Positions 1 to 64,000 of a stretch of 64,000 bases of DNA are shown in pieces. Position 1 is the first letter of the stretch; every line of letters begins with the position of its first letter. The notes below the pieces were generated by a model. The model worked only from the letters and a program-made list of their open reading frames with translations, was not told where the DNA came from and ran no database searches. Made by a program: the position numbers and the translations under genes. Where the stretch lies: assembly GCF_000010405.1 (NCBI RefSeq), contig NC_009465.1, positions 372,001-436,000 on the forward strand. Reading direction: 5' to 3'. The DNA comes from Candidatus Vesicomyosocius okutanii. Its GTDB lineage: Bacteria; Pseudomonadota; Gammaproteobacteria; PS1; Pseudothioglobaceae.

Positions 1-1984
1 ATGGACCAATAAATTGATCACGAGCAACCATACCAGTAACGCTTCTATCGCCAATTGTGATTAAGAAATTTTTACTCGCGACGCTTGGCAGTTGTACAAT
101 TCTAGTGATTGCATCATCTAGTTTAATATTGCTAGTATCTAAAATATTGAGTATATTAGTAGATGATTTGGCATTAATACTAGTTTTAGGTGGGTTACCT
201 AATAAAACAGTCATTGGTATATTAATAGGAATATTGTTAAATAATTTATCATTTAGAACTAATATTTGTTCTTTAGTTGTTTCGCCAAGTACAGCAAATG
301 GCGAGCGCTCACGTTTGCAAATATCTGTAAATACGTTTAAGTTTTTTTCACTAATAGCAAGTACGTAGCGTTCTTGTGATTCGTTACACCAAATTTCAAG
401 TGGTGACATTTGGTTATCATCATTTGGAATGGCACGTAATTGAAATTTTCCGCCTCTGCTAGAATCATTGATTAATTCAGGTAAGCCATTTGATAAACCC
501 CCTGCACCAATATCATGAATAGAAATAATTGGGTTGTTTTCTTCTAGATTGGTACATTGATCAATAACTTCTTGGGCACGTCTTTGCATTTCAGGATTGG
601 CACGTTGTACTGAGGCAAAGTTTAGGTCTTCATTTTGTTTGTCACTTTTAATACTTGATGCTACGCTACCTCCTAACCCAATTAGCATTGAAGGCCCGCC
701 TAAAACAATAATTTTACTTCCAACTGGAATATTACCTTTTTTAATATGTCTTCGTTGAATATGTCCCAATCCACCAGCAAGCATAATAGGCTTATGATAA
801 CCTCTTATATCTCCATTAGGCATTTGTTGTTCAAAAGTTCTAAAATATCCTAATATATTTGGCCTACCAAATTCATTATTAAAACTCGCTACCCCAATGG
901 GAGCTTCTAGAATAATATCAAGGGCTGATTGAATTTGATTTGGCTTTCCATGTTCAATTTCCCATGGCTGTTTAGCATTTTTAATTTTAAGATTAGATAC
1001 ACTAAAACCACATAACCCGACTTTAGGTTTTGAACCCTGACCCGTTGAACCTTCATCACGAATTTCACCACCAGAGCCAGTTGCAGCACCTTGATACGGA
1101 GCAATAGCAGTAGGGTGGTTATGCGTTTCAACTTTCATTAAAATTGCACGGTGTTCTTGAGTGCTTACATATTCATTATTTTCATTTGCGTAAAAACGCT
1201 CACCTTGATAACCTTCCATCACTGCTGAATTGTCTGAATAAACGCTTAACAAACCTTTTGGGTTCTGATGATAAGTGTTTCGAATCATAGAAAATAAACT
1301 TTTTTCTTGAGCTATATCATCAATTATCCAATCAGCATTAAATATTTTATGTCGGCAATGTTCTGAGTTTATTTGTGTGAACATCATTAGTTCAATATCA
1401 TTTGGATTTCGTTTAAGGTGTGTGAAATTCTCATTCAGATAGCTAATTTCACTATCAGATAAAGACAAGTTCAACTCAATATTGCTACGCTCTAATGCAG
1501 ACTTTCCTCCATTTAGAATATCAATACTAGATAGTGATTTTGCTTTAAGTTTATTAAAGATTAAATACATATTATCAATTGAGTCAAGCTCTGATTCTGT
1601 CATCTTATCCATAATTATTGCTAGAATATCAGCTTTATTATCTGATATCTTGTCAAAATGATAAATTATCCCCCGTTCAATGCGACGTATTTTTTCAAGT
1701 CCACACAAGTGTAAAATATTACTTACTTTTGACGACCAAGGTGAGATTGTGCCAAGACGTGGTATGATAATAATTTGTACACTGTTATTTATTTTAATAT
1801 GCGCTTCATAACTTAATAATTTTTCAAGTGTAAGCAATTTACTACTGCTAAGTGTATTCTCACAATCGGCAAAATGTATATATTCTATACCAATTAGATT
1901 TACCCCAAGGAAAGCTATTTTCTTATTGAGTGTATCTTTTTTGAAAGTGCTTAGAGCTTGAATGTGTTGAATGGTTTTAATCAT
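1..1984 (-). CDS. purL: Phosphoribosylformylglycinamidine synthase (PurL), N-terminal part
   Basis: Long-form, glutamine-dependent FGAM synthase, the fourth step of de novo purine synthesis. The minus frame is open from an ATG at 1984 to the window edge, about 661 codons of a family usually near 1,290, so the ATPase C-half and the glutaminase domain lie outside. Visible hallmarks are the [11 protein letters not shown] motif, the [10 protein letters not shown] metal/ATP segment, [13 protein letters not shown], and GLGGSVASS in the nucleotide-binding region. No frameshift is seen. It is followed in the opposite coordinate direction by a 136-base spacer before yebC, with no clear terminator. Identity is certain; only the 3' end is unseen. 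Confidence 0.97.
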
Positions 1985-2120
1985 AATTAATTCTTAATTT
2001 TTGTAACTTTTAGTTCTTTGTAAGTTTATTTTGATATCGTTTGACATAGTTTGTAGTTTTTTATCTAAATATCTTTATTGTTAGATATGGATAATTTGTT
2101 TTTATATTGTACAAATCGTT

Positions 2121-2861
2121 TTAGAATTGTGTTATTATTTCATCAGAAATATCCGCGTTGTGATATACCTCTCGAGTGTCGTCTAAATCTTTTAGACTAT
2201 CAGTTAGTTTTATGAATTTTTCTGTATTATGTAGATTAAGTTTAATATAATTAATAGGTTTCATTGTTACTTCAGAGTGACTTGGTTCCAATCTTGCTGT
2301 GATGAGTGTATTTCTAATGGTGAAAAAATCTTCAGTTGTAGTGATGACATAAATAGAACCATTATCATTGGTGATAATATCTTTTGCACCTGCATCAAGT
2401 GCGACTTCCATGATTTGTTCTTCATCGCCTGTCTCAAAATTGATAAATCCTTGTTTGATAAATAGATAAGATACTGAACCTTCTATGCTTAAATTACCTC
2501 CGTATTTTGAAAAAGCATGACGTATATTTGCAACTGTTCGATTGCGATTATCTGTTAGCGTATCAACTATAATGGCAGTACCAGCTAAACCATAACCTTC
2601 GTAACGCACTTCATCATAGTTTTTGTCATCTAAATCGCAACTACCACGTTTAACTGCATTTTCGATTGTATTGCGTTTCATGTTGGCTGCTAAGGCTCTA
2701 TCAATTACCATTCTAAGGGAAGGATTATTTTCAATCACACTCCCACCTGTTTTAGTAGCGATGATAATTTCTTTAATGAATTTGGCGAATATTTTTCCAC
2801 GTTTAACATCTTGTATGCCCTTTCTATGTTGAATATTATGCCATTTACTATGTCCTGCCAT
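2121..2861 (-). CDS. yebC: YebC/PmpR family regulatory or translation factor
   Basis: A 246-residue cytoplasmic protein of the YebC/PmpR (DUF28) family, described as a transcriptional regulator and more recently, for some members, as a factor easing ribosome stalling. The start is marked by the near-invariant MAGHSKWHNIQHRKGIQD, followed by a basic helical domain, then RYEGYGLAGTAIIVDTLTDN and the NIRHAFSKYGG segment. Length is normal. The gene sits 28 bases after the nadA start in a minus-strand run. In many gammaproteobacteria yebC precedes ruvC and follows aspS; here aspS is two genes upstream and no ruvC follows. Confidence 0.95.
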   Translation of the reverse strand: MAGHSKWHNIQHRKGIQDVKRGKIFAKFIKEIIIATKTGGSVIENNPSLRMVIDRALAANMKRNTIENAVKRGSCDLDDKNYDEVRYEGYGLAGTAIIVDTLTDNRNRTVANIRHAFSKYGGNLSIEGSVSYLFIKQGFINFETGDEEQIMEVALDAGAKDIITNDNGSIYVITTTEDFFTIRNTLITARLEPSHSEVTMKPINYIKLNLHNTEKFIKLTDSLKDLDDTREVYHNADISDEIITQF

Positions 2862-2889
2862 TAAATTTTCTCCAGTTTGGAATTTTATC

Positions 2890-3840
2890 TTATATAGTAA
2901 AATTAAGTAATTTGTGTATTGATTTTTTTGCTTGAATTACGATTGATTGATCAATTATTATCTCATGTGTTTTGTTTTGAATAGCATCAAGGCAATTATC
3001 TAGGGTATTCATTGCCATCCATTGACAATGTGCGCATGATTCACAATCTGCACTTTCGCCCATAGTAGGCGCTTCTATTAGTTTCTTATTCGGTGCAACT
3101 TCATGCATTTTATGGAAAATGCCATTGTCAGTTGCGACAATAAAAGTTTGTTCTTTTCTATTTTTGACTGCATTAATTAGTGTTGTAGTTGAGCCGATTA
3201 CATCTGCTAAATCCACCACTTCTTGTGGTGATTCTGGATGAACTAATGTTGCGGCTTCTGGATATATATTTTGTAATTGAATGAGCGCTTTAGCTTTGAA
3301 ACGCTCATGTACCAAACAAGCGCCTTGCCAAAGTAGCATGTCAACACCTGTTTTATTTTTGACATAATTACCTAAATGCTTATCAGGCGCCCATAAGATT
3401 TTTTTGCCTTTATCTTTAAGGTATTTGACAACGTTAAGCGCACTACCTGAGGTAACTACCCAATCAGCTTTTGCTTTGACTTGTGCCGAGGTGTTAGCGT
3501 AGACAACAACTGTTCTATTAGAATGTTCATCGCAAAATTTGGAAAATTCGTCAATTGGGCAATCTTCATCTAGCGAACAAGTGGCGTTGTCATCTAAAAT
3601 GAGTACTGTTTTTTCAGGAGAAAGGATTTTAGCAGTTTCTCCCATAAATTTAACGCCTGCAACGATAATGATATCTGCATCACAGTTTTGGCTAAAACGT
3701 GCCATTTCTAATGAATCAGAAACGATGCCGCCAGTTTCTTCTGCTAAGGTTTGCAATTTGGCATCTACATAGTAGTGTGCAACTAAGATTGCATTATGAG
3801 CTTTTAATGCTGTTTTAATTTTTTCTTGAATTGACAACAC
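2890..3840 (-). CDS. nadA: Quinolinate synthase A
   Basis: Condenses iminoaspartate with dihydroxyacetone phosphate to quinolinate in de novo NAD synthesis, using a [4Fe-4S] cluster. The 316 residues carry the substrate-binding AHYY (21-24) and three cysteine sites expected of the family: C88 in NATCSLDEDC, C175 in WQGACLVHERF, and the C-terminal C266/C269/C272 group. HPE at 201-203 and the GSTTT loop near 216-220 are intact. It lies six bases from the aspS stop, so the two are probably co-transcribed. The partner nadB is not in the window. Confidence 0.96.
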   Translation of the reverse strand: MLSIQEKIKTALKAHNAILVAHYYVDAKLQTLAEETGGIVSDSLEMARFSQNCDADIIIVAGVKFMGETAKILSPEKTVLILDDNATCSLDEDCPIDEFSKFCDEHSNRTVVVYANTSAQVKAKADWVVTSGSALNVVKYLKDKGKKILWAPDKHLGNYVKNKTGVDMLLWQGACLVHERFKAKALIQLQNIYPEAATLVHPESPQEVVDLADVIGSTTTLINAVKNRKEQTFIVATDNGIFHKMHEVAPNKKLIEAPTMGESADCESCAHCQWMAMNTLDNCLDAIQNKTHEIIIDQSIVIQAKKSIHKLLNFTI

Positions 3841-3846
3841 GGATGA

Positions 3847-5601
3847 TTAGTTTTTTTTTGGCAGGCTAATTTTAACATTTAATTCGCGCAATAATTTTTT
3901 TGGTACGTTTGCAGGTGCATCGGTTAGTAAGCATGTGGCAGTTTGAGTTTTAGGAAAAGCAATTACATCACGAATGTTATCTGTACCTGTCATAATCATT
4001 ACTAAGCGGTCAAGGCCAAATGCCATACCGCCATGAGGTGGGCAACCGTATTCTAGTGCATCTAGTAAAAATCCAAACTTATCTTGCGCTTCTTGGTTGG
4101 AAATACCTAATAATTTTAACACTGTTTTTTGCATCTCAACTTGGTGAATACGGATAGAGCCACCGCCTATTTCGGAGCCATTAATAACCAAATCATAAGC
4201 ACGAGAAAAGGCGGTTTTAGCAGTTTGTTTTAATGTTTCTTTGTCAACTATAGGTGCGGTAAATGGATGATGGGTAGCATTTAATGAGCCATTATCATTT
4301 ATTCCAAACATTGGAAAATCAACTACCCAAATAGGCGCCCATTGTGTATCAAATAAATTTAAATCTTTAGCAATTTTCTCACGTAAATTGCCCAAAGATT
4401 CATTAACAATTTTGGTTTTATCAGCACCAAAGAAAATAATATCTCCTGTTTTTGCACCTGTTATTTCTATGATTTTATTAGTAATTTCATCATCTAAGAA
4501 TTTTAAAATGGGAGAAGTTGGACCATTTTTATTAAGTTTGATATAAGCTAAGCCTTTTGCACCATAAATGCCAACGTATTTAGTATATTTATCAATATTT
4601 TTACGGCTAATACTAGCACCACCTGATATTTTTAAAGCAGCAACACGAGAATTACTATTATTAGCAGGTTTTGAAAATACTTTAAAATCAACATTTTTCA
4701 TTAGTTTATCTATACTTATTATTTGTATGGGGATGCGTATATCTGGGCAGTCCAGTCCGTATTTTTCCATGGCATCTTCATAGGTAATAGTAGGGAATTT
4801 ATTGCCTAAGTCAACATTAATAACTGATTTAAATAAGCCTCTAGTCATTCTTTCCATTATTGTCATGATTTCATTTTCATTCATAAATGATGTTTCAATA
4901 TCTAGTTGAGTGAATTCAGGCTGGCGATCAGCACGTAAATCTTCATCTCTAAAACATTTAACAATTTGATAATAACGCTCAAATCCTGACATCATTAAGA
5001 GTTGTTTAAATAATTGGGGTGATTGTGGCAAGGCAAAGAACTTGCCTGGATGAGTGCGTGAAGGTACTAAATAATCACGAGCACCTTCTGGAGTGGCTTT
5101 GGTTAAAAAAGGGGTCTCAATGTCTAAAAAATCATGTTTATCCATAAATTTACGAATGTAATGAGTAACACGAGAACGTAAGTGTAAGCGTTTTTGCATA
5201 GCATTATTACGTAAATCTAAATATCTATATCTTAGTCGTATTTCTTCCGAGGTGTTGATTGCATTAATTTGGAATGGTGTTGGTTTAGAAGTATTAAGAA
5301 TTTCAATATTTTGTGCTTTAATCTCAATTTCACCACTGACCAGTTTAGGATTACTTAACCCCTTGTCTCTGGCGATAACTAGACCTGAAATTTTTAATAC
5401 AAATTCATTACGAATAGTCTCAGCCAAAGAAAAATCTTTATTATCAGGATTAATAACTACTTGAACAATACCTCGTATGTCTCGTATGTCTAAAAAGATA
5501 ACACCGCCATGGTTTCGTTTGCGATTGACCCAGCCATAAATTTCTATTATCTGTCCTACATCAGATGTGTTTATCTTACCACAATAATGCGTCCTTATCA
5601 T
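3847..5601 (-). CDS. aspS: Aspartyl-tRNA synthetase
   Basis: Class IIb synthetase charging tRNA-Asp, 584 residues, the usual bacterial length. An N-terminal OB-fold anticodon domain ([19 protein letters not shown]) is followed by class II motif 1, motif 2 ([18 protein letters not shown]), the inserted bacterial GAD domain in the middle and motif 3 ([15 protein letters not shown]) near the end. Its start overlaps the stop of the DUF502 gene by four bases, suggesting translational coupling. Whether it also charges tRNA-Asn cannot be judged from these sequence features alone. No anomaly is seen. Confidence 0.98.
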
Positions 5602-6209
5602 TTTATTTGTCCTTCTTTTATTGGTGTTATCACTCCAGTAGAAATAACCAGTTTAAATGCTTCATCAACACTCATGTCAAGTTCAATTACATCATTTTTT
5701 GCTAGCATAATAAAAAAGCCAGAAGTAGGGTTGGGGGTAGTGGGTACGTAAATATTAATCACTTCTTTTCCAATTTTTTTTGCTACTTCACCGCTATAGT
5801 TGCTTGTTTGAAAGGCGATAGTCCACATACCTTTACGTGGATATTCAACTAATACTGCTTCTTTGAAGCTTTTACCAGAAGGGCTAAGTACCGTATCCGA
5901 AAGTTGTTTAAGTGCACTATAGATGCTTCTAAAACCTGGAATTTTATTGAGTAATTTTTCCCAAAGTTGGATTAGTTTACGACCAATAAAATTATTAACT
6001 AACGCACCTGTTATCAACAGGATTAAAATAACCCAAATAATGCCAGATCCAGGAATGGTTCCGTTTAAATTAAATAAAGCTTCTGGCAGGTATTGAAAAG
6101 GGACAATATTATTAATTAGTTCTAAGAAGAATTTAATAACAACAATACTTAAGCCTAATGGTATCCAAAACAATAGACCAGAGATAAAATAATTTCGTAA
6201 GCGTTTCAA
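5598..6209 (-). CDS. DUF502 family inner-membrane protein
   Basis: A 203-residue DUF502 protein of unknown biochemical role. Two hydrophobic segments are visible, at about residues 8-29 and 52-74. They are followed by a soluble part with the family-typical [13 protein letters not shown] and an [13 protein letters not shown] strand. The C-terminal [14 protein letters not shown] is also characteristic. It overlaps aspS by four bases and is commonly found directly before aspS in proteobacteria. Function is not inferred beyond an envelope location. Confidence 0.9.
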
Positions 6210-6265
6210 TGATTTAAAATAATAGCAATAAAGAATGCTATTTTAGCATAGTCATTATATTATTT

Positions 6266-7045
6266 TTATACTGGCTCTTCATCATCTCTGAGTGTTAAAA
6301 TTTCGCATCCATTTTCTGTAACTAAAATAGTATGTTCCCATTGTGCAGAAAGTGTGTGATCTTTTGTGGTTACTGTCCAGTTGTCGATTTTGGAGGTGAT
6401 GACTTCAAACCCCCCTAAATTAATCATAGGTTCAATTGTAAATGTCATACCTGCTTTAAGGATTGGACTGATATTTAATCTTCCGTCATCATAATGAATT
6501 ACTTGAGGCTCAGCATGGAACTCAGTTCCAATACCATGTCCACAATAATCACGCACTACGGCGCAATTATTTTTGTTTGCATGAGCGCCAATTGTTTTGC
6601 CAATTTCACCTAAATGAACTCCAGGTTTTACTTGTTTAATACCGATATATAAACATTCTTGTGCAATTTTGCAAATACGTTGTGCTTTGACACTAGATTT
6701 ACCAATGATGAACATTTTTGATGTATCACCATGAAAACCATTTTTAATAATAGTAATATCAATATTAATAATATCACCTGTTCTAAGTTTTCTGTTTCCA
6801 GGAATACCGTGGCAAACTACATGGTTAATACTAGTACAAATAGATTTTGGAAAGCCGTGATAATTAAGAGGAGCAGCGATAGCTCCTTGTTGATTAACAA
6901 TGTAATTATGACAAATTTTGTCTAATTCATTGGTACTAATGCCAGCCCTAACATAGGGTGATATCATATCAATAACATTGGCTGCTAAACGTCCAGCCAT
7001 ACGCATCTTTCCTATTTCGTTTTTTGATTTGATTGTTATTGACAT
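6266..7045 (-). CDS. map: Methionine aminopeptidase, type I
   Basis: Removes the initiator methionine from nascent proteins in the cytoplasm. The 259 residues have the pita-bread fold with the metal ligands D96, D107, H170, E205 (in FTIEPMIN) and E237 (in WEHTILV), plus the catalytic histidines H79 and H177. Length is normal for the short bacterial type Ia enzyme. Its start overlaps the end of the upstream M48 protease gene by ten bases. It is not next to rpsB, its location in E. coli. Confidence 0.97.
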   Translation of the reverse strand: MSITIKSKNEIGKMRMAGRLAANVIDMISPYVRAGISTNELDKICHNYIVNQQGAIAAPLNYHGFPKSICTSINHVVCHGIPGNRKLRTGDIINIDITIIKNGFHGDTSKMFIIGKSSVKAQRICKIAQECLYIGIKQVKPGVHLGEIGKTIGAHANKNNCAVVRDYCGHGIGTEFHAEPQVIHYDDGRLNISPILKAGMTFTIEPMINLGGFEVITSKIDNWTVTTKDHTLSAQWEHTILVTENGCEILTLRDDEEPV

Positions 7046-8064
7046 GAGACTTTATTTTGAATTCTTTTAATACGTTTATCTAGTGGTGGATGAGTGGCGA
7101 ATAATTTACTACCCATACTAAATAGCATGGCATGGGCATATTCTTTGGCATTAGGATTCTTAAGTGTGGTTGTAGCATCACCTTTTATGATTTCAAATGC
7201 CTCCACCAAACCGTTAGGATAACGAGTAAATTGGATAGCAGATGCATCAGCTAAGTATTCGCGTTGGCGTGACATTGCTGCTTGCAAGATACGTCCAAAC
7301 CAAACTGTCATCATTCCAATTAACGCAATAATAGCAGCGGTTGCCAGTAATAACAATTTTACACGACCATCTATACGACGATTATAAGCGGCTTGGTAAA
7401 ATATCACTCTAGAGAGAAAAAATAGCACAGTAAAGCTAAACACAAATGCACTAATTTGTATATTAAGCTTAATATCATGGTTAACAATATGCCCAATTTC
7501 ATGAGCAATTATGCCAGATAATTGAGTACGATTAAAACTTTTCATTGAGCCTTGGGTAATAGCAATAATTGCTTCTTGAGTAGTTTTTCCTGCAGCAAAG
7601 GCGTTAATAGCATTATCTGGAATAATGTATAAGGTAGGAGTAGGAATGTTAGCTGCTAAGGCTTGCTCAGCAACGATATTAAGCGCTTGTTTTTCTTCAA
7701 TTGACAGTTCGTTGTTTTTATCACTAATTAATTTACCATCAAAAGAAAGTGCAACTTTATGTCCATTTGATTTTTGAAAAAAACCAAATGCTGTAGCACT
7801 TATCATTGCTAATAATACCATTAATGAAAATCTTAAAAAATTGAGTAATTGTTCTTGATTTTGAAAGACGATTTGATTAGCGGCAATGAACTTTTCACTA
7901 AGACTGTATTGTTGATATTCAGGCTGATAAAACTGTGCTAAATTTAGTCCAACAAACAAAGTATAAGATATTAATATAGATGAGATTAGTAATAAAACAA
8001 GGTATAAAGACCAAATGATTAGAGTGTTTTTTTTAGCCTTGTCTTGATGTTTCCTAAAATCCAT
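7036..8064 (-). CDS. M48 family (HtpX-like) membrane zinc metalloprotease
   Basis: A 342-residue inner-membrane protease, probably in membrane-protein quality control. Hydrophobic segments lie near 14-38 and 80-97, with two more after the active site (about 205-222 and 235-256). The zinc motif HEIGH is at 188-192, and the downstream glutamate is in REYLADASAIQF. A GGAGG ribosome-binding site lies a few bases before the ATG, inside the end of a 37-codon ORF. LemA plus M48 protease is a recurrent bacterial pair, as here. It is longer than classical HtpX (about 290), so I leave the gene symbol blank. Confidence 0.9.
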   Translation of the reverse strand: MDFRKHQDKAKKNTLIIWSLYLVLLLISSILISYTLFVGLNLAQFYQPEYQQYSLSEKFIAANQIVFQNQEQLLNFLRFSLMVLLAMISATAFGFFQKSNGHKVALSFDGKLISDKNNELSIEEKQALNIVAEQALAANIPTPTLYIIPDNAINAFAAGKTTQEAIIAITQGSMKSFNRTQLSGIIAHEIGHIVNHDIKLNIQISAFVFSFTVLFFLSRVIFYQAAYNRRIDGRVKLLLLATAAIIALIGMMTVWFGRILQAAMSRQREYLADASAIQFTRYPNGLVEAFEIIKGDATTTLKNPNAKEYAHAMLFSMGSKLFATHPPLDKRIKRIQNKVSCQ

Positions 8065-8066
8065 TG

Positions 8067-8180
8067 TTAAGAGATCCTCCAGAAATCATAGCGTGATTTA
8101 GGAACTAAATTCTTTTCAGTACCTTTTTGAGGGATAGGAAAAAGTTTAGTTTTATATATTTTAGTACGAACTCCTGCCAT
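8067..8180 (-). CDS. Possible 37-residue protein between lemA and the M48 protease
   Basis: Between the lemA stop and the protease start lies an ATG-initiated frame of 37 codons, beginning MAGVRTKIYK and ending KSRYDFWRIS. It uses almost the whole spacer, and its final codons contain the GGAGG that serves the downstream protease, which suggests coupling. An AAGGA lies about 17 bases before its ATG, rather far. The protein is basic and has no membrane segment. I do not recognise it. It could be a real small protein, or the last remnant of a third gene of the lemA/M48 operon. Confidence 0.4.
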   Translation of the reverse strand: MAGVRTKIYKTKLFPIPQKGTEKNLVPKSRYDFWRIS

Positions 8181-8204
8181 TGGATATAAATAATATTTCT
8201 GTCC

Positions 8205-8813
8205 TTAAGAAAATAAGTTTTTAGGTGCTTGCTTTAATTGTTCTATGCTTTCGTTAAATTCTAAGTTTTGTGCATCTACACTAAATCCAAATATACTGGT
8301 AAATAATATATTTGGAAATGATTTTTTGTACTCATTAAACTTTTGAACCAAGTCGTTATACCCTTGTCTAGCACTAGCAATGCGATTTTCTGTTGCGATT
8401 ATTTCTTCGCTTAGTTGTATCATATTATTGTTTGCTTTTAAATCAGGGTAGGCTTCCATTTTTAAGTTAAAACCATTCATTGCACTTTCCAGAGCTACTT
8501 GAGAGCTTGCTAAATTTGTCATAGCATTTGTTTTATCTGGATTTTTTTGTGCCACCTTATTAGCTTGTATTAATTCTTTTCTAGCTTCAGTAACAGTAGT
8601 CAACGTTTCTTTTTCATGTTTCATGTATTTTTTGGCAATATCAACTAAATTACCAATTAAGTCTAAACGTCGTTTAAGTTGTACTGAAATTTGTTCAAAA
8701 CCATTCTGATACTGAGTTTTATAAGAAACCAGGTTGTTATAAATACTAGTAATCCAAATAATTAAAACAATAATAATTGTAACCAGTAACCAGTTTTGTA
8801 TTAAAAATTCCAT
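8205..8813 (-). CDS. lemA: LemA family protein
   Basis: A 202-residue LemA-family protein of unknown molecular function. One membrane anchor at about residues 8-24 (LLVTIIIVLIIWITSIYNNL) is followed by a long alpha-helical body containing the typical QISVQLKRRLDLIGNLVDI stretch and the AYPDLKANNNMIQL motif. The end (FPNILFTSIFGF) also matches the family. It heads the minus-strand cluster lemA - small ORF - M48 protease - map. Its 5' side opens onto a decayed region. Confidence 0.94.
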   Translation of the reverse strand: MEFLIQNWLLVTIIIVLIIWITSIYNNLVSYKTQYQNGFEQISVQLKRRLDLIGNLVDIAKKYMKHEKETLTTVTEARKELIQANKVAQKNPDKTNAMTNLASSQVALESAMNGFNLKMEAYPDLKANNNMIQLSEEIIATENRIASARQGYNDLVQKFNEYKKSFPNILFTSIFGFSVDAQNLEFNESIEQLKQAPKNLFS

Positions 8814-9580
8814 TTTTAAACTCCTATAAAAAGTTAATCAATATTAATTTTTAAAATGTTGATTATATACGGTATTATCATTTAAATTCAAATCTTGAAT
8901 CCAATTTTCATTTATTTTTGAATATTTTACATTTAATTAAGTAATGATAAAATTAAGTGGAGCTCGATTAAATTTGTAAATCTTTAGCATGTACTTTTTC
9001 AATTTTGTTAAGATCCTATCACCAATGATTGGATAACCATAACCACTTAAATGTTTTTTTGTTATCTATTTTTTATTTACTTATAGTGATGATTAAGTTT
9101 ATTTTTTACAAACTTGTTATCTAGTGTGATTGTTCTATTTGGAAACTTTTTTAATAATTTTAGTGAGTAACACTCGTTAACTCATTGGTTTTATTTGTTA
9201 AACCTTTATACTCAAGAACTATAACAATTTAAAGATTTTTAGCCAACCTTCTAAATACATACTGGTTTTTCTATTTTAGGTTTTAGAAAAATACCCTGGT
9301 TAGTTAAATTAAATACTATATTTTTTGTTTAATAATAATTCATCTAGTTGTTTCTATTTAAGATAAATAAAAACTTCTTGCTAATTTTTGAGTAGTTTTT
9401 TAATAGTTCTTTCCTTTCTCAGTTATTTTTACCGATTGTAAGTCGCTTATAACTTTTATATAGTTCTGATTTTAGTATTTGTTTTGATAAATCATAGGAG
9501 TTTATTGTTAAAGTATTAAATAATAATTAATTATTATTTTTTTGAAAAAACACAAATTAAAAATATAAATCCTAATAGGA
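8814..9580. other. Gene-free decayed stretch upstream of lemA
   Basis: About 770 very AT-rich bases with stops in all frames. Only the part at 8943-9053 resembles a protein, a pseudouridine synthase fragment listed separately. The remaining sequence up to the tRNA-His gene shows no recognisable coding, repeat or terminator signal. The lemA promoter should lie near 8820-8900. Confidence 0.5.
8943..9053 (-). pseudogene. Probable RluA-family pseudouridine synthase remnant
   Basis: On the minus strand, bases 9053 to 9009 read HLSGYGYPIIGDRIL. This closely resembles the conserved RluA-family segment (HL...GYPIIGDRLYG) that sits late in these rRNA/tRNA-modifying enzymes. The frame stays open to about 8943 (KKYMLKIYKFNRAPLNF), but the catalytic HRLD motif and the rest of the domain cannot be found upstream in any frame. 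The match is short, so the family call is tentative and the exact member (rluA, rluC or rluD) cannot be told. Confidence 0.45.
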
Positions 9581-9657
9581 TGGGGCGAGAAACGGGATTT
9601 GAACCCGCGACAACCGGAATCACAATCCGGGGCTCTACCAACTGAGCTATTCCCGCC
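9581..9657 (-). tRNA. tRNA-His (GTG)
   Basis: A cloverleaf with anticodon GTG in the loop TTGTGAT between CCGGA/TCCGG stems. The acceptor GCGGGAA pairs with TTCTCGC (one G-U), an extra 5' G opposes C73 as required for histidine identity, and CCA is encoded. It is first in position of three minus-strand tRNAs. Confidence 0.97.
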
Positions 9658-9678
9658 ATAAATTATTACTTCAAGGGG

Positions 9679-9755
9679 TGGTACGCCCAACACGATTTGA
9701 ACGTGTGACCTACGGCTTAGAAGGCCGTTGCTCTATCCAGCTGAGCTATGGACGC
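9679..9755 (-). tRNA. tRNA-Arg (TCT)
   Basis: A cloverleaf with anticodon TCT in the loop CTTCTAA between ACGGC/GCCGT. The D arm GCTCAGCTGGATAGAGC and T loop TTCAAAT are normal, and CCA is encoded after A73. The first acceptor pair is G1-U72 rather than G-C, a mild weakening. It reads AGA and probably AGG codons together with tRNA-Arg(CCT) at 37.7 kb. Confidence 0.96.
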
Positions 9756-9805
9756 GCATATACCAAGGTTGTTGTAAAACGTTCTATCAATGCAAGGTAT
9801 TTTTT

Positions 9806-9882
9806 TGGTCGGAGTGGAGGGATTTGAACCCCCGACCACCTGGTCCCAAACCAGATACGCTACCAAACTGCGCTACACTCCG
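9806..9882 (-). tRNA. tRNA-Pro (TGG)
   Basis: A cloverleaf with anticodon TGG in the loop TTTGGGA. The acceptor CGGAGTG/CACTCCG is fully paired, C1 is typical of bacterial tRNA-Pro, and CCA is encoded. With a TGG anticodon it could read all four proline codons in a reduced tRNA set. Confidence 0.97.
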
Positions 9883-10509
9883 AAAAAAATAATGATTATA
9901 CTTTGTTAAATTGGAATATAAATAGTTAAATAGTGATTGTGTTATAATTAGTAAATTCATATTTAATATTAACATATTATCAATTTTTTTGTATGGTTTT
10001 TTGTCTATTTTAATTAGGTCCTCCAATTCATGATTGGTTTGCTTCAGTAAGACTATATTAGTGGTACTAATTCCTATTTTTAAGTCAAGATCATAAATTA
10101 ACGAAGAAAAGTAAGGACAATTAATTGACGTATTATTAATCAAAGTAGTGTTATAGTTTAGACCAACGTACGTGCTCAATATACAAATCGTTTTTTCCAA
10201 TTTTTAGTGTAAAAATCATCAATAATTATAAACTTGGTATAATTACTATTCTGATATGAGAAAGTTTCAATCTTTTAGATAGAAATCTATTATAAGTAGA
10301 GTAATAAATATCTAAATTCTATCGTTTAAAGTTCTTTACTGATTGTTATCACTGAGTAAATAGTGTTGTAGTATCTTTCAATCAACAGGCTTGAAGGAAT
10401 AATCTATCTTTTTAGATAATTCTTGTTTAGTATAAACTTTTAGTGGAATGTGATTGAGTTAGTTTTATTTTCTAACTTGACGATAAACCTAATAATTGTC
10501 TTAAATTAA
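9883..10509. other. Gene-free decayed stretch between tRNA-Pro and dnaQ
   Basis: About 630 AT-rich bases. On the minus strand, about 80 codons from an ATG at 10200 stay open and then run through the tRNA-Pro gene, and a further open patch near 10380-10450 reads VYTKQELSKK. I recognise no family in either. They may be remains of a gene on the minus strand, but this is not supported strongly enough to name. dnaQ ends at 10510 without a visible terminator. Confidence 0.4.
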
Positions 10510-11181
10510 TTAAAGTTTTTTAAAGTAATCTGCATGCGCTGCGAGTTCTTTTTTATTTGCATAAACAATTTTGATTTTGCCAATAGCATTGTTTATCCTG
10601 ACAATATTATTAGTATTATTGTCTTGTTCATTAATGGTTTTATCATTGCTAAATAAAGTAGATTGTCCGCCAGTCATTGCAAGATAAACTTGTGCTAGAA
10701 TTTGTACATCTAACAGCGCACCATGCACAGTTCTTGCACTTGAGTCAATTTTAAATCGCCGACATAAAGAGTCAAGGTTATGTAGTGTTCCAGGTCGTTG
10801 TTGTTTAGACAATTCTAATGAATCAATAATGGTACATTTATCTTCAATGCGTTCATTAATACCTATAAGTTTAAGTTCATGGTTCAGAAATCCAAGGTCA
10901 AATGGGGCATTATGGATAATGAGAGTTGTTTCTTTAATATAAGCTAAAAATTCTTCAACAACTTCTTTAAATTTAGGCTTTTTTGTTAAAAATTTATCAG
11001 TAATGCCATGGATGCGTACTGAGTCACCAACATTACGATTTGGTTGTATGTATTCATGATATTTATTATTTTTAGTGATTTGTCTATCTATAATTTCTAT
11101 ACAACCAATTTCAATTATACGATGACCTTCAGAAGGCTTAATCCCCGTAGTTTCAGTATCTAGTACAATTAGTCTTTCCAT
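10510..11181 (-). CDS. dnaQ: DNA polymerase III epsilon subunit (proofreading exonuclease)
   Basis: The 3'-5' proofreading exonuclease of the replicative polymerase. Exo I is DTETTGI (D8, E10), Exo II is the [13 protein letters not shown] region and Exo III includes [14 protein letters not shown], so all DEDDh catalytic residues are present. I chose the ATG at 11181, giving 223 residues starting [13 protein letters not shown] as in homologues. An ATG at 11214 adds 11 basic residues not expected in the family. The C-terminal tail that binds the alpha subunit is present but short. It diverges from rpoZ across about 70 bases. Confidence 0.95.
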
Positions 11182-11250
11182 CGAATATTTCTTAAACTTA
11201 TTTTTCGTGTACAATTATCTCATTTTATCATAAGTAATATTTTAAATATT

Positions 11251-11583
11251 ATGGCAAGAGTAACAGTCGAAGATTGTTTAGACCATGTAGAAAATCGCTT
11301 CGAGTTGGTATTGATAGCAGCAAAGCGTGCACATCAATTAAGTTCTGGAGGTTATAAACCATTATTAAATGCGGGTAAAGATAAGCCAACGGTAGTAGCG
11401 TTAAGAGAAATTGAGGCAGGATTGATTGACTCTTCAATTTTAAGTGAAATTTATGTAATAGATGAGCAATTATCAGCACAACAAAAAGTATTGGATAGTG
11501 TAAAAATGTCTGAAATTAAAGATGAATTATCAGTAACAGCTGTTGATAAAGTTATTGACGAGATAACAGAAATTGAAGAGTAG
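11251..11583 (+). CDS. rpoZ: RNA polymerase omega subunit
   Basis: A 110-residue omega subunit that binds beta' and helps RNA polymerase assembly. It starts [20 protein letters not shown] and continues with [12 protein letters not shown] and the [10 protein letters not shown] helix, all family hallmarks. The acidic C-terminal tail is slightly longer than in E. coli (91 residues). In many gammaproteobacteria spoT follows rpoZ; here only gene-free sequence and an acs scar follow, so any stringent-response synthetase must be encoded elsewhere or be absent. Confidence 0.96.
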
Positions 11584-12061
11584 ATAATATTTAATTCATG
11601 ATGTGATATATGTCATTATTTATTAAAAATTTATTTGTTACTTTAGTTATTTATCATCCTAAATAGAACATTTTATTATTTTATGTATTCCAATATAAAG
11701 TTGGCTATTCTTATACATTTCTATCTTGTTTTTAGAAGATATGGGTTCGAACTAGTTCTTAGAGACTGAACCTAATGTTTTTGGTATAACTATAGTGATT
11801 AACTTTGCAGTTACTTTCTTAATAATGACTCTCACAGTGTCAATACCTAAATATGTTGTTAATTTATTTTGATAACTTGAAAATAATAATGTTAGATACT
11901 TTAGAAATTAAAACATAGAAAATGCACTATTAATTAGGTCTTATGTTAATGCTGATAGTTCAGAATTGTTTTTTAAAAAATATAATTTGCTTCATTATAA
12001 AATATGCTTGTATGCAGTTTTTACTTCTTAAATTATCTGTTATTTATCTAATCAGTAGACC
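11584..12061. other. Gene-free stretch after rpoZ
   Basis: About 480 AT-rich bases between rpoZ and the first recognisable codons of the acs remnant. An open frame from 11943 continues into the acs N-terminus (YDEVTYQNSI), but its first 40 codons have no match that I recognise. No terminator, tRNA or repeat is seen, and no part of a spoT gene could be recognised. Confidence 0.5.
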
Positions 12062-13416
12062 TAGCAAATCATCTATATATGATGAAGTAACTTATCAAAA
12101 TTCAATTGATGATAATAATTTATTTTTGGCATAGTAAGCAAGAGAATTTCTAGATTGTAAAAAAGATTTGAACTAAATTCTCTAATGCTAATTATATAAA
12201 ATCCTAATTTGATGGGTTTAAAGAGAGTGAGTTAAATATTATTTATAATTATATTGATAAACATTTATCAATACGTGCAAATTAAATAGCTGTCATTCTT
12301 GGAAGGTGATGGGCTTAAGTTAAGTTAATATTTACTTGTCAACATCTTCATGACGAGGCGGTAAAACTTAGCAATGGCTTTAAAACTTTAAGAGGTGAGA
12401 AAGGCGATCGATTTTACATTTATATTTTGATAATTTCACAAGTAAGTTATGCTATATTAGCTTGTGTTTGTATTAGTAGTGTTCATTCTATGGTATTTGA
12501 TTGCTTCTCATTAGAAGCATTAAAAAATAGAATTTTAGACTCTTAATGTAAGATGTTATTACTGACAATAAAGATACACGTAGTGGTAGAACTACCATGT
12601 TAAAGGTAAATTTTGATTAAACAGTTATTGGGTGTGATTGTATTGATAAAATGATTGTGGTGAAAATATAAAAGTAATGTTAATTAATAGTTTTAATACT
12701 GCATCGATAATCATCCGTACATTAATGGGGTACTAGTGGTTAACATGTTATTAACACCTCATGTTTGAGTTACGTATTTTGTGTATAACTGGTTAATCCG
12801 TTAATTCTTAAGCATGGAAGTGATATTATCATTCTATTAGGAAAAGCAAGTATCCTATGTTAATACTTGGCGGTAAGCATAAATAGGTAGTCATATGATT
12901 AAGCTTTTGGCTAGGACAAATGTGTACTTTGTACAAATGATTATCAATGTTTTATAAAGATTTATTTTTCCATATCTAGGTAAATAATTTTTAAGTGATA
13001 GGGCATATTAAGCTTGATGCTGATGGTTGTTATTGGATTATTAGGCGTGTAGATGATGAATGTAGTTAATATTTCTGGAGATTGTTTAGGTGTGGCAGAA
13101 ATTGAATCTACACTGATTTTACATAATAATGTTTCAAGAGGATGAAGTAGTGGATTATCCTTATGATATTAAAAATTATTATCTTGCAGGCGTTAATAAT
13201 GACCAATATTTATATAACGAGTTTGTTTAAAACTGAATTGGTTAAGTTAGTGTGATCCGTGAAATTAGATCTATTATTACTATAGATAAAATTCAATTTG
13301 TACCAGGGGTTACTAAAAACTCGTAGGGTGAGATTATGCGTAGGATTTTAAGAAAAATTTCACAAAATAATTATGATAATTTAGGCTATACTTCAACTTT
13401 AGAAAAGCTAAAATAA
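12062..13416 (+). pseudogene. acs: Acetyl-CoA synthetase, heavily degraded
   Basis: Fragments of AMP-forming acetyl-CoA synthetase appear in order in shifting frames. They are YDEVTYQNSI (about 12080), LNIIYNYIDKHLSIRA (12230), LHDEAVKLSNGFKTL (12345), GEKGDRFYIY (12395) and HSMVFDCFSLEALKNRI (12485). Then come YWIIRRVDDE (13030) and the C-terminal IMRRILRKISQNNYDNLGY (13337-13390), ending at TAA 13416. Stops and frameshifts interrupt it throughout. About 1.36 kb remains of a gene near 1.95 kb, so internal sequence was also deleted. Loss means acetate activation by this route is gone at this locus. The order and number of matches make the identity firm. Confidence 0.85.
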
Positions 13417-13458
13417 GCTTTTTTTCTTATTTGCTAGTTATAACTTTTCTTTGAAACT

Positions 13459-14118
13459 TTATTTTCTTAAGCATTGTTGAAGATAATTTATTCGCATATT
13501 CTTATTTAACGATATAACCTTGCCAAATACCTTGTATTCTAAGTTCATGGTATTTTTAATATTATTGCAGTAATTCTGTATTTCTTCAGAAGTGTAAGAG
13601 ATTAAGGTGGCAATACCAATAGCAGGTACAATAAGTCCTGTTACAACAATACTTGTTGATGCTTCTTTTAATTTTTTAATATGGGCAATGTTTTTTGTGA
13701 TTATGTTTTTGTTTTGTTCTTCAAAAATACCTTCTAAGTATTTAAGCTTTTCATCAGAGGTTTGTAATTTTTTTTGAATTGAAGTTAATAAATATTTTAA
13801 GTCTATTATCTCTATTCGAGCATTATTTATTTGTAAAATTTCATCATTTAAAACATGACCTTTGCTAGTTTCTAATGAAAGTTTATCTTGTGCTTTTTTT
13901 AATTCTGAATGTGTTTTGATTAATTGTTTATTGAGGTTCTCTAGCGTATCGCTATTCCTTATGGTAACAGGAAATTTTGCAATTTGTTTAACGTTGTATT
14001 CTTGTTTAAGGTTGCTGATTTTATTGTTAAGTTGAATAACTTGATTATTGTGGATAAAATAACCAATAATTAAAGTTATTATTAGAGCGATTGAGCTGAA
14101 TAATGATTTATTTTCCAT
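13459..14118 (-). CDS. Membrane-anchored coiled-coil protein of unknown function
   Basis: A 219-residue protein I do not recognise. A hydrophobic segment near residues 7-23 is followed by long charged helices with heptad-like spacing (about 25-150, rich in K, E, L, N). A second hydrophobic stretch (about 153-172, IVVTGLIVPAIGIATLISYT) precedes a C-terminal region with two cysteines. It looks like an envelope protein with a coiled coil between two membrane segments. It lies 41 bases after hemB on the same strand and may be co-transcribed. The intact frame amid surrounding decay argues that it is expressed. Confidence 0.65.
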   Translation of the reverse strand: MENKSLFSSIALIITLIIGYFIHNNQVIQLNNKISNLKQEYNVKQIAKFPVTIRNSDTLENLNKQLIKTHSELKKAQDKLSLETSKGHVLNDEILQINNARIEIIDLKYLLTSIQKKLQTSDEKLKYLEGIFEEQNKNIITKNIAHIKKLKEASTSIVVTGLIVPAIGIATLISYTSEEIQNYCNNIKNTMNLEYKVFGKVISLNKNMRINYLQQCLRK

Positions 14119-14159
14119 AATAATTTCTCAAAAAATTAATAATTTTGATGTAAGTATTA

Positions 14160-17059
<2,900 letters not shown>

Positions 17060-17194
17060 ATTTTTTATTAACTTAATTAAAAAATGATTGACTATTTGCT
17101 TAAAGCTCTTTAAACAGCATTGAGTTGGAGAATTCAGATTCTTGTTTATTGAAGCAATATTATATTAGGTATTATATTTTTTAGATATTGTAGA

Positions 17195-18445
17195 TTATAT
17201 AAATTTATTGATTAATTGTAATGTATTTTTTACTGCACCTTGTTTACTATACAAGTATTGTTGGGCGTTATATCCTAATACTTTGCATTGTTTTTCATCA
17301 TTTAGTAGCATTATAATTATTTTAAATAAATCACTCACATTTTGAATTAGAATAGCAGCATTTTGTTCTAGTAAATCTAATGATATTTCAGTAAAGTTAA
17401 ATGTGTTAGAACCAAATATAATAGGTTTAGCAAAAGCAGCAGGTTCAAGCATATTATGTCCACCAGTATTGCTTAAACTACCTCCCATGAAAACAATATT
17501 AGCAATATCAAAGTAGGACATCATTTCACCCATAGAATCGCCTAAAAGAATTTGAACATCTCGGGCAGGTTGGTTTTCTGAACGACGAGCAATATTTAAA
17601 TTAGCATTTTTAGCTAATTTATAGACTACATCAAAACGTTCTGGATGTCTTGGAATGATAACAAGTAAGGCATTAATAGCGTATTTATTTTTTGAGTATT
17701 CGTTAATAATTTGTACTTCTTCATTCTTATGGGTGCTGGCAAAAATAACAGTTTTACGTTTGCCAATTATTTTTTGTAATGCATTGCTTATTATTTTGTC
17801 AGGTGTTGTGTTTTGATCAAATTTAATATTATTAGTTATTACGACATAATCATTTCTAGCACCTAATTCAATAAAATTGTTAGCAGAATTTTGATTTTGA
17901 GCAGCGATTAAGCTGATCTTATTTAAGGTTTGTTTAACTAAATTAGAGGTAAATTTTTGGTATTTTTCTTTTGATTGTTGTGATAATCTGGCGTTGATAA
18001 GTAGTATTGGGATGTTTCTTTTGTTGAGTTCGTGGATTAAATTAGGCCAAATTTCTGTTTCTAATATTAGGCATATTTTTGGATTAATTTGCTTAATATA
18101 ATGCTTAATAATCAATGGTAAATCATAAGGAAAATAAAGATTAACTACCTTATCTCTATAATAACTGATAACTGCATCAGAACCTGTAGGTGTAGTTGTG
18201 GTAACTAATAATTTATGATTAGGGTGTTGTTTAATAAGTTGATCAATAATAACAATAGCTGCTTTAAATTCACCTATAGAAACACAATGCACCCAAATAA
18301 TAGGTTCTTGTATTCTAGTAATTAAGCCGAGTCGTTCATTAATTCTTTGTTTAAATTTAGGTGTTTTTATGCCTTTAATTATTAACCTTAGGATTATAAA
18401 TGGTAACAAAATATATCCTATTATATTGTAGAGACTTTGGTCCAT
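17195..18445 (-). CDS. waaA: 3-deoxy-D-manno-octulosonic acid (Kdo) transferase
   Basis: Transfers Kdo to lipid IVA in LPS inner-core synthesis at the inner-membrane face. The 416 residues have an N-terminal hydrophobic anchor (about 6-24) and a GT-B body. Visible landmarks include WVHCVSIGEFKAA, the LETEIWPNL motif, VIIPRHPERF, and FMGGSLSNTGGHNMLEPAAF near the donor site. Length is normal. It is convergent with thiC and overlaps the longest reading of obgE on the other strand, though not the obgE start chosen here. Confidence 0.95.
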   Translation of the reverse strand: MDQSLYNIIGYILLPFIILRLIIKGIKTPKFKQRINERLGLITRIQEPIIWVHCVSIGEFKAAIVIIDQLIKQHPNHKLLVTTTTPTGSDAVISYYRDKVVNLYFPYDLPLIIKHYIKQINPKICLILETEIWPNLIHELNKRNIPILLINARLSQQSKEKYQKFTSNLVKQTLNKISLIAAQNQNSANNFIELGARNDYVVITNNIKFDQNTTPDKIISNALQKIIGKRKTVIFASTHKNEEVQIINEYSKNKYAINALLVIIPRHPERFDVVYKLAKNANLNIARRSENQPARDVQILLGDSMGEMMSYFDIANIVFMGGSLSNTGGHNMLEPAAFAKPIIFGSNTFNFTEISLDLLEQNAAILIQNVSDLFKIIIMLLNDEKQCKVLGYNAQQYLYSKQGAVKNTLQLINKFI

Positions 18446-18498
18446 TTTGGAAGTGGTATAATATGGTTCATTATATTTTAGCGGTTTTGAAGTCCTTT

Positions 18499-19503
18499 AT
18501 GAAATTTGTTGATTCTGCCAGTGTCCGTATTGAAGCTGGTAAAGGTGGGGCAGGGTGTTTGGGCTTTCGTAGAGAAAGATATATCTCTGATGGCGGTCCT
18601 GACGGTGGTGATGGTGGTGATGGGGGTCATGTATATTTTCAAGGGCAAGATGGATTAAATACACTTAGTGAATTTTGTTTTAAGCGTTTGTTTAGAGCAA
18701 AAAACGGACAACCTGGATCAGGCCAAAATAAACGTGGAAAATCAGCGCAACATTTGACGGTAGAGATTCCATTGGGTACTAAGGTTTATGATCTTGTAAC
18801 TGATGAGTTAATTGGAGAAATGACTAAACATGAACAAACTATACTAGTTGCCAAGGGTGGCTTTCATGGTTTAGGCAATACACGCTTTAAATCCAGTATT
18901 AATCGCGCTCCTAGAGAAACTACGCCAGGTTTTCCAGGAGAGGTTCGTGAGATTGGTCTAGAGTTAAGCGTTATGGCTGATATTGGTCTTTTGGGTATAC
19001 CTAATGCCGGTAAATCAAGTCTGATTAGACAAATTTCAAGTGCAAGACCTAAAATTGCTGACTATCCATTTACTACGTTACATCCTTCGTTAAGTGTGGT
19101 ATCTTTCTGCGATAAGCATATTGTTATGGCAGATATTCCAGGACTAATTGAGAATGCTAGTAAAGGGGCAGGTTTGGGTTTTAAATTTTTAAAGCATTTG
19201 TCACGTGCAAAAGTATTATTGCATGTTGTGGATATTTTGCCAGTTGATGGGTCTGATCCAGTTAAGAATTTTTTAACCATTGAAAAAGAGCTTAAAAAAT
19301 ATGATCAAGAACTGGCCAATAAGGAAAAATTATTAGTGATTAACAAAATAGATTTATTGCCAGAGAAGGATAGGAATACTATGGTTCAGAGCTTACTAAA
19401 AGATATTTGTTATAAGGGAAAGGTTTTTAATATCTCTGCTTTGAATGGTTTAGGTTGTAAAGATTTAGTGGCTGGATTATTTAAATTAGTGTTAAGAAAA
19501 TGA
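18499..19503 (+). CDS. obgE: Obg GTPase (ObgE/CgtA)
   Basis: Ribosome-associated GTPase acting in 50S assembly and stress control. The ATG at 18499 (334 residues, MKFVDSASVRIEAGKGG) matches the family; an upstream in-frame ATG at 18400 lies in waaA antisense. The glycine-rich Obg fold (about 1-158) is followed by the G domain, with GIPNAGKSSL (P-loop), DIPGLIE (G3) and NKID (G4). The acidic C-terminal extension of E. coli ObgE is missing. The stop overlaps the proB start by four bases. The usual rplU-rpmA neighbours are not upstream. Confidence 0.96.
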   Translation: MKFVDSASVRIEAGKGGAGCLGFRRERYISDGGPDGGDGGDGGHVYFQGQDGLNTLSEFCFKRLFRAKNGQPGSGQNKRGKSAQHLTVEIPLGTKVYDLVTDELIGEMTKHEQTILVAKGGFHGLGNTRFKSSINRAPRETTPGFPGEVREIGLELSVMADIGLLGIPNAGKSSLIRQISSARPKIADYPFTTLHPSLSVVSFCDKHIVMADIPGLIENASKGAGLGFKFLKHLSRAKVLLHVVDILPVDGSDPVKNFLTIEKELKKYDQELANKEKLLVINKIDLLPEKDRNTMVQSLLKDICYKGKVFNISALNGLGCKDLVAGLFKLVLRK

Positions 19504-20270
19504 ATAAGCAAAGATGGGTAATTAAAATTGGATCTTCGCTTTTAACTAATGACGGTAAGGGCTTAGATAAAACTTTTATTGCTACTTTGGTAAAGCAAAT
19601 TAAAGAATTAAAGCAACAAAATATTGATATTATTTTGGTTTCAAGTGGTGCAATTGCTGAAGGTATGAAACGTCTAGGTTGGCATGGGCGTCCTGAAAAT
19701 ATACATAAATTACAAGCAGTAGCAGCAGTAGGTCAAATGGGCTTGATACAAACTTATGAAACTTTGTTTTCTCAGTATAATATTCACACTGCACAAGTAC
19801 TATTAACACATGTTAATTTAGCTAATACTGATCAAAGTAATAATATTTCTGCTACTTTAAATACATTATTAAATTTTGATATAGTGCCAATTGTGAATGA
19901 GAATGATACTGTTGCTACAGATGAAATTAAATTTGGTGATAACGATACTTTAGCAGCATTAGTGGCAAATTTGGTGAATGCAACTCAATTGGTTATTTTG
20001 ACAGATCAAGGTGGTGTTTATGATGCTGATCCACGTCAAAATGCTAATGCTAAATTGATTGATAAAATTCATGTGAATAACGAAAGATTAACACAAGTTG
20101 CTAATAGAGCAGGTGGGTCATTAGGCTCTGGTGGTATGTATACCAAAGTATTAGCAGCCCAAATAGTTGCTAAATCAAACGTGATTACTATTATTGCCTC
20201 AGGCAGACAAGCAAATGTTTTGTCTAAACTGTACGAAGGCGAACCTATTGGGACATTGATTTATTGCTAG
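19500..20270 (+). CDS. proB: Glutamate 5-kinase, short form without PUA domain
   Basis: Phosphorylates glutamate in the first step of proline synthesis. Its 256 residues cover the whole amino-acid-kinase fold: KIGSSLLTNDGKG, VSSGAIAEGMKRLG, VNENDTVATDEIKFGDNDTLAA and GSGGMYTK. It ends at GTLIYC, where the E. coli enzyme (367 residues) continues into a C-terminal PUA domain. PUA-less forms are known in other bacteria. It overlaps obgE by four bases and folK by seven, in a tight plus-strand operon. Confidence 0.95.
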   Translation: MNKQRWVIKIGSSLLTNDGKGLDKTFIATLVKQIKELKQQNIDIILVSSGAIAEGMKRLGWHGRPENIHKLQAVAAVGQMGLIQTYETLFSQYNIHTAQVLLTHVNLANTDQSNNISATLNTLLNFDIVPIVNENDTVATDEIKFGDNDTLAALVANLVNATQLVILTDQGGVYDADPRQNANAKLIDKIHVNNERLTQVANRAGGSLGSGGMYTKVLAAQIVAKSNVITIIASGRQANVLSKLYEGEPIGTLIYC

Positions 20271-20737
20271 CATATATTGGATTAGGGTCGAATCTTAATC
20301 ACCCTAAAAAACAAATTAAAAATGCATTGATTGCACTTAATTATACTAAAGGTATTAAGGTGGGGGGTTTATCAAATATGTATCAATCTAAGCCGATTGA
20401 CGGTTCAAAGCAACCTGATTATATTAATGCCATGTGTCAAGTTGATACACACTTAACTGCATTAGAATTGTTGCATGTTTGCCAAGATATTGAAATCAAA
20501 CAGCACCGTGTGCGCGAGAAAAAATGGAGTGCAAGAACCATTGATTTGGATATTATTATTTATGGTGTGCAAGTAATTGTTTCTACACAATTGATTATTC
20601 CACATCCGAAAATGATGAATAGAGCATTTGTATTGGTACCGTTAGCAGAATTAGAGCCTAATTTGAAGGTGCCAGTTTTAGGGCCTATTCAAAATTTAAT
20701 TGATAATTTAGATACTACTAAATTGGTTAAATTATGA
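20264..20737 (+). CDS. folK: HPPK, 2-amino-4-hydroxy-6-hydroxymethyldihydropteridine pyrophosphokinase
   Basis: Transfers pyrophosphate from ATP to hydroxymethyl-dihydropterin in folate synthesis. The 157 residues hold the opening YIGLGSNL, the KWSARTIDLDIIIYG signature and IPHPKMMNRAFVLVPL. It starts with TTG at 20264, inside the proB end, giving MLAYIGLGSNLNHP; no ATG gives a fitting N-terminus. Its stop overlaps the panB start by four bases. The folK-panB-panC order is a common gammaproteobacterial cluster. Confidence 0.95.
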   Translation: MLAYIGLGSNLNHPKKQIKNALIALNYTKGIKVGGLSNMYQSKPIDGSKQPDYINAMCQVDTHLTALELLHVCQDIEIKQHRVREKKWSARTIDLDIIIYGVQVIVSTQLIIPHPKMMNRAFVLVPLAELEPNLKVPVLGPIQNLIDNLDTTKLVKL

Positions 20738-21516
20738 ATATTGAAGCACTAAAGGTCTTTAAAGAATCTGGAGAAAAAATTACTTGCTTAACCGCTTATG
20801 ATGCTTCATTTGCATCAGTTTTTGATGCATGTGGCATTGATATTATTTTAGTGGGAGATTCACTTGGTAATGTCATTCAAGGTGACAAAAATACATTGGA
20901 TGTAAGTATGAGTGATATGATTTATCATATGCAAGCAGTTGCTAAAGGTACACAAAATGCATTAAGGATTGCAGATATGCCTTATCAAAGCTATACCTAT
21001 GCTGAACAAACTTTAACAAATGCTAAGCGTCTAATAATGGCAGGTGCACAAATGGTAAAACTTGAAGGTGGATGTGAACATGAAGCATCTTTTAGAATCT
21101 TACAAGGTAATGATATTTCTGTTTGTGGACATTTAGGTTTACAACCACAATCAGTAGTAGAAATAGATGGCTACAGAGTGCAAGGTAGAGGAAAACAAGG
21201 CGCTAATAAAATTATTAAAAATGCTTTAGCATTAGCTTCTTGGGGTGTTAAAGTAATAGTGTTAGAATGCGTACCTGCTGAATTGGCTAAACAAGTATCG
21301 CAATCTGTAAGTATCCCTATTATTGGTATTGGTGCTGGTTTGGATTGTGATGGACAGGTATTAGTAAGTTATGATATGTTGGGTGTGCATGTAAGGCATG
21401 TGCCAAGATTTGTTAAAAATTTCTTAACTGATAATGGTGATGTAAAATCTGCTGTTAATGCCTTTATCAAGGCTGTAAAAGATAAGTCTTTTCCAAGCAA
21501 GAAGTACAGTTATTAA
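20734..21516 (+). CDS. panB: 3-methyl-2-oxobutanoate hydroxymethyltransferase
   Basis: Makes ketopantoate from 2-oxoisovalerate, linking the valine pathway (ilv genes at 49-52 kb) to pantothenate. The 260 residues show CLTAYDASFA, LVGDSLGNVIQG, MVKLEGG and CGHLGLQPQSV, with IIGIGAGLDCDGQVLV near the end. Length is normal. It overlaps folK by four bases, and its last base is the first base of panC. Confidence 0.97.
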   Translation: MNIEALKVFKESGEKITCLTAYDASFASVFDACGIDIILVGDSLGNVIQGDKNTLDVSMSDMIYHMQAVAKGTQNALRIADMPYQSYTYAEQTLTNAKRLIMAGAQMVKLEGGCEHEASFRILQGNDISVCGHLGLQPQSVVEIDGYRVQGRGKQGANKIIKNALALASWGVKVIVLECVPAELAKQVSQSVSIPIIGIGAGLDCDGQVLVSYDMLGVHVRHVPRFVKNFLTDNGDVKSAVNAFIKAVKDKSFPSKKYSY

Positions 21517-22364
21517 TGAAGTTATGCTATCAAAATATTCAAATAACTGAGCTTGTTAACGATTGGCACGAGCAAGAGAAAACTATTGCGTTTATTCCTA
21601 CTATGGGTGGTTTGCATCAAGGACATTTATCATTAATTGATATTGCTAAACAAAAAGCTGATAAAGTTGTTGTTAGTATTTTTGTTAATCCAGCTCAATT
21701 TGATAAAAATGAAGATTTAGATAGTTATCCACGTTCACTTAATGCTGATTTAGTAGAATTAGAGGAAAATGTTGATAGTGTTTTTGTCCCAGATGTTAAA
21801 CAAATCTATCCTAATGGCATCAGTAAATATATTGATGTTGGTATGATTGGGCGCATTTTATGCGGTAAAACTAGACCGCATTTTTTTAATGGGATGATAC
21901 AGGTTGTGGAAATATTGTTTGAAATTGTACGACCTAATGTTGCAATTTTTGGTCAAAAAGATTACCAACAATTGTTAGTTATTAAGCAAATGGTTAAAAA
22001 TTTATCATTGGATATATGTATAGAATCTGGTGAAATCATTAGAGAAAAAAGTGGCTTAGCAATGAGTACTAGAAATCAGTATTTATCTGAAAATGATGCT
22101 AAAATCGCTGCTAATTTGTACAGGATATTAACCTATGTTAAGCATGAGGTTTTACAAAATAAAAAAATTGATGTGTTAAAAAAAATGGCAGAATCTGACT
22201 TAAAACAGCATTTTAAATTGGATTATCTTGAAGTGTTAGATGCAAATACCCTTAAACAAATTACTGATAATACGTGTCAAATTATTATATTATCTGCAGT
22301 ATTTTTAGGTTCTGTACGACTCATTGACAATATCATTTTCTTAAAAAAGGATAATTATGTTTAA
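21516..22364 (+). CDS. panC: Pantothenate synthetase
   Basis: ATP-dependent condensation of pantoate and beta-alanine. The 282 residues begin with the nucleotidyl-transferase motif PTMGGLHQGHLSLI (HxGH), followed by FVNPAQF, FGQKDYQQL and the late KSGLAMSTRNQYLS motif. It overlaps panB by one base and nfuA by eight bases. No panD is visible in the window, so the beta-alanine source is not shown here. Confidence 0.97.
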   Translation: MKLCYQNIQITELVNDWHEQEKTIAFIPTMGGLHQGHLSLIDIAKQKADKVVVSIFVNPAQFDKNEDLDSYPRSLNADLVELEENVDSVFVPDVKQIYPNGISKYIDVGMIGRILCGKTRPHFFNGMIQVVEILFEIVRPNVAIFGQKDYQQLLVIKQMVKNLSLDICIESGEIIREKSGLAMSTRNQYLSENDAKIAANLYRILTYVKHEVLQNKKIDVLKKMAESDLKQHFKLDYLEVLDANTLKQITDNTCQIIILSAVFLGSVRLIDNIIFLKKDNYV

Positions 22365-22935
22365 TATTACTGATAAAGCAAAAGTTTATATGGCTGATTT
22401 ATTTGCCCAACAAGATGAAAAAGACCTTGGCTTAAAGGTAGATATTGAAAAGGCAGGCACACCTGCTGCTACAGTTATTTTTAATTTTTGCTTTCCTAAA
22501 GAGTTGAGTAAAACGTATCAAAAATTTGAATATAAAGGGTTTGATGTCTATATTAATAAGTTAAATTTTGTATATTTAAAAGACTCAGAGGTTGCATTAA
22601 AAGATTCGAGTGTTGGTAAAAAGTTAATTATTACAGCGCCTAATGCCAAAGGCGAAGAACCAAAAGAAGATGCGCCTCTTGAAGAAAAAATAAAATACGT
22701 TATTGCTGCTGATATCACTCCTGGGCTTGCTTCTCATGGTGGTTTTGTTGAACTAGTTGGGATTACTAAGCAAATAGACGTTATTCTTAATTTTGGTGGT
22801 GGTTGCCAGGGATGTTCATCGGTTAAATCTACTTTAGAACAAGGTGTTGAGGCTCAACTTAAAGCACGCTTTCCAGAAATTAAATCTGTACGTGATGTTA
22901 CAAACCATGCAAATACTGATAATGCTTATATGTAA
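22357..22935 (+). CDS. nfuA: Fe-S cluster carrier NfuA
   Basis: Carries [4Fe-4S] clusters to client enzymes. The 192 residues combine a degenerate A-type carrier domain (about 1-100) with a C-terminal Nfu domain holding the CxxC in GGGCQGCSSVKST. Likely clients in this window include quinolinate synthase, ThiC and QueE. It overlaps the panC end by eight bases, though it belongs to a different process, so its expression may simply follow the operon. Confidence 0.95.
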   Translation: MFNITDKAKVYMADLFAQQDEKDLGLKVDIEKAGTPAATVIFNFCFPKELSKTYQKFEYKGFDVYINKLNFVYLKDSEVALKDSSVGKKLIITAPNAKGEEPKEDAPLEEKIKYVIAADITPGLASHGGFVELVGITKQIDVILNFGGGCQGCSSVKSTLEQGVEAQLKARFPEIKSVRDVTNHANTDNAYM

Positions 22936-22979
22936 GTAATATTTTATTGGGTTGACAATGTAGTGTAAACTTAACGGTT

Positions 22980-23489
22980 ATGATTACTGTCATTGATGCT
23001 AGTATTAAAGAGCGTAGAGACGCTAAGGCAGCGCATGAATTATTTACTATTAATACGGTTATTGTCCATTTATTTTTTACTTTGGGGTTGATTAAATTGC
23101 TCAATATTGACATGAATAGTGCAATTTATTTATCTATTTTAATTTCCTTTGTCATTATCATCTATACTTATTTTCGAACTAAAAAAGCTAAAAGTAATGA
23201 TGCGTATCTAGTTTATTTACACTGGCAGCTTTCACTTAATCGTTACAAATTACTTATTAGTGCTTATGTTTTTTATTTTTTAGTTACTTCACTAGGGTTG
23301 ATTATTTCAACAGATGTACCTATAAGTATGGACGGTATAAGAATTATTGATTCAATTTTAAGTTTATTGGGTATAGTACCATTATTTTTTTGTATTTTAC
23401 TGTCTGTTGTATTAGGTTCTGGTTCAATGTTTAATGCGGGTCGTAGTGAAATTAATCAAAAATTAGTACAAAAATATCCTAAAAGTTAG
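22980..23489 (+). CDS. Inner-membrane protein of unknown function next to thiL
   Basis: A 169-residue protein with a charged N-terminus and four hydrophobic segments, at about residues 21-38, 43-62, 89-109 and 122-146. I recognise no catalytic motif. Its stop codon overlaps the thiL GTG by one base, so translation is probably coupled and the frame is very likely real. Position alone suggests no function; a pgpA gene often follows thiL in relatives, but this protein lacks PgpA motifs. Confidence 0.75.
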   Translation: MITVIDASIKERRDAKAAHELFTINTVIVHLFFTLGLIKLLNIDMNSAIYLSILISFVIIIYTYFRTKKAKSNDAYLVYLHWQLSLNRYKLLISAYVFYFLVTSLGLIISTDVPISMDGIRIIDSILSLLGIVPLFFCILLSVVLGSGSMFNAGRSEINQKLVQKYPKS

Positions 23490-24418
23490 TGAATGAGTTC
23501 TCTTTAATTGAAACTTATTTTAATTGGGGTAGTTCGAGTTTAGCTAATTTAGGGATTGGTGATGATTGTGCTGTGATTAATATAGATCCTAATTATCAAT
23601 TAGTAACTAGTGTTGATACTTTGATTGAAGGTGTGCATTTTCCTTTAAATACTAGTGCAAGTGATATTGCCTATAAATCTTTAGCAGTTAATTTAAGTGA
23701 TTTAGCAGCAATGGGGGCACGTGCAAAATATTTCACACTTGCACTAACATTGCCAAATATTAAAAAGAAATGGCTTAGTCAATTTTCTGCTTCACTTAAA
23801 TCCTTATCAGATGAAATTGGTATTATATTGGTTGGTGGGGATACTACAAAAGGTACGTTAAGTATCACTATTAATGTTACTGGTGTAGTTGAAAAAGACA
23901 AAGCATTATTACGTTCATCCGCTCAAGTAGGAGATTTAATTTTTGTGTCTAATACGATTAGTGATGCGGCTTATGCTTGGAAGCAATTACAAAATAATCA
24001 AATACCTTCTGAGTATGCTATTAACCACTTTAATCGACCTAAGCCACAATTAGTTTTAGGGCAACAGTTATCAACTATTGCTAACGCTTGTATTGATATT
24101 TCTGATGGTTTAGAACAAGATTTAAAGCATATTCTTACTTGTTCTAATGTAGGTGCGAGTATCAATATTGATGATATCCCATTGACTAATGAGGTTAAAA
24201 CTTATATTGCAAAAACTAATGATTGGTGTTTGGTACTGGCAGGTGGTGATGATTATGAATTATGTTTTACTGTACCAGTTAAAAATATGAATTTACTAAA
24301 AAACTTACAAAGTAAAAACAATGTTACAGTTACTCAGATTGGCATTATTAATGATTCTATGATGTTAACTAAAATTGGAACTTTTGATAAGCAATGTTGT
24401 TCTTATCAGCATTTCTAG
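23489..24418 (+). CDS. thiL: Thiamine-monophosphate kinase
   Basis: Phosphorylates thiamine monophosphate to the active diphosphate, serving TPP enzymes such as AceE and IlvB. The 309 residues start with GTG at 23489, giving MNEFSLIETYF. Signature segments are GIGDDCAVI, SVDTLIEGVHF, NLSDLAAMGA, LVGGDTTKG and CIDISDGLEQDL, with GGDDYELCF near the C-terminus. Length is normal (E. coli 325). It ends the proB-thiL plus-strand run; dksA converges from the other side. Confidence 0.96.
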   Translation: MNEFSLIETYFNWGSSSLANLGIGDDCAVINIDPNYQLVTSVDTLIEGVHFPLNTSASDIAYKSLAVNLSDLAAMGARAKYFTLALTLPNIKKKWLSQFSASLKSLSDEIGIILVGGDTTKGTLSITINVTGVVEKDKALLRSSAQVGDLIFVSNTISDAAYAWKQLQNNQIPSEYAINHFNRPKPQLVLGQQLSTIANACIDISDGLEQDLKHILTCSNVGASINIDDIPLTNEVKTYIAKTNDWCLVLAGGDDYELCFTVPVKNMNLLKNLQSKNNVTVTQIGIINDSMMLTKIGTFDKQCCSYQHF

Positions 24419-24454
24419 TTAGTAAATAGATATTTTTTGCTTGTAAAATATATT

Positions 24455-24865
24455 TTAAACTTCTTTTTTTTCTGCAATGGTTTTACAATCAATACATTCA
24501 TCAGCAGTAGGACGTGCTTCTAGTCGCATTAAGGAAATTTCAGCACCACATGTTTTACAAAAGCCATAATCGCCCAGTTCAATAATATGCAAAGTTTTGT
24601 CAATTTTTCCAATCAGTTTTCTTTCACGGTCACGTGTCCTTAATTCTAAAGCAAATTCTTCTTCAAGAGTAGCTCTGTCGTTAATATCAGCAACTTGGTT
24701 TGAATCTTCTTGGATATGATTAATAGTTGATTCAGCATCATCAACTAACTGTTCTCTCCATGCGTTTAACTTATTTTTAAAATGTTCAAGTTGAGTATCA
24801 TTCATAAACTTCTCATTTTTCTTAGGTTGATAATCAAGAATTTCTTGATAAATTGATTGCGACAT
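24455..24865 (-). CDS. dksA: RNA polymerase-binding transcription factor DksA
   Basis: Binds the RNA polymerase secondary channel and, with ppGpp, controls rRNA and amino-acid promoters. The 136 residues have the long coiled coil (DINDRATLEEEFALELRTRD) and a zinc finger with CKTCG and CIDC. The tip DxxDxA is present as DINDRA. Its retention contrasts with the absence of spoT after rpoZ in this window. Convergent with thiL. Confidence 0.95.
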   Translation of the reverse strand: MSQSIYQEILDYQPKKNEKFMNDTQLEHFKNKLNAWREQLVDDAESTINHIQEDSNQVADINDRATLEEEFALELRTRDRERKLIGKIDKTLHIIELGDYGFCKTCGAEISLMRLEARPTADECIDCKTIAEKKEV

Positions 24866-24955
24866 AATAACTAGATTAATTAAAAATAGTATGTTTATAC
24901 CTAAACTACCTTAAAATAGCAATTTATTTTTTATGTTTTTTATATTAAATTTTTT

Positions 24956-25717
24956 ATGGCATTAGAAGCATTAATCTTTGATGTTGACGGAACTCTTGCA
25001 AATACTGAGCGTGATGGACATTTGACAGCCTTTAATTTAGCGTTTAAGGAATTAGACTTAGATTGGCATTGGTCAAACAAAATTTATCATGAGTTACTTA
25101 ATGTAACAGGAGGAAAACTGCGGATTAAATATTATTTAACAAAATACAATCAAACATTTGAGCATCAATATTTGGATGATTTTATCGATTCTATTCATCA
25201 GCTAAAGACTAAAATTTATGTACGTTTAATGAGTCAAGGTGCAGTACCTTTACGGATAGGCGTTAAACGTTTGTTTAATGAGGCAAGAAAAGCCAATCTT
25301 AGATTGGCAATTGCCACAACGACAACGCCTATTAATGTTGATGCTTTGATTACAAGTACATTAGGATCTGAGTCACTAGATTGGTTTGAGGTTATTGGTT
25401 CTGGTAATATTGTGTCAAAGTTGAAGCCAGCTGGTGATATTTATACTTATGTATTAAAGCAGATGAGATTGGATCCTGCAAAATGTTTTGCCTTTGAAGA
25501 TTCACATAATGGCATTATTTCAGCTACCGAGGCGGGGTTAAAAACTTTGATTACTACTAATGAATATACCAAGTCGCATTGTTTTGATGGTGCGATGGTG
25601 GTGCTTAATCATTTAGGTGAGTCTAATGTACCGTTTCAGTTAATTAAGGGCGATAAAACTAATGCAACTTATGTTAGTATTGATTATTTAAAGGAACTTT
25701 ATGCAAAATATTGTTAG
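24956..25717 (+). CDS. cbbY: HAD-family phosphatase, CbbY type
   Basis: A 253-residue HAD phosphatase of the CbbY/CbbZ group, known from Calvin-cycle bacteria to dephosphorylate xylulose-1,5-bisphosphate, an inhibitor of RuBisCO. Motif I is FDVDGTLANTE, motif II is the IATTTTP region, and motifs III-IV are K in SKLKPAGD and FEDSHNGI. The N-terminal cap with WHWSNKIYHELLNVTGG resembles CbbY. It overlaps ilvA by 17 bases. The Calvin-cycle role is by family, since no RuBisCO gene lies in the window. Confidence 0.85.
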   Translation: MALEALIFDVDGTLANTERDGHLTAFNLAFKELDLDWHWSNKIYHELLNVTGGKLRIKYYLTKYNQTFEHQYLDDFIDSIHQLKTKIYVRLMSQGAVPLRIGVKRLFNEARKANLRLAIATTTTPINVDALITSTLGSESLDWFEVIGSGNIVSKLKPAGDIYTYVLKQMRLDPAKCFAFEDSHNGIISATEAGLKTLITTNEYTKSHCFDGAMVVLNHLGESNVPFQLIKGDKTNATYVSIDYLKELYAKYC

Positions 25718-26678
25718 CCGTATTAAACGAGATGTTGTTAATGAGGTTGTTAGAAAAACTCAATTAGAATTTGCCAGTCAAATTAGTATGCATTTAGATA
25801 ATAAAATTTATTTAAAACGTGAAGATTTAACCCCTGTACATTCTTTTAAATTGCGCGGTGCTTATCATAAGATTCGAACATTAAACATTCGACAATTATC
25901 TAAAGGTGTGATTACTTGTTCAGCTGGAAATCATGCACAAGGTGTTGCTTTTTCTGCAAAAAAATTAGGTATCTATGCTGTTATTGTGATGCCTAAAATT
26001 ACTCCAAAAATTAAAGTTGACTCGGTTAAATCTTTAGGTGCAGAAGTTATTTTATTTGGAAATAGCTATGATGTGGCTTATGATTTTTCGCAAAATATCG
26101 CCAAGAAAAAAGGATATACATTTATTCACGCATTTGATGATCTTGATGTTATTGCTGGACAGGGAACGATTGCTTATGAGCTTTTGGAGCAATTAGATGA
26201 TATTGATTATATTTTTGTTCCAGTTGGCGGCGGCGGTTTAATTACGGGTATTGCTAGTGTGATTAAAACGCAGCGACCAAAGATTAAAATTATTGGTGTT
26301 GAACCTGTTGGTTCTGCTGCATTCACACGTTCAATTACTAGTAATACACATGCTGTTTTAGACGAGGTAGATGTTTTTGCTGAGGGTGTTGCGGTTAAGA
26401 AAGTTGGATTTGAAAACTTGAGAATTGCTAAAAAATTGGTTAATGGTACTGTTCTGGTTAGTAATGATGAGATGTGTGCAGCAATTAAGGATATTTATAA
26501 TCAAAATCGTTATATTGTTGAGCCTTCTGGTGCATTAGCTTTGGCTGGGATAAAGCGTTATATTTTTGATAAACAATTGCATAATAATAATATCATTAGC
26601 ATTGTTAGTGGCGCAAATATGAATTTTGATCGTTTGCGATATATTACTGAGCGTGCTAATTTAAATGAGTATAACTAG
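25701..26678 (+). CDS. ilvA: Threonine dehydratase, catalytic domain only
   Basis: PLP enzyme deaminating threonine to 2-oxobutanoate for isoleucine. The 325 residues match the catalytic half of biosynthetic IlvA: SFKLRGAY with the Schiff-base K50, SAGNHAQGVA, and the PLP-phosphate loop VGGGGLITG. The end SGANMNFDRLRYITERA is the point where E. coli IlvA (514 residues) enters its two ACT-like regulatory domains. Here it stops 11 codons after MNFD. Allosteric isoleucine inhibition is probably lost. A catabolic TdcB-type enzyme is less likely, given the MNFDRLRY ending. Confidence 0.9.
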   Translation: MQNIVSRIKRDVVNEVVRKTQLEFASQISMHLDNKIYLKREDLTPVHSFKLRGAYHKIRTLNIRQLSKGVITCSAGNHAQGVAFSAKKLGIYAVIVMPKITPKIKVDSVKSLGAEVILFGNSYDVAYDFSQNIAKKKGYTFIHAFDDLDVIAGQGTIAYELLEQLDDIDYIFVPVGGGGLITGIASVIKTQRPKIKIIGVEPVGSAAFTRSITSNTHAVLDEVDVFAEGVAVKKVGFENLRIAKKLVNGTVLVSNDEMCAAIKDIYNQNRYIVEPSGALALAGIKRYIFDKQLHNNNIISIVSGANMNFDRLRYITERANLNEYN

Positions 26679-27664
26679 AGGGTTTTTTAGTTCATTAAAT
26701 AAGTATTCTGTTAATGAGGTTGTTTTATTGTTTTAGATTTTTTTTGAACGCCTATGAATTTTACTTAATTTTATAAAAAAATTAGTAGTTATTGGAATAT
26801 TTTATAATGGTACTTATTTTTGGTAGTGTATAAGTTAGAGATACATCTAACTTTAAATAGGTATTTTTTATCTTTAGGTGTAAAAGCCAATAGATAGTGT
26901 TTTCTTAGGGATAGTAAAAAATAATATTGATATAGATGGAAATTTTTTAGTTAGAAAGAGAGTCTTGTTTATTAAGTAAGGATTTTTAGTTATTATTGTT
27001 CTGATGCATTAGTTTAACTGATAGTTATAAAAAAGTATGCGTCGTGTTGGGTTTAGAAGTAGTTTAGAGTGTGTGTAGGGTTTTGATAAAGTGATTCAAT
27101 GCTGCTATACATCTGATAATTAATATCACTTAACAACTTACAAAAGGTTGAAGTAGAAATCTTTAGTGGTATTGTTAGTTATGGTAATCATATAAGGGTA
27201 ATATTAACGGTATTAGAGGGGAAAGGTATTTACAAATAGATCTAATTGGTTCAATAGATTAGTTATATATATTTTTAATATATGTAACTAAGATAGACCA
27301 GTAATAAGCCTTTAATTGATATAAATTTATAGTTCTAAGTCTTTGTATAAAGGCGAAGAGGTAGTTAACAGAATCAAAATGAAACTTGTTCTTAGAAAAT
27401 TAACAATGTTAAAGAGTAATAGTATTACAATAGTGTTTAGTAATAGTGGTAATTTTAGTTATAAAATAAAACTTATCTAAGCGATATACTCAAGTAATTT
27501 AATATTTGTGTGAATGCTCTATTTCGGTTAGAATAGTTTTTGTCGAATAAAATGGGCTATAAGTATTTTTTTAGAATAGAAAAACTTTTTCTTGAAATAT
27601 TGTATTAGATAAATAAATTCAGTGCTAAACCATTGGTAATGCCGTTTTTAACAAAAACAATATT
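26679..27664. other. Gene-free stretch after ilvA, possibly including its lost regulatory domain
   Basis: Nearly 1 kb with stops in all frames. Just after the ilvA stop, a shifted frame (about 26692-26745) reads GFFSSLNKYSVNEVVLLF, which loosely resembles the first ACT-like repeat of IlvA (KxSVTEFNYR). This would mark a frameshift-truncated C-terminus, but the match is short. From about 26800 to 27660 I see no recognisable protein, RNA or repeat. Confidence 0.45.
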
Positions 27665-27702
27665 AATATGGTAATAATTAATCACAAAATTATTACCATA
27701 TT
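27665..27702. repeat. Perfect 15-bp inverted repeat, loop 8
   Basis: AATATGGTAATAATT (27665-27679) and its exact complement (27688-27702) are separated by eight bases. The stem is AT-rich and followed by TTGTATC, not a clean T run, so a factor-independent terminator is possible but weak. Its location 210 bases before icd, in otherwise decayed sequence, suggests it is conserved for a reason. Confidence 0.7.
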
Positions 27703-27876
27703 TTGTATCTTAAATTTAAAGGTAAGAGGTTATCAACAACATTGATTAAATAACTAAAACACTTTAGTCAATTAGTTGTGAGAGTAATTTTTGAAGATTC
27801 TCAATTATGATTAAAAACTTTGATTTGAACAAATTTTTAGGTAAGCGAATACTATTTAAGTAGTAAATATGCTAAA

Positions 27877-27901
27877 ATTATGCAGTTTCTAACTGCATAA
27901 T
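27877..27901 (+). promoter_or_regulatory. Strong hairpin directly before the icd start
   Basis: ATTATGCAGTT (27877-27887) pairs perfectly with AACTGCATAAT (27891-27901) over a three-base loop TCT. It ends 10 bases before the icd ATG, where a Shine-Dalgarno would normally lie; none is seen. It may be a leader hairpin or a protein-binding dyad. The function is inferred only from position and perfection. Confidence 0.6.
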
Positions 27902-27911
27902 TACCCTATTT

Positions 27912-29159
27912 ATGATTTATCAACACATTCAAATACCTCCAAAGGGTGAAAAAATTAGCTTTAAAAAAGGAGTTATTAAAGTACCAAATTATCCAATTAT
28001 TACTTATATTGAAGGTGATGGTATTGGTGTAGATGTATCACCGGTGATGAAAAAAGTGATTGATTCTATTGTTGCTAAAGCATATAACGGTTCAAAAGCA
28101 ATTCAATGGATGAATATTTATGCAGGAAAAAAAGCAAATGATATTTATGGTGAGTATTTACCACAAGAAACTTTAGATGCTATAAAGGAATTTTCAGTTT
28201 CTATTAAGGGTCCGTTAACTACTCCGGTGGGTGGTGGTGTTCGTTCTTTAAATGTAGCTATTCGTCAAATGTTGGATTTATTTATTTGTCAACGTCCAGT
28301 TAAGTATCTTAAAGGTACTCCCTCACCAGTCAAAGCTCCTGAAAAGGTTGATATGGTTATTTTTAGAGAAAACTCTGAAGATATTTATGCAGGTATTGAA
28401 TATCAGGAAGGCACTGCTGAGGTAAAAAAAGTTATTGATTTTTTACAATATGAAATGGGCACGAAAAAGATTCGTTTTCCTGATACTTCAGGAATTGGCA
28501 TTAAACCAGTTTCTAAAGAGGGTACAGAACGTTTAGTACGTGCAGCTATTCAATATGCTATTGACAATAATAAAGATTCAGTAACTTTAGTACACAAAGG
28601 TAATATTATGAAATTTACCGAAGGTAGTTTTAGAAATTGGAGTTATCAATTAGCGTGTGATGAATTTGGTGCAACTACCTTTGGTGATGGGCCGTGGAAG
28701 TCGTTTAAAAATCCAAACACAGGTATGGTAATTATAATTAAAGATGTTATTGCAGACGCTTTTTTGCAACAAATTCTTTTACGTCCTGAGGAATATTCGG
28801 TCATTGCTACACTTAATTTAAATGGTGATTATATTTCAGATGCATTAGCCGCTCAAGTAGGTGGTATTGGTATTGCGCCAAGTGCTAATCTTTCGGATAC
28901 GATAGCGGTATTTGAAGCAACACATGGTACAGCGCCAAAATATGCAGAACTTAATAAAGTTAATCCAGGTTCAATTATTCTTTCGGCAGAAATGATGCTT
29001 AGGCATATGGGTTGGATACAAGCAGCCGATATGGTTTTAGAGGCAATGTCTAATGTTATTCAAAATAAAACTGTAACTTATGATTTAGAAAGACTTATGG
29101 ATGATGCGACACTGTTATCATGCTCTGAATTTGGGGATGCGCTCATTGATTATATATAA
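27912..29159 (+). CDS. icd: Isocitrate dehydrogenase (NADP-type)
   Basis: Oxidative decarboxylation of isocitrate to 2-oxoglutarate, supplying glutamate synthesis. The 415 residues match the homodimeric bacterial enzyme. [15 protein letters not shown] is near the start, and [19 protein letters not shown] carries the substrate-binding serine that AceK phosphorylates in E. coli. [15 protein letters not shown] and the late [20 protein letters not shown] are also present. Length is normal. It follows a hairpin and lacks an obvious ribosome-binding site. In a symbiont with an incomplete TCA cycle it would serve biosynthesis; this is inference. Confidence 0.97.
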
Positions 29160-29211
29160 TCAAATTATTGTTTTTTAATAAATTTATCATATATTTTAAT
29201 TAGGATAAAAA

Positions 29212-29596
29212 ATGAAAAACGTAATAAAACTGGTGGTAATTGCTACAGTAGTAGTTGCTTCATTTGCATAGGTATTTTAGAACAACACAAACGGTTATGG
29301 TAATAATAATGGTTAGAGTTGGTATATTGTCAATGATCTTTCTAACTGGAGTATTTTTTAGATGAAAAGTGGTTTGTTATAATAATAAAGATACCACCAA
29401 TAATATATCTACTGTTTTAGTATATGACAATTCAACTGGTGTGGTTTCTGAAAATGCTAAGGAAAAATATAATGCTCACGTTAAAGGTTGTACAGATAGA
29501 AAACTTGTAGGAAATACTGACAGTAGAAATCAAAAATATTCAAACGGTGTTAAATTAAGGCTACTTTATGGTGGTTTTTGTTATCACTATATTTAA
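29212..29596 (+). pseudogene. Decayed paralogue of the downstream sulfur-globule-like gene
   Basis: After a start at 29212 the sequence reads MKNVIKLVVIATVVVASFA, a signal peptide like the one at 29846. A stop follows, then NTNGYGNNNG in the same frame, echoing the Asn/Gly-rich start of the live gene. Stops at 29270 and 29278 and later interrupt it. From about 29430 a frame open to TAA 29596 reads STGVVSENAKEKYNAHVKG and DSRNQKYSNGV, resembling a spacer and tail domain. The tandem arrangement and similar head indicate a dead duplicate. Confidence 0.7.
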
Positions 29597-29734
29597 ATTG
29601 AATTAATAATAAAATTTTTAGTATTCTTTTCCATATTTTTGTAATTGGTTTTAGTGAGATTATCTAGTGATTTTTTTATTTTTCTATTTTGGTATGAATG
29701 CTTTAATAGAAAAATGTATGATAGATTTCTATAA

Positions 29735-29845
29735 TGTTATTATCAGTTAATATTTATCGTATAATATCTAATAGAGACAACAGAGTCTGATACTTAAAAC
29801 CCTCTTAATAATAAGAGCGTTATACTTTTAAATTTGGAGATTAAT
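29735..29845 (+). promoter_or_regulatory. Promoter and leader of the sulfur-globule-like gene
   Basis: TATAAT at 29760-29765 is a consensus -10, with a weak TTATTA 17 bases upstream. The roughly 75-base leader contains CTCTTA-ATAA-TAAGAG (29801-29816), a short hairpin, and ends with GGAG six bases before the ATG at 29846. It is one of the clearest promoters in this window. Regulation is not evident beyond this. Confidence 0.45.
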
Positions 29846-30370
29846 ATGAAAAAGATAATTGCTATTGCTACTTTAGTAGCTGCTACATCAGCATCAGCTG
29901 GTTTCTTTAACAATAGTTCAAATAATAATGGCTACGGCTATGGTAATGGTTCAAATAATTGGGGCCCATTTGATGGTGGTTCTAACTTTGGTCCAATGAA
30001 TGGAGGTTCTAATTGGGGTCCTTTTTCAGGTGGTAACAATTGGGGCCCATTTGATGGTGGTTCTAACTTTGGTCCAATGAATGGAGGTTCTAATTGGGGT
30101 CCTTTTTCGAATAATAATGATATGAACAATGATTCTGACTGGGGTTTCCATTATAACAATAAGAATAAAACTAAAAATGTTTCTAATGTAACCGCTGACG
30201 GTAAATATGCAGGTACTGCTGATGCATTTGCTAAAGGCCAAGCTGATGCATTTGCCAAAGGCCAAGCTGATGCATTTGCCAAAGCCCAAGCTGATGCTTA
30301 TGCTAAGGGTTATGCAGATGCTAAGGCTAATGCAACTGTTGATAGTCGCGATCAAGTGATTGTTAAGTAA
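29846..30370 (+). CDS. Exported Asn/Gly-rich repeat protein, sulfur-globule-protein-like
   Basis: A 174-residue secreted protein. A signal peptide (residues 1-18, MKKIIAIATLVAATSASA) precedes a low-complexity body. Residues 38-64 form a 27-residue unit rich in N, W, G, P, F (NNWGPFDGGSNFGPMNGG), repeated from residue 65. Residues 125-156 are four copies of an octamer like ADAFAKGQ. The composition resembles sulfur globule envelope proteins of purple sulfur bacteria, which coat periplasmic sulfur; that assignment is by resemblance only. The ATG at 29846 with GGAG upstream is preferred over an in-frame TTG at 29834. It has its own promoter and terminator. Confidence 0.7.
   Translation: MKKIIAIATLVAATSASAGFFNNSSNNNGYGYGNGSNNWGPFDGGSNFGPMNGGSNWGPFSGGNNWGPFDGGSNFGPMNGGSNWGPFSNNNDMNNDSDWGFHYNNKNKTKNVSNVTADGKYAGTADAFAKGQADAFAKGQADAFAKAQADAYAKGYADAKANATVDSRDQVIVK
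29957..30108 (+). repeat. 81-bp tandem duplication inside the globule-like gene
   Basis: The sequence from 29957 restarts at 30038 with almost no base changes, for 81 bases in the first copy and about 70 in the second. It keeps frame and doubles a 27-residue N/W/G/P unit. Near identity implies recent duplication or gene conversion. Confidence 0.9.
30218..30313 (+). repeat. Four 24-bp in-frame tandem repeats
   Basis: Units starting at 30218, 30242, 30266 and 30290 encode ADAFAKGQ-type octamers. The first three differ by one or two bases and the fourth has drifted. This is a copy-number-variable candidate. Confidence 0.9.
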
Positions 30371-30396
30371 GTTAGTTTTAGTATTTAAGAATCAAT

Positions 30397-30424
30397 AAAG
30401 ATCATCCTTGTAGGGTGGTCTTTT
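30397..30424 (+). terminator. Terminator of the globule-like gene
   Basis: A 12-bp stem (AAAGATCATCCT with AGGGTGGTCTTT, two G-U pairs) and a three-base loop end in TTTT, 27 bases after the stop codon. It is a good intrinsic terminator. Confidence 0.8.
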
Positions 30425-30623
30425 GCGTTTGAGTAAAACTGTAGTAGTTTTAGAAACTTTAGCATTAGCTTAAACAATTATGTTTATAATAACGGCTATT
30501 TGTGGTTATGTTATTGAGTTATAACTTTTTTAGTATAAAACCATACTAACTTAAAAAGATATAAAAATAACTGATTTTTATATTGCTTTAGTATTCATGT
30601 ATCATTATAATTTTATCTATTAT

Positions 30624-30699
30624 TCCTTGATAGCTCAGTTGGTAGAGCAATGGACTGTTAATCCGTTTGTCGGTGGTTCGAGTCCACCTCGAGGAGCCA
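30624..30699 (+). tRNA. tRNA-Asn (GTT)
   Basis: A cloverleaf with anticodon GTT in the loop CTGTTAA. The acceptor TCCTTGA/TCGAGGA is paired with one G-U, the T loop is TTCGAGT, the discriminator is G and CCA is encoded. Confidence 0.97.
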
Positions 30700-31401
30700 T
30701 ATTTATATGGTTATATCATGTAAGTTATTGAATAATTTATGATATGTATTAAAATATCTACTATATACATCAAAGAAATAGTTTGTACTATTATGTCTAA
30801 TGACATAATAAATCTATATTTAAATAGTTCATTTAGTACTCTTATATATGAAGATATGGATCACTATATTAAACTTAAATGTAGTGACTAGTAAACATTA
30901 ATATGCAATTAAGTGTTTTGGTGATAATGACTTTATTTACTACATTATATTAGTAGATGATAGTTATCATTGTTAAGAATGTGTTAATAAATTCGTGTTA
31001 TTTATTGTTTAATTATAGAACAATAAGCTGTATATGAAATATAGATTATAAATTAACTCATATATAAGAGAGATATGCGTAAAATATTATGACTTATTTA
31101 TTGATTGTTTTGATGTATTTTAAGCGATTTTTTTAGACAGAAAAAACAAATTTAAAACTTTAAAGAATTGATATAAAGTATATTATTTATCTGTATATCT
31201 ATTATGTATTTTTCTTAATATTTTCTATATTTAGTATGTTGAAAGATAGTTTTATATCTAGGTAATTCAATATAAATTAATTATACTTATATTTTAAGGG
31301 CGTACTTCTTAAATATGGAAACAGAATATTTATATTACTTTAGTACTAATTGTTGTGTTTGATTTTCCAAAGTATTTAATTTTTATCTCTAATAATTTAA
31401 G
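30700..31401. other. Gene-free stretch after tRNA-Asn
   Basis: About 700 very AT-rich bases with no recognisable coding remnant. A perfect 9-bp inverted repeat (TATTATGTC, loop TAAT, 30789-30810) stands 90 bases after the tRNA and could end its transcript, though without a T run. Nothing else is seen. Confidence 0.5.
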
Positions 31402-31590
31402 ATGATGATTCGTGAAAAATGGTTATTTGCACCAATTAATAACTTAGGAAAAATTAAAGATACATGGTATTGTAATTTTGGTGTTTTTTTGCCTTATGAA
31501 AATGATGAGTTTGATATTTTTATAAAAGAAGAACGTCAAATTCTTAAAGGTATTAAACATAATGAGAAACTATTAAAAGAATTTACTTGA
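31402..31590 (+). CDS. Possible 62-residue protein before the DUF2130 gene
   Basis: An uninterrupted frame starting MMIREKWLFAPINNLGK, with a second possible start one codon later. The product is mixed acidic and basic, with aromatic residues in the first half and a lysine-rich helical end. It has no signal peptide or membrane segment, and I recognise no family. It is flanked by non-coding sequence on both sides and has no clear ribosome-binding site. It could be real, or the tail of an eroded gene. The nearby DUF2130 gene is 175 bases downstream on the same strand. Confidence 0.35.
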   Translation: MMIREKWLFAPINNLGKIKDTWYCNFGVFLPYENDEFDIFIKEERQILKGIKHNEKLLKEFT

Positions 31591-31765
31591 TAAATTAGAC
31601 AAGTAATAGATAAATCACTCTATATAGAAGGTAGTATAGATATTGTATTTTTCATACAATAAAAGTACTTATTGTTAAGTATAGAAGAAGTTCTGAGAAT
31701 TGTTTAACTTAACAAGTTTAATGCTGATATTGTTTATTAATTATAAATAAGTCAAGGAGAAGAAA

Positions 31766-33025
31766 ATGGTACATAAAATTGAATGTGAACATTGTGGGAA
31801 TAAAATCAATATTGAACAATCAATATGGAAGAGTATATCAATAGATCTAAATTCTAAATATGTCAAAAAAGATGTTGAAATGAAAGTAAGAGAGAAAGCG
31901 CTTAATGATGAAAAAGAGAAACAGGATGAAGAGGTTGCTTTTTTAGTAGCACAGGAAAGAAGTGTATTAGTAAAAAAATACAACGATGCACAAAAAATTC
32001 AAGAAGAAATGATTCAAACTGAAGTTGACAAAAGATTGATTTTAGATAAAGAATTATTAGATAAACAGATACGTGAAGAGGTTAAAAATGATTTAGAAGA
32101 TGCTAAACAGAAAAATATAGAAAATAACAAAATTAAAATAGAAAACATGAGGTTAGAAGCTACTGTTAATACAATGGAATCTCAACATAAGATAGATATC
32201 GAAATAAAGGTAGCTGAAGCTATTAATTTATCTGAAAAAAAAGCTATAGAAGATAGAGAGCAGCAACGAAGTGAGAACGACGTGAAAATGAAACAAATGC
32301 AAAAAAGTATAGAAGATGTACACCGCCAGTCTAATCAAGGTTCCATGCAGATTCAAGGCGAAGCTCAAGAGCAAACTATTAAGAGTTTTTTAAAATATAA
32401 TTTTCCATTAGATATAATCGAACCAATTAAACAGGGTGCTCGTGGGGGGGATTGTTTGCAACATGTAGTAAACAATAATAATCAAAAATGTGGAATAATT
32501 TATTATGAAAGTAAAAGAACAAAGAACTTTGAAAATTCTTGGATACAAAAATTCAAAGCTGATATGCGTGAGAAGAATGTAGATATAGGTGTTTTGGCAA
32601 CACAAGCTATGCCAAAAGGTATGAAGCGAGCTGGATTAGTAAAAGGTATTTGGGTATGTTTACTTGAAGAGTTTAAAATGATATCTCATATTCTTAGAAA
32701 GCAGTTGATTGAAATATATAAAATTAGGAGTATTAGTGAAAATAGAGAAGATATAGTAAGTCATTTATATAGATATTTAACTAGTAGTGAATTTAAAATG
32801 GATATGGAAGCAATAGTTGAAGGTTTTACAGAGATGAGATCAGATATTGATTCAGAAAAAAAAGCCTTTAATAGAATATGGAGTAAACGAGGCAAGCAAC
32901 TTGAAAAAATTATGCTAAGCACTGTAAATATGTATGGATCACTCCAAGGTATTTCAAATAATTCTATTGAAACAATTAATGGGTTGGAGTTGCCTGGAGC
33001 TGATTATAGTCAAATTAAAAAATGA
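31766..33025 (+). CDS. DUF2130 coiled-coil protein with PD-(D/E)xK-like core
   Basis: A 419-residue DUF2130 protein. Its N-terminus has a CxxC pair (C7, C10, in IECEHCGNK) and is followed by a long charged coiled coil from about 35 to 190. Residues about 195-320 form the conserved domain, with GARGGDC (D229), then IIYYESKRTKNF (E248, K250) and VDIGVLATQAMPKGM. The D...ExK spacing fits a restriction-endonuclease-like fold, as proposed for this family. A good ribosome-binding site (AAGGAG) precedes the ATG. The biological role is unknown. It stands alone, without other defence or repair genes. Confidence 0.85.
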   Translation: MVHKIECEHCGNKINIEQSIWKSISIDLNSKYVKKDVEMKVREKALNDEKEKQDEEVAFLVAQERSVLVKKYNDAQKIQEEMIQTEVDKRLILDKELLDKQIREEVKNDLEDAKQKNIENNKIKIENMRLEATVNTMESQHKIDIEIKVAEAINLSEKKAIEDREQQRSENDVKMKQMQKSIEDVHRQSNQGSMQIQGEAQEQTIKSFLKYNFPLDIIEPIKQGARGGDCLQHVVNNNNQKCGIIYYESKRTKNFENSWIQKFKADMREKNVDIGVLATQAMPKGMKRAGLVKGIWVCLLEEFKMISHILRKQLIEIYKIRSISENREDIVSHLYRYLTSSEFKMDMEAIVEGFTEMRSDIDSEKKAFNRIWSKRGKQLEKIMLSTVNMYGSLQGISNNSIETINGLELPGADYSQIKK

Positions 33026-33068
33026 GAGAGTGTATAAAATTAGACCATACAGATTTTATAATAAGTTT

Positions 33069-34247
33069 TTATACCTTGCTGAGCTTATCAATAGCTTTTC
33101 TGATATTATCCATGTTTGTAGCAAATGAAAAACGTATATAACCTGGCATACCAAAATCTGAACCTGGGACTAATGCAATATTCAATATTTCTAAGCAGTA
33201 AGTAGAGAGTTCAATATCATTTTTTAAACCGAGACGGCTAATTAATCCCTCAACCCTTGGAAAGGCATAAAAGGCGCCTTGTGATTTAGGACATTCAATG
33301 CCATTAATTGTGTTTAATGCATCAACAATGAAATCATGCCTTTTTTTAAAAGCACGAACCATTATGTTGATAATGCTTTGATCACCATTTAAAGCTTCCA
33401 AAGCAGCGGCTTGGGAAATAGAACAAGGATTAGAAGTGGATTGACCTTGAATTTTTTTCATAGCTTGAATAATATTTTTTGGGCCTGCGCCATATCCAAT
33501 TCTCCAGCCAGTCATTGCATAGGCTTTAGAGACTCCATTCAGAATAATAGTGCGATCTTTTAGTGTTTTATCAACCATAACAATGTTGACAAAATTCTCA
33601 TTATTATTCCAATGAATATGTTCGTAAATGTCATCAGTTATGATTAATATTTTTGGGTATTTTTTTAATATATTTGCCAATGCTTGTAATTCAGCTTTAG
33701 AATAAACTACACCTGTTGGGTTGGAGGGGCTATTAATAACAAATAATTTAGTATTATTGGTAATATTTGATTCTAATTGTTTTGGTGTAATTTTAAAATT
33801 TTGTTCTAATCCTGTTGTAATAATAATTGGTGTTGCGTCAGCTAAAAGAGTCATGTCTGGATAACTTACCCAAAAAGGTGCGGTAATAATCACTTCATCA
33901 CCCTTGTTCAGTACGGCTTGGCAAAGGTTATAAAACACTTGTTTCCCACCTGATGAAACTATTACTTCGGTATTAGTGTAAGTTAAGCTATTTTCTCGTT
34001 TAAATTTATCAATAATAGCTTTTTTTAATATGGGCGTTCCATCTACCATGGTATAACGAGTTTGACCATTTTTAATAGCCTGTATAGCTGCTCTTTGAAT
34101 ATTTTTAGGTGTATCAAAGTCTGGCTCTCCTGAACCCATAGATATAATTTGAATACCTTGAGATTTTAATTCGTTGGCTTTAGCAGTGACTTCAAGTGTG
34201 GCTGATGGTTTAATTTTTTGAATTCTATCGGAAAGATATGCTGACAT
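33069..34247 (-). CDS. aspC: Class I pyridoxal-phosphate aminotransferase, aspartate aminotransferase type
   Basis: Probably interconverts aspartate and glutamate with their keto acids. The 392 residues belong to fold-type I, subgroup Ib: GSGEPDFDTP near the start, INSPSNPTGVVYS, the Schiff-base lysine in NGVSKAYAMTGWRIGY, and the C-terminal arginine in YIRFSFA. The Ib group also includes prephenate and other aminotransferases, so the substrate is inferred. The symbol follows common annotation; these genes are not close homologues of E. coli aspC. Confidence 0.85.
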   Translation of the reverse strand: MSAYLSDRIQKIKPSATLEVTAKANELKSQGIQIISMGSGEPDFDTPKNIQRAAIQAIKNGQTRYTMVDGTPILKKAIIDKFKRENSLTYTNTEVIVSSGGKQVFYNLCQAVLNKGDEVIITAPFWVSYPDMTLLADATPIIITTGLEQNFKITPKQLESNITNNTKLFVINSPSNPTGVVYSKAELQALANILKKYPKILIITDDIYEHIHWNNNENFVNIVMVDKTLKDRTIILNGVSKAYAMTGWRIGYGAGPKNIIQAMKKIQGQSTSNPCSISQAAALEALNGDQSIINIMVRAFKKRHDFIVDALNTINGIECPKSQGAFYAFPRVEGLISRLGLKNDIELSTYCLEILNIALVPGSDFGMPGYIRFSFATNMDNIRKAIDKLSKV

Positions 34248-34290
34248 GATTATTAATAATAAAATAGATTAAAATTGGGTGTTTATGTTA

Positions 34291-34709
34291 ATGAAAAAAT
34301 CTTTTGTGTGGACAATAAATTTTAACTGATATCAAATTACTCATAGTGGAGATCAGCCAAAAGCGATTAGAATTTTGGTTGACAGCGTGAATTGATGGTG
34401 ATAAGTTCCAAGTATTACTTGGTGTAATTGGTTTAGGAAAGACCTTTTCACCATAGCTAATGTTATTTACTAGACTAAATACCCTAGTTTAATTATAGCC
34501 AAACCTATTATCAATACTCTTGATATAAATTTAACCAATAATAAAATAGAAAAAATGACATATATACAGTGCTTATTCAACTTTTACTGGTGCAATTATT
34601 AAAATAAATATAAAATATTAGAAGAGAAAATGTATAGTTTGCTACTGATTTAGAGTTTGAATATGCAGTAGATATGCGTAATCAGATTAAACAACTCAAA
34701 GACACTTAA
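34291..34709 (+). pseudogene. uvrB: UvrB, degraded to both ends only
   Basis: The N-terminus of excinuclease subunit B is readable across frames: SGDQPKAIRILVDSV (34350), DKFQVLLGVIGLGKTF (34400, a mutated Walker A) and TIANVI (34453). About 200 bases later comes ATDLEFEYAVDMRNQIKQL, matching the C-terminal UVR motif, ending at TAA 34709. Only 419 bases remain of about 2 kb, so roughly 1.6 kb was deleted. Nucleotide excision repair would be non-functional unless a second copy exists. The ordered matches make this secure. Confidence 0.85.
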
Positions 34710-34723
34710 TTTAAAAAAATATT

Positions 34724-35365
34724 ATGATTAACGCTAAATTAAACATTAATGAAATATTTTACTCCATTCAAGGTGAAGCGCGTGAAGTTGGTTTGCCTAG
34801 CGTATTTATTCGTTTAACTGGTTGTCCACTTAAATGTACATATTGTGATACTGAATATGCATTTCATGGAAATAACTTAATGGAAATTGATGCAATCATT
34901 AGTGAAATAAAACAATATGATACCACTTATATTTGTGTAACTGGCGGTGAGCCGCTATTACAAAAAAACTGTTATTTATTGTTAGATAGATTGGTTGAAA
35001 ATAATTATCAAGTGTCTTTAGAAACTAGTGGTAGCATTAACATACAAGATGTTAATGCTTTAGTATCAATAGTTATGGATGTTAAAACCCCAAGTTCTGG
35101 TGAATCTGAACAAAATAAGTATACAAATTTTAAAAAATTAACCGTCAAAGATCAGCTGAAATTTGTCATTGGATCACATTCTGATTTTGATTGGAGTGTA
35201 GCTATTTTGAACCAATATCATACTACTGCAGGTGTATTATTCTCACCTGTATTTGGCAATATTACACCAACGCAACTAGCAGATTGGATTTTGGATCAAC
35301 AATTAAATGTGCGATTGCAATTACAATTACATAAATTACTTTGGGGTGATGAAAAAGGAAAGTAA
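34724..35365 (+). CDS. queE: 7-carboxy-7-deazaguanine synthase
   Basis: Radical-SAM enzyme in queuosine and deazaguanine synthesis. The 213 residues have the short N-terminal signature IFYSIQGEAREVGLPSVFIR and the QueE-type cluster motif CPLKCTYC (C34, C38, C41), followed by CDTEYAF and TGGEPLLQ. Length is normal. It lies right after the uvrB scar, so its promoter must be inside that remnant. QueH, which completes the modification, is at 55.2 kb. Confidence 0.95.
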   Translation: MINAKLNINEIFYSIQGEAREVGLPSVFIRLTGCPLKCTYCDTEYAFHGNNLMEIDAIISEIKQYDTTYICVTGGEPLLQKNCYLLLDRLVENNYQVSLETSGSINIQDVNALVSIVMDVKTPSSGESEQNKYTNFKKLTVKDQLKFVIGSHSDFDWSVAILNQYHTTAGVLFSPVFGNITPTQLADWILDQQLNVRLQLQLHKLLWGDEKGK

Positions 35366-35890
35366 CTATTGAATAGATATTTTTTGCACTTGTGGTTTTT
35401 TCTGTTTAAGTTTTGGAATAGAGATACTCAGTATATTGTTGTTAAAACTTGCATTGATATTATTGGTATCAACATCATCTGGTAGGGTAAATTTTTGGAA
35501 AAAACTACCAGATGAGGTACCTAAATTGTAATTGTTACTTTGAACTTTTTTAACACACCCTTTGATTAAAATAGTATTGTTATTGGTAGAAATACTAAGA
35601 TTTTCTTTACTGATTCCATTAACTTTTATTTGGATAATAAAGCTATTTGATTGATTGTCAAAGTATCTTCTACTTTGTGTTCTAAGGTTACTATAGTTCT
35701 GTATTTGATTAATTTTATAATTCAGTTGTCTGAACTGTTGTTCAAAATCGTGCCAAATAAAATTGTTATCAAAGAGACTACTATTAAATAAATTGTTGCT
35801 ATTGGCATTAATTACGCTGGAAATTAGTAATATAGATAATAGTAGTCTCTTGTACATTATTTTTTTTAGAATGGCTTTTATTAATTTCAT
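35366..35890 (-). CDS. Exported small heat-shock (Hsp20/alpha-crystallin) protein
   Basis: An alpha-crystallin-domain protein with an N-terminal export signal. Residues from about 75 onward include VNGISKENLSISTNNNTILIKG, FFQKFTLPDDVDTNNINA and NNILSISIPK, which are sHSP landmarks ending in the I-x-I-like tail. The N-terminus has a basic head and LLLSILLISSVINA, a signal peptide with likely cleavage after NA. Two starts are possible (35890 or the ATG at 35857, MYKRLLLS); neither has a clear ribosome-binding site. A periplasmic sHSP is unusual. Convergent with queE, zero bases apart. Confidence 0.8.
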   Translation of the reverse strand: MKLIKAILKKIMYKRLLLSILLISSVINANSNNLFNSSLFDNNFIWHDFEQQFRQLNYKINQIQNYSNLRTQSRRYFDNQSNSFIIQIKVNGISKENLSISTNNNTILIKGCVKKVQSNNYNLGTSSGSFFQKFTLPDDVDTNNINASFNNNILSISIPKLKQKKPQVQKISIQ

Positions 35891-36136
35891 TATACTAATT
35901 AATAGCTATGTTTTCAAGTCTAAAATCAAGCTAATTTATAAATGGTTTAAATAATTCATGATTTTTATATTTTTAAAATTAATAAAGATATTTTTAAGGT
36001 TATCTTTTAGGCGTAAAGATGTTTGCAAGTTATGTGTATTGGAAGTAAGTAAGAAGCTGTTACGTCCATAATGTTAACTTGATAAGTTTTAATATCACTT
36101 ATGTTTATTTATTTTGTATGGTAGGGGTGAACAAAT

Positions 36137-37234
36137 CTATATTGAGGCTGGAATAATAGGTGTAATTGATTCGATATTTAAGTTTTGAGCTCGATGACGC
36201 ATAACGTGATCCATAATGGTTATTGCTAGCATAGCTTCAGCAATAGGAGTTGCACGAATGCCTACGCAAGGGTCATGTCGACCCTTGGTGATTACTTCAA
36301 TAGGTCCCCCTCTTTTATCAATACTTTCAATTGGTAGGCTCAAACTTGAAGTTGGTTTTAGTGCAATAGACACTAAAATATCTTGACCTGAACTAATTCC
36401 ACCAAAAATGCCACCAGCGTGATTTGACTTAAAACCTGTTAAAGTAATGGCATCACGATGCTCAGTACCTTTTTGGTTAACTACTCTAAATCCATCGCCA
36501 ATTTCAACTCCTTTTACTGCGTTAATGCTCATCATACTATGGGCAATATCTGCATCTAATCTATCAAAAATCGGTTCTCCTAGCCCAACAGGCATATTAT
36601 TTACTATGATGTTGATTCTAGCACCCACTGAATCACCTGACTTTCGCAAAGTATCCATATATTTTTCTAAAATTTTAACTTTATTAGCATCGAGGCAAAA
36701 AAATGGGTTGTTGTGTACTTCTAGCCAATCAGAATTTTCAATTTTAATAGGTCCTAGTTGAGATAAATAACCTTTAATTTTAATATTGTATTCTTGCTTT
36801 AAGTATTTTTTAGCAATACCACCGCAAGCAACACGCATAGCAGTTTCTCTTGCAGAAGAACGCCCTCCCCCCCGATAATCTCTAATACCGTATTTTTGAT
36901 GATAAGTGTAATCAGCATGTCCAGGGCGGAAGGTATCTTTAATATTTCCATAGTCTTTGGAACGCTGGTCTGTATTTTGAATGATGAGTGCTATTGGTGT
37001 ACCTGTTGTTTTTCCTTCAAATGTGCCAGATAATATTTTTACTAAATCCTCTTCATGGCGCTGACTAGTGTGGCGGGAAGTACCTGGTTTTCTAAGGTCT
37101 AAATCATCTTGTAAATCAACCTCAGTAAGTGCCAGTCCTGGCGGACAACCATCTACAATACCAATTAATGCCTCACCATGAGATTCACCTGCTGTGGTAA
37201 TTGTAAATAATTTTCCAATTGTATTACCACTCAT
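36137..37234 (-). CDS. aroC: Chorismate synthase
   Basis: Forms chorismate from EPSP using reduced FMN, the last shared step for aromatic amino acids, folate and ubiquinone. The 365 residues include the signatures [48 protein letters not shown] and [12 protein letters not shown]. Length is normal. A run of seven C on the plus strand (36867-36873) encodes the GGG of the signature. Shikimate dehydrogenase (aroE) is at 40.9 kb. Confidence 0.97.
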
Positions 37235-37728
37235 TTACCATTCCTTATGTAGGATAATATTGTCTTAGTTTGTTCTTTAAGTCTTTAAACATATGTTTTT
37301 GAAAAGACTTTATTTTTATAGGGTTTGGATTATTTTTTAATTGTGTCATAATTAGTGAGCCATGATTTTTATAAAAAACCTACTTTTGTTAATATTCTCT
37401 TTAAATTCAGTTAAGTTTTTTCATCACTGGTAAATTCAAAGTTTTTATTTTTCATTTTTTATATTACTATTAGTTGTAAACGCTCCACTTTGAGATTTGT
37501 GATATTTAGAGCAACGACACATGATACATAACATAATAATTTTAAAAAAATCTAATTATACCTAGTCTATCTAACTAGAATGTTATATAGTATTATAAGA
37601 TTATTAATATCTGTGTCAAAAAACTTATAAATCATACTAAAATATATAATACTCATAACTCTTAAGGTTAAAGTATTATTGTAAAGGCTTTAATGTTAAT
37701 TTTTTTTGCATTTTTACTTCTTTGATTG
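37235..37728. other. Gene-free stretch upstream of aroC
   Basis: Almost 500 AT-rich bases between the aroC start and tRNA-Arg. No coding remnant, repeat or terminator is recognised. The aroC promoter should be in the first 100 bases. Confidence 0.5.
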
Positions 37729-37802
37729 TGCCCCCGGTGCGATTTGAACACACGACCTACCGCTTAGGAGGCGGTTACTCTATCCAGCTGAGCTACGAAG
37801 GC
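37729..37802 (-). tRNA. tRNA-Arg (CCT), CCA not encoded
   Basis: A cloverleaf with anticodon CCT in the loop CTCCTAA between ACCGC/GCGGT. The acceptor GCCTTCG/CGGGGGC has two G-U pairs and the discriminator is A. The following bases are CAA, so CCA must be added enzymatically, unlike the other five tRNAs here. Confidence 0.95.
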
Positions 37803-37999
37803 AATGTGATTATTATCCACGATATAAGCACTTGTTGAAATCTTTGCATTATTTTTTATCTGATTTGTTGATGATAATATACTTTACTTACTTTTAGGCG
37901 GATATTTATTTGAATTGATTTGTATTTTACAAAATTGTGTAATTTAAATCACAGTATAATCTTAATATTTTTTTAATATTTAATTTAATTTAAAATTAC

Positions 38000-38695
38000 A
38001 TGAAGAATATTAAAGTTGAGAATAGACTTATATTTGCTTTAGATGTGTCAGAAATTAAACAGGCTAAAGATTTGGTAATTCAATTGGATAATAGTATTAA
38101 TTTTTATAAAATTGGTATGGAATTATTAATGACAGGGCAATACTTTAATTTGCTTGATTGGTTATTAGAAAAAGACAAACAAGTTTTTGTGGATTTAAAA
38201 TTTTTTGATGTTCCAGAAACTGTAGGTAGAACTATTAAACGTTTAAGCCAATATGGTGCTACTTTTGTCACCATCCATGGCAATCAAGCGCTTATGGAAA
38301 AAGCTAATGAAAATAAATACAATCTTAAAATTTTAGCAGTAACTGCGCTTACTAGTATTGATAGAGGTGATTTAGATGATTTAGGTTTTAATTGTGATGT
38401 GTTGGAGTTGGTTGTTTCTCGTGCTAAACGTGCTTTTGAAGCGGGTTGTGACGGTGTAGTATCCTCTGGACTTGAAGTGCCATTTTTGCGTAAATATGTT
38501 GACAGTAAATTAATTGTTGTTACACCAGGCATCCGTCCTGTGGTTAACGATGATGATCAAAAACGTATTGTGGATGTAGTAACAGCGTTTAACTCAGGGT
38601 CAGATTATATTGTTGTTGGTCGTCCAATTAAAAATGCTACTAGCCCATATCAAGCTGCGACAGATATTCAAACAATTATTAAAGGTTGTTTTTAA
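38000..38695 (+). CDS. pyrF: Orotidine 5'-phosphate decarboxylase
   Basis: Last step of UMP synthesis. The 231 residues form a TIM barrel: LIFALDVSEIKQA at the start, the catalytic FVDLKFFDVPETVGR with its D-K-D array, VTIHG, VTPGIRP and VVGRPI for phosphate binding. Length is normal for the short bacterial type. Starts at ATG 38000. It is followed 19 bases later by tRNA-Val on the same strand. Confidence 0.96.
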   Translation: MKNIKVENRLIFALDVSEIKQAKDLVIQLDNSINFYKIGMELLMTGQYFNLLDWLLEKDKQVFVDLKFFDVPETVGRTIKRLSQYGATFVTIHGNQALMEKANENKYNLKILAVTALTSIDRGDLDDLGFNCDVLELVVSRAKRAFEAGCDGVVSSGLEVPFLRKYVDSKLIVVTPGIRPVVNDDDQKRIVDVVTAFNSGSDYIVVGRPIKNATSPYQAATDIQTIIKGCF

Positions 38696-38714
38696 GTAAA
38701 ATTATCACTTCTTT

Positions 38715-38791
38715 AGTCGCGTAGCTCAGCTGGTTAGAGCACTACCTTGACATGGTAGAGGTCGGTGATTCGAATTCACTCGTGACTACCA
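38715..38791 (+). tRNA. tRNA-Val (GAC)
   Basis: A cloverleaf with anticodon GAC in the loop TTGACAT between CTACC/GGTAG. The acceptor AGTCGCG/CGTGACT begins with A1-U72 instead of the usual G-C, and CCA is encoded. It reads GTC and GTT codons. Confidence 0.96.
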
Positions 38792-39116
38792 AAGAGATAG
38801 TCAGTTTTTAAAATATTTAGAGGCTTCAGAATAAGACAAACAACTTAAACTATATATCTTTTTTCAATTCCAAATGGAAAATGTTTGTAATGCCAAAAAT
38901 TAATAATGTAAATAATAAGATTATTTAGATACATATCGATAAGTGTAAACAACTTCAACAATAAGTATTAAAACTAATAATAGTTAAATATATCAAGGAT
39001 AAATACTAATTTTAATTTACTAATTAAATAAAGAATACCGTCAAATTGAATAACAATATAAACCATAGTAAGTGCTCGTGGTTATAATGAGCATATTATT
39101 TTAAATTTTTTGTTTA
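38792..39116. other. Gene-free stretch before the ubiquinone hydroxylase
   Basis: 325 AT-rich bases with no recognisable coding or RNA signal and no clear terminator for tRNA-Val. Confidence 0.5.
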
Positions 39117-40310
39117 ATGAAAGTTGATATTGTAATTATTGGTGGCGGTCCATCTGGTTTAAGTTTTGCTAGCGCTATGCTAAATTCTAATATCAAAATA
39201 TTATTGATTGAAAGATCAAGTCTTGACTCTATTGCAAGCCCTCAGGTAGATGGTAGAGAAATTGCATTAACGCATTTATCATTAAAAATTTTAAAGAAGT
39301 TTGGTGTTTGGGATTTAATCAATCAGGCAGAAGTTTCTCCTTTAAAAGAAGCAAAAGTGTTTGATGGCGATTCACCTTCGTTACTGAATTTTACAACTGA
39401 AAATACTTCAATAGAAGCCTTGGGCTATTTAGTCCCTAATTATCAAATTAGAAAAGCGCTTTATACAAAAGTTAAACAGGAAAAAAAGATTAATATTATT
39501 ACTAATATGGTAGTTGAGGATGTAATCCAATTAGATGATTGTTCACAGGTTATTTTGTCTAATGGCGATAAGGTAGAAACTAAATTAGTTATTGCTGCTG
39601 ATAGTCGTTTTTCAGATATTCGTAGAAAAGTTGGTATTCCGACCTTGATAAAGGATTTTTCTAAGCTTATGATTGTTACTCAGATGAGTCATGAATTATC
39701 ACATAATAATGTTGCTTTGGAGCGCTTTGATTATGGTAGAACATTGGCATTATTGCCAATGGTAGGTAATGTTTCGTCTATTGTATTAACAGTTAAAACC
39801 AACCAATCTCAAGCAATACTTAAAATGAATGAAACTGATTTTAATCAGATGATCACACAATCATTTAAAGATGAGTTAGGGAAAATGATGCAAATAGGCG
39901 AGCGATATTCTTATCCATTGATTGCAACGCACGCGCAAACTTTTATTTCTAAACGATTTGCGTTGATTGGTGATGCTTCAGTAGGTATGCACCCTGTAAC
40001 TGCACATGGGTTTAACCTAGGTTTAAGAGGGCAAGCTATATTAGCTAAATTAGTTAATGAGGCTTTGGATAATGGTCAAGACATTGGCTCTAAATCTTTG
40101 CTAAAATTGTATGAGAAAAAGCATATTAATTTAACTAGACTTATGTTTTTTAGTACTAATAGCATTGTGGCATTATTTACTAATGATGCGCCGGTGATTA
40201 AACAAATAAGGCGTTTTGTTCTTAAGTTTGCCGAGCATTTTCCACCTATTAAGTATCTCATTTTTCATCATCTAACACAAGATAAAAAGTATAAATCTTT
40301 TTATTTTTAA
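39117..40310 (+). CDS. ubiM: FAD-dependent ubiquinone-biosynthesis hydroxylase, UbiM-like
   Basis: A 397-residue flavin monooxygenase of the UbiH/UbiF/UbiM/VisC group, hydroxylating the ubiquinone ring. GxGxxG is in [12 protein letters not shown], the DG-type motif is near [14 protein letters not shown], and the second FAD motif is [21 protein letters not shown]. The HPVTAHGFN variant, rather than HPIAGQGFN, points to the UbiM subgroup, but which ring carbon is hydroxylated cannot be proven here. Its last base is the first base of pdxH. Confidence 0.75.
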
Positions 40311-40948
40311 TGAAAGTTGATTTAACTGGTCTTAGGCGCGAATTTACTCAGAGTGGATTAAATCGTACTGATCTGGATAATAGTCCTTTTGGCCAATTTA
40401 ATTTGTGGTTTGAGCAAGCTCAAAAAGCAGATATTATCGAGCCAAGTGCTATGAGTTTAGCAACAAGTGATAATAATGAAATAGGTATTAGAACTGTATT
40501 ACTTAAATATTTTGATATGTATGGTTTTGTGTTTTTTACAAATTACAATTCTAAAAAATCTAAAGAACTTCAATCTAATCCGAATGTAGCTTTGTTGTTT
40601 CCATGGCTGGTTTTAGAGAGACAAGTTAAAATTTCTGGTTATGTAGAAAAGATCAGTATGCTTGAATCCTTAAAGTATTTCTCTTCTAGACCTAAAGCTT
40701 CCCAATTAGGTTCCTGGGCATCTCAACAATCATCAAGTTTATCCTCAAGGAAGGTGTTATTATCTCAATTTGAATTAATGAAGGTCAAATTTAGCAATGG
40801 AAAAGTGCCATTACCTGATTTTTGGGGGGGGTATCGTGTTGTGCCATTAAAGATTGAATTTTGGCAAGGTAGAGAAAATCGATTGCATGATCGATTTATA
40901 TATCAACTAAATAAAGGCAAGTGGAGAATTGAACGTTTAGCGCCTTAA
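40310..40948 (+). CDS. pdxH: Pyridoxamine 5'-phosphate oxidase
   Basis: FMN enzyme making pyridoxal 5'-phosphate, the cofactor of AspC, ArgD and IlvA in this window. The 212 residues show [13 protein letters not shown]-like order (here [13 protein letters not shown]), [32 protein letters not shown] and the C-terminal [13 protein letters not shown]. Eight consecutive G (40824-40831) encode the WGGY turn, a slippage-prone site in an AT-rich genome. It overlaps the aroE end by 12 bases, convergently. Confidence 0.96.
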
Positions 40949-41740
40949 GTTACTTAGAACTTTCTTAGTATCAGGTTTAGCACCTGTCCAGAATTCAAAA
41001 GCTATTGCTGCTTGTTCAACTAACATGCCCAAGCCATCACTAATCATTTTGGCATGGTTGGTTTTTGCCCAACTCATAAATGGAGTTTGATAGCCATACA
41101 TTAAATCGTAACACACCGCGTTATTGGCAATACTAAAGGCAATATTAGGAATTCTTCCATCAAATGATGCACTAGTAGCATTGATAATAATGTCAACTGA
41201 CTTATACTTAATTTTATTCAAACTAAAACTGCAAGTATTACCAAATTTAGAGAAGTTTTTAGCTAGTCTAATCGCTTTAGAATGTGTCCGATTAGAAATT
41301 ATAACTTGATTAGGTTTCTGTTTTAAAATAGGGAATAAAATTCCTTGAGTCGCACCCCCTGCACCTAAAATTAGAATAACCTTATTTTTTAATTTAATAC
41401 CAATATTATGAGTTAAATCTTTAATTAGCCCAATTCCATCGGTATTTTCACCAATAATTTTATCAGCTTCTATCTTAATAGTATTAACTGAACCTGCTAT
41501 TTTGGCATTTAGTGTAAGTTCGTTTGCAAATTTAAATGCATCTAATTTAAAAGGCACAGTAATATTAAAACCATTCGCTCCTTGATTGATGAATGCTTGT
41601 ACTGAGGACACAAAGTCATCAACAGGTGCTAAGATTTTGTCATAGCTAATTTCAAAACCAGTTTGCTTAGCAAACTGGTTTTGAATATTTGGCGATAAAC
41701 TATGATTTATAGGATTACCAAAAACAGCAAATTTATACAT
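40937..41740 (-). CDS. aroE: Shikimate dehydrogenase
   Basis: NADPH-dependent reduction of 3-dehydroshikimate. The 267 residues start with [20 protein letters not shown], then [13 protein letters not shown] with the catalytic lysine, ENTDGIGL and the nucleotide loop [17 protein letters not shown] follows where the NADP-binding NRT sits. Length is normal. It lies 22 bases after the rne stop on the same strand and converges on pdxH. Confidence 0.96.
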
Positions 41741-41762
41741 TATTAACCTTATTTTTTATTAG

Positions 41763-43484
41763 CTACTTTCTATTTTTATTTCGGTTTCTATTATTAGGGT
41801 TTGTTCTACGTTTATTAGGTTGTTTTTTCTTCTTTCCAAATAAAGTATTTTTGATTTTCTCAAACAAGAAAATTTTCTTTTCAGGAACGCGTGTATTAGG
41901 TCTATTGACATTAATGGCGGGAATTTCAGCTTGATTTGCAAGACCATTCTCAACTAATATATGTTGGGGCTTTGAAATACCTTGGTAGCTTTTATGTTGT
42001 GATTTTTTACCCCATTTTTGTTTATTAATAGTGAAATTAGGAAATTGCATATATGGATTAGGTAATAAAGTAATTTTAATACTATGTTTGTCTTCTAATT
42101 TTATTACCTCTTGGCGTTTTTCATTCAAAATGTAAGTAATCACTTCTATACTTGATTGAATGGTTAAACGTGCTGTTTGTTTGGCAGCATTACAGCTATT
42201 TTCAAGTTGTCTTAAAATAGTTAATGCTAAAGTTGGAATAGTTGGAGTAGTGCCACGACCATGACAAATAGTACAAGGCTTTTCGACTGATTCAGTGACT
42301 GAGTTCATTAAGCGTTGTCTTGACATTTCAAGTAAGCCAAATTGAGAAATTGTACCAATTTGAATACGTGCTCGATCTAAACTTATTGCTTTTTCCATGG
42401 CCTTTTCTATTGAAACTCTATGTTCTTCAGAAGCCATGTCTATAAAATCAATCACAATTAATCCACCAATATCTCTCAATTGCAGTTGTATGGCAATTTC
42501 TTTAGCTGCTTCAAGATTAGTATTGTAGGCAGTTTCTTTAATGTCAGCACCCTTAGTAGCACGAGCAGAATTAATGTCAATTGAAGTGAGTGCTTCAGTT
42601 GGGTCAAAAACAATAGTGGCTCCTGTTCGTAGCGATACTTCACGATTAAATACACTTTTAACTTGGGTTTCAATGCCCATATGGCTAAATAAAGAGTGTT
42701 CTGAAACATCAAAAAATTTGATGCGATCTAAGTAGTGTGGTAATACAAAGCTGACAAATTCTTTAGCATTTTGAAAAGCTTCCAATTCATCAATAATAAC
42801 ACTATCAGTATCAGAGCGAAGGTGATCCCGCAATGTACGAATAATGATATCACTTTCTTGATAAATTAAGAAAGGTGCACCATGTGCTAAAGCCATTGTG
42901 TTGATTGATTTCCATAAGTCAGTGAGATAATCTACTTCCCATTGCAATTCTTCAAAGCTTTTTCCAGAGCCGGCAGTACGAATGATTAAACCTGAATGTT
43001 TAGGTAGAATAATTCTGTTAATAATTTCTTTTAAAGATTGTCGATCTGAGGAGACTATTTGCCTTGATATACCATGACTTTTCGGATTGTTAGGCATTAA
43101 AATCATATAAGCACCAGCAAGATTGATATAAGTGCTAAGTGCCGCGCCTTTATTACCACGTTCTTCTTTTTCAATTTGGACAATAATTTTTTGTCCTTCT
43201 TTTAAAACATCAGAAATGGTTAATTTTTCACCTTCAGTTTTAGTGTTATTGTATAAAGTTTCGGCAATTTCTTTAAAAGGTAAAAATCCTTGTTTTTCTT
43301 TGCCGTAGTCAACAAATGCTGCTTCTAGTGATTGTTCTATTCGAGAGATCTTGCCTCGGTAAATATTGCCTTTTGTTTTCTTATTAAGGCTAGTTTCTAT
43401 ATTAAGGCCAGTTAATTTTTTGTTTTTTATAATACCTACTCTTATTTCTTCGGAGTGGGTTGCATTAATTAAAATATGATTCAT
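41763..43484 (-). CDS. rne: Ribonuclease E, catalytic domain without C-terminal scaffold
   Basis: Endoribonuclease for mRNA decay and rRNA/tRNA processing. The 573 residues follow the numbering of E. coli RNase E closely: an S1 domain (about 37-120), catalytic D303 and D346, and the Zn-link C404 and C407 in CTICHGRG. The E. coli protein runs on to 1,061 residues; here a short basic tail (KKKKQPNKRRTNPNNRN) ends it, so the degradosome scaffold is missing. N-terminal sequence favours RNase E over RNase G. The 340 bases upstream could be an autoregulatory leader. Confidence 0.9.
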   Translation of the reverse strand: MNHILINATHSEEIRVGIIKNKKLTGLNIETSLNKKTKGNIYRGKISRIEQSLEAAFVDYGKEKQGFLPFKEIAETLYNNTKTEGEKLTISDVLKEGQKIIVQIEKEERGNKGAALSTYINLAGAYMILMPNNPKSHGISRQIVSSDRQSLKEIINRIILPKHSGLIIRTAGSGKSFEELQWEVDYLTDLWKSINTMALAHGAPFLIYQESDIIIRTLRDHLRSDTDSVIIDELEAFQNAKEFVSFVLPHYLDRIKFFDVSEHSLFSHMGIETQVKSVFNREVSLRTGATIVFDPTEALTSIDINSARATKGADIKETAYNTNLEAAKEIAIQLQLRDIGGLIVIDFIDMASEEHRVSIEKAMEKAISLDRARIQIGTISQFGLLEMSRQRLMNSVTESVEKPCTICHGRGTTPTIPTLALTILRQLENSCNAAKQTARLTIQSSIEVITYILNEKRQEVIKLEDKHSIKITLLPNPYMQFPNFTINKQKWGKKSQHKSYQGISKPQHILVENGLANQAEIPAINVNRPNTRVPEKKIFLFEKIKNTLFGKKKKQPNKRRTNPNNRNRNKNRK

Positions 43485-43823
43485 GGTTAAGTCCTAGTGT
43501 GAATGGATTTGGTTGCGCACATAAAAGGTTCAACACTAGCGTGTTAATTTTGTGTTAAAGTGTGATTTATTCTTATCATAAAATGATTAAAAACTTATTC
43601 CTTAATAGTTTTAAACCTTTTATTATTTAGTTTCTTTTAAGCGACTAAATAATTAATTTACTTTGATATGGTAACAAAAAATCCAAAATATTAATAGTAT
43701 TTTTGTGGTATTTATTTTTGGCATATAAAAAATATTTTAAAAATCTTTTTAGTTGATGAGAATTTAAATATTAATTTTCTAAAATTATATCACAAAAATA
43801 GTATGATATTTATGCAAAGACCT
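43485..43823. other. Long AT-rich leader/spacer upstream of rne
   Basis: 339 bases between the rne start and the pteridine reductase end. No gene is seen. In E. coli the rne 5' leader is long and mediates autoregulation; a similar role here is only a possibility. Confidence 0.4.
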
Positions 43824-44543
43824 TTATTGATTAAGTGTGCGACCACCATCAACATTAATAATTTGTCCAGTAATGTAGGTAGATTTGGCTAAAAATAAAA
43901 CAGTATCAGCAATATCTTGCGCACTACCTTGTTTTCTAAGTACAATTTTTTTAAGTATTTTATTTTTTTGAACTTGATTAAGTTTAGCTACATTTGTTGG
44001 CCATAAAATTGACCCAGGTGATACTCCACAAACACGAACATTGGGTGCTAATTCTTTAGCTAAAGTTTTTGTCATCATGGCAACAGCTGCTTTAGAAATG
44101 CTATAAATTGTATAATTTTTTAAAGGACGTTCGCTGTGAATGTCAATAATATTGATAATGCAACCTTGATTGTGAGCTAACTTATCACTTAAAGTACTAG
44201 ATAAAAATAAAGGCGCCATAAGATTAGTGTTCATAATAGATTGATAATCATGTTGATTTAATTTATCAACAGGTGTTGAGTAAAAAATAGATGCATTGTT
44301 AACTAAAATCTCAAGTGACTTGATAGCATTGCAAAGTTTATTCACTTCTTGGATATTAGATAATTCAGCTTGTAAAATACTGGCAGAATTTTGGCGAATA
44401 TTATTAAGCTTATTCATTAGATTGTTAGCAGCTTGGAATGAATTTCTATAATGAATAATAACAAAGTAACCATCTCTATGTAAAGTATGACAGATTTGCA
44501 TACCAATTCTATACGCTCCGCCTGTAATTAGTGCTATTTTCAT
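43824..44543 (-). CDS. Pteridine reductase, SDR family
   Basis: A 239-residue short-chain dehydrogenase. The cofactor motif is TGGAYRIG, the arginine-containing variant typical of pteridine reductases, followed by VNNASIFY and the catalytic YSISKAA. DIHSERPLKNYTIY and PGSILWP strongly resemble bacterial PTR1-like or FolM enzymes that reduce dihydropterins, which can replace or supplement dihydrofolate reductase. It diverges from the methyltransferase gene with overlapping 5' ends. Confidence 0.85.
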   Translation of the reverse strand: MKIALITGGAYRIGMQICHTLHRDGYFVIIHYRNSFQAANNLMNKLNNIRQNSASILQAELSNIQEVNKLCNAIKSLEILVNNASIFYSTPVDKLNQHDYQSIMNTNLMAPLFLSSTLSDKLAHNQGCIINIIDIHSERPLKNYTIYSISKAAVAMMTKTLAKELAPNVRVCGVSPGSILWPTNVAKLNQVQKNKILKKIVLRKQGSAQDIADTVLFLAKSTYITGQIINVDGGRTLNQ

Positions 44544-44557
44544 ATAAAATACGTCAA

Positions 44558-45652
44558 GTGATTCTTGAACAAATTATTAAAAATACTATTATACAAAATG
44601 CTGGTCCTATAGGTTTTGATGAATTTATGAATTTAGCGCTCTACTATCCTGCATTAGGTTATTATAGATCGGGTTTGGAAAAATTTAGTAAAAATGGCGA
44701 TTTTATTACCGCACCAGAAACTTCAGATTTATTTGGATTTTGCTTGGCTAATCAATGTGCTCAGGTGCTAAATGGTACCAATGATATCTTAGAGTTTGGT
44801 TCAGGTAGTGGTATTCTTGCTACTCAGATACTTTTTGAGCTAGGAAGGTTAAAAAAGTTGCCACAAAAGTATTATATTTTAGAGTTAAGTGGTGAGCTTA
44901 AACACAGACAAGCAGAAACCATTAGTAAGGTATTACCAGAATTAATAGATAGAATAGTTTGGCTTGATGAATTGCCATCAGATTTTTCTGGTGTGGTGAT
45001 TGCTAATGAAGTATTAGATGCCATGCCAGCAAAACGTGTTATTTATAAAAATAAACAATTTTATGAGTTAGGTATTGATCATCATGAGAATGAATTTTTT
45101 TGGAGAAAATTCGATTCTCCTTATCAAAATGATAAAATATTATTACCTAATAATGTGATTGAAGATTATAGAACTGAAATAAATCTTCATGCTATAGCAT
45201 GGATTGACTCCTTATATAATGCTACTAATAAGGCGCTCGTATTGTTGATTGATTATGGCATGAGTAGGGATGAATATTTTCATCCACAAAGATTAGATGG
45301 TACTTTAAGGTGTTATTATCACCACAAGGCAAGTGAAAACCCATTTTTGAATATAGGTAAGCAAGATATTACTACATCAGTTAATTTTTCTGATATTGCT
45401 GATCAAGCAAGTATTAGTGGTTTCAAGGTTAATGGTTATGCGACACAGGCGTTATTTTTGATTTCATTGGGTATTAGTGATTATTTGCTTAAACAAAAAG
45501 ATAAAAATAAACGTATGAATTTAGCACAACAAATTAAACAGTTGGTTCTACCTAGTGTAATGGGTGAGAGTTTTAAGGTGTTGGCCTTAAGTAAGAAATT
45601 ATCGGTAAGATTAATAGGATTTGTTGAACAAGATCTAAGTGGTAAATTGTAA
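44558..45652 (+). CDS. SAM-dependent methyltransferase, MidA/NDUFAF7 family
   Basis: A DUF185-family methyltransferase, related to the mitochondrial complex I assembly factor NDUFAF7. Landmarks are GPIGFDEFMNLALYYPALGYY, DFITAPETSDLFG, ILEFGSGSGILATQ (SAM motif) and NEVLDAMPAKR. I use the GTG at 44558 (364 residues), because an earlier GTG at 44531 would overlap the divergent pteridine reductase start and adds nine codons not expected in the family. Neither start has a strong ribosome-binding site. Target unknown; an NADH dehydrogenase role is an analogy. Confidence 0.85.
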   Translation: MILEQIIKNTIIQNAGPIGFDEFMNLALYYPALGYYRSGLEKFSKNGDFITAPETSDLFGFCLANQCAQVLNGTNDILEFGSGSGILATQILFELGRLKKLPQKYYILELSGELKHRQAETISKVLPELIDRIVWLDELPSDFSGVVIANEVLDAMPAKRVIYKNKQFYELGIDHHENEFFWRKFDSPYQNDKILLPNNVIEDYRTEINLHAIAWIDSLYNATNKALVLLIDYGMSRDEYFHPQRLDGTLRCYYHHKASENPFLNIGKQDITTSVNFSDIADQASISGFKVNGYATQALFLISLGISDYLLKQKDKNKRMNLAQQIKQLVLPSVMGESFKVLALSKKLSVRLIGFVEQDLSGKL

Positions 45653-45669
45653 AAGATTTTTGTATAAAT

Positions 45670-46464
45670 ATGGATGTTTCTCAGACAATTGTTTTAGCGT
45701 TAATCCAAGGTTTGAGTGAGTTTTTACCTATCTCTTCTTCAGCTCATTTAATTTTAGTACCAAAGTTAACCAATTGGACTGACCAAGGTTTGATATTCGA
45801 TGTAGTGGTGCATATGGGTACTCTAAGTGCAGTGATATTTTATTATCAAGCAATGATTAGGAGTTTGTTTTTTGATTTTTATTATTCAATAATTAAACGT
45901 CAAATTATTGGTCAATCAAAGTTGGCATGGGGAGTGCTGTTAGGTACTATTCCAATAGGATTAGTTGGTATGATATTTAAAGATTTTGTTGCAGTTGATT
46001 TACGTTCAATAGAGATTATTGCTTATACAACATTAGTGTTTGGATTACTTTTAGGTTTTGCTAGTTGGTTTAATCATAAAAATAAAAATCCAAAAAGTAC
46101 AATCAGTTGGATAGATGTTAGCTTTGTCAGTATGATGCAAATCTTAGCATTAATTCCAGGAACTTCTAGATCAGGAATAACAATTACTGCTTGTATGTTA
46201 GTAGGGCTGTCTAGGAAATTATCAATACAATTTTCATTTTTATTATCAATTCCTGTAATTACTTTGTCATTAATACTTATGTTGATTGATTTGTATCATC
46301 AGACACAATTGGTTAATGTTAGTTTATTAGTCTTAGGTTTTGTAATTTCAACAATTAGCGCTTATGCAACTATTATTTTTGTTATCAGATTAATAGATAT
46401 GGTTGGTATGACACCATTTGTTATCTATAGATTAATTTTAGGCGTATTTTTATTCTTCTTATAA
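45670..46464 (+). CDS. uppP: Undecaprenyl-diphosphatase
   Basis: Recycles the lipid carrier for peptidoglycan and LPS by dephosphorylating undecaprenyl diphosphate. The 264-residue polytopic protein has about eight membrane segments, with catalytic motifs GLSEFLPISSSAHL (first loop) and PGTSRSGITI (second). It starts at ATG 45670, 17 bases after the methyltransferase stop. Full length. Confidence 0.96.
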   Translation: MDVSQTIVLALIQGLSEFLPISSSAHLILVPKLTNWTDQGLIFDVVVHMGTLSAVIFYYQAMIRSLFFDFYYSIIKRQIIGQSKLAWGVLLGTIPIGLVGMIFKDFVAVDLRSIEIIAYTTLVFGLLLGFASWFNHKNKNPKSTISWIDVSFVSMMQILALIPGTSRSGITITACMLVGLSRKLSIQFSFLLSIPVITLSLILMLIDLYHQTQLVNVSLLVLGFVISTISAYATIIFVIRLIDMVGMTPFVIYRLILGVFLFFL

Positions 46465-46929
46465 AGATATACCAGTTTCAATCTAAACTTTTTTATCCTT
46501 AACTTTGTTCTATTGGTATTATTTAAATAAGTCTGATGTGTTAAGTGTCTTTACTTCAGTACATTAAAGATTAATAAACAAAATTATCCAGTATTTCTAA
46601 TCAATGGAACAATATACTATAACCACCTTTAATCCTAAAATCTTCGCATTTTGACTAAGATTTGTTTTGCTATGCCATTGAAAATGTCTTAATTAGATAC
46701 AAAGGTCATGAATAAATATTTTTACATTAAATCATATATTTATAACGGTCGGTGTTGAAAGTATTAAAACATTTATGTAATACAAACTACTTACCAAATG
46801 TGATTGGTCGTTTATCACAAAATTATACTTACCTTCATAACCAATCAAGTCGTGAACTTTTATTTATTGAATTAATATTTTTGAAATTATTCAAGTAATA
46901 TTAAAGTGAATATATTAATCACCTTGTTA
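46465..46929. other. Gene-free stretch after uppP
   Basis: About 465 AT-rich bases. No recognisable coding remnant is found before the cinA scar. It may hold more eroded sequence from the same lost gene block. Confidence 0.45.
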
Positions 46930-47365
46930 AAATAAAAGTTGCTTACCATGATCGTGGTTGAGTCTTATATAGGTAGAAGTATTAGTATTAATTACTAATT
47001 AAAATGGTTAATAAACCTATTTTGACAAAAGGTTTATTACTTATTTCAACCAAGTAAAAATTGATATGCTGGATATTTAGTTAATAATACTAGACAAGTT
47101 TAGTGCGGTTAGCGAACAAACTGCATTAGAAATAGTATATGATAGAATAAAAAATTATCTGTTAATATTGCAATATCAATCACTGCTATTTCTAGACTTA
47201 GTAGTGGTACGATAGATAAACCTGTTGGTACAGTTTATTTTGGTTTTGTGTTCTAAAAACTGTTTTTAACTAGTATCAAACAGTTTGGTTATAATCGAAC
47301 TAAAATAGTATAGGAAAGTATTTATTTTGTGAACTATTAAAGTTAACAGTTTGATTTATTAGTAA
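46930..47365 (+). pseudogene. cinA: CinA C-terminal-type protein (nicotinamide-nucleotide amidase), degraded
   Basis: Ordered CinA-like pieces in changing frames: VESYIGRSI (from the AESCTGGLI motif, about 46957), DKFSAVSEQTALEIVYD (about 47095) and SSGTIDKPVGTVYFGFV (about 47200-47250). FGYNRTKIV follows where FGGDRxxIR is expected. Stops and frameshifts run throughout. This domain deamidates nicotinamide mononucleotide in the pyridine cofactor cycle. In many bacteria cinA sits before recA; no recA remnant is seen here. Confidence 0.8.
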
Positions 47366-47399
47366 AAATAAATCAATATTGAATACTTGAACAAGTATT

Positions 47400-48035
47400 A
47401 TTAGCATTTGATTAGTTAATTGTCCTTGAGGTAACTGTTTTAGGTGCTTAACTACATGTGATAATTGTTTAAATCAAAACGAGTAACATTTATCAAATTT
47501 TTGAAAAAAGCGGATTAGGACTTAGTAAAGTTGTTTTAAGTTATATAGCTAGTAGCAGAGGTTGTATTGCTCAATATGAGAAATACAGTGACGTTTTTTT
47601 AATTGATATGGGAACAATATTTTTAATGTCTTTCATGTCTTATTTGAAAAGGTAAAAAGATTCAAAATTAAACATAGTACTAGCGGATAAATTAATTTAA
47701 TTCTATTGAACAATGTTATTTATTATTACATAGTTTAGCTGACATTTTAGAAAAATCTTATCAAGATATTTGTTATTTTTTTAAGCAAAATTTAAAAGCT
47801 GAAAAGCTATATAGAACGCTCAAATCAGGATTGTTGTTAATAGGCGGTATATCTTGAATAGAAGGTTGTGAGGGATTATTTGTTAATACATTTAAATAAG
47901 CACCAAACTGGTTAAAGTTGATATAAATAAAATTATAGGCAAGAATGTGATTAGTTCTAGTTCTAGTTCTAGTTGTATTCTTAAGCCTGTTTGTTGATGC
48001 ATACTGATAATAATGCTTATGTAGAAGTAGTGTAA
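47400..48035 (+). pseudogene. ftsA: Cell division protein FtsA, degraded
   Basis: Matches to the FtsA ATPase fold run in order: LHVIIV (about 47450), IYQIFEKSGLGLSKVVLSY (about 47490-47545), YSDVFLIDMGT (phosphate 2 motif, about 47585) and SGLLLIGGIS (adenosine motif, about 47830). IEGCEGLFVNTFK and the tail NAYVEVV follow, ending at TAA 48035. The N-terminal third is missing and stops interrupt the rest. lpxC follows after 59 bases, whereas ftsA-ftsZ-lpxC is the usual order, so ftsZ has been deleted here. Confidence 0.85.
47953..47974 (+). repeat. Short tandem AGTTCT x3.7
   Basis: Three copies of AGTTCT plus AGTT inside the ftsA remnant. Likely slippage in unconstrained sequence. Confidence 0.8.
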
Positions 48036-48094
48036 GAACCTCAATAAACTAACTTTGTGAGTAAAATAAAATTATTACTGGAATAATAAATATT

Positions 48095-49006
48095 ATGATC
48101 AAGCAAAGAACCATTAAAAAAGAAGTTAAAGCTAGAGGTATCGGCATTCATAGTGGTAGTGTTGTAAATATGACTTTGATTCCTGCTAAAGAAGACCATG
48201 GTGTAGTATTTAGGCGCATGGATGTGGGTGATAAATTGGTGCGTGCACATAGTGCCTTTGTTAATGAGGTGGTGCTTTCTACTGGTCTTGAAAATAAAGG
48301 TGTTAAGGTGTCAACAGTTGAGCATTTAATGAGTGCATTTTCAGCTCTTGGGATTGATAATGTTTTAGTAGAACTTGATTCGTTTGAAGTACCAATTATG
48401 GACGGCTCATCTGCTCCTTTTATTTTTCTGGTTCAGTCTGCTGGTATTGAAGAACAAAGTACTCATAAAAAATTTTTTGTCATCAAGGATACCATACGAG
48501 TAGAAAATGGTGATTCATGGGCACAAGTGTCTAAATATGAAGGATTTAAGGTGTCACTTGAAATTGATTTTGATCATAAAAAAGTTAAGGAAAGTGGAGA
48601 GAAATTGAGTATTAATTTTTCCAAACAATCATATTTAAAAGAAATTTCGCGTGCCAGAACTTTTGGTTACATGAAGGATGTAGAAATGATGCAAAGACAA
48701 AATTTAGCACTTGGTGCGAGCATGGATAATGCGATTGCTTTAAGTGATGATGATGTTTTAAACGAAGATGGTATGCGTTATCAAAATGAATTTGTTAAAC
48801 ATAAGATTTTGGATATTGTTGGTGACTTATATTTATTAGGTAGTAATCTAATTGGACATTACGAAGGATATAAGACAGGGCATTTGCTTAATGATCAATT
48901 GTTATCAACCATTTTAGCAAAGCCTGATACATGGTCTATTGAGACATTTGAAGAAGATAACTCTCCTATTCAATTTTATTCTGAAGATTGGCAAAATTCC
49001 TTATAA
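48095..49006 (+). CDS. lpxC: UDP-3-O-acyl-N-acetylglucosamine deacetylase
   Basis: Zinc enzyme committing precursors to lipid A. The 303 residues carry the zinc ligands H77 (in TVEHLMSAF), H236 and D240 (HKILDIVGD) and the general-acid H263. [10 protein letters not shown] is intact. It starts at ATG 48095. It is the sole survivor of the usual ftsA-ftsZ-lpxC gene order here, so it must have its own promoter in the ftsA remnant. With waaA at 17 kb it shows that LPS synthesis is retained. Confidence 0.97.
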
Positions 49007-49070
49007 TAGTGGATTTATATTGATATATCATTAGGTATAATTAATAGGTTATTATGCTAAATTAAAAAGA

Positions 49071-50800
49071 ATGAAGTTAAATGGTGCTCAAATATTAGTT
49101 AACAGTCTTAAAAGTGAAGGGGTTAAGCACATTTTTGGCTATCCTGGTGGTGCAGTTTTACATATTTATGACGCACTAAATGCTTGTGATGAAATTGAAC
49201 ATATTCTTGTTCGCCATGAACAAGGTGCGGCACATGCTGCAGATGGTTATACGCGGGCAAGTGGCAAGTGTGGTGTTACCTTGGTTACTAGTGGGCCTGG
49301 TATTACCAATGCAGTTACAGGTATTGCAACTGCATATATGGATTCTATTCCTATGGTTATCATTTCAGGGCAAGTGCCTTCAGCACTTATTGGTAATGAT
49401 GCGTTTCAAGAAGTTGATGCGGTAGGTATTACTCGTTCATGTGTGAAACATAACTTTTTGATTAAAAATATTAACCAAATTGTTAACACTATAAAGAAAG
49501 CATTCCATATTGCCACTACAGGCCGGCCTGGACCTGTGTTAATTGATATCCCTAAAGATATTACTATTGCTACTGTTGAACCAAAACCTTATCCAAATTC
49601 AGTTGAAATGCGTTCATATCAAGTTCCATCTCGTGCTGATAGCGCTAAAATTAATGCTGCAGCTGATTTGATTTCATTAGCCAAATGTCCAATTGTATAT
49701 TCTGGTGGTGGTTGTATTATTGGTAATGCTGATCAAGAACTTCGAGCATTTACACGTCAGTTAGGCTTTCCAATCACACAAACATTGATGGGCTTGGGTG
49801 CTTATCCAGCTACGGATAAGCAATCATTAGGTATGTTAGGTATGCATGGTACTTATGAGGCTAATATGGCAATGCATGATGCAGATTGTGTGATTGCTGC
49901 AGGTGTTAGATTTGATGACAGAGTGACAGCTAATATTGATAAATTTTGCCCTAATGCTAAGATTATTCATATTGATATTGATCCATCTTCTATTTCCAAG
50001 AATGTGGCTGTAGATATAGCAATTGTAGGCGATGTTAAATTAGTACTTAGTGATTTAATTGTTAAGATGAAAACCAAGTTCATTCAAGATATTTCTCTTT
50101 GGTGGTTACAAATTGACCGGTGGCGTTCTGTTAATTCTTTGGCTTATCAAACTAAATTAGGTATTATTAAGCCGCAGACTGTTATAGAGACTCTATATGA
50201 AGTGACGAAAGGTAATGCTATTGTGACTTCTGATGTGGGTCAACATCAAATGTGGGCAGCGCAATACTATCAATTTGATTATCCACGTCGTTGGATTAAC
50301 TCTGGAGGTTTAGGTACAATGGGGTTTGGTTTACCGGCTGCCATGGGTGCAAAACTTGCTAAGCCAGAGTTGAATGTTGCGTGTGTAACAGGTGAAGGTA
50401 GTATCCAAATGATGACTCAGGAATTATCAACTATGTTGCAATATGCAACACCTGTTAAGATTATTAATCTTAACAATGGCTATTTGGGTATGGTGCGTCA
50501 ATGGCAAGAGTTTTTCTATGAAAAACGTTATTCCATGTCGTATATGGATGCATTACCTAATTTTGTCAAATTAGCAGAAAGCTATGGGCATATAGGTATT
50601 AAAGTTGAAAAAGAACAAGATTTAAAACCAGCATTGATTGAAGCGTTTAAGCAAAAAGATAGAACAGTATTTTTAGATATTTTGACTGATCCTACAGAAA
50701 ATGTATTTCCAATGATTCCATCAGGCGCAGGACATCATGAAATGTTATTGGCTGGTCGTGATGAGATGGCCTCAATGAATGATGATGGATTGAATTTAGT

Positions 50801-50804
<4 letters not shown>
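49071..50804 (+). CDS. ilvB: Acetolactate synthase large subunit
   Basis: TPP- and FAD-dependent first step of valine/leucine and second of isoleucine synthesis. The 577 residues show FGYPGGAVLHIYDA, the catalytic glutamate in RHEQGAAHAADGY, the FAD region GAGVRFDDRVT-like (AAGVRFDDRVT) and the TPP/Mg site TGEGSIQMMTQE...NLNNGYLGMVRQW. Length is normal. It overlaps ilvN by four bases. The symbol ilvI would be equally valid. Confidence 0.96.
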
Positions 50805-52326
<1,522 letters not shown>

Positions 52327-52376
52327 TTATTTAATAAACGTATCAGTTGATTAGAAGTTTTAGCGAATAACATATA

Positions 52377-53123
52377 GTGGAAAGAAAAACAAAAAGAGGT
52401 ATTTATTTACTACCAAATATTCTTACGACATTTGGATTGTTTTCTGGTTTTTTTGCCATTATTCTTGCCACTAAAAGTCAATATAGTGATGCTGCTATTG
52501 CAATATTTATTGCTATGTTATGGGATGGACTTGATGGGCGTGTGGCTCGTTTAACTAATTCTCAAAGTGAATTTGGCGCACAGTATGATTCTATGGCCGA
52601 TATGATTTCATTCGGCGTAGCTCCTGCACTACTAATGTATTTTTGGTTACTGTCTGATTTGGGTAAGATTGGTTGGCTAGGTGCTTTTGTATATGTAGCG
52701 GCAGGTGCACTTCGTTTGGCTCGATTTAATACACAAATTGGTATTGAAGATAAATGTTATTTTCAGGGGTTGCCTTCCCCAGCTGCCGCGGCATTAATTG
52801 CAGGTTTGGTTTGGACTAAAGAAATGATTGGGGTTACTGGTTATGATCAAAACTTAATTTTAGCCAGTTGGATTATTCTGGTTGGTTCTGGCGTGTTAAT
52901 GGTTAGTAATATTCGTTACAATAGTTTTAAAGAAATTAATTTAAAAGGTAGATCATCATTTAAATTATTATTATTTGCTACATTGATTATTATTGTTATT
53001 ATTTTAGAGCCTAGCGCTATTTTATTTGTTTTCTTTTTTATTTATGCACTCTCTGGATTGTTAACAACAATGGTTGAAGTGAGAAAAAAACGTCGTTTAA
53101 AAAAACATCATTTAAAAGGTTAA
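52377..53123 (+). CDS. pssA: CDP-diacylglycerol-serine O-phosphatidyltransferase
   Basis: Makes phosphatidylserine, precursor of phosphatidylethanolamine. The 248-residue membrane protein holds the CDP-alcohol phosphotransferase motif: DGLDGRVARLTNSQSEFG followed by AQYDSMAD, with all D and G positions present. About six to seven membrane segments and a basic C-terminal tail (KKRRLKKHH) follow. It starts with GTG at 52377. The place after ilvC is conserved in several proteobacteria. Confidence 0.95.
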   Translation: MERKTKRGIYLLPNILTTFGLFSGFFAIILATKSQYSDAAIAIFIAMLWDGLDGRVARLTNSQSEFGAQYDSMADMISFGVAPALLMYFWLLSDLGKIGWLGAFVYVAAGALRLARFNTQIGIEDKCYFQGLPSPAAAALIAGLVWTKEMIGVTGYDQNLILASWIILVGSGVLMVSNIRYNSFKEINLKGRSSFKLLLFATLIIIVIILEPSAILFVFFFIYALSGLLTTMVEVRKKRRLKKHHLKG

Positions 53124-53204
53124 GTTTCCTTTATAATTATCCTCAATAATGATTAATCAATTTACATTTTATTCTTCTATAGAAAACATTTCTTTGTTTT
53201 TATT

Positions 53205-53232
53205 ATAACTATTGCCATATGGCAATAGTTAT
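53205..53232. repeat. Perfect 28-bp palindrome between pssA and leuA
   Basis: ATAACTATTGCC-ATAT-GGCAATAGTTAT is exactly self-complementary. It is 81 bases after the pssA stop and 67 before leuA. No T run follows on the plus strand, so it is either a weak terminator or a dyad operator-like site for leuA. Confidence 0.75.
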
Positions 53233-53299
53233 CTGCGCACTATTTGAAAAATTTTGCCATCTAATTTGTAAATTTAAATAAACCAACTAGGAAGCTTGA

Positions 53300-54835
53300 A
53301 TGACTAATAAACTAATTATTTTTGATACAACTCTTCGTGATGGTGAACAATCACCTGGTGCATCCATGACTAAGGATGAAAAAATACGTATTGCTAAAGT
53401 GTTGGAAAAAATGAAAGTAGATGTTATTGAAGCAGGTTTTGCTATTGCATCAGAGGGGGATTTTGAAGCCGTACAAGCTGTGGCTAATATAGTACAAAAT
53501 TCGGTTATTTGTTCATTGGCTAGAGCACTTGATAAAGATATTGATCGTGCAGGTGAGGCATTAAAAGGTGCTAATGCATCCCGTATCCACACTTTTATTG
53601 CCACTTCTAATATTCATATGAAGATGAAATTGCAAATGACTCCTGATCAGGTAGTAGGACAAGCGGTTCGTGCTGTCAAGCGAGCCAATCGGTATACAGA
53701 TAATATAGAATTCTCACCAGAAGATGCAGGTCGATCAGATGAGGATTTTTTGTGCTATATTATTGAGGCTGTGATTAAAGCTGGTGCTACAACTATCAAT
53801 ATTCCTGATACAGTAGGTTACAATATTCCACACCAATTTGGTGCAACCATTAAATCTTTAATTGAACGTATACCAAACTCTGACAAGGCTATTTTTTCAG
53901 CACATTGTCATAATGATTTGGGTTTAGCAGTAGCTAATTCATTGTCCGCTGTACTAAATGGTGCAAGGCAAGTTGAATGTACTATTAATGGTTTAGGTGA
54001 ACGTGCAGGTAATACATCATTAGAAGAGCTTGTTATGGCAGTACGAACCCGCCAAGATATTTTTGACTGTGATACCAATATTGATACCATGCATATTTTA
54101 TCAGCTTCACGTTTGGCTTCAAGTGTGACAGGTTTTATTATACAACCTAACAAGGCAATTGTTGGTGCAAATGCCTTTGCTCATGAGGCAGGTATTCATC
54201 AAGATGGTGTTCTTAAACATCGAGAGACTTATGAAATTATGCGTGCTGAAGATGTTGGTTGGAATGCTAATCAATTAGTATTAGGTAAACATTCAGGTCG
54301 TAATGCGTTTAAGGTCAGACTGGCTAAATTGGGTGTTGAATTTAATGATGATGGAAGCCTTAATGATGCTTTTAGACGTTTTAAAGAACTAGCTGATAAA
54401 AAACATGAAATTTTCGATGAAGATTTGCAAGCGCTAGTATCTGAAACACAGACAGAGTCCTGTGATGAAGCTATTAAACTAGTGTCTTTGAAGGTATGTA
54501 CAGAAACTAACGAGAAAAATACGGCAACTGTTGTATTATTTATTAATGATAAAAAGAAAACAGCAACGGCTAATACTTCAGGTGCAGTAGATGCTACCTT
54601 TAGTGCAATTAATTCATTGGCGAGTATCAAAATAAACCTTCAATTATATTCTGTTTCAAATGTTACTCAAGGTACAGATGCGCTTGGTGAAGTGAATGTT
54701 CGTTTAGAGTATAATGGTCGTATTGTTAATGGACAAGGAGTTGATACTGATATTATTACTGCTAGTGCAAAAGCTTATGTTCATGGTTTAAATAAGGTAT
54801 TGACTGTAACTAATAAGGCACATCCTCAAATATGA
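53300..54835 (+). CDS. leuA: 2-isopropylmalate synthase
   Basis: First committed step of leucine synthesis. The 511 residues start [20 protein letters not shown], with metal ligands in the [13 protein letters not shown] segment. The C-terminal LeuA dimer/regulatory domain (about 390-505, from [12 protein letters not shown] to [10 protein letters not shown]) is complete, so leucine inhibition is likely kept. Its stop overlaps the next gene by four bases. leuBCD are not in the window. Confidence 0.97.
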
Positions 54836-55251
54836 ATGAATCTCTAAGATCTCGTTATTTAGAGGTGTTTGCTATACCTGAGTTTTTGCATATTCAAGCA
54901 AAAAATCAAGATTTAAATGTTTTAAAAATTGATATAAAATGTTTAGTAATTGAAACTAAAAACCCTTCTTCATTTTGTCAAACAGGCAAGACTCAAGATT
55001 TTTTATTCAAAATGTTAGGGGCTATTGGACTTAAAAAATCTGATATTAAGTATATTAGCATTAATATTAATGATTTAGATCAAACACTTAATAAGTATAA
55101 TGCAAAAACGGTATTATTGATGGATGTAGGTTTAAAGCCATCTTCAATACAGCATTTTTACATACATCACCCAAGTAATATTTTGACTAATGACAAACTC
55201 AAACGTGAAACTTGGGAAACGCTAAAAAAAGTTAAACAATGTCTCAAGTAG
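54832..55251 (+). CDS. Small UDG-fold/HolD-like protein
   Basis: A 139-residue protein with no certain family. The middle, [21 protein letters not shown], and the end, [20 protein letters not shown], resemble the alpha-beta-alpha core of family 4 uracil-DNA glycosylases. The GExPG catalytic and iron-sulfur cysteine features are missing. The DNA polymerase III psi subunit (HolD) has this same fold and similar ending, making a HolD-like clamp-loader subunit the best guess. It overlaps leuA by four bases and queH by 13. Confidence 0.6.
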
Positions 55252-55931
55252 ATTATAGTTTATTGGGTTATAGACGTCCTAAATTAACTACACCAAATGG
55301 TGAAACCAAATTGCTAATGCATTCTTGTTGTGCGCCTTGTTCTGGGGAAATTATGGAAGCTTTAGCAGTATCAAATATTGACACTACTATCTTTTTTTAT
55401 AATCCTAATATTCACCCAAAAAAAGAATACGAGTTACGCAAAGAGGAAAATATGCGTTTTGCACAAAAGCTTAACATGCTGTTTATTGATGCAGATTATG
55501 ACTATAATACTTGGTTTGATCGTACTAGAGGTCAAGAGTATGAACCAGAACGTGGTAAGCGTTGTACTACCTGTTTTGATATGCGTTTTGAAGTTACAGT
55601 TCAGTATGCTCAGAACCATGGTTTTAATTTAATTTCTTCAACACTTGGTATTTCACGTTGGAAGGATATAAATCAAATTAATAATTGTGGTATACGTGCA
55701 ACACAGTTATTTAAAAATATTTATTATTGGGATTTTAATTGGCGCAAGCAAGGCGGATCAAGTAGAATGTTAGAATTATCTAAACGTGAAACATTTTATC
55801 AACAAGAATATTGTGGTTGTGTTTATTCGCTACGTGACACTAATCGCTGGCGCGTGTCTTGCGGGCGAGAAAAAGTGGAACGTGGAGTTAAATTTTATCA
55901 ACAAACAATTGAAAGTTCTAAGGATGTTTAA
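55239..55931 (+). CDS. queH: Epoxyqueuosine reductase QueH
   Basis: Reduces epoxyqueuosine to queuosine in tRNA, the cluster-binding alternative to QueG. The 230 residues start with the family motif [52 protein letters not shown] and the late YCGCVYS supply the other conserved cysteines. Length is normal. Together with QueE at 34.7 kb it shows that queuosine modification is retained. It overlaps the convergent argF end by four bases. Confidence 0.93.
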
Positions 55932-56827
55932 TTTAGTAAATATAATAGTAATGCTTTTTGTACATGTAATCGATTTTCAGCTTCACTCCAAACTAAACTT
56001 TGATTACTATCAATGACGTTGGCAGAAACCTCTTTGCCACGGTGTGCAGGTAAGCAATGCATAAATACAGCAGTTGGTTTGGCTTTTGACATTAAGACTG
56101 TATCGACTTGAAAGTCTTTAAAGGCAATTTCACGTTTTATTTGTTCGGTTTCTTGCCCCATACTTGCCCAAACATCAGTTACTATCAAATCAACCTCTTT
56201 ACATGCTGTTTTTATATCGGTGAATAAATGAATGTGGTTGGCATATTTTTCAATAAAACTTTGATTTGGTTGGTAATTTTTAGGGGCAGCAATATTAAGT
56301 TTAAAGTTGAAACTTTTTGCTGCTTGTATATAAGTGTGGCACATGTTATTTCCATCGCCAATCCAAGCTACAGTTTTATTAGCAATAGATCCGTTGTATT
56401 CTTGGTAAGTCATCATGTCAGCTAATAGTTGACAGGGATGTGACTCATCAGATAACGCATTAATAATCGGTACAGAAGAATGTTCTGAAAAGGTCTGAAT
56501 ATCCTCATGAGAAGAGACTCGTATCATAATAGCATCAACCATTGAACTAATCACAATTGCACTGTCGATGATTGGTTCACCCCGGCCTAATTGAATATCT
56601 TTATCAGATAAGAATAGGGCACGACCACCTAGTTGAGTCATTCCAGCTTCAAAAGAAACACGCGTTCGTGTAGAAGATTTATCAAAAATCATAGCTAATG
56701 TTTTATTTTCTAACGCTTTATTGATTTTACCAGATTTATATTGTTCTTTTAGTTTAATTGCTTGTTTAATGATTTGAGTTAAGTCATAATTTGATAAGTC
56801 ATTAAGATTAATAAAGTGTTTTATCAT
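55928..56827 (-). CDS. argF: Ornithine carbamoyltransferase
   Basis: Forms citrulline from ornithine and carbamoyl phosphate. The 299 residues show the carbamoyl-phosphate loop [32 protein letters not shown] (ornithine/carbamoyl side), [15 protein letters not shown] and the catalytic HCLPAHRG. Length is normal. It follows argD by 13 bases with a good Shine-Dalgarno (AGGAGA) in the spacer, so they form an operon. Confidence 0.97.
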
Positions 56828-56840
56828 AGGTATCTCCTGC

Positions 56841-57998
56841 CTATAAAGTATTGATCAAGTTACTAACTTTATCAATAAGAATATCAGCATCATACTGATT
56901 AATAATCAAAGGGGGAAGTAAACGTATTGTTTGACCAGTAATATTAATTAAAAGTTTGTTGTTTAATGCTTTTTGTAAAAGAGTAGAGCAGTCTTGGTTT
57001 AATTCAATAGCAATCATTAAACCTTTTGAGCGAATTTCAAATACTTTGTTTGAATTTTTAAGTTTGTTTCTAAAACTAGATATTATATATTCACCCATTA
57101 CTAAGACATTATCTAAAATGTTATCTTTTTCGATAATTTCCAATACAGTAAGTGCTGTTTTACAAGCTAGTGGATTACCACCAAAGGTGGAACCATGCGT
57201 ACCAGGTGTTAGTATTTGTGAAGCTTTTCCTTTTGCAAGGCAAGCACCAATAGGTATACCATTACCAAGTCCTTTAGCTAAAGTTAATAAATCTGGCGTT
57301 ATATTGTTATAATTATGCGCAAATAATTTACCAGTACGACCTATGCCTGTTTGTATTTCATCAAGAATTAATAACCAATTATTATTATTACAAATTTCTT
57401 GAACTTGGTTCAGGTAATTCTTATCTGGAATGATAATCCCGCTTTCACCCTGAATAGGTTCAAGCATAACTGCAACAATATTGTTGTTATTTTCATGGGC
57501 TTTAATTGCTTTAATATTATTAAAGTCAAAATAGATAAAGTTACTAACTAATGGTGTGAAACCTTCTTGTATTTTAGGATTTCCAGTGGCTGAAAGTGTT
57601 GCCATAGTACGTCCATGAAAACTTTGATTAGCAGTTAAGATGGTTGGGTTGTTAATATGATTAGCATGGCCATGTAAGCGAACAATTTTAATAGCTGCCT
57701 CATTTGCTTCAGCACCAGAATTGGCAAAAAAAGCTTTATCCATATTAGATAATTGACATAACTTTTCAGCTAAATCTTCTTGGTACTGGATATGGTACCA
57801 ATTACTGGTATGTAGTAAATTAGCAGCTTGTGTTTGAATTGTTTTTGTAATATCTTGATGACAATGTCCCAGTCCAACAACACCAACACCACAAAGAGCG
57901 TCTAGATATTGTTCATCTTTGTCATCTATTAGATAGCAACCCACACCTTTGACAAAAGTGACTTTAAGTGGTGTATAGTTTGACATTAAATAGGACAT
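56841..57998 (-). CDS. argD: Acetylornithine aminotransferase
   Basis: PLP enzyme making N-acetylornithine (and possibly succinyl-diaminopimelate in lysine synthesis). The 385 residues include GVGVVGLGHCHQDI, FFANSGAEANEAAIK, LILDEIQTGIGRTGK and the Schiff-base lysine in LAKGLGNGIPIGA. HGSTFGGNPLAC is intact. Length is normal. It shares an operon with argF. A terminator-like hairpin separates it from the upstream 67-residue gene. Confidence 0.95.
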   Translation of the reverse strand: MSYLMSNYTPLKVTFVKGVGCYLIDDKDEQYLDALCGVGVVGLGHCHQDITKTIQTQAANLLHTSNWYHIQYQEDLAEKLCQLSNMDKAFFANSGAEANEAAIKIVRLHGHANHINNPTILTANQSFHGRTMATLSATGNPKIQEGFTPLVSNFIYFDFNNIKAIKAHENNNNIVAVMLEPIQGESGIIIPDKNYLNQVQEICNNNNWLLILDEIQTGIGRTGKLFAHNYNNITPDLLTLAKGLGNGIPIGACLAKGKASQILTPGTHGSTFGGNPLACKTALTVLEIIEKDNILDNVLVMGEYIISSFRNKLKNSNKVFEIRSKGLMIAIELNQDCSTLLQKALNNKLLINITGQTIRLLPPLIINQYDADILIDKVSNLINTL

Positions 57999-58021
57999 TG
58001 TGACTATCTAAAACAGTTAAT

Positions 58022-58047
58022 AAAAAAGCTCTAAACTAAGCTTTTAT
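58022..58047 (-). terminator. Intrinsic terminator-like hairpin, minus strand
   Basis: On the minus strand AAAAGCT (58045-58039) pairs with AGCTTTT (58030-58024) over an eight-base loop and runs into six T. It is well placed to end the transcript of the 67-residue gene before argD. Confidence 0.5.
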
Positions 58048-58065
58048 TACCAATCAGAAAATCAT

Positions 58066-58269
58066 TTATGACTGGTAAGTTAATGGTGGTGCCATTTCAT
58101 TATTAATTTCATCTAATTTTTTTTTGTATCCTTCATAAAAAGAGCCTGCTGGTGGGTTAATCCAATCTTTATAAGAAAAACCATTGACTTGTGTATGGGC
58201 TTTGAAAGTATTTTGTAATACAATTCTTTTAGCGCTTAATTCGTTAGAATGTTGACTTGTTGCAATCAT
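58066..58269 (-). CDS. Conserved-looking 67-residue protein of unknown function
   Basis: A small soluble protein, MIATSQHSNELSAKRIVLQN at the start and a Pro/Tyr-rich end (WINPPAGSFYEGYKKKLDEI). A strong ribosome-binding site (AGGAG, seven bases before the ATG) and a terminator-like hairpin after the stop argue strongly that it is expressed. No signal peptide, membrane segment or cysteine. I do not recognise the family. It is separated from argD by the hairpin, so it is probably its own unit. Confidence 0.6.
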   Translation of the reverse strand: MIATSQHSNELSAKRIVLQNTFKAHTQVNGFSYKDWINPPAGSFYEGYKKKLDEINNEMAPPLTYQS

Positions 58270-58425
58270 TTTGATCTCCTAAATATGTAAGTAAGTAAAC
58301 GTCAGTATTATACACTTTAAATAAGATTTAAGGTTTTTGTCTTAAAAGCGTATAAATTACCTTATAATTTATATTAAAATTTTACTTTAATATAAATTAT
58401 TTTTCAAAGAAATTAAGGAGTATAT

Positions 58426-58734
58426 ATGCAGTTGAATATTTCTGGTCATCATCTTGATATTACCGAAGCAATTAAACAACATTCGTTAACAAAATTAAAC
58501 AAAATAAAGAATCATTTTAATCAGGTAATTAACATTAATATGATTTTAGAAGTTAAAAAAGATGTACAAAAAGCTGAGGCAATAATCCATGTTAGTGGTG
58601 CAGATTTATTTGCAAAAGCAGAAAGTTTTGATATGTATAATTCTATTGATCAAATGGTTAATAAATTAGATGTTCAAATTAGAAAACATAAAGAAAAATT
58701 AAACAACCATAGAAAAAAACTAACAACAATCTGA
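58426..58734 (+). CDS. hpf: Ribosome hibernation promoting factor
   Basis: A 102-residue HPF/YfiA-family protein that binds the 30S decoding site and promotes ribosome dimerisation in stasis. It starts MQLNISGHHLDITEAIKQH, with an EVKKDVQKAEAIIHVSGAD strand and a basic helix DKLDVQIRKHKEKLNNH-like (NKLDVQIRKHKEKLNNH). AAGGAG lies seven bases before the ATG. In gammaproteobacteria this gene usually sits after rpoN; no rpoN is present here. Confidence 0.93.
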   Translation: MQLNISGHHLDITEAIKQHSLTKLNKIKNHFNQVININMILEVKKDVQKAEAIIHVSGADLFAKAESFDMYNSIDQMVNKLDVQIRKHKEKLNNHRKKLTTI

Positions 58735-58780
58735 GTTTTATTTAAAGATTTATATTGTTTAACAGATACGAGCAATACTG

Positions 58781-60112
58781 ATGTTAGAAGTTGAAAACAC
58801 TTCGTTTAAAGATTGTCTTCAGAAATTAATAAAGTTTTTAGAGCATTTAAAATATGAAGAGGCAATCTCTTATCTTGTTGAGCTACACCCGATTGAAATT
58901 GCTCGTTTATTAGAAAGTATACCGCCTAAAGATAGGATTCAAATTTGGTTAAATATTGATATTGGAATTAAAGGCGATATTATTAAAAATTTAAATGAGA
59001 ATGTTCAATCTCAATTGCTAAGTAAAATGGATGTTGTTGATATTGTAAAGACTATAGAAGTCTTGGATATGGATGATTTACCTGAATCAAAAATACATAA
59101 CTTATTATTAATATTAGATTATAAACATAAAGATCACCTAAAACAAATTCTATCTTATCCTGAAGACTCTGCTGCTGGTTTGATGAATATTGATATTATC
59201 ACCGTACGTGGTAACGTGACAGTAGGTACAGTTATTCGTTATTTACGTTTGTTAAAAGAAATGCCGATTGATACTGACCAAGTATTTGTGGTTAATAAAT
59301 CTTATCAATACCTGGGCTCTATTTATATTTCTACTTTATTAACTAATGAAGCTGAACAAAATATTGATCTACTCATAAACAAAAAATCAAAACCTATTCT
59401 AGCCACCACTATTGATAATGAAGTAGCCAGCCTGTTCGAACAGAGGAACTTAATATCTGCTCCTGTGGTTGATGAGAGTAATCAGCTTATAGGTCGTATA
59501 ACCATTGATGATGTGGTTGATATTATTCGCGATGAAGCTGAACACTCGGTTATGTCAATGGCTGGTCTGAATGAAGAGGAGGATGTATTTTCTCCTGTTA
59601 TACAAAGTGCTAAGCGTCGTAGTATTTGGCTTGGAATTAACCTAATTACAGTTTTTATTGCTGTATTTTTTATCGGTCTTTTTGAAGCCACTTTACAAGG
59701 AAAAATTACATTAGCAATTTTAATGCCAGTTGTAGCGTCAATGGGTGGTATTGCTGGTACACAAACACTTATCTTGGTAACACGTGGTATAGCAACAGGC
59801 AGGGTAACAGAGGCTAATCTTAAAGTATTAATGAATAAAGAGGTGGTAATTGGGGTTTTAAATGGTATTTTCTGGTCTTTAATAATTAGCGTGGTAACTT
59901 ATATTTGGTTTACAGATTTGATGCTAAGCCTAGTGATTGCGTTGGCGATTATTGTTAATTTAATTTTTGCTGCTTTTTCAGGTGCATTTTTACCATTACT
60001 ACTAATTAAATTTAAAATTGACCCAGCACTTGCTGGTGGGGTTATTTTGACGACAATTACTGATGTTATTGGTTTTTTAGCTTTTTTATCTTTAGCGACG
60101 TTGATTGTTTAG
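58781..60112 (+). CDS. mgtE: Magnesium transporter MgtE
   Basis: A Mg2+ channel of the inner membrane. The 443 residues follow the MgtE order: an N-terminal alpha-helical domain (about 1-125), two CBS domains (about 130-255) and five membrane helices (about 285-440). The pore motif region VVASMGGIAGTQTLILVTRG and the late PALAGGVILTTITDVIGF match the family. It is 46 bases after hpf on the same strand. No Mg-sensing leader is seen in the short spacer. Confidence 0.95.
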   Translation: MLEVENTSFKDCLQKLIKFLEHLKYEEAISYLVELHPIEIARLLESIPPKDRIQIWLNIDIGIKGDIIKNLNENVQSQLLSKMDVVDIVKTIEVLDMDDLPESKIHNLLLILDYKHKDHLKQILSYPEDSAAGLMNIDIITVRGNVTVGTVIRYLRLLKEMPIDTDQVFVVNKSYQYLGSIYISTLLTNEAEQNIDLLINKKSKPILATTIDNEVASLFEQRNLISAPVVDESNQLIGRITIDDVVDIIRDEAEHSVMSMAGLNEEEDVFSPVIQSAKRRSIWLGINLITVFIAVFFIGLFEATLQGKITLAILMPVVASMGGIAGTQTLILVTRGIATGRVTEANLKVLMNKEVVIGVLNGIFWSLIISVVTYIWFTDLMLSLVIALAIIVNLIFAAFSGAFLPLLLIKFKIDPALAGGVILTTITDVIGFLAFLSLATLIV

Positions 60113-60431
60113 TAATTTAGGCTTTTTAAAAATATCACTTAATTGATTTTTAGTTTAATGGTTTTATTATTAATTGAGAAAAATTTTACTAAAATATTAG
60201 GGTTTGAGCGGTTTTTGACCATTTCTAGAGAAATTTTAGTTGTATATATTTATGGGATTGTTTCGGTATTATAGGCGAGATATTATCTATTATATTTGTA
60301 ATTTTATACCTCTTAATCATTTATGCATAACTCTAATTTATATCTATATAATAATGTTGATTTATCAAAAATATTGGTATATCTTTAACTTCTAGTCTTA
60401 GATTAGATCCTAACTGTAACTAATATTATTA
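60113..60431. other. Gene-free stretch between mgtE and algC (convergent)
   Basis: About 320 AT-rich bases between convergent gene ends. No coding remnant, strong hairpin or RNA was recognised. Confidence 0.5.
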
Positions 60432-61805
60432 TTAAAAATATTGAGTAGAAATGTTGTTACTTTTTAGCCAAATTCTGAATCTTTCTTGAATTTCATTTAA
60501 CACTTCTTGACTATCTGCTTCAAATCTAAGGACCAAACAAGGCGTGGTATTAGAAGGGCGAATTAATCCCCAGCCATTGTCATAGTCAACACGAATACCA
60601 TCAATAGTGGTAATTCTTGCATTAGGGAAATCTACATTTGCAGCTAATTTATTCATGACATTAAATTGTTCACCTTGTTGGTCAAAATGAATATTAATTT
60701 CTGGTGTATTAAAATTATCAGGTAATTCAGAAAATATTTCGGCACAAGTTTTTTTTGTTTTTGATAGAATTTCAAGCAACCTAGCACCTGTATAAAGCGC
60801 ATCATCAAAGCCATACCAACGTTCTTTGAAGAAGATATGTCCACTCATCTCTCCACCAAGTGCTGCACCAGTTTCTTTTAATTTAGCTTTAATAAAACTA
60901 TGTCCTGTGCGTGACATAATTGCCTCGCCACTATGTTTGATAATGTCTTTGGATAACAGTGATGAACACTTAACATCAAAAACAATCTTGGCACCTTTAT
61001 TACGCTTAAGAATATCTCTTGAATATAAGATCATTTGTCTATCTGCCCAGATTACATTTCCTTTGTTGTCAATCAACCCCAATCTATCACCATCACCATC
61101 AAAGGAAAAGCCCATGTCTGCGCCTGTATGTTTTACTTCTTTAATAATATATTTAAGGTTATGAAGTTTAGAAGGGTCAGGATGGTGATTAGAAAAGTTA
61201 CCATCAATCAAACAAAATAATTTTGTTACTTTAACACCTAATTGTTCAAATAGTTTTGGTGCAATATTGCCTGCAACACCATTTCCTGCATCAACAACAA
61301 TACTAAATGGTTTTTCTAATTTAATATCATGAGTAATACGCTTAATATAATCTTCTTCAATGTTCACTTTAATTGAAGTTCCATGACCTGAGGAAAAATC
61401 ACCAATTTGAATACGTTGATAAAGCGCTTGAATACGTTCACCCGAGAGTGTTTCTCCTGCAATTATGATTTTAAAACCATTATATTCTGGTGGATTATGT
61501 GAACCTGTAATCATTACACCTGAAGTACTGGCTTTAGTATGCGTTGCAAAATATACTAAAGGAGTTACTACCATACCAATATCCACAATATGACAACCAC
61601 TTTTTTTAAGGCCTTCTGTTAAAGCTTGCATTAAATCAAAACTACTGAGTCGACCATCACGACCAATAACAATATTGCGCTCATATTTAGAAATAGATTC
61701 GCTACCAATTGCTAAACCGAGAAGTTTGACATTTTCAGGAGTTAAATCATCCTTAGCAATACCACGAATGTCATAAGCTTTAAAAATTGATTGTGAAATA
61801 TTCAT
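60432..61805 (-). CDS. algC: Phosphomannomutase/phosphoglucomutase
   Basis: Interconverts hexose 6- and 1-phosphates for LPS and polysaccharide precursors. The 457 residues start FKAYDIRGI, with the phosphoserine S102 in MITGSHNPPEYNGFK, the metal loop DGDGDRLGLID and the sugar-binding GGEMSGHIFF. The C-terminal phosphate loop VRPSNTTP-like (IRPSNTTPCLVLRFEA) is intact. Length matches P. aeruginosa AlgC (463). It could equally be named manB. Confidence 0.93.
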   Translation of the reverse strand: MNISQSIFKAYDIRGIAKDDLTPENVKLLGLAIGSESISKYERNIVIGRDGRLSSFDLMQALTEGLKKSGCHIVDIGMVVTPLVYFATHTKASTSGVMITGSHNPPEYNGFKIIIAGETLSGERIQALYQRIQIGDFSSGHGTSIKVNIEEDYIKRITHDIKLEKPFSIVVDAGNGVAGNIAPKLFEQLGVKVTKLFCLIDGNFSNHHPDPSKLHNLKYIIKEVKHTGADMGFSFDGDGDRLGLIDNKGNVIWADRQMILYSRDILKRNKGAKIVFDVKCSSLLSKDIIKHSGEAIMSRTGHSFIKAKLKETGAALGGEMSGHIFFKERWYGFDDALYTGARLLEILSKTKKTCAEIFSELPDNFNTPEINIHFDQQGEQFNVMNKLAANVDFPNARITTIDGIRVDYDNGWGLIRPSNTTPCLVLRFEADSQEVLNEIQERFRIWLKSNNISTQYF

Positions 61806-61861
61806 AATTCAATAAGATAGCGTACAATAAAGCCTTTATTTTAAACACAAAGACTAATTAA

Positions 61862-62230
61862 GTGAAAGAACAGTTTAAAGTTATTACAATTAACAATGAA
61901 ATTATGACACTTGAAGTTAATCGCTCAAGTGGTTGTCATGGTTGCGAAGCAAGTAGTAGTTGTGGTATAGGGATATTGACTAATCATTATTCTGTGTTTA
62001 ACAGGCCATGTCGAGATAATATTTCAGCTGGTGATTTTGTAACATTAGAAATTTCTTCAAGTGAATTATTTCTACGTGCTTTTCAACTTTACATACTACC
62101 ACTGTTATCGTTATTTATAAGTGGAGTACTAGGTAGTATCTTATATACAGTTAATGAAATGGGACAAATTGTATTTGCTTTGATTGGTTTTTTTATTTCA
62201 TTTGTATTTATTAAATATTTTATAAAGTAG
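61862..62230 (+). CDS. rseC: RseC/MucC-family protein
   Basis: A 122-residue inner-membrane protein of the RseC family (sigma-E modulation, SoxR reduction and thiamine-linked roles are proposed elsewhere). The cysteine-rich N-terminus, GCHGCEASSSCGIG, is the family signature. Two membrane helices lie at about 76-95 and 100-119. The start is GTG at 61862. It diverges from algC. The usual rpoE-rseA-rseB neighbours are missing, so sigma-E control here is doubtful. Confidence 0.88.
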   Translation: MKEQFKVITINNEIMTLEVNRSSGCHGCEASSSCGIGILTNHYSVFNRPCRDNISAGDFVTLEISSSELFLRAFQLYILPLLSLFISGVLGSILYTVNEMGQIVFALIGFFISFVFIKYFIK

Positions 62231-62290
62231 ACTCTAAAGATATAATAATTTTGGGATAATTGGTTTTTTTAAAATAAATTATACATTATT

Positions 62291-64000
62291 ATGTTAGTTC
62301 AAGATATTGACCCTTTGGAAACCCAAGAATGGCTAGAAGCTTTTAAATCTGTTGTTCGTATTGAAGGTGATGATCGTGTTAAGTTTTTGTTAAATCAATT
62401 AATGAACATGGCATATCACGAAGGGATAGATTTACCAACAGATGTTAATACTTCTTATCTCAATAGTATTTCTAAAGAAAAAGAAGTTGTAACTGATATT
62501 AATAAAGATATTGAGGAAAGAATTTCAGCTATTGTCCGTTGGAATGCTATGGTAATGGTAGTAAAGGCTAATCAGTTGCCGTATGATTTGGGTGGACATA
62601 TTGCTTCATTTGCATCAAGTGCAACTTTATATGAAGTTGGTTTTAATCATTTTTATCGGGGTCCTGATGCACATCAGGGTGCAGATCTTGTCTTTTTTCA
62701 AGGGCATATATCTCCAGGTATTTATTCCCGTGCTTATTTAGAAGGACGTATTACTGAAGACCAGATGCTTAAATTTCGTCAAGAAGTTGGAAAGGATGGT
62801 TTATCTTCTTATCCTCATCCATGGTTAATGCCAGATTTTTGGCAATTCCCAACAGTTTCAATGGGTTTGGGTCCAATTATGGCAATTTTTCAAGCACGAT
62901 TTATGAAATATCTTCATCACCGTGAAATTAAACAAACTGACAAGCGTACTGTTTGGGCATATTTAGGTGATGGTGAAACTGATGAGCCAGAAGCATTAGG
63001 CGCTATCTCAATGGCAGGTCGTGAAAAATTAGACAATCTTATTTTTGTTATTAATTGTAATCTTCAGCGTCTTGATGGTCCTGTACGTGGTAATGGAAAA
63101 ATTATTCAAGAATTAGAAGGTGTATTTCATGGTTCTGGTTGGAATGTGATTAAAGTTATTTGGGGTGGTAAATGGGATGAATTATTTGCCAAAGATACTC
63201 AAGGACTCTTAAAAAAACGCATGGAAGAAGTGGTGGATGGCGAATATCAGGCTTATAAAGCTAAAGACGGCGCTTATGTACGTAAACACTTTTTTGGTAA
63301 GTATCCTGAATTATTAGCCATGGTTAAAGATATGAGTGATGATGAAATTTATCATCTTGATCGTGGTGGTCATGATCCCTATAAGGTATTTCAAGTTTAT
63401 CATTCGGCTAAAGCATGTCATGATAAACCAACAGTTATTTTGGCTAAAACGGTTAAAGGTTATGGTATGGGTGAGGCTGGTGAAGGACAAAACACTACCC
63501 ACTCACAAAAAAAAATAGGACTAAAACAAGTTGAAACTTTTGCTAAACGTTTTGATGTTCCAGTTACTGAAGAAGATGTTAAGGCTTTAAATTTTTATAA
63601 GCCAGCACTTGATAGTGAAGAAATGGTTTATATGCGCGCTAAACGTAAAAAACTAGGAGGTTCTTTGCCAGTACGTGCGTTTGATTTAGAACAAATAAAA
63701 ATACCTAAACTAAATGTATTTGAAACGTTATTAAAATCAAGTGGAGACCGTAAAATGTCAACTACAATGGTATTTAACCGAGTTATAACATTATTAGTTC
63801 GTGATAAGCAGTTAGGTCCTAAAATTGTACCAATTATTCCTGATGAGGCACGTACTTTTGGTATGGAGGGTTTGTTTAGGCAATTAGGTATTTATTCTGC
63901 TTCTGGGCAACTTTATCAACCTGAAGATTCAGATAAAGTTATGTGGTATAAGGAAGATAAAAAAGGTCAAGTTTTACAAGAAGGAATTAATGAAGCAGGT
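62291..64000 (+). CDS. aceE: Pyruvate dehydrogenase E1 component (homodimeric), N-terminal part
   Basis: TPP-dependent decarboxylating subunit of pyruvate dehydrogenase. The frame is open from ATG 62291 to the window end, 570 codons of about 885. It starts with the usual VQDIDPLETQEWLEAFKSV. The TPP motif is GDGETDEPEALGAIS with INCNLQRLDGPVRGNGKI, and FQGHISPGIYSRAYLEGR is also conserved. No interruption. The lipoyl E2 (aceF) and E3 should lie downstream, outside the window. Confidence 0.97.
   Translation, partial: MLVQDIDPLETQEWLEAFKSVVRIEGDDRVKFLLNQLMNMAYHEGIDLPTDVNTSYLNSISKEKEVVTDINKDIEERISAIVRWNAMVMVVKANQLPYDLGGHIASFASSATLYEVGFNHFYRGPDAHQGADLVFFQGHISPGIYSRAYLEGRITEDQMLKFRQEVGKDGLSSYPHPWLMPDFWQFPTVSMGLGPIMAIFQARFMKYLHHREIKQTDKRTVWAYLGDGETDEPEALGAISMAGREKLDNLIFVINCNLQRLDGPVRGNGKIIQELEGVFHGSGWNVIKVIWGGKWDELFAKDTQGLLKKRMEEVVDGEYQAYKAKDGAYVRKHFFGKYPELLAMVKDMSDDEIYHLDRGGHDPYKVFQVYHSAKACHDKPTVILAKTVKGYGMGEAGEGQNTTHSQKKIGLKQVETFAKRFDVPVTEEDVKALNFYKPALDSEEMVYMRAKRKKLGGSLPVRAFDLEQIKIPKLNVFETLLKSSGDRKMSTTMVFNRVITLLVRDKQLGPKIVPIIPDEARTFGMEGLFRQLGIYSASGQLYQPEDSDKVMWYKEDKKGQVLQEGINEAG

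Follow-up and report, generated by a model that had tools for sequence, protein, structure and literature searches.

A decayed ftsA beside lpxC in Candidatus Vesicomyosocius okutanii, and an earlier loss of ftsZ in its family

We analyzed a window of 64,000 nucleotides (G000:C1:372001-436000) from Candidatus Vesicomyosocius okutanii, which lives in a deep-sea clam as a thioautotrophic symbiont and has a genome of 1,022,154 bp on a single contig (AP009247; PMC1974822). All features of the division locus described here lie on the plus strand of the window. An intact uppP, encoding undecaprenyl-diphosphatase (45670 to 46464, an ORF of 264 aa named from its own sequence), and an intact lpxC (48095 to 49006, an ORF scoring 336 bits to the TIGR00325 lpxC profile) flank a stretch, from 46464 to 48095, without any intact gene. 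Within this stretch, we found a cinA relic spanning about residues 35 to 150 with one frameshift (46985 to 47331, tblastn E 7e-24 with the CinA of a relative), followed by an ftsA pseudogene with frameshifts and stops (47356 to 48083). In relatives, dusA lies between cinA and ftsA, but upstream of the ftsA relic it has left no detectable trace; the deletion that took away ftsA codons 1 to 124 removed it as well. The upstream neighbor is uppP in the Vesicomyosocius clade too (L051, L052, and L187). The gap between the ftsA remnant and the start of lpxC is 11 bases, which leaves no room for ftsZ. A preliminary description of this DNA had placed lpxC 59 bases past the relic; the 3' end of the relic is longer than that description assumed, with a tail readable to 48083.

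When the FtsA proteins of relatives were compared to the whole window by tblastn, the only match was the relic (47356 to 48065, residues 125 to 399 of 406), which falls into four pieces in three frames with 47 to 64% identity to the FtsA of close relatives. The first piece covers residues about 125 to 226 (47356 to 47643, 75 bits, E 5.8e-17). The second covers residues 278 to 344, from subdomain 2B to 2A, and includes SGLLLIGGIS*IEGCEG (47696 to 47896, 94 bits, 64% identity). Residues 345 to 373 follow in a shifted frame (47896 to 47982, 55% identity), and the last piece runs from residue 375 to the C terminus (47991 to 48083); it combines a tblastn match at 47991 to 48065 (residues 375 to 399) with a C-terminal tail that we read at 48048 to 48083 in the same frame and compared with the C termini of relatives. 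Codons 1 to 124 and 227 to 277 are deleted. The pieces form two groups (E 3.8e-28 and 5.8e-17) with best piece scores of 94 and 75 bits, compared to 23.9 bits for the best single match in 200 shuffles of the relic. A whole-genome search with the curated ftsA profile TIGR01174 found the relic independently (G000:C1:419440-419616, which is window 47440 to 47616; 26.8 bits, E 9.4e-7, two stops). The FtsA motifs quoted in the preliminary description are present, and its identification of ftsA as a decayed pseudogene is borne out, since both relatives' FtsA and TIGR01174 match the relic and the frames are broken.

We then considered the rest of the V. okutanii genome. An intact ftsA was sought elsewhere and not found; the only strong FtsA-family match is MreB. 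We rejected a strong PF14450 match at G000:C1:756677 as a second ftsA, as this is MreB with mreCD behind it. No tubulin/FtsZ family match was detected anywhere in the genome by profile search, and relocation of ftsZ was therefore rejected; in control genomes across bacteria and archaea, the PF00091 profile found FtsZ in 13 of 14. With no ftsZ in the genome, a Z ring cannot be made, as had been proposed from the sequence alone together with a suspicion, which proved right, that a vesicomyid symbiont was the source. MinC is also absent from this genome, and there is no true MinD, the partial matches being other P-loop ATPases; mreBCD are intact. The absence of ftsA and ftsZ from V. okutanii was published in 2007 (Kuwahara, via PMC1974822). 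The available part of that account reports both genes missing from this same genome and describes no pseudogene, while here the two losses are dated to different ancestors.

To date the losses, we used a set of 83 genomes of the order, of which 49 are at least 90% complete and which includes complete genomes of up to 2.8 Mb. A PF00091 profile search detected FtsZ in 0 of the 83, free-living members included; applied to a class-wide sample of 232 genomes, the same search detected it in 220. We also surveyed named genomes via lpxC, which yielded 64 family loci, 57 with a full-length ftsA frame adjoining lpxC and none with ftsZ. The seven other loci are two Vesicomyosocius relics (L051 and L052), a broken copy in Ruthia sp. 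Plio (L053), an interrupted one (L083), and three that end at contig ends (L084, L089, and L106). In every family locus where the region is present, ftsA adjoins lpxC without ftsZ. The usual order in the family is cinA-dusA-ftsA-lpxC-ilvB, with an intact ftsA of about 410 codons; with the same profiles, the outgroups have ftsA-ftsZ-lpxC. Free-living and mussel-associated relatives and several other clam symbionts carry an intact ftsA abutting lpxC, and the survey includes Ca. Thioglobus/Pseudothioglobus metagenome-assembled genomes and apparent open-ocean single-cell genomes. Because ftsZ is absent in these relatives, its loss predates the clam symbiosis. It is well supported that ftsZ was gone before that symbiosis and was lost neither in V. 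okutanii nor through symbiosis.

These data bear directly on the preliminary reading of the locus, in which ftsZ and ftsA were lost jointly in a clam symbiont under host control. Both genes are indeed missing from V. okutanii, by genome search and in the literature (PMC1974822), but free-living relatives without ftsZ keep ftsA intact, as does G002, and the family-wide absence of ftsZ refutes a joint loss via symbiosis. We consider this reading extremely improbable. Decay at the division locus is thus correct for ftsA and incorrect for ftsZ, and the ftsA relic is not an intermediate stage of ftsZ loss, as had been suggested, but the record of another loss, which came later and only in the Vesicomyosocius clade. 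This corrects the view of FtsZ loss in clam symbionts as a result of symbiosis; the loss came earlier, and it may have eased the losses that followed.

Outside the family, nine genomes of the class lacked FtsZ, and eight of these also lacked FtsA, likely because of assembly gaps or because they belong to tiny symbionts. In G123, a member of another family of the same class, FtsZ was not found and the gene order is ftsQ-ftsA-lpxC-dusA without ftsZ (L204 and L206; G123:C25). We therefore rejected adjacency of ftsA and lpxC without ftsZ as unique to the family within the class. In trees, G123 falls close to the family (LpxC support 0.999), although the branches are long.

The second loss is recorded in four Vesicomyosocius-type genomes (the window, L051, L052, and L187), each with an ftsA relic, and the deletions differ among them. 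Ruthia sp. Plio (L053) has an ftsA frameshift, a short deletion, and a broken dusA, and the remaining Ruthia genomes are intact; the break in Ruthia sp. Plio is an event independent of the Vesicomyosocius loss. FtsW follows the pattern of FtsA, being present in the family outside Vesicomyosocius and relict inside it. In relatives, ftsW sits before murG (L177), and in V. okutanii its relic lies between murG and an ABC-F-like ATPase gene (G000:C1:477461-478169; L174:17461-18169). RodA remains in V. okutanii alongside mreBCD. Because FtsA is dead in V. okutanii, its division must rest on something else, probably MreB/RodA and cell-wall synthesis, or the host. In Vesicomyosocius sp. Pext (G005; L208:5735-8072 and L209:4994-5725), we observed one frameshift each in mreB, mreC, mreD, and rodA, with the genes around lpxC intact; this symbiont may be losing its elongasome too and would then be without FtsZ, FtsA, and intact MreB. 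The MreB of V. okutanii (L001:970-2061) begins with three tandem copies of FLKGQSLD ahead of the first strand, and G005 seems to have fewer copies.

FtsA is known for anchoring and regulating the Z ring, and the central puzzle is what it does without an FtsZ ring. Our literature search found no paper on FtsA being kept in Thioglobus, in Ruthia, or in further relatives that lack FtsZ. The full-length FtsAs of the family score 246 to 312 bits to the TIGR01174 equivalog profile (cutoff 175.85) and carry the FtsA (PF14450) and SHS2/1C (PF02491) domains, that is, an actin fold with an SHS2/1C insertion. An AlphaFold model of a family FtsA (mean pLDDT 88, pTM 0.84) is closest to E. coli FtsA (7q6d, TM 0.85/0.90) and to the V. 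maritimus FtsA-FtsN filament, with PilM and MreB ranking behind. The nucleotide-binding residues D14, G16, D210, G212, G336, and G337 are kept in 63 to 64 of the 64 family FtsAs. A basic/hydrophobic C-terminal tail is present in the listed family C termini and is still readable in the relic; the model places a helix at 397 to 403 at low confidence.

Simple pairwise NG86 estimates gave a dN/dS for ftsA of about 0.14 in two family clades, where lpxC gave 0.05 and 0.02, which indicates that family FtsA is under purifying selection weaker than that on lpxC. At 80 to 90% LpxC identity, mean FtsA identity was 0.44 in the family versus 0.88 in FtsZ-bearing bacteria (the latter from only eight pairs), and on this comparison FtsA evolves far faster in the family than in its FtsZ-bearing relatives. 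We examined 99 positions that are at least 90% conserved in FtsZ-bearing FtsAs; in the family, 31 are kept and 29 are lost. The ATP-site residues are kept. One lost position is the arginine equivalent to E. coli R300 in subdomain 2B, which we take to be a residue needed for FtsZ binding. This arginine is present in 30 of 30 FtsZ-bearing FtsAs, also in the very divergent FtsA of L019, and in 0 of 64 family FtsAs, where the position is mostly S, A, or T. Its loss fits the disappearance of an FtsZ site without proving it. The FtsA of G123 keeps the arginine in a genome without FtsZ; therefore, either R300 loss does not follow automatically from FtsZ loss, or the ftsZ loss in G123 is recent. We infer that the FtsA retained in the family is an actin homologue, full length and with its ATP site, that is probably tethered to the membrane and for which FtsZ binding would no longer be needed.

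A diverged FtsZ or another tubulin-like protein could in principle sit elsewhere in family genomes and be missed by the profile, given that extreme divergence can escape profiles and that FtsZ absence is established here by profile search. We regard this as quite unlikely, because PF00091 recovers FtsZ from nearly all controls and from none of the genomes of the order, ftsA and lpxC have no gene between them in the family, R300 is lost from family FtsA, and ZipA, a partner of FtsZ, is gone as well (0 of 14 family genomes tested, compared to 6 of 6 outgroups positive).

Other division genes show a mixed pattern. FtsQ was detected in 5 of the 14 family genomes and may be too diverged for detection in the others, and MreB-type matches were found in the family genomes searched. 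FtsZ is the known target of MinC. We found MinC in seven family genomes, and the two copies examined have both domains; no MinD exceeded the profile cutoff. In the loci whose surroundings were read, the order is tolQ-tolR-tolA-(small gene)-minC-glyS (minC at L182:4105-4833, L183:3077-3811, L184:3125-3871, L185:3036-3779, and L186:3932-4666). With minC between tolA and glyS and no MinD over the cutoff, we rejected the idea that a normal Min system is kept alongside. The small gene between tolA and minC has a weak, sub-threshold match to the Xre/MbcA/ParS antitoxin C-terminal domain.

The best explanation as a whole, which we hold to be likely, is a two-step loss with a role for FtsA after ftsZ was gone. 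In the first step, which is well supported, the common ancestor of the family (Thioglobaceae, comprising SUP05, Pseudothioglobus, and mussel and clam symbionts) lost the ftsZ that lay between ftsA and lpxC by a clean deletion, and FtsA would then have been kept for an FtsZ-independent role. Its filaments may sense curvature and so place and orient a septal peptidoglycan synthase built on FtsW and linked through FtsQ; MreB and the Tol system would act alongside. In the second step, ftsA and ftsW became pseudogenes in Vesicomyosocius, the clade of clam symbionts with the greatest reduction; in V. okutanii, MreB and RodA remain. The historical steps, loss of ftsZ and later of ftsA, are much firmer than the mechanism for FtsA. 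Taken on its own, FtsA as a curvature-sensing filament organizer of FtsW-based septal synthesis is a tentative proposal, with chances somewhat short of even. It draws on the finding that FtsA and FtsN together assemble into curved, antiparallel double filaments, which sense membrane curvature like MreB filaments and are proposed to orient septal synthesis (PMC7613929). Family FtsA resembles the E. coli and V. maritimus proteins of that study in fold, ATP site, and 1C domain, and probably also in its C-terminal tail, but differs in having no FtsZ partner, in its replaced R300, and in its fast evolution. The broader idea, in which an FtsA-led divisome serves an entire family of abundant free-living marine bacteria, with FtsA as cytoskeletal organizer of septation, possibly tuned by the orphan MinC near tolQRA without MinDE, is conceivable, although we lean slightly against it.

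Alternatively, MreB with RodA/PBP2 could run division in the FtsZ-less relatives, as in Chlamydia, with FtsA a minor accessory of FtsW/FtsQ. MreB could be the main organizer given its matches in the family genomes searched, the fast evolution of family FtsA fits an accessory, and the Vesicomyosocius clade has lost FtsA and FtsW while V. okutanii still has RodA and MreB. However, nearly all family members have a full-length FtsA. It shows the low dN/dS reported above and is kept alongside FtsW and, in some members, FtsQ; we view an MreB-run division as plausible but rather doubtful. To our knowledge, Chlamydia has no FtsA, which the family keeps. Its MreB-directed division (PMC10591338 and PMC7029139) is otherwise similar, in that FtsZ is missing and MreB and peptidoglycan enzymes remain. 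FtsZ-less division of the free-living SUP05 bacterium Ca. Thioglobus autotrophicus, a member of the same family, was described by Shah et al. (2019; PMC6509183), who found MreB expressed, a further point for the MreB alternative. FtsA is never mentioned there; the present analysis shows it retained, under selection, and altered throughout the family, with a loss in one symbiont clade. An FtsZ-less lineage with a selected FtsA that has lost a reported contact with FtsZ and kept its nucleotide-binding core offers a natural experiment separating the role of FtsA from that of FtsZ. Whether FtsA filaments alone organize septation becomes a testable question in a cultured free-living bacterium.

Elsewhere in the window, we observed a plus-strand ORF (29834 to 30370) in which glycine/asparagine-rich repeats (NWGPFDGGSNFGPMNGG) precede AKGQADAF repeats; it encodes a secreted-looking low-complexity protein.
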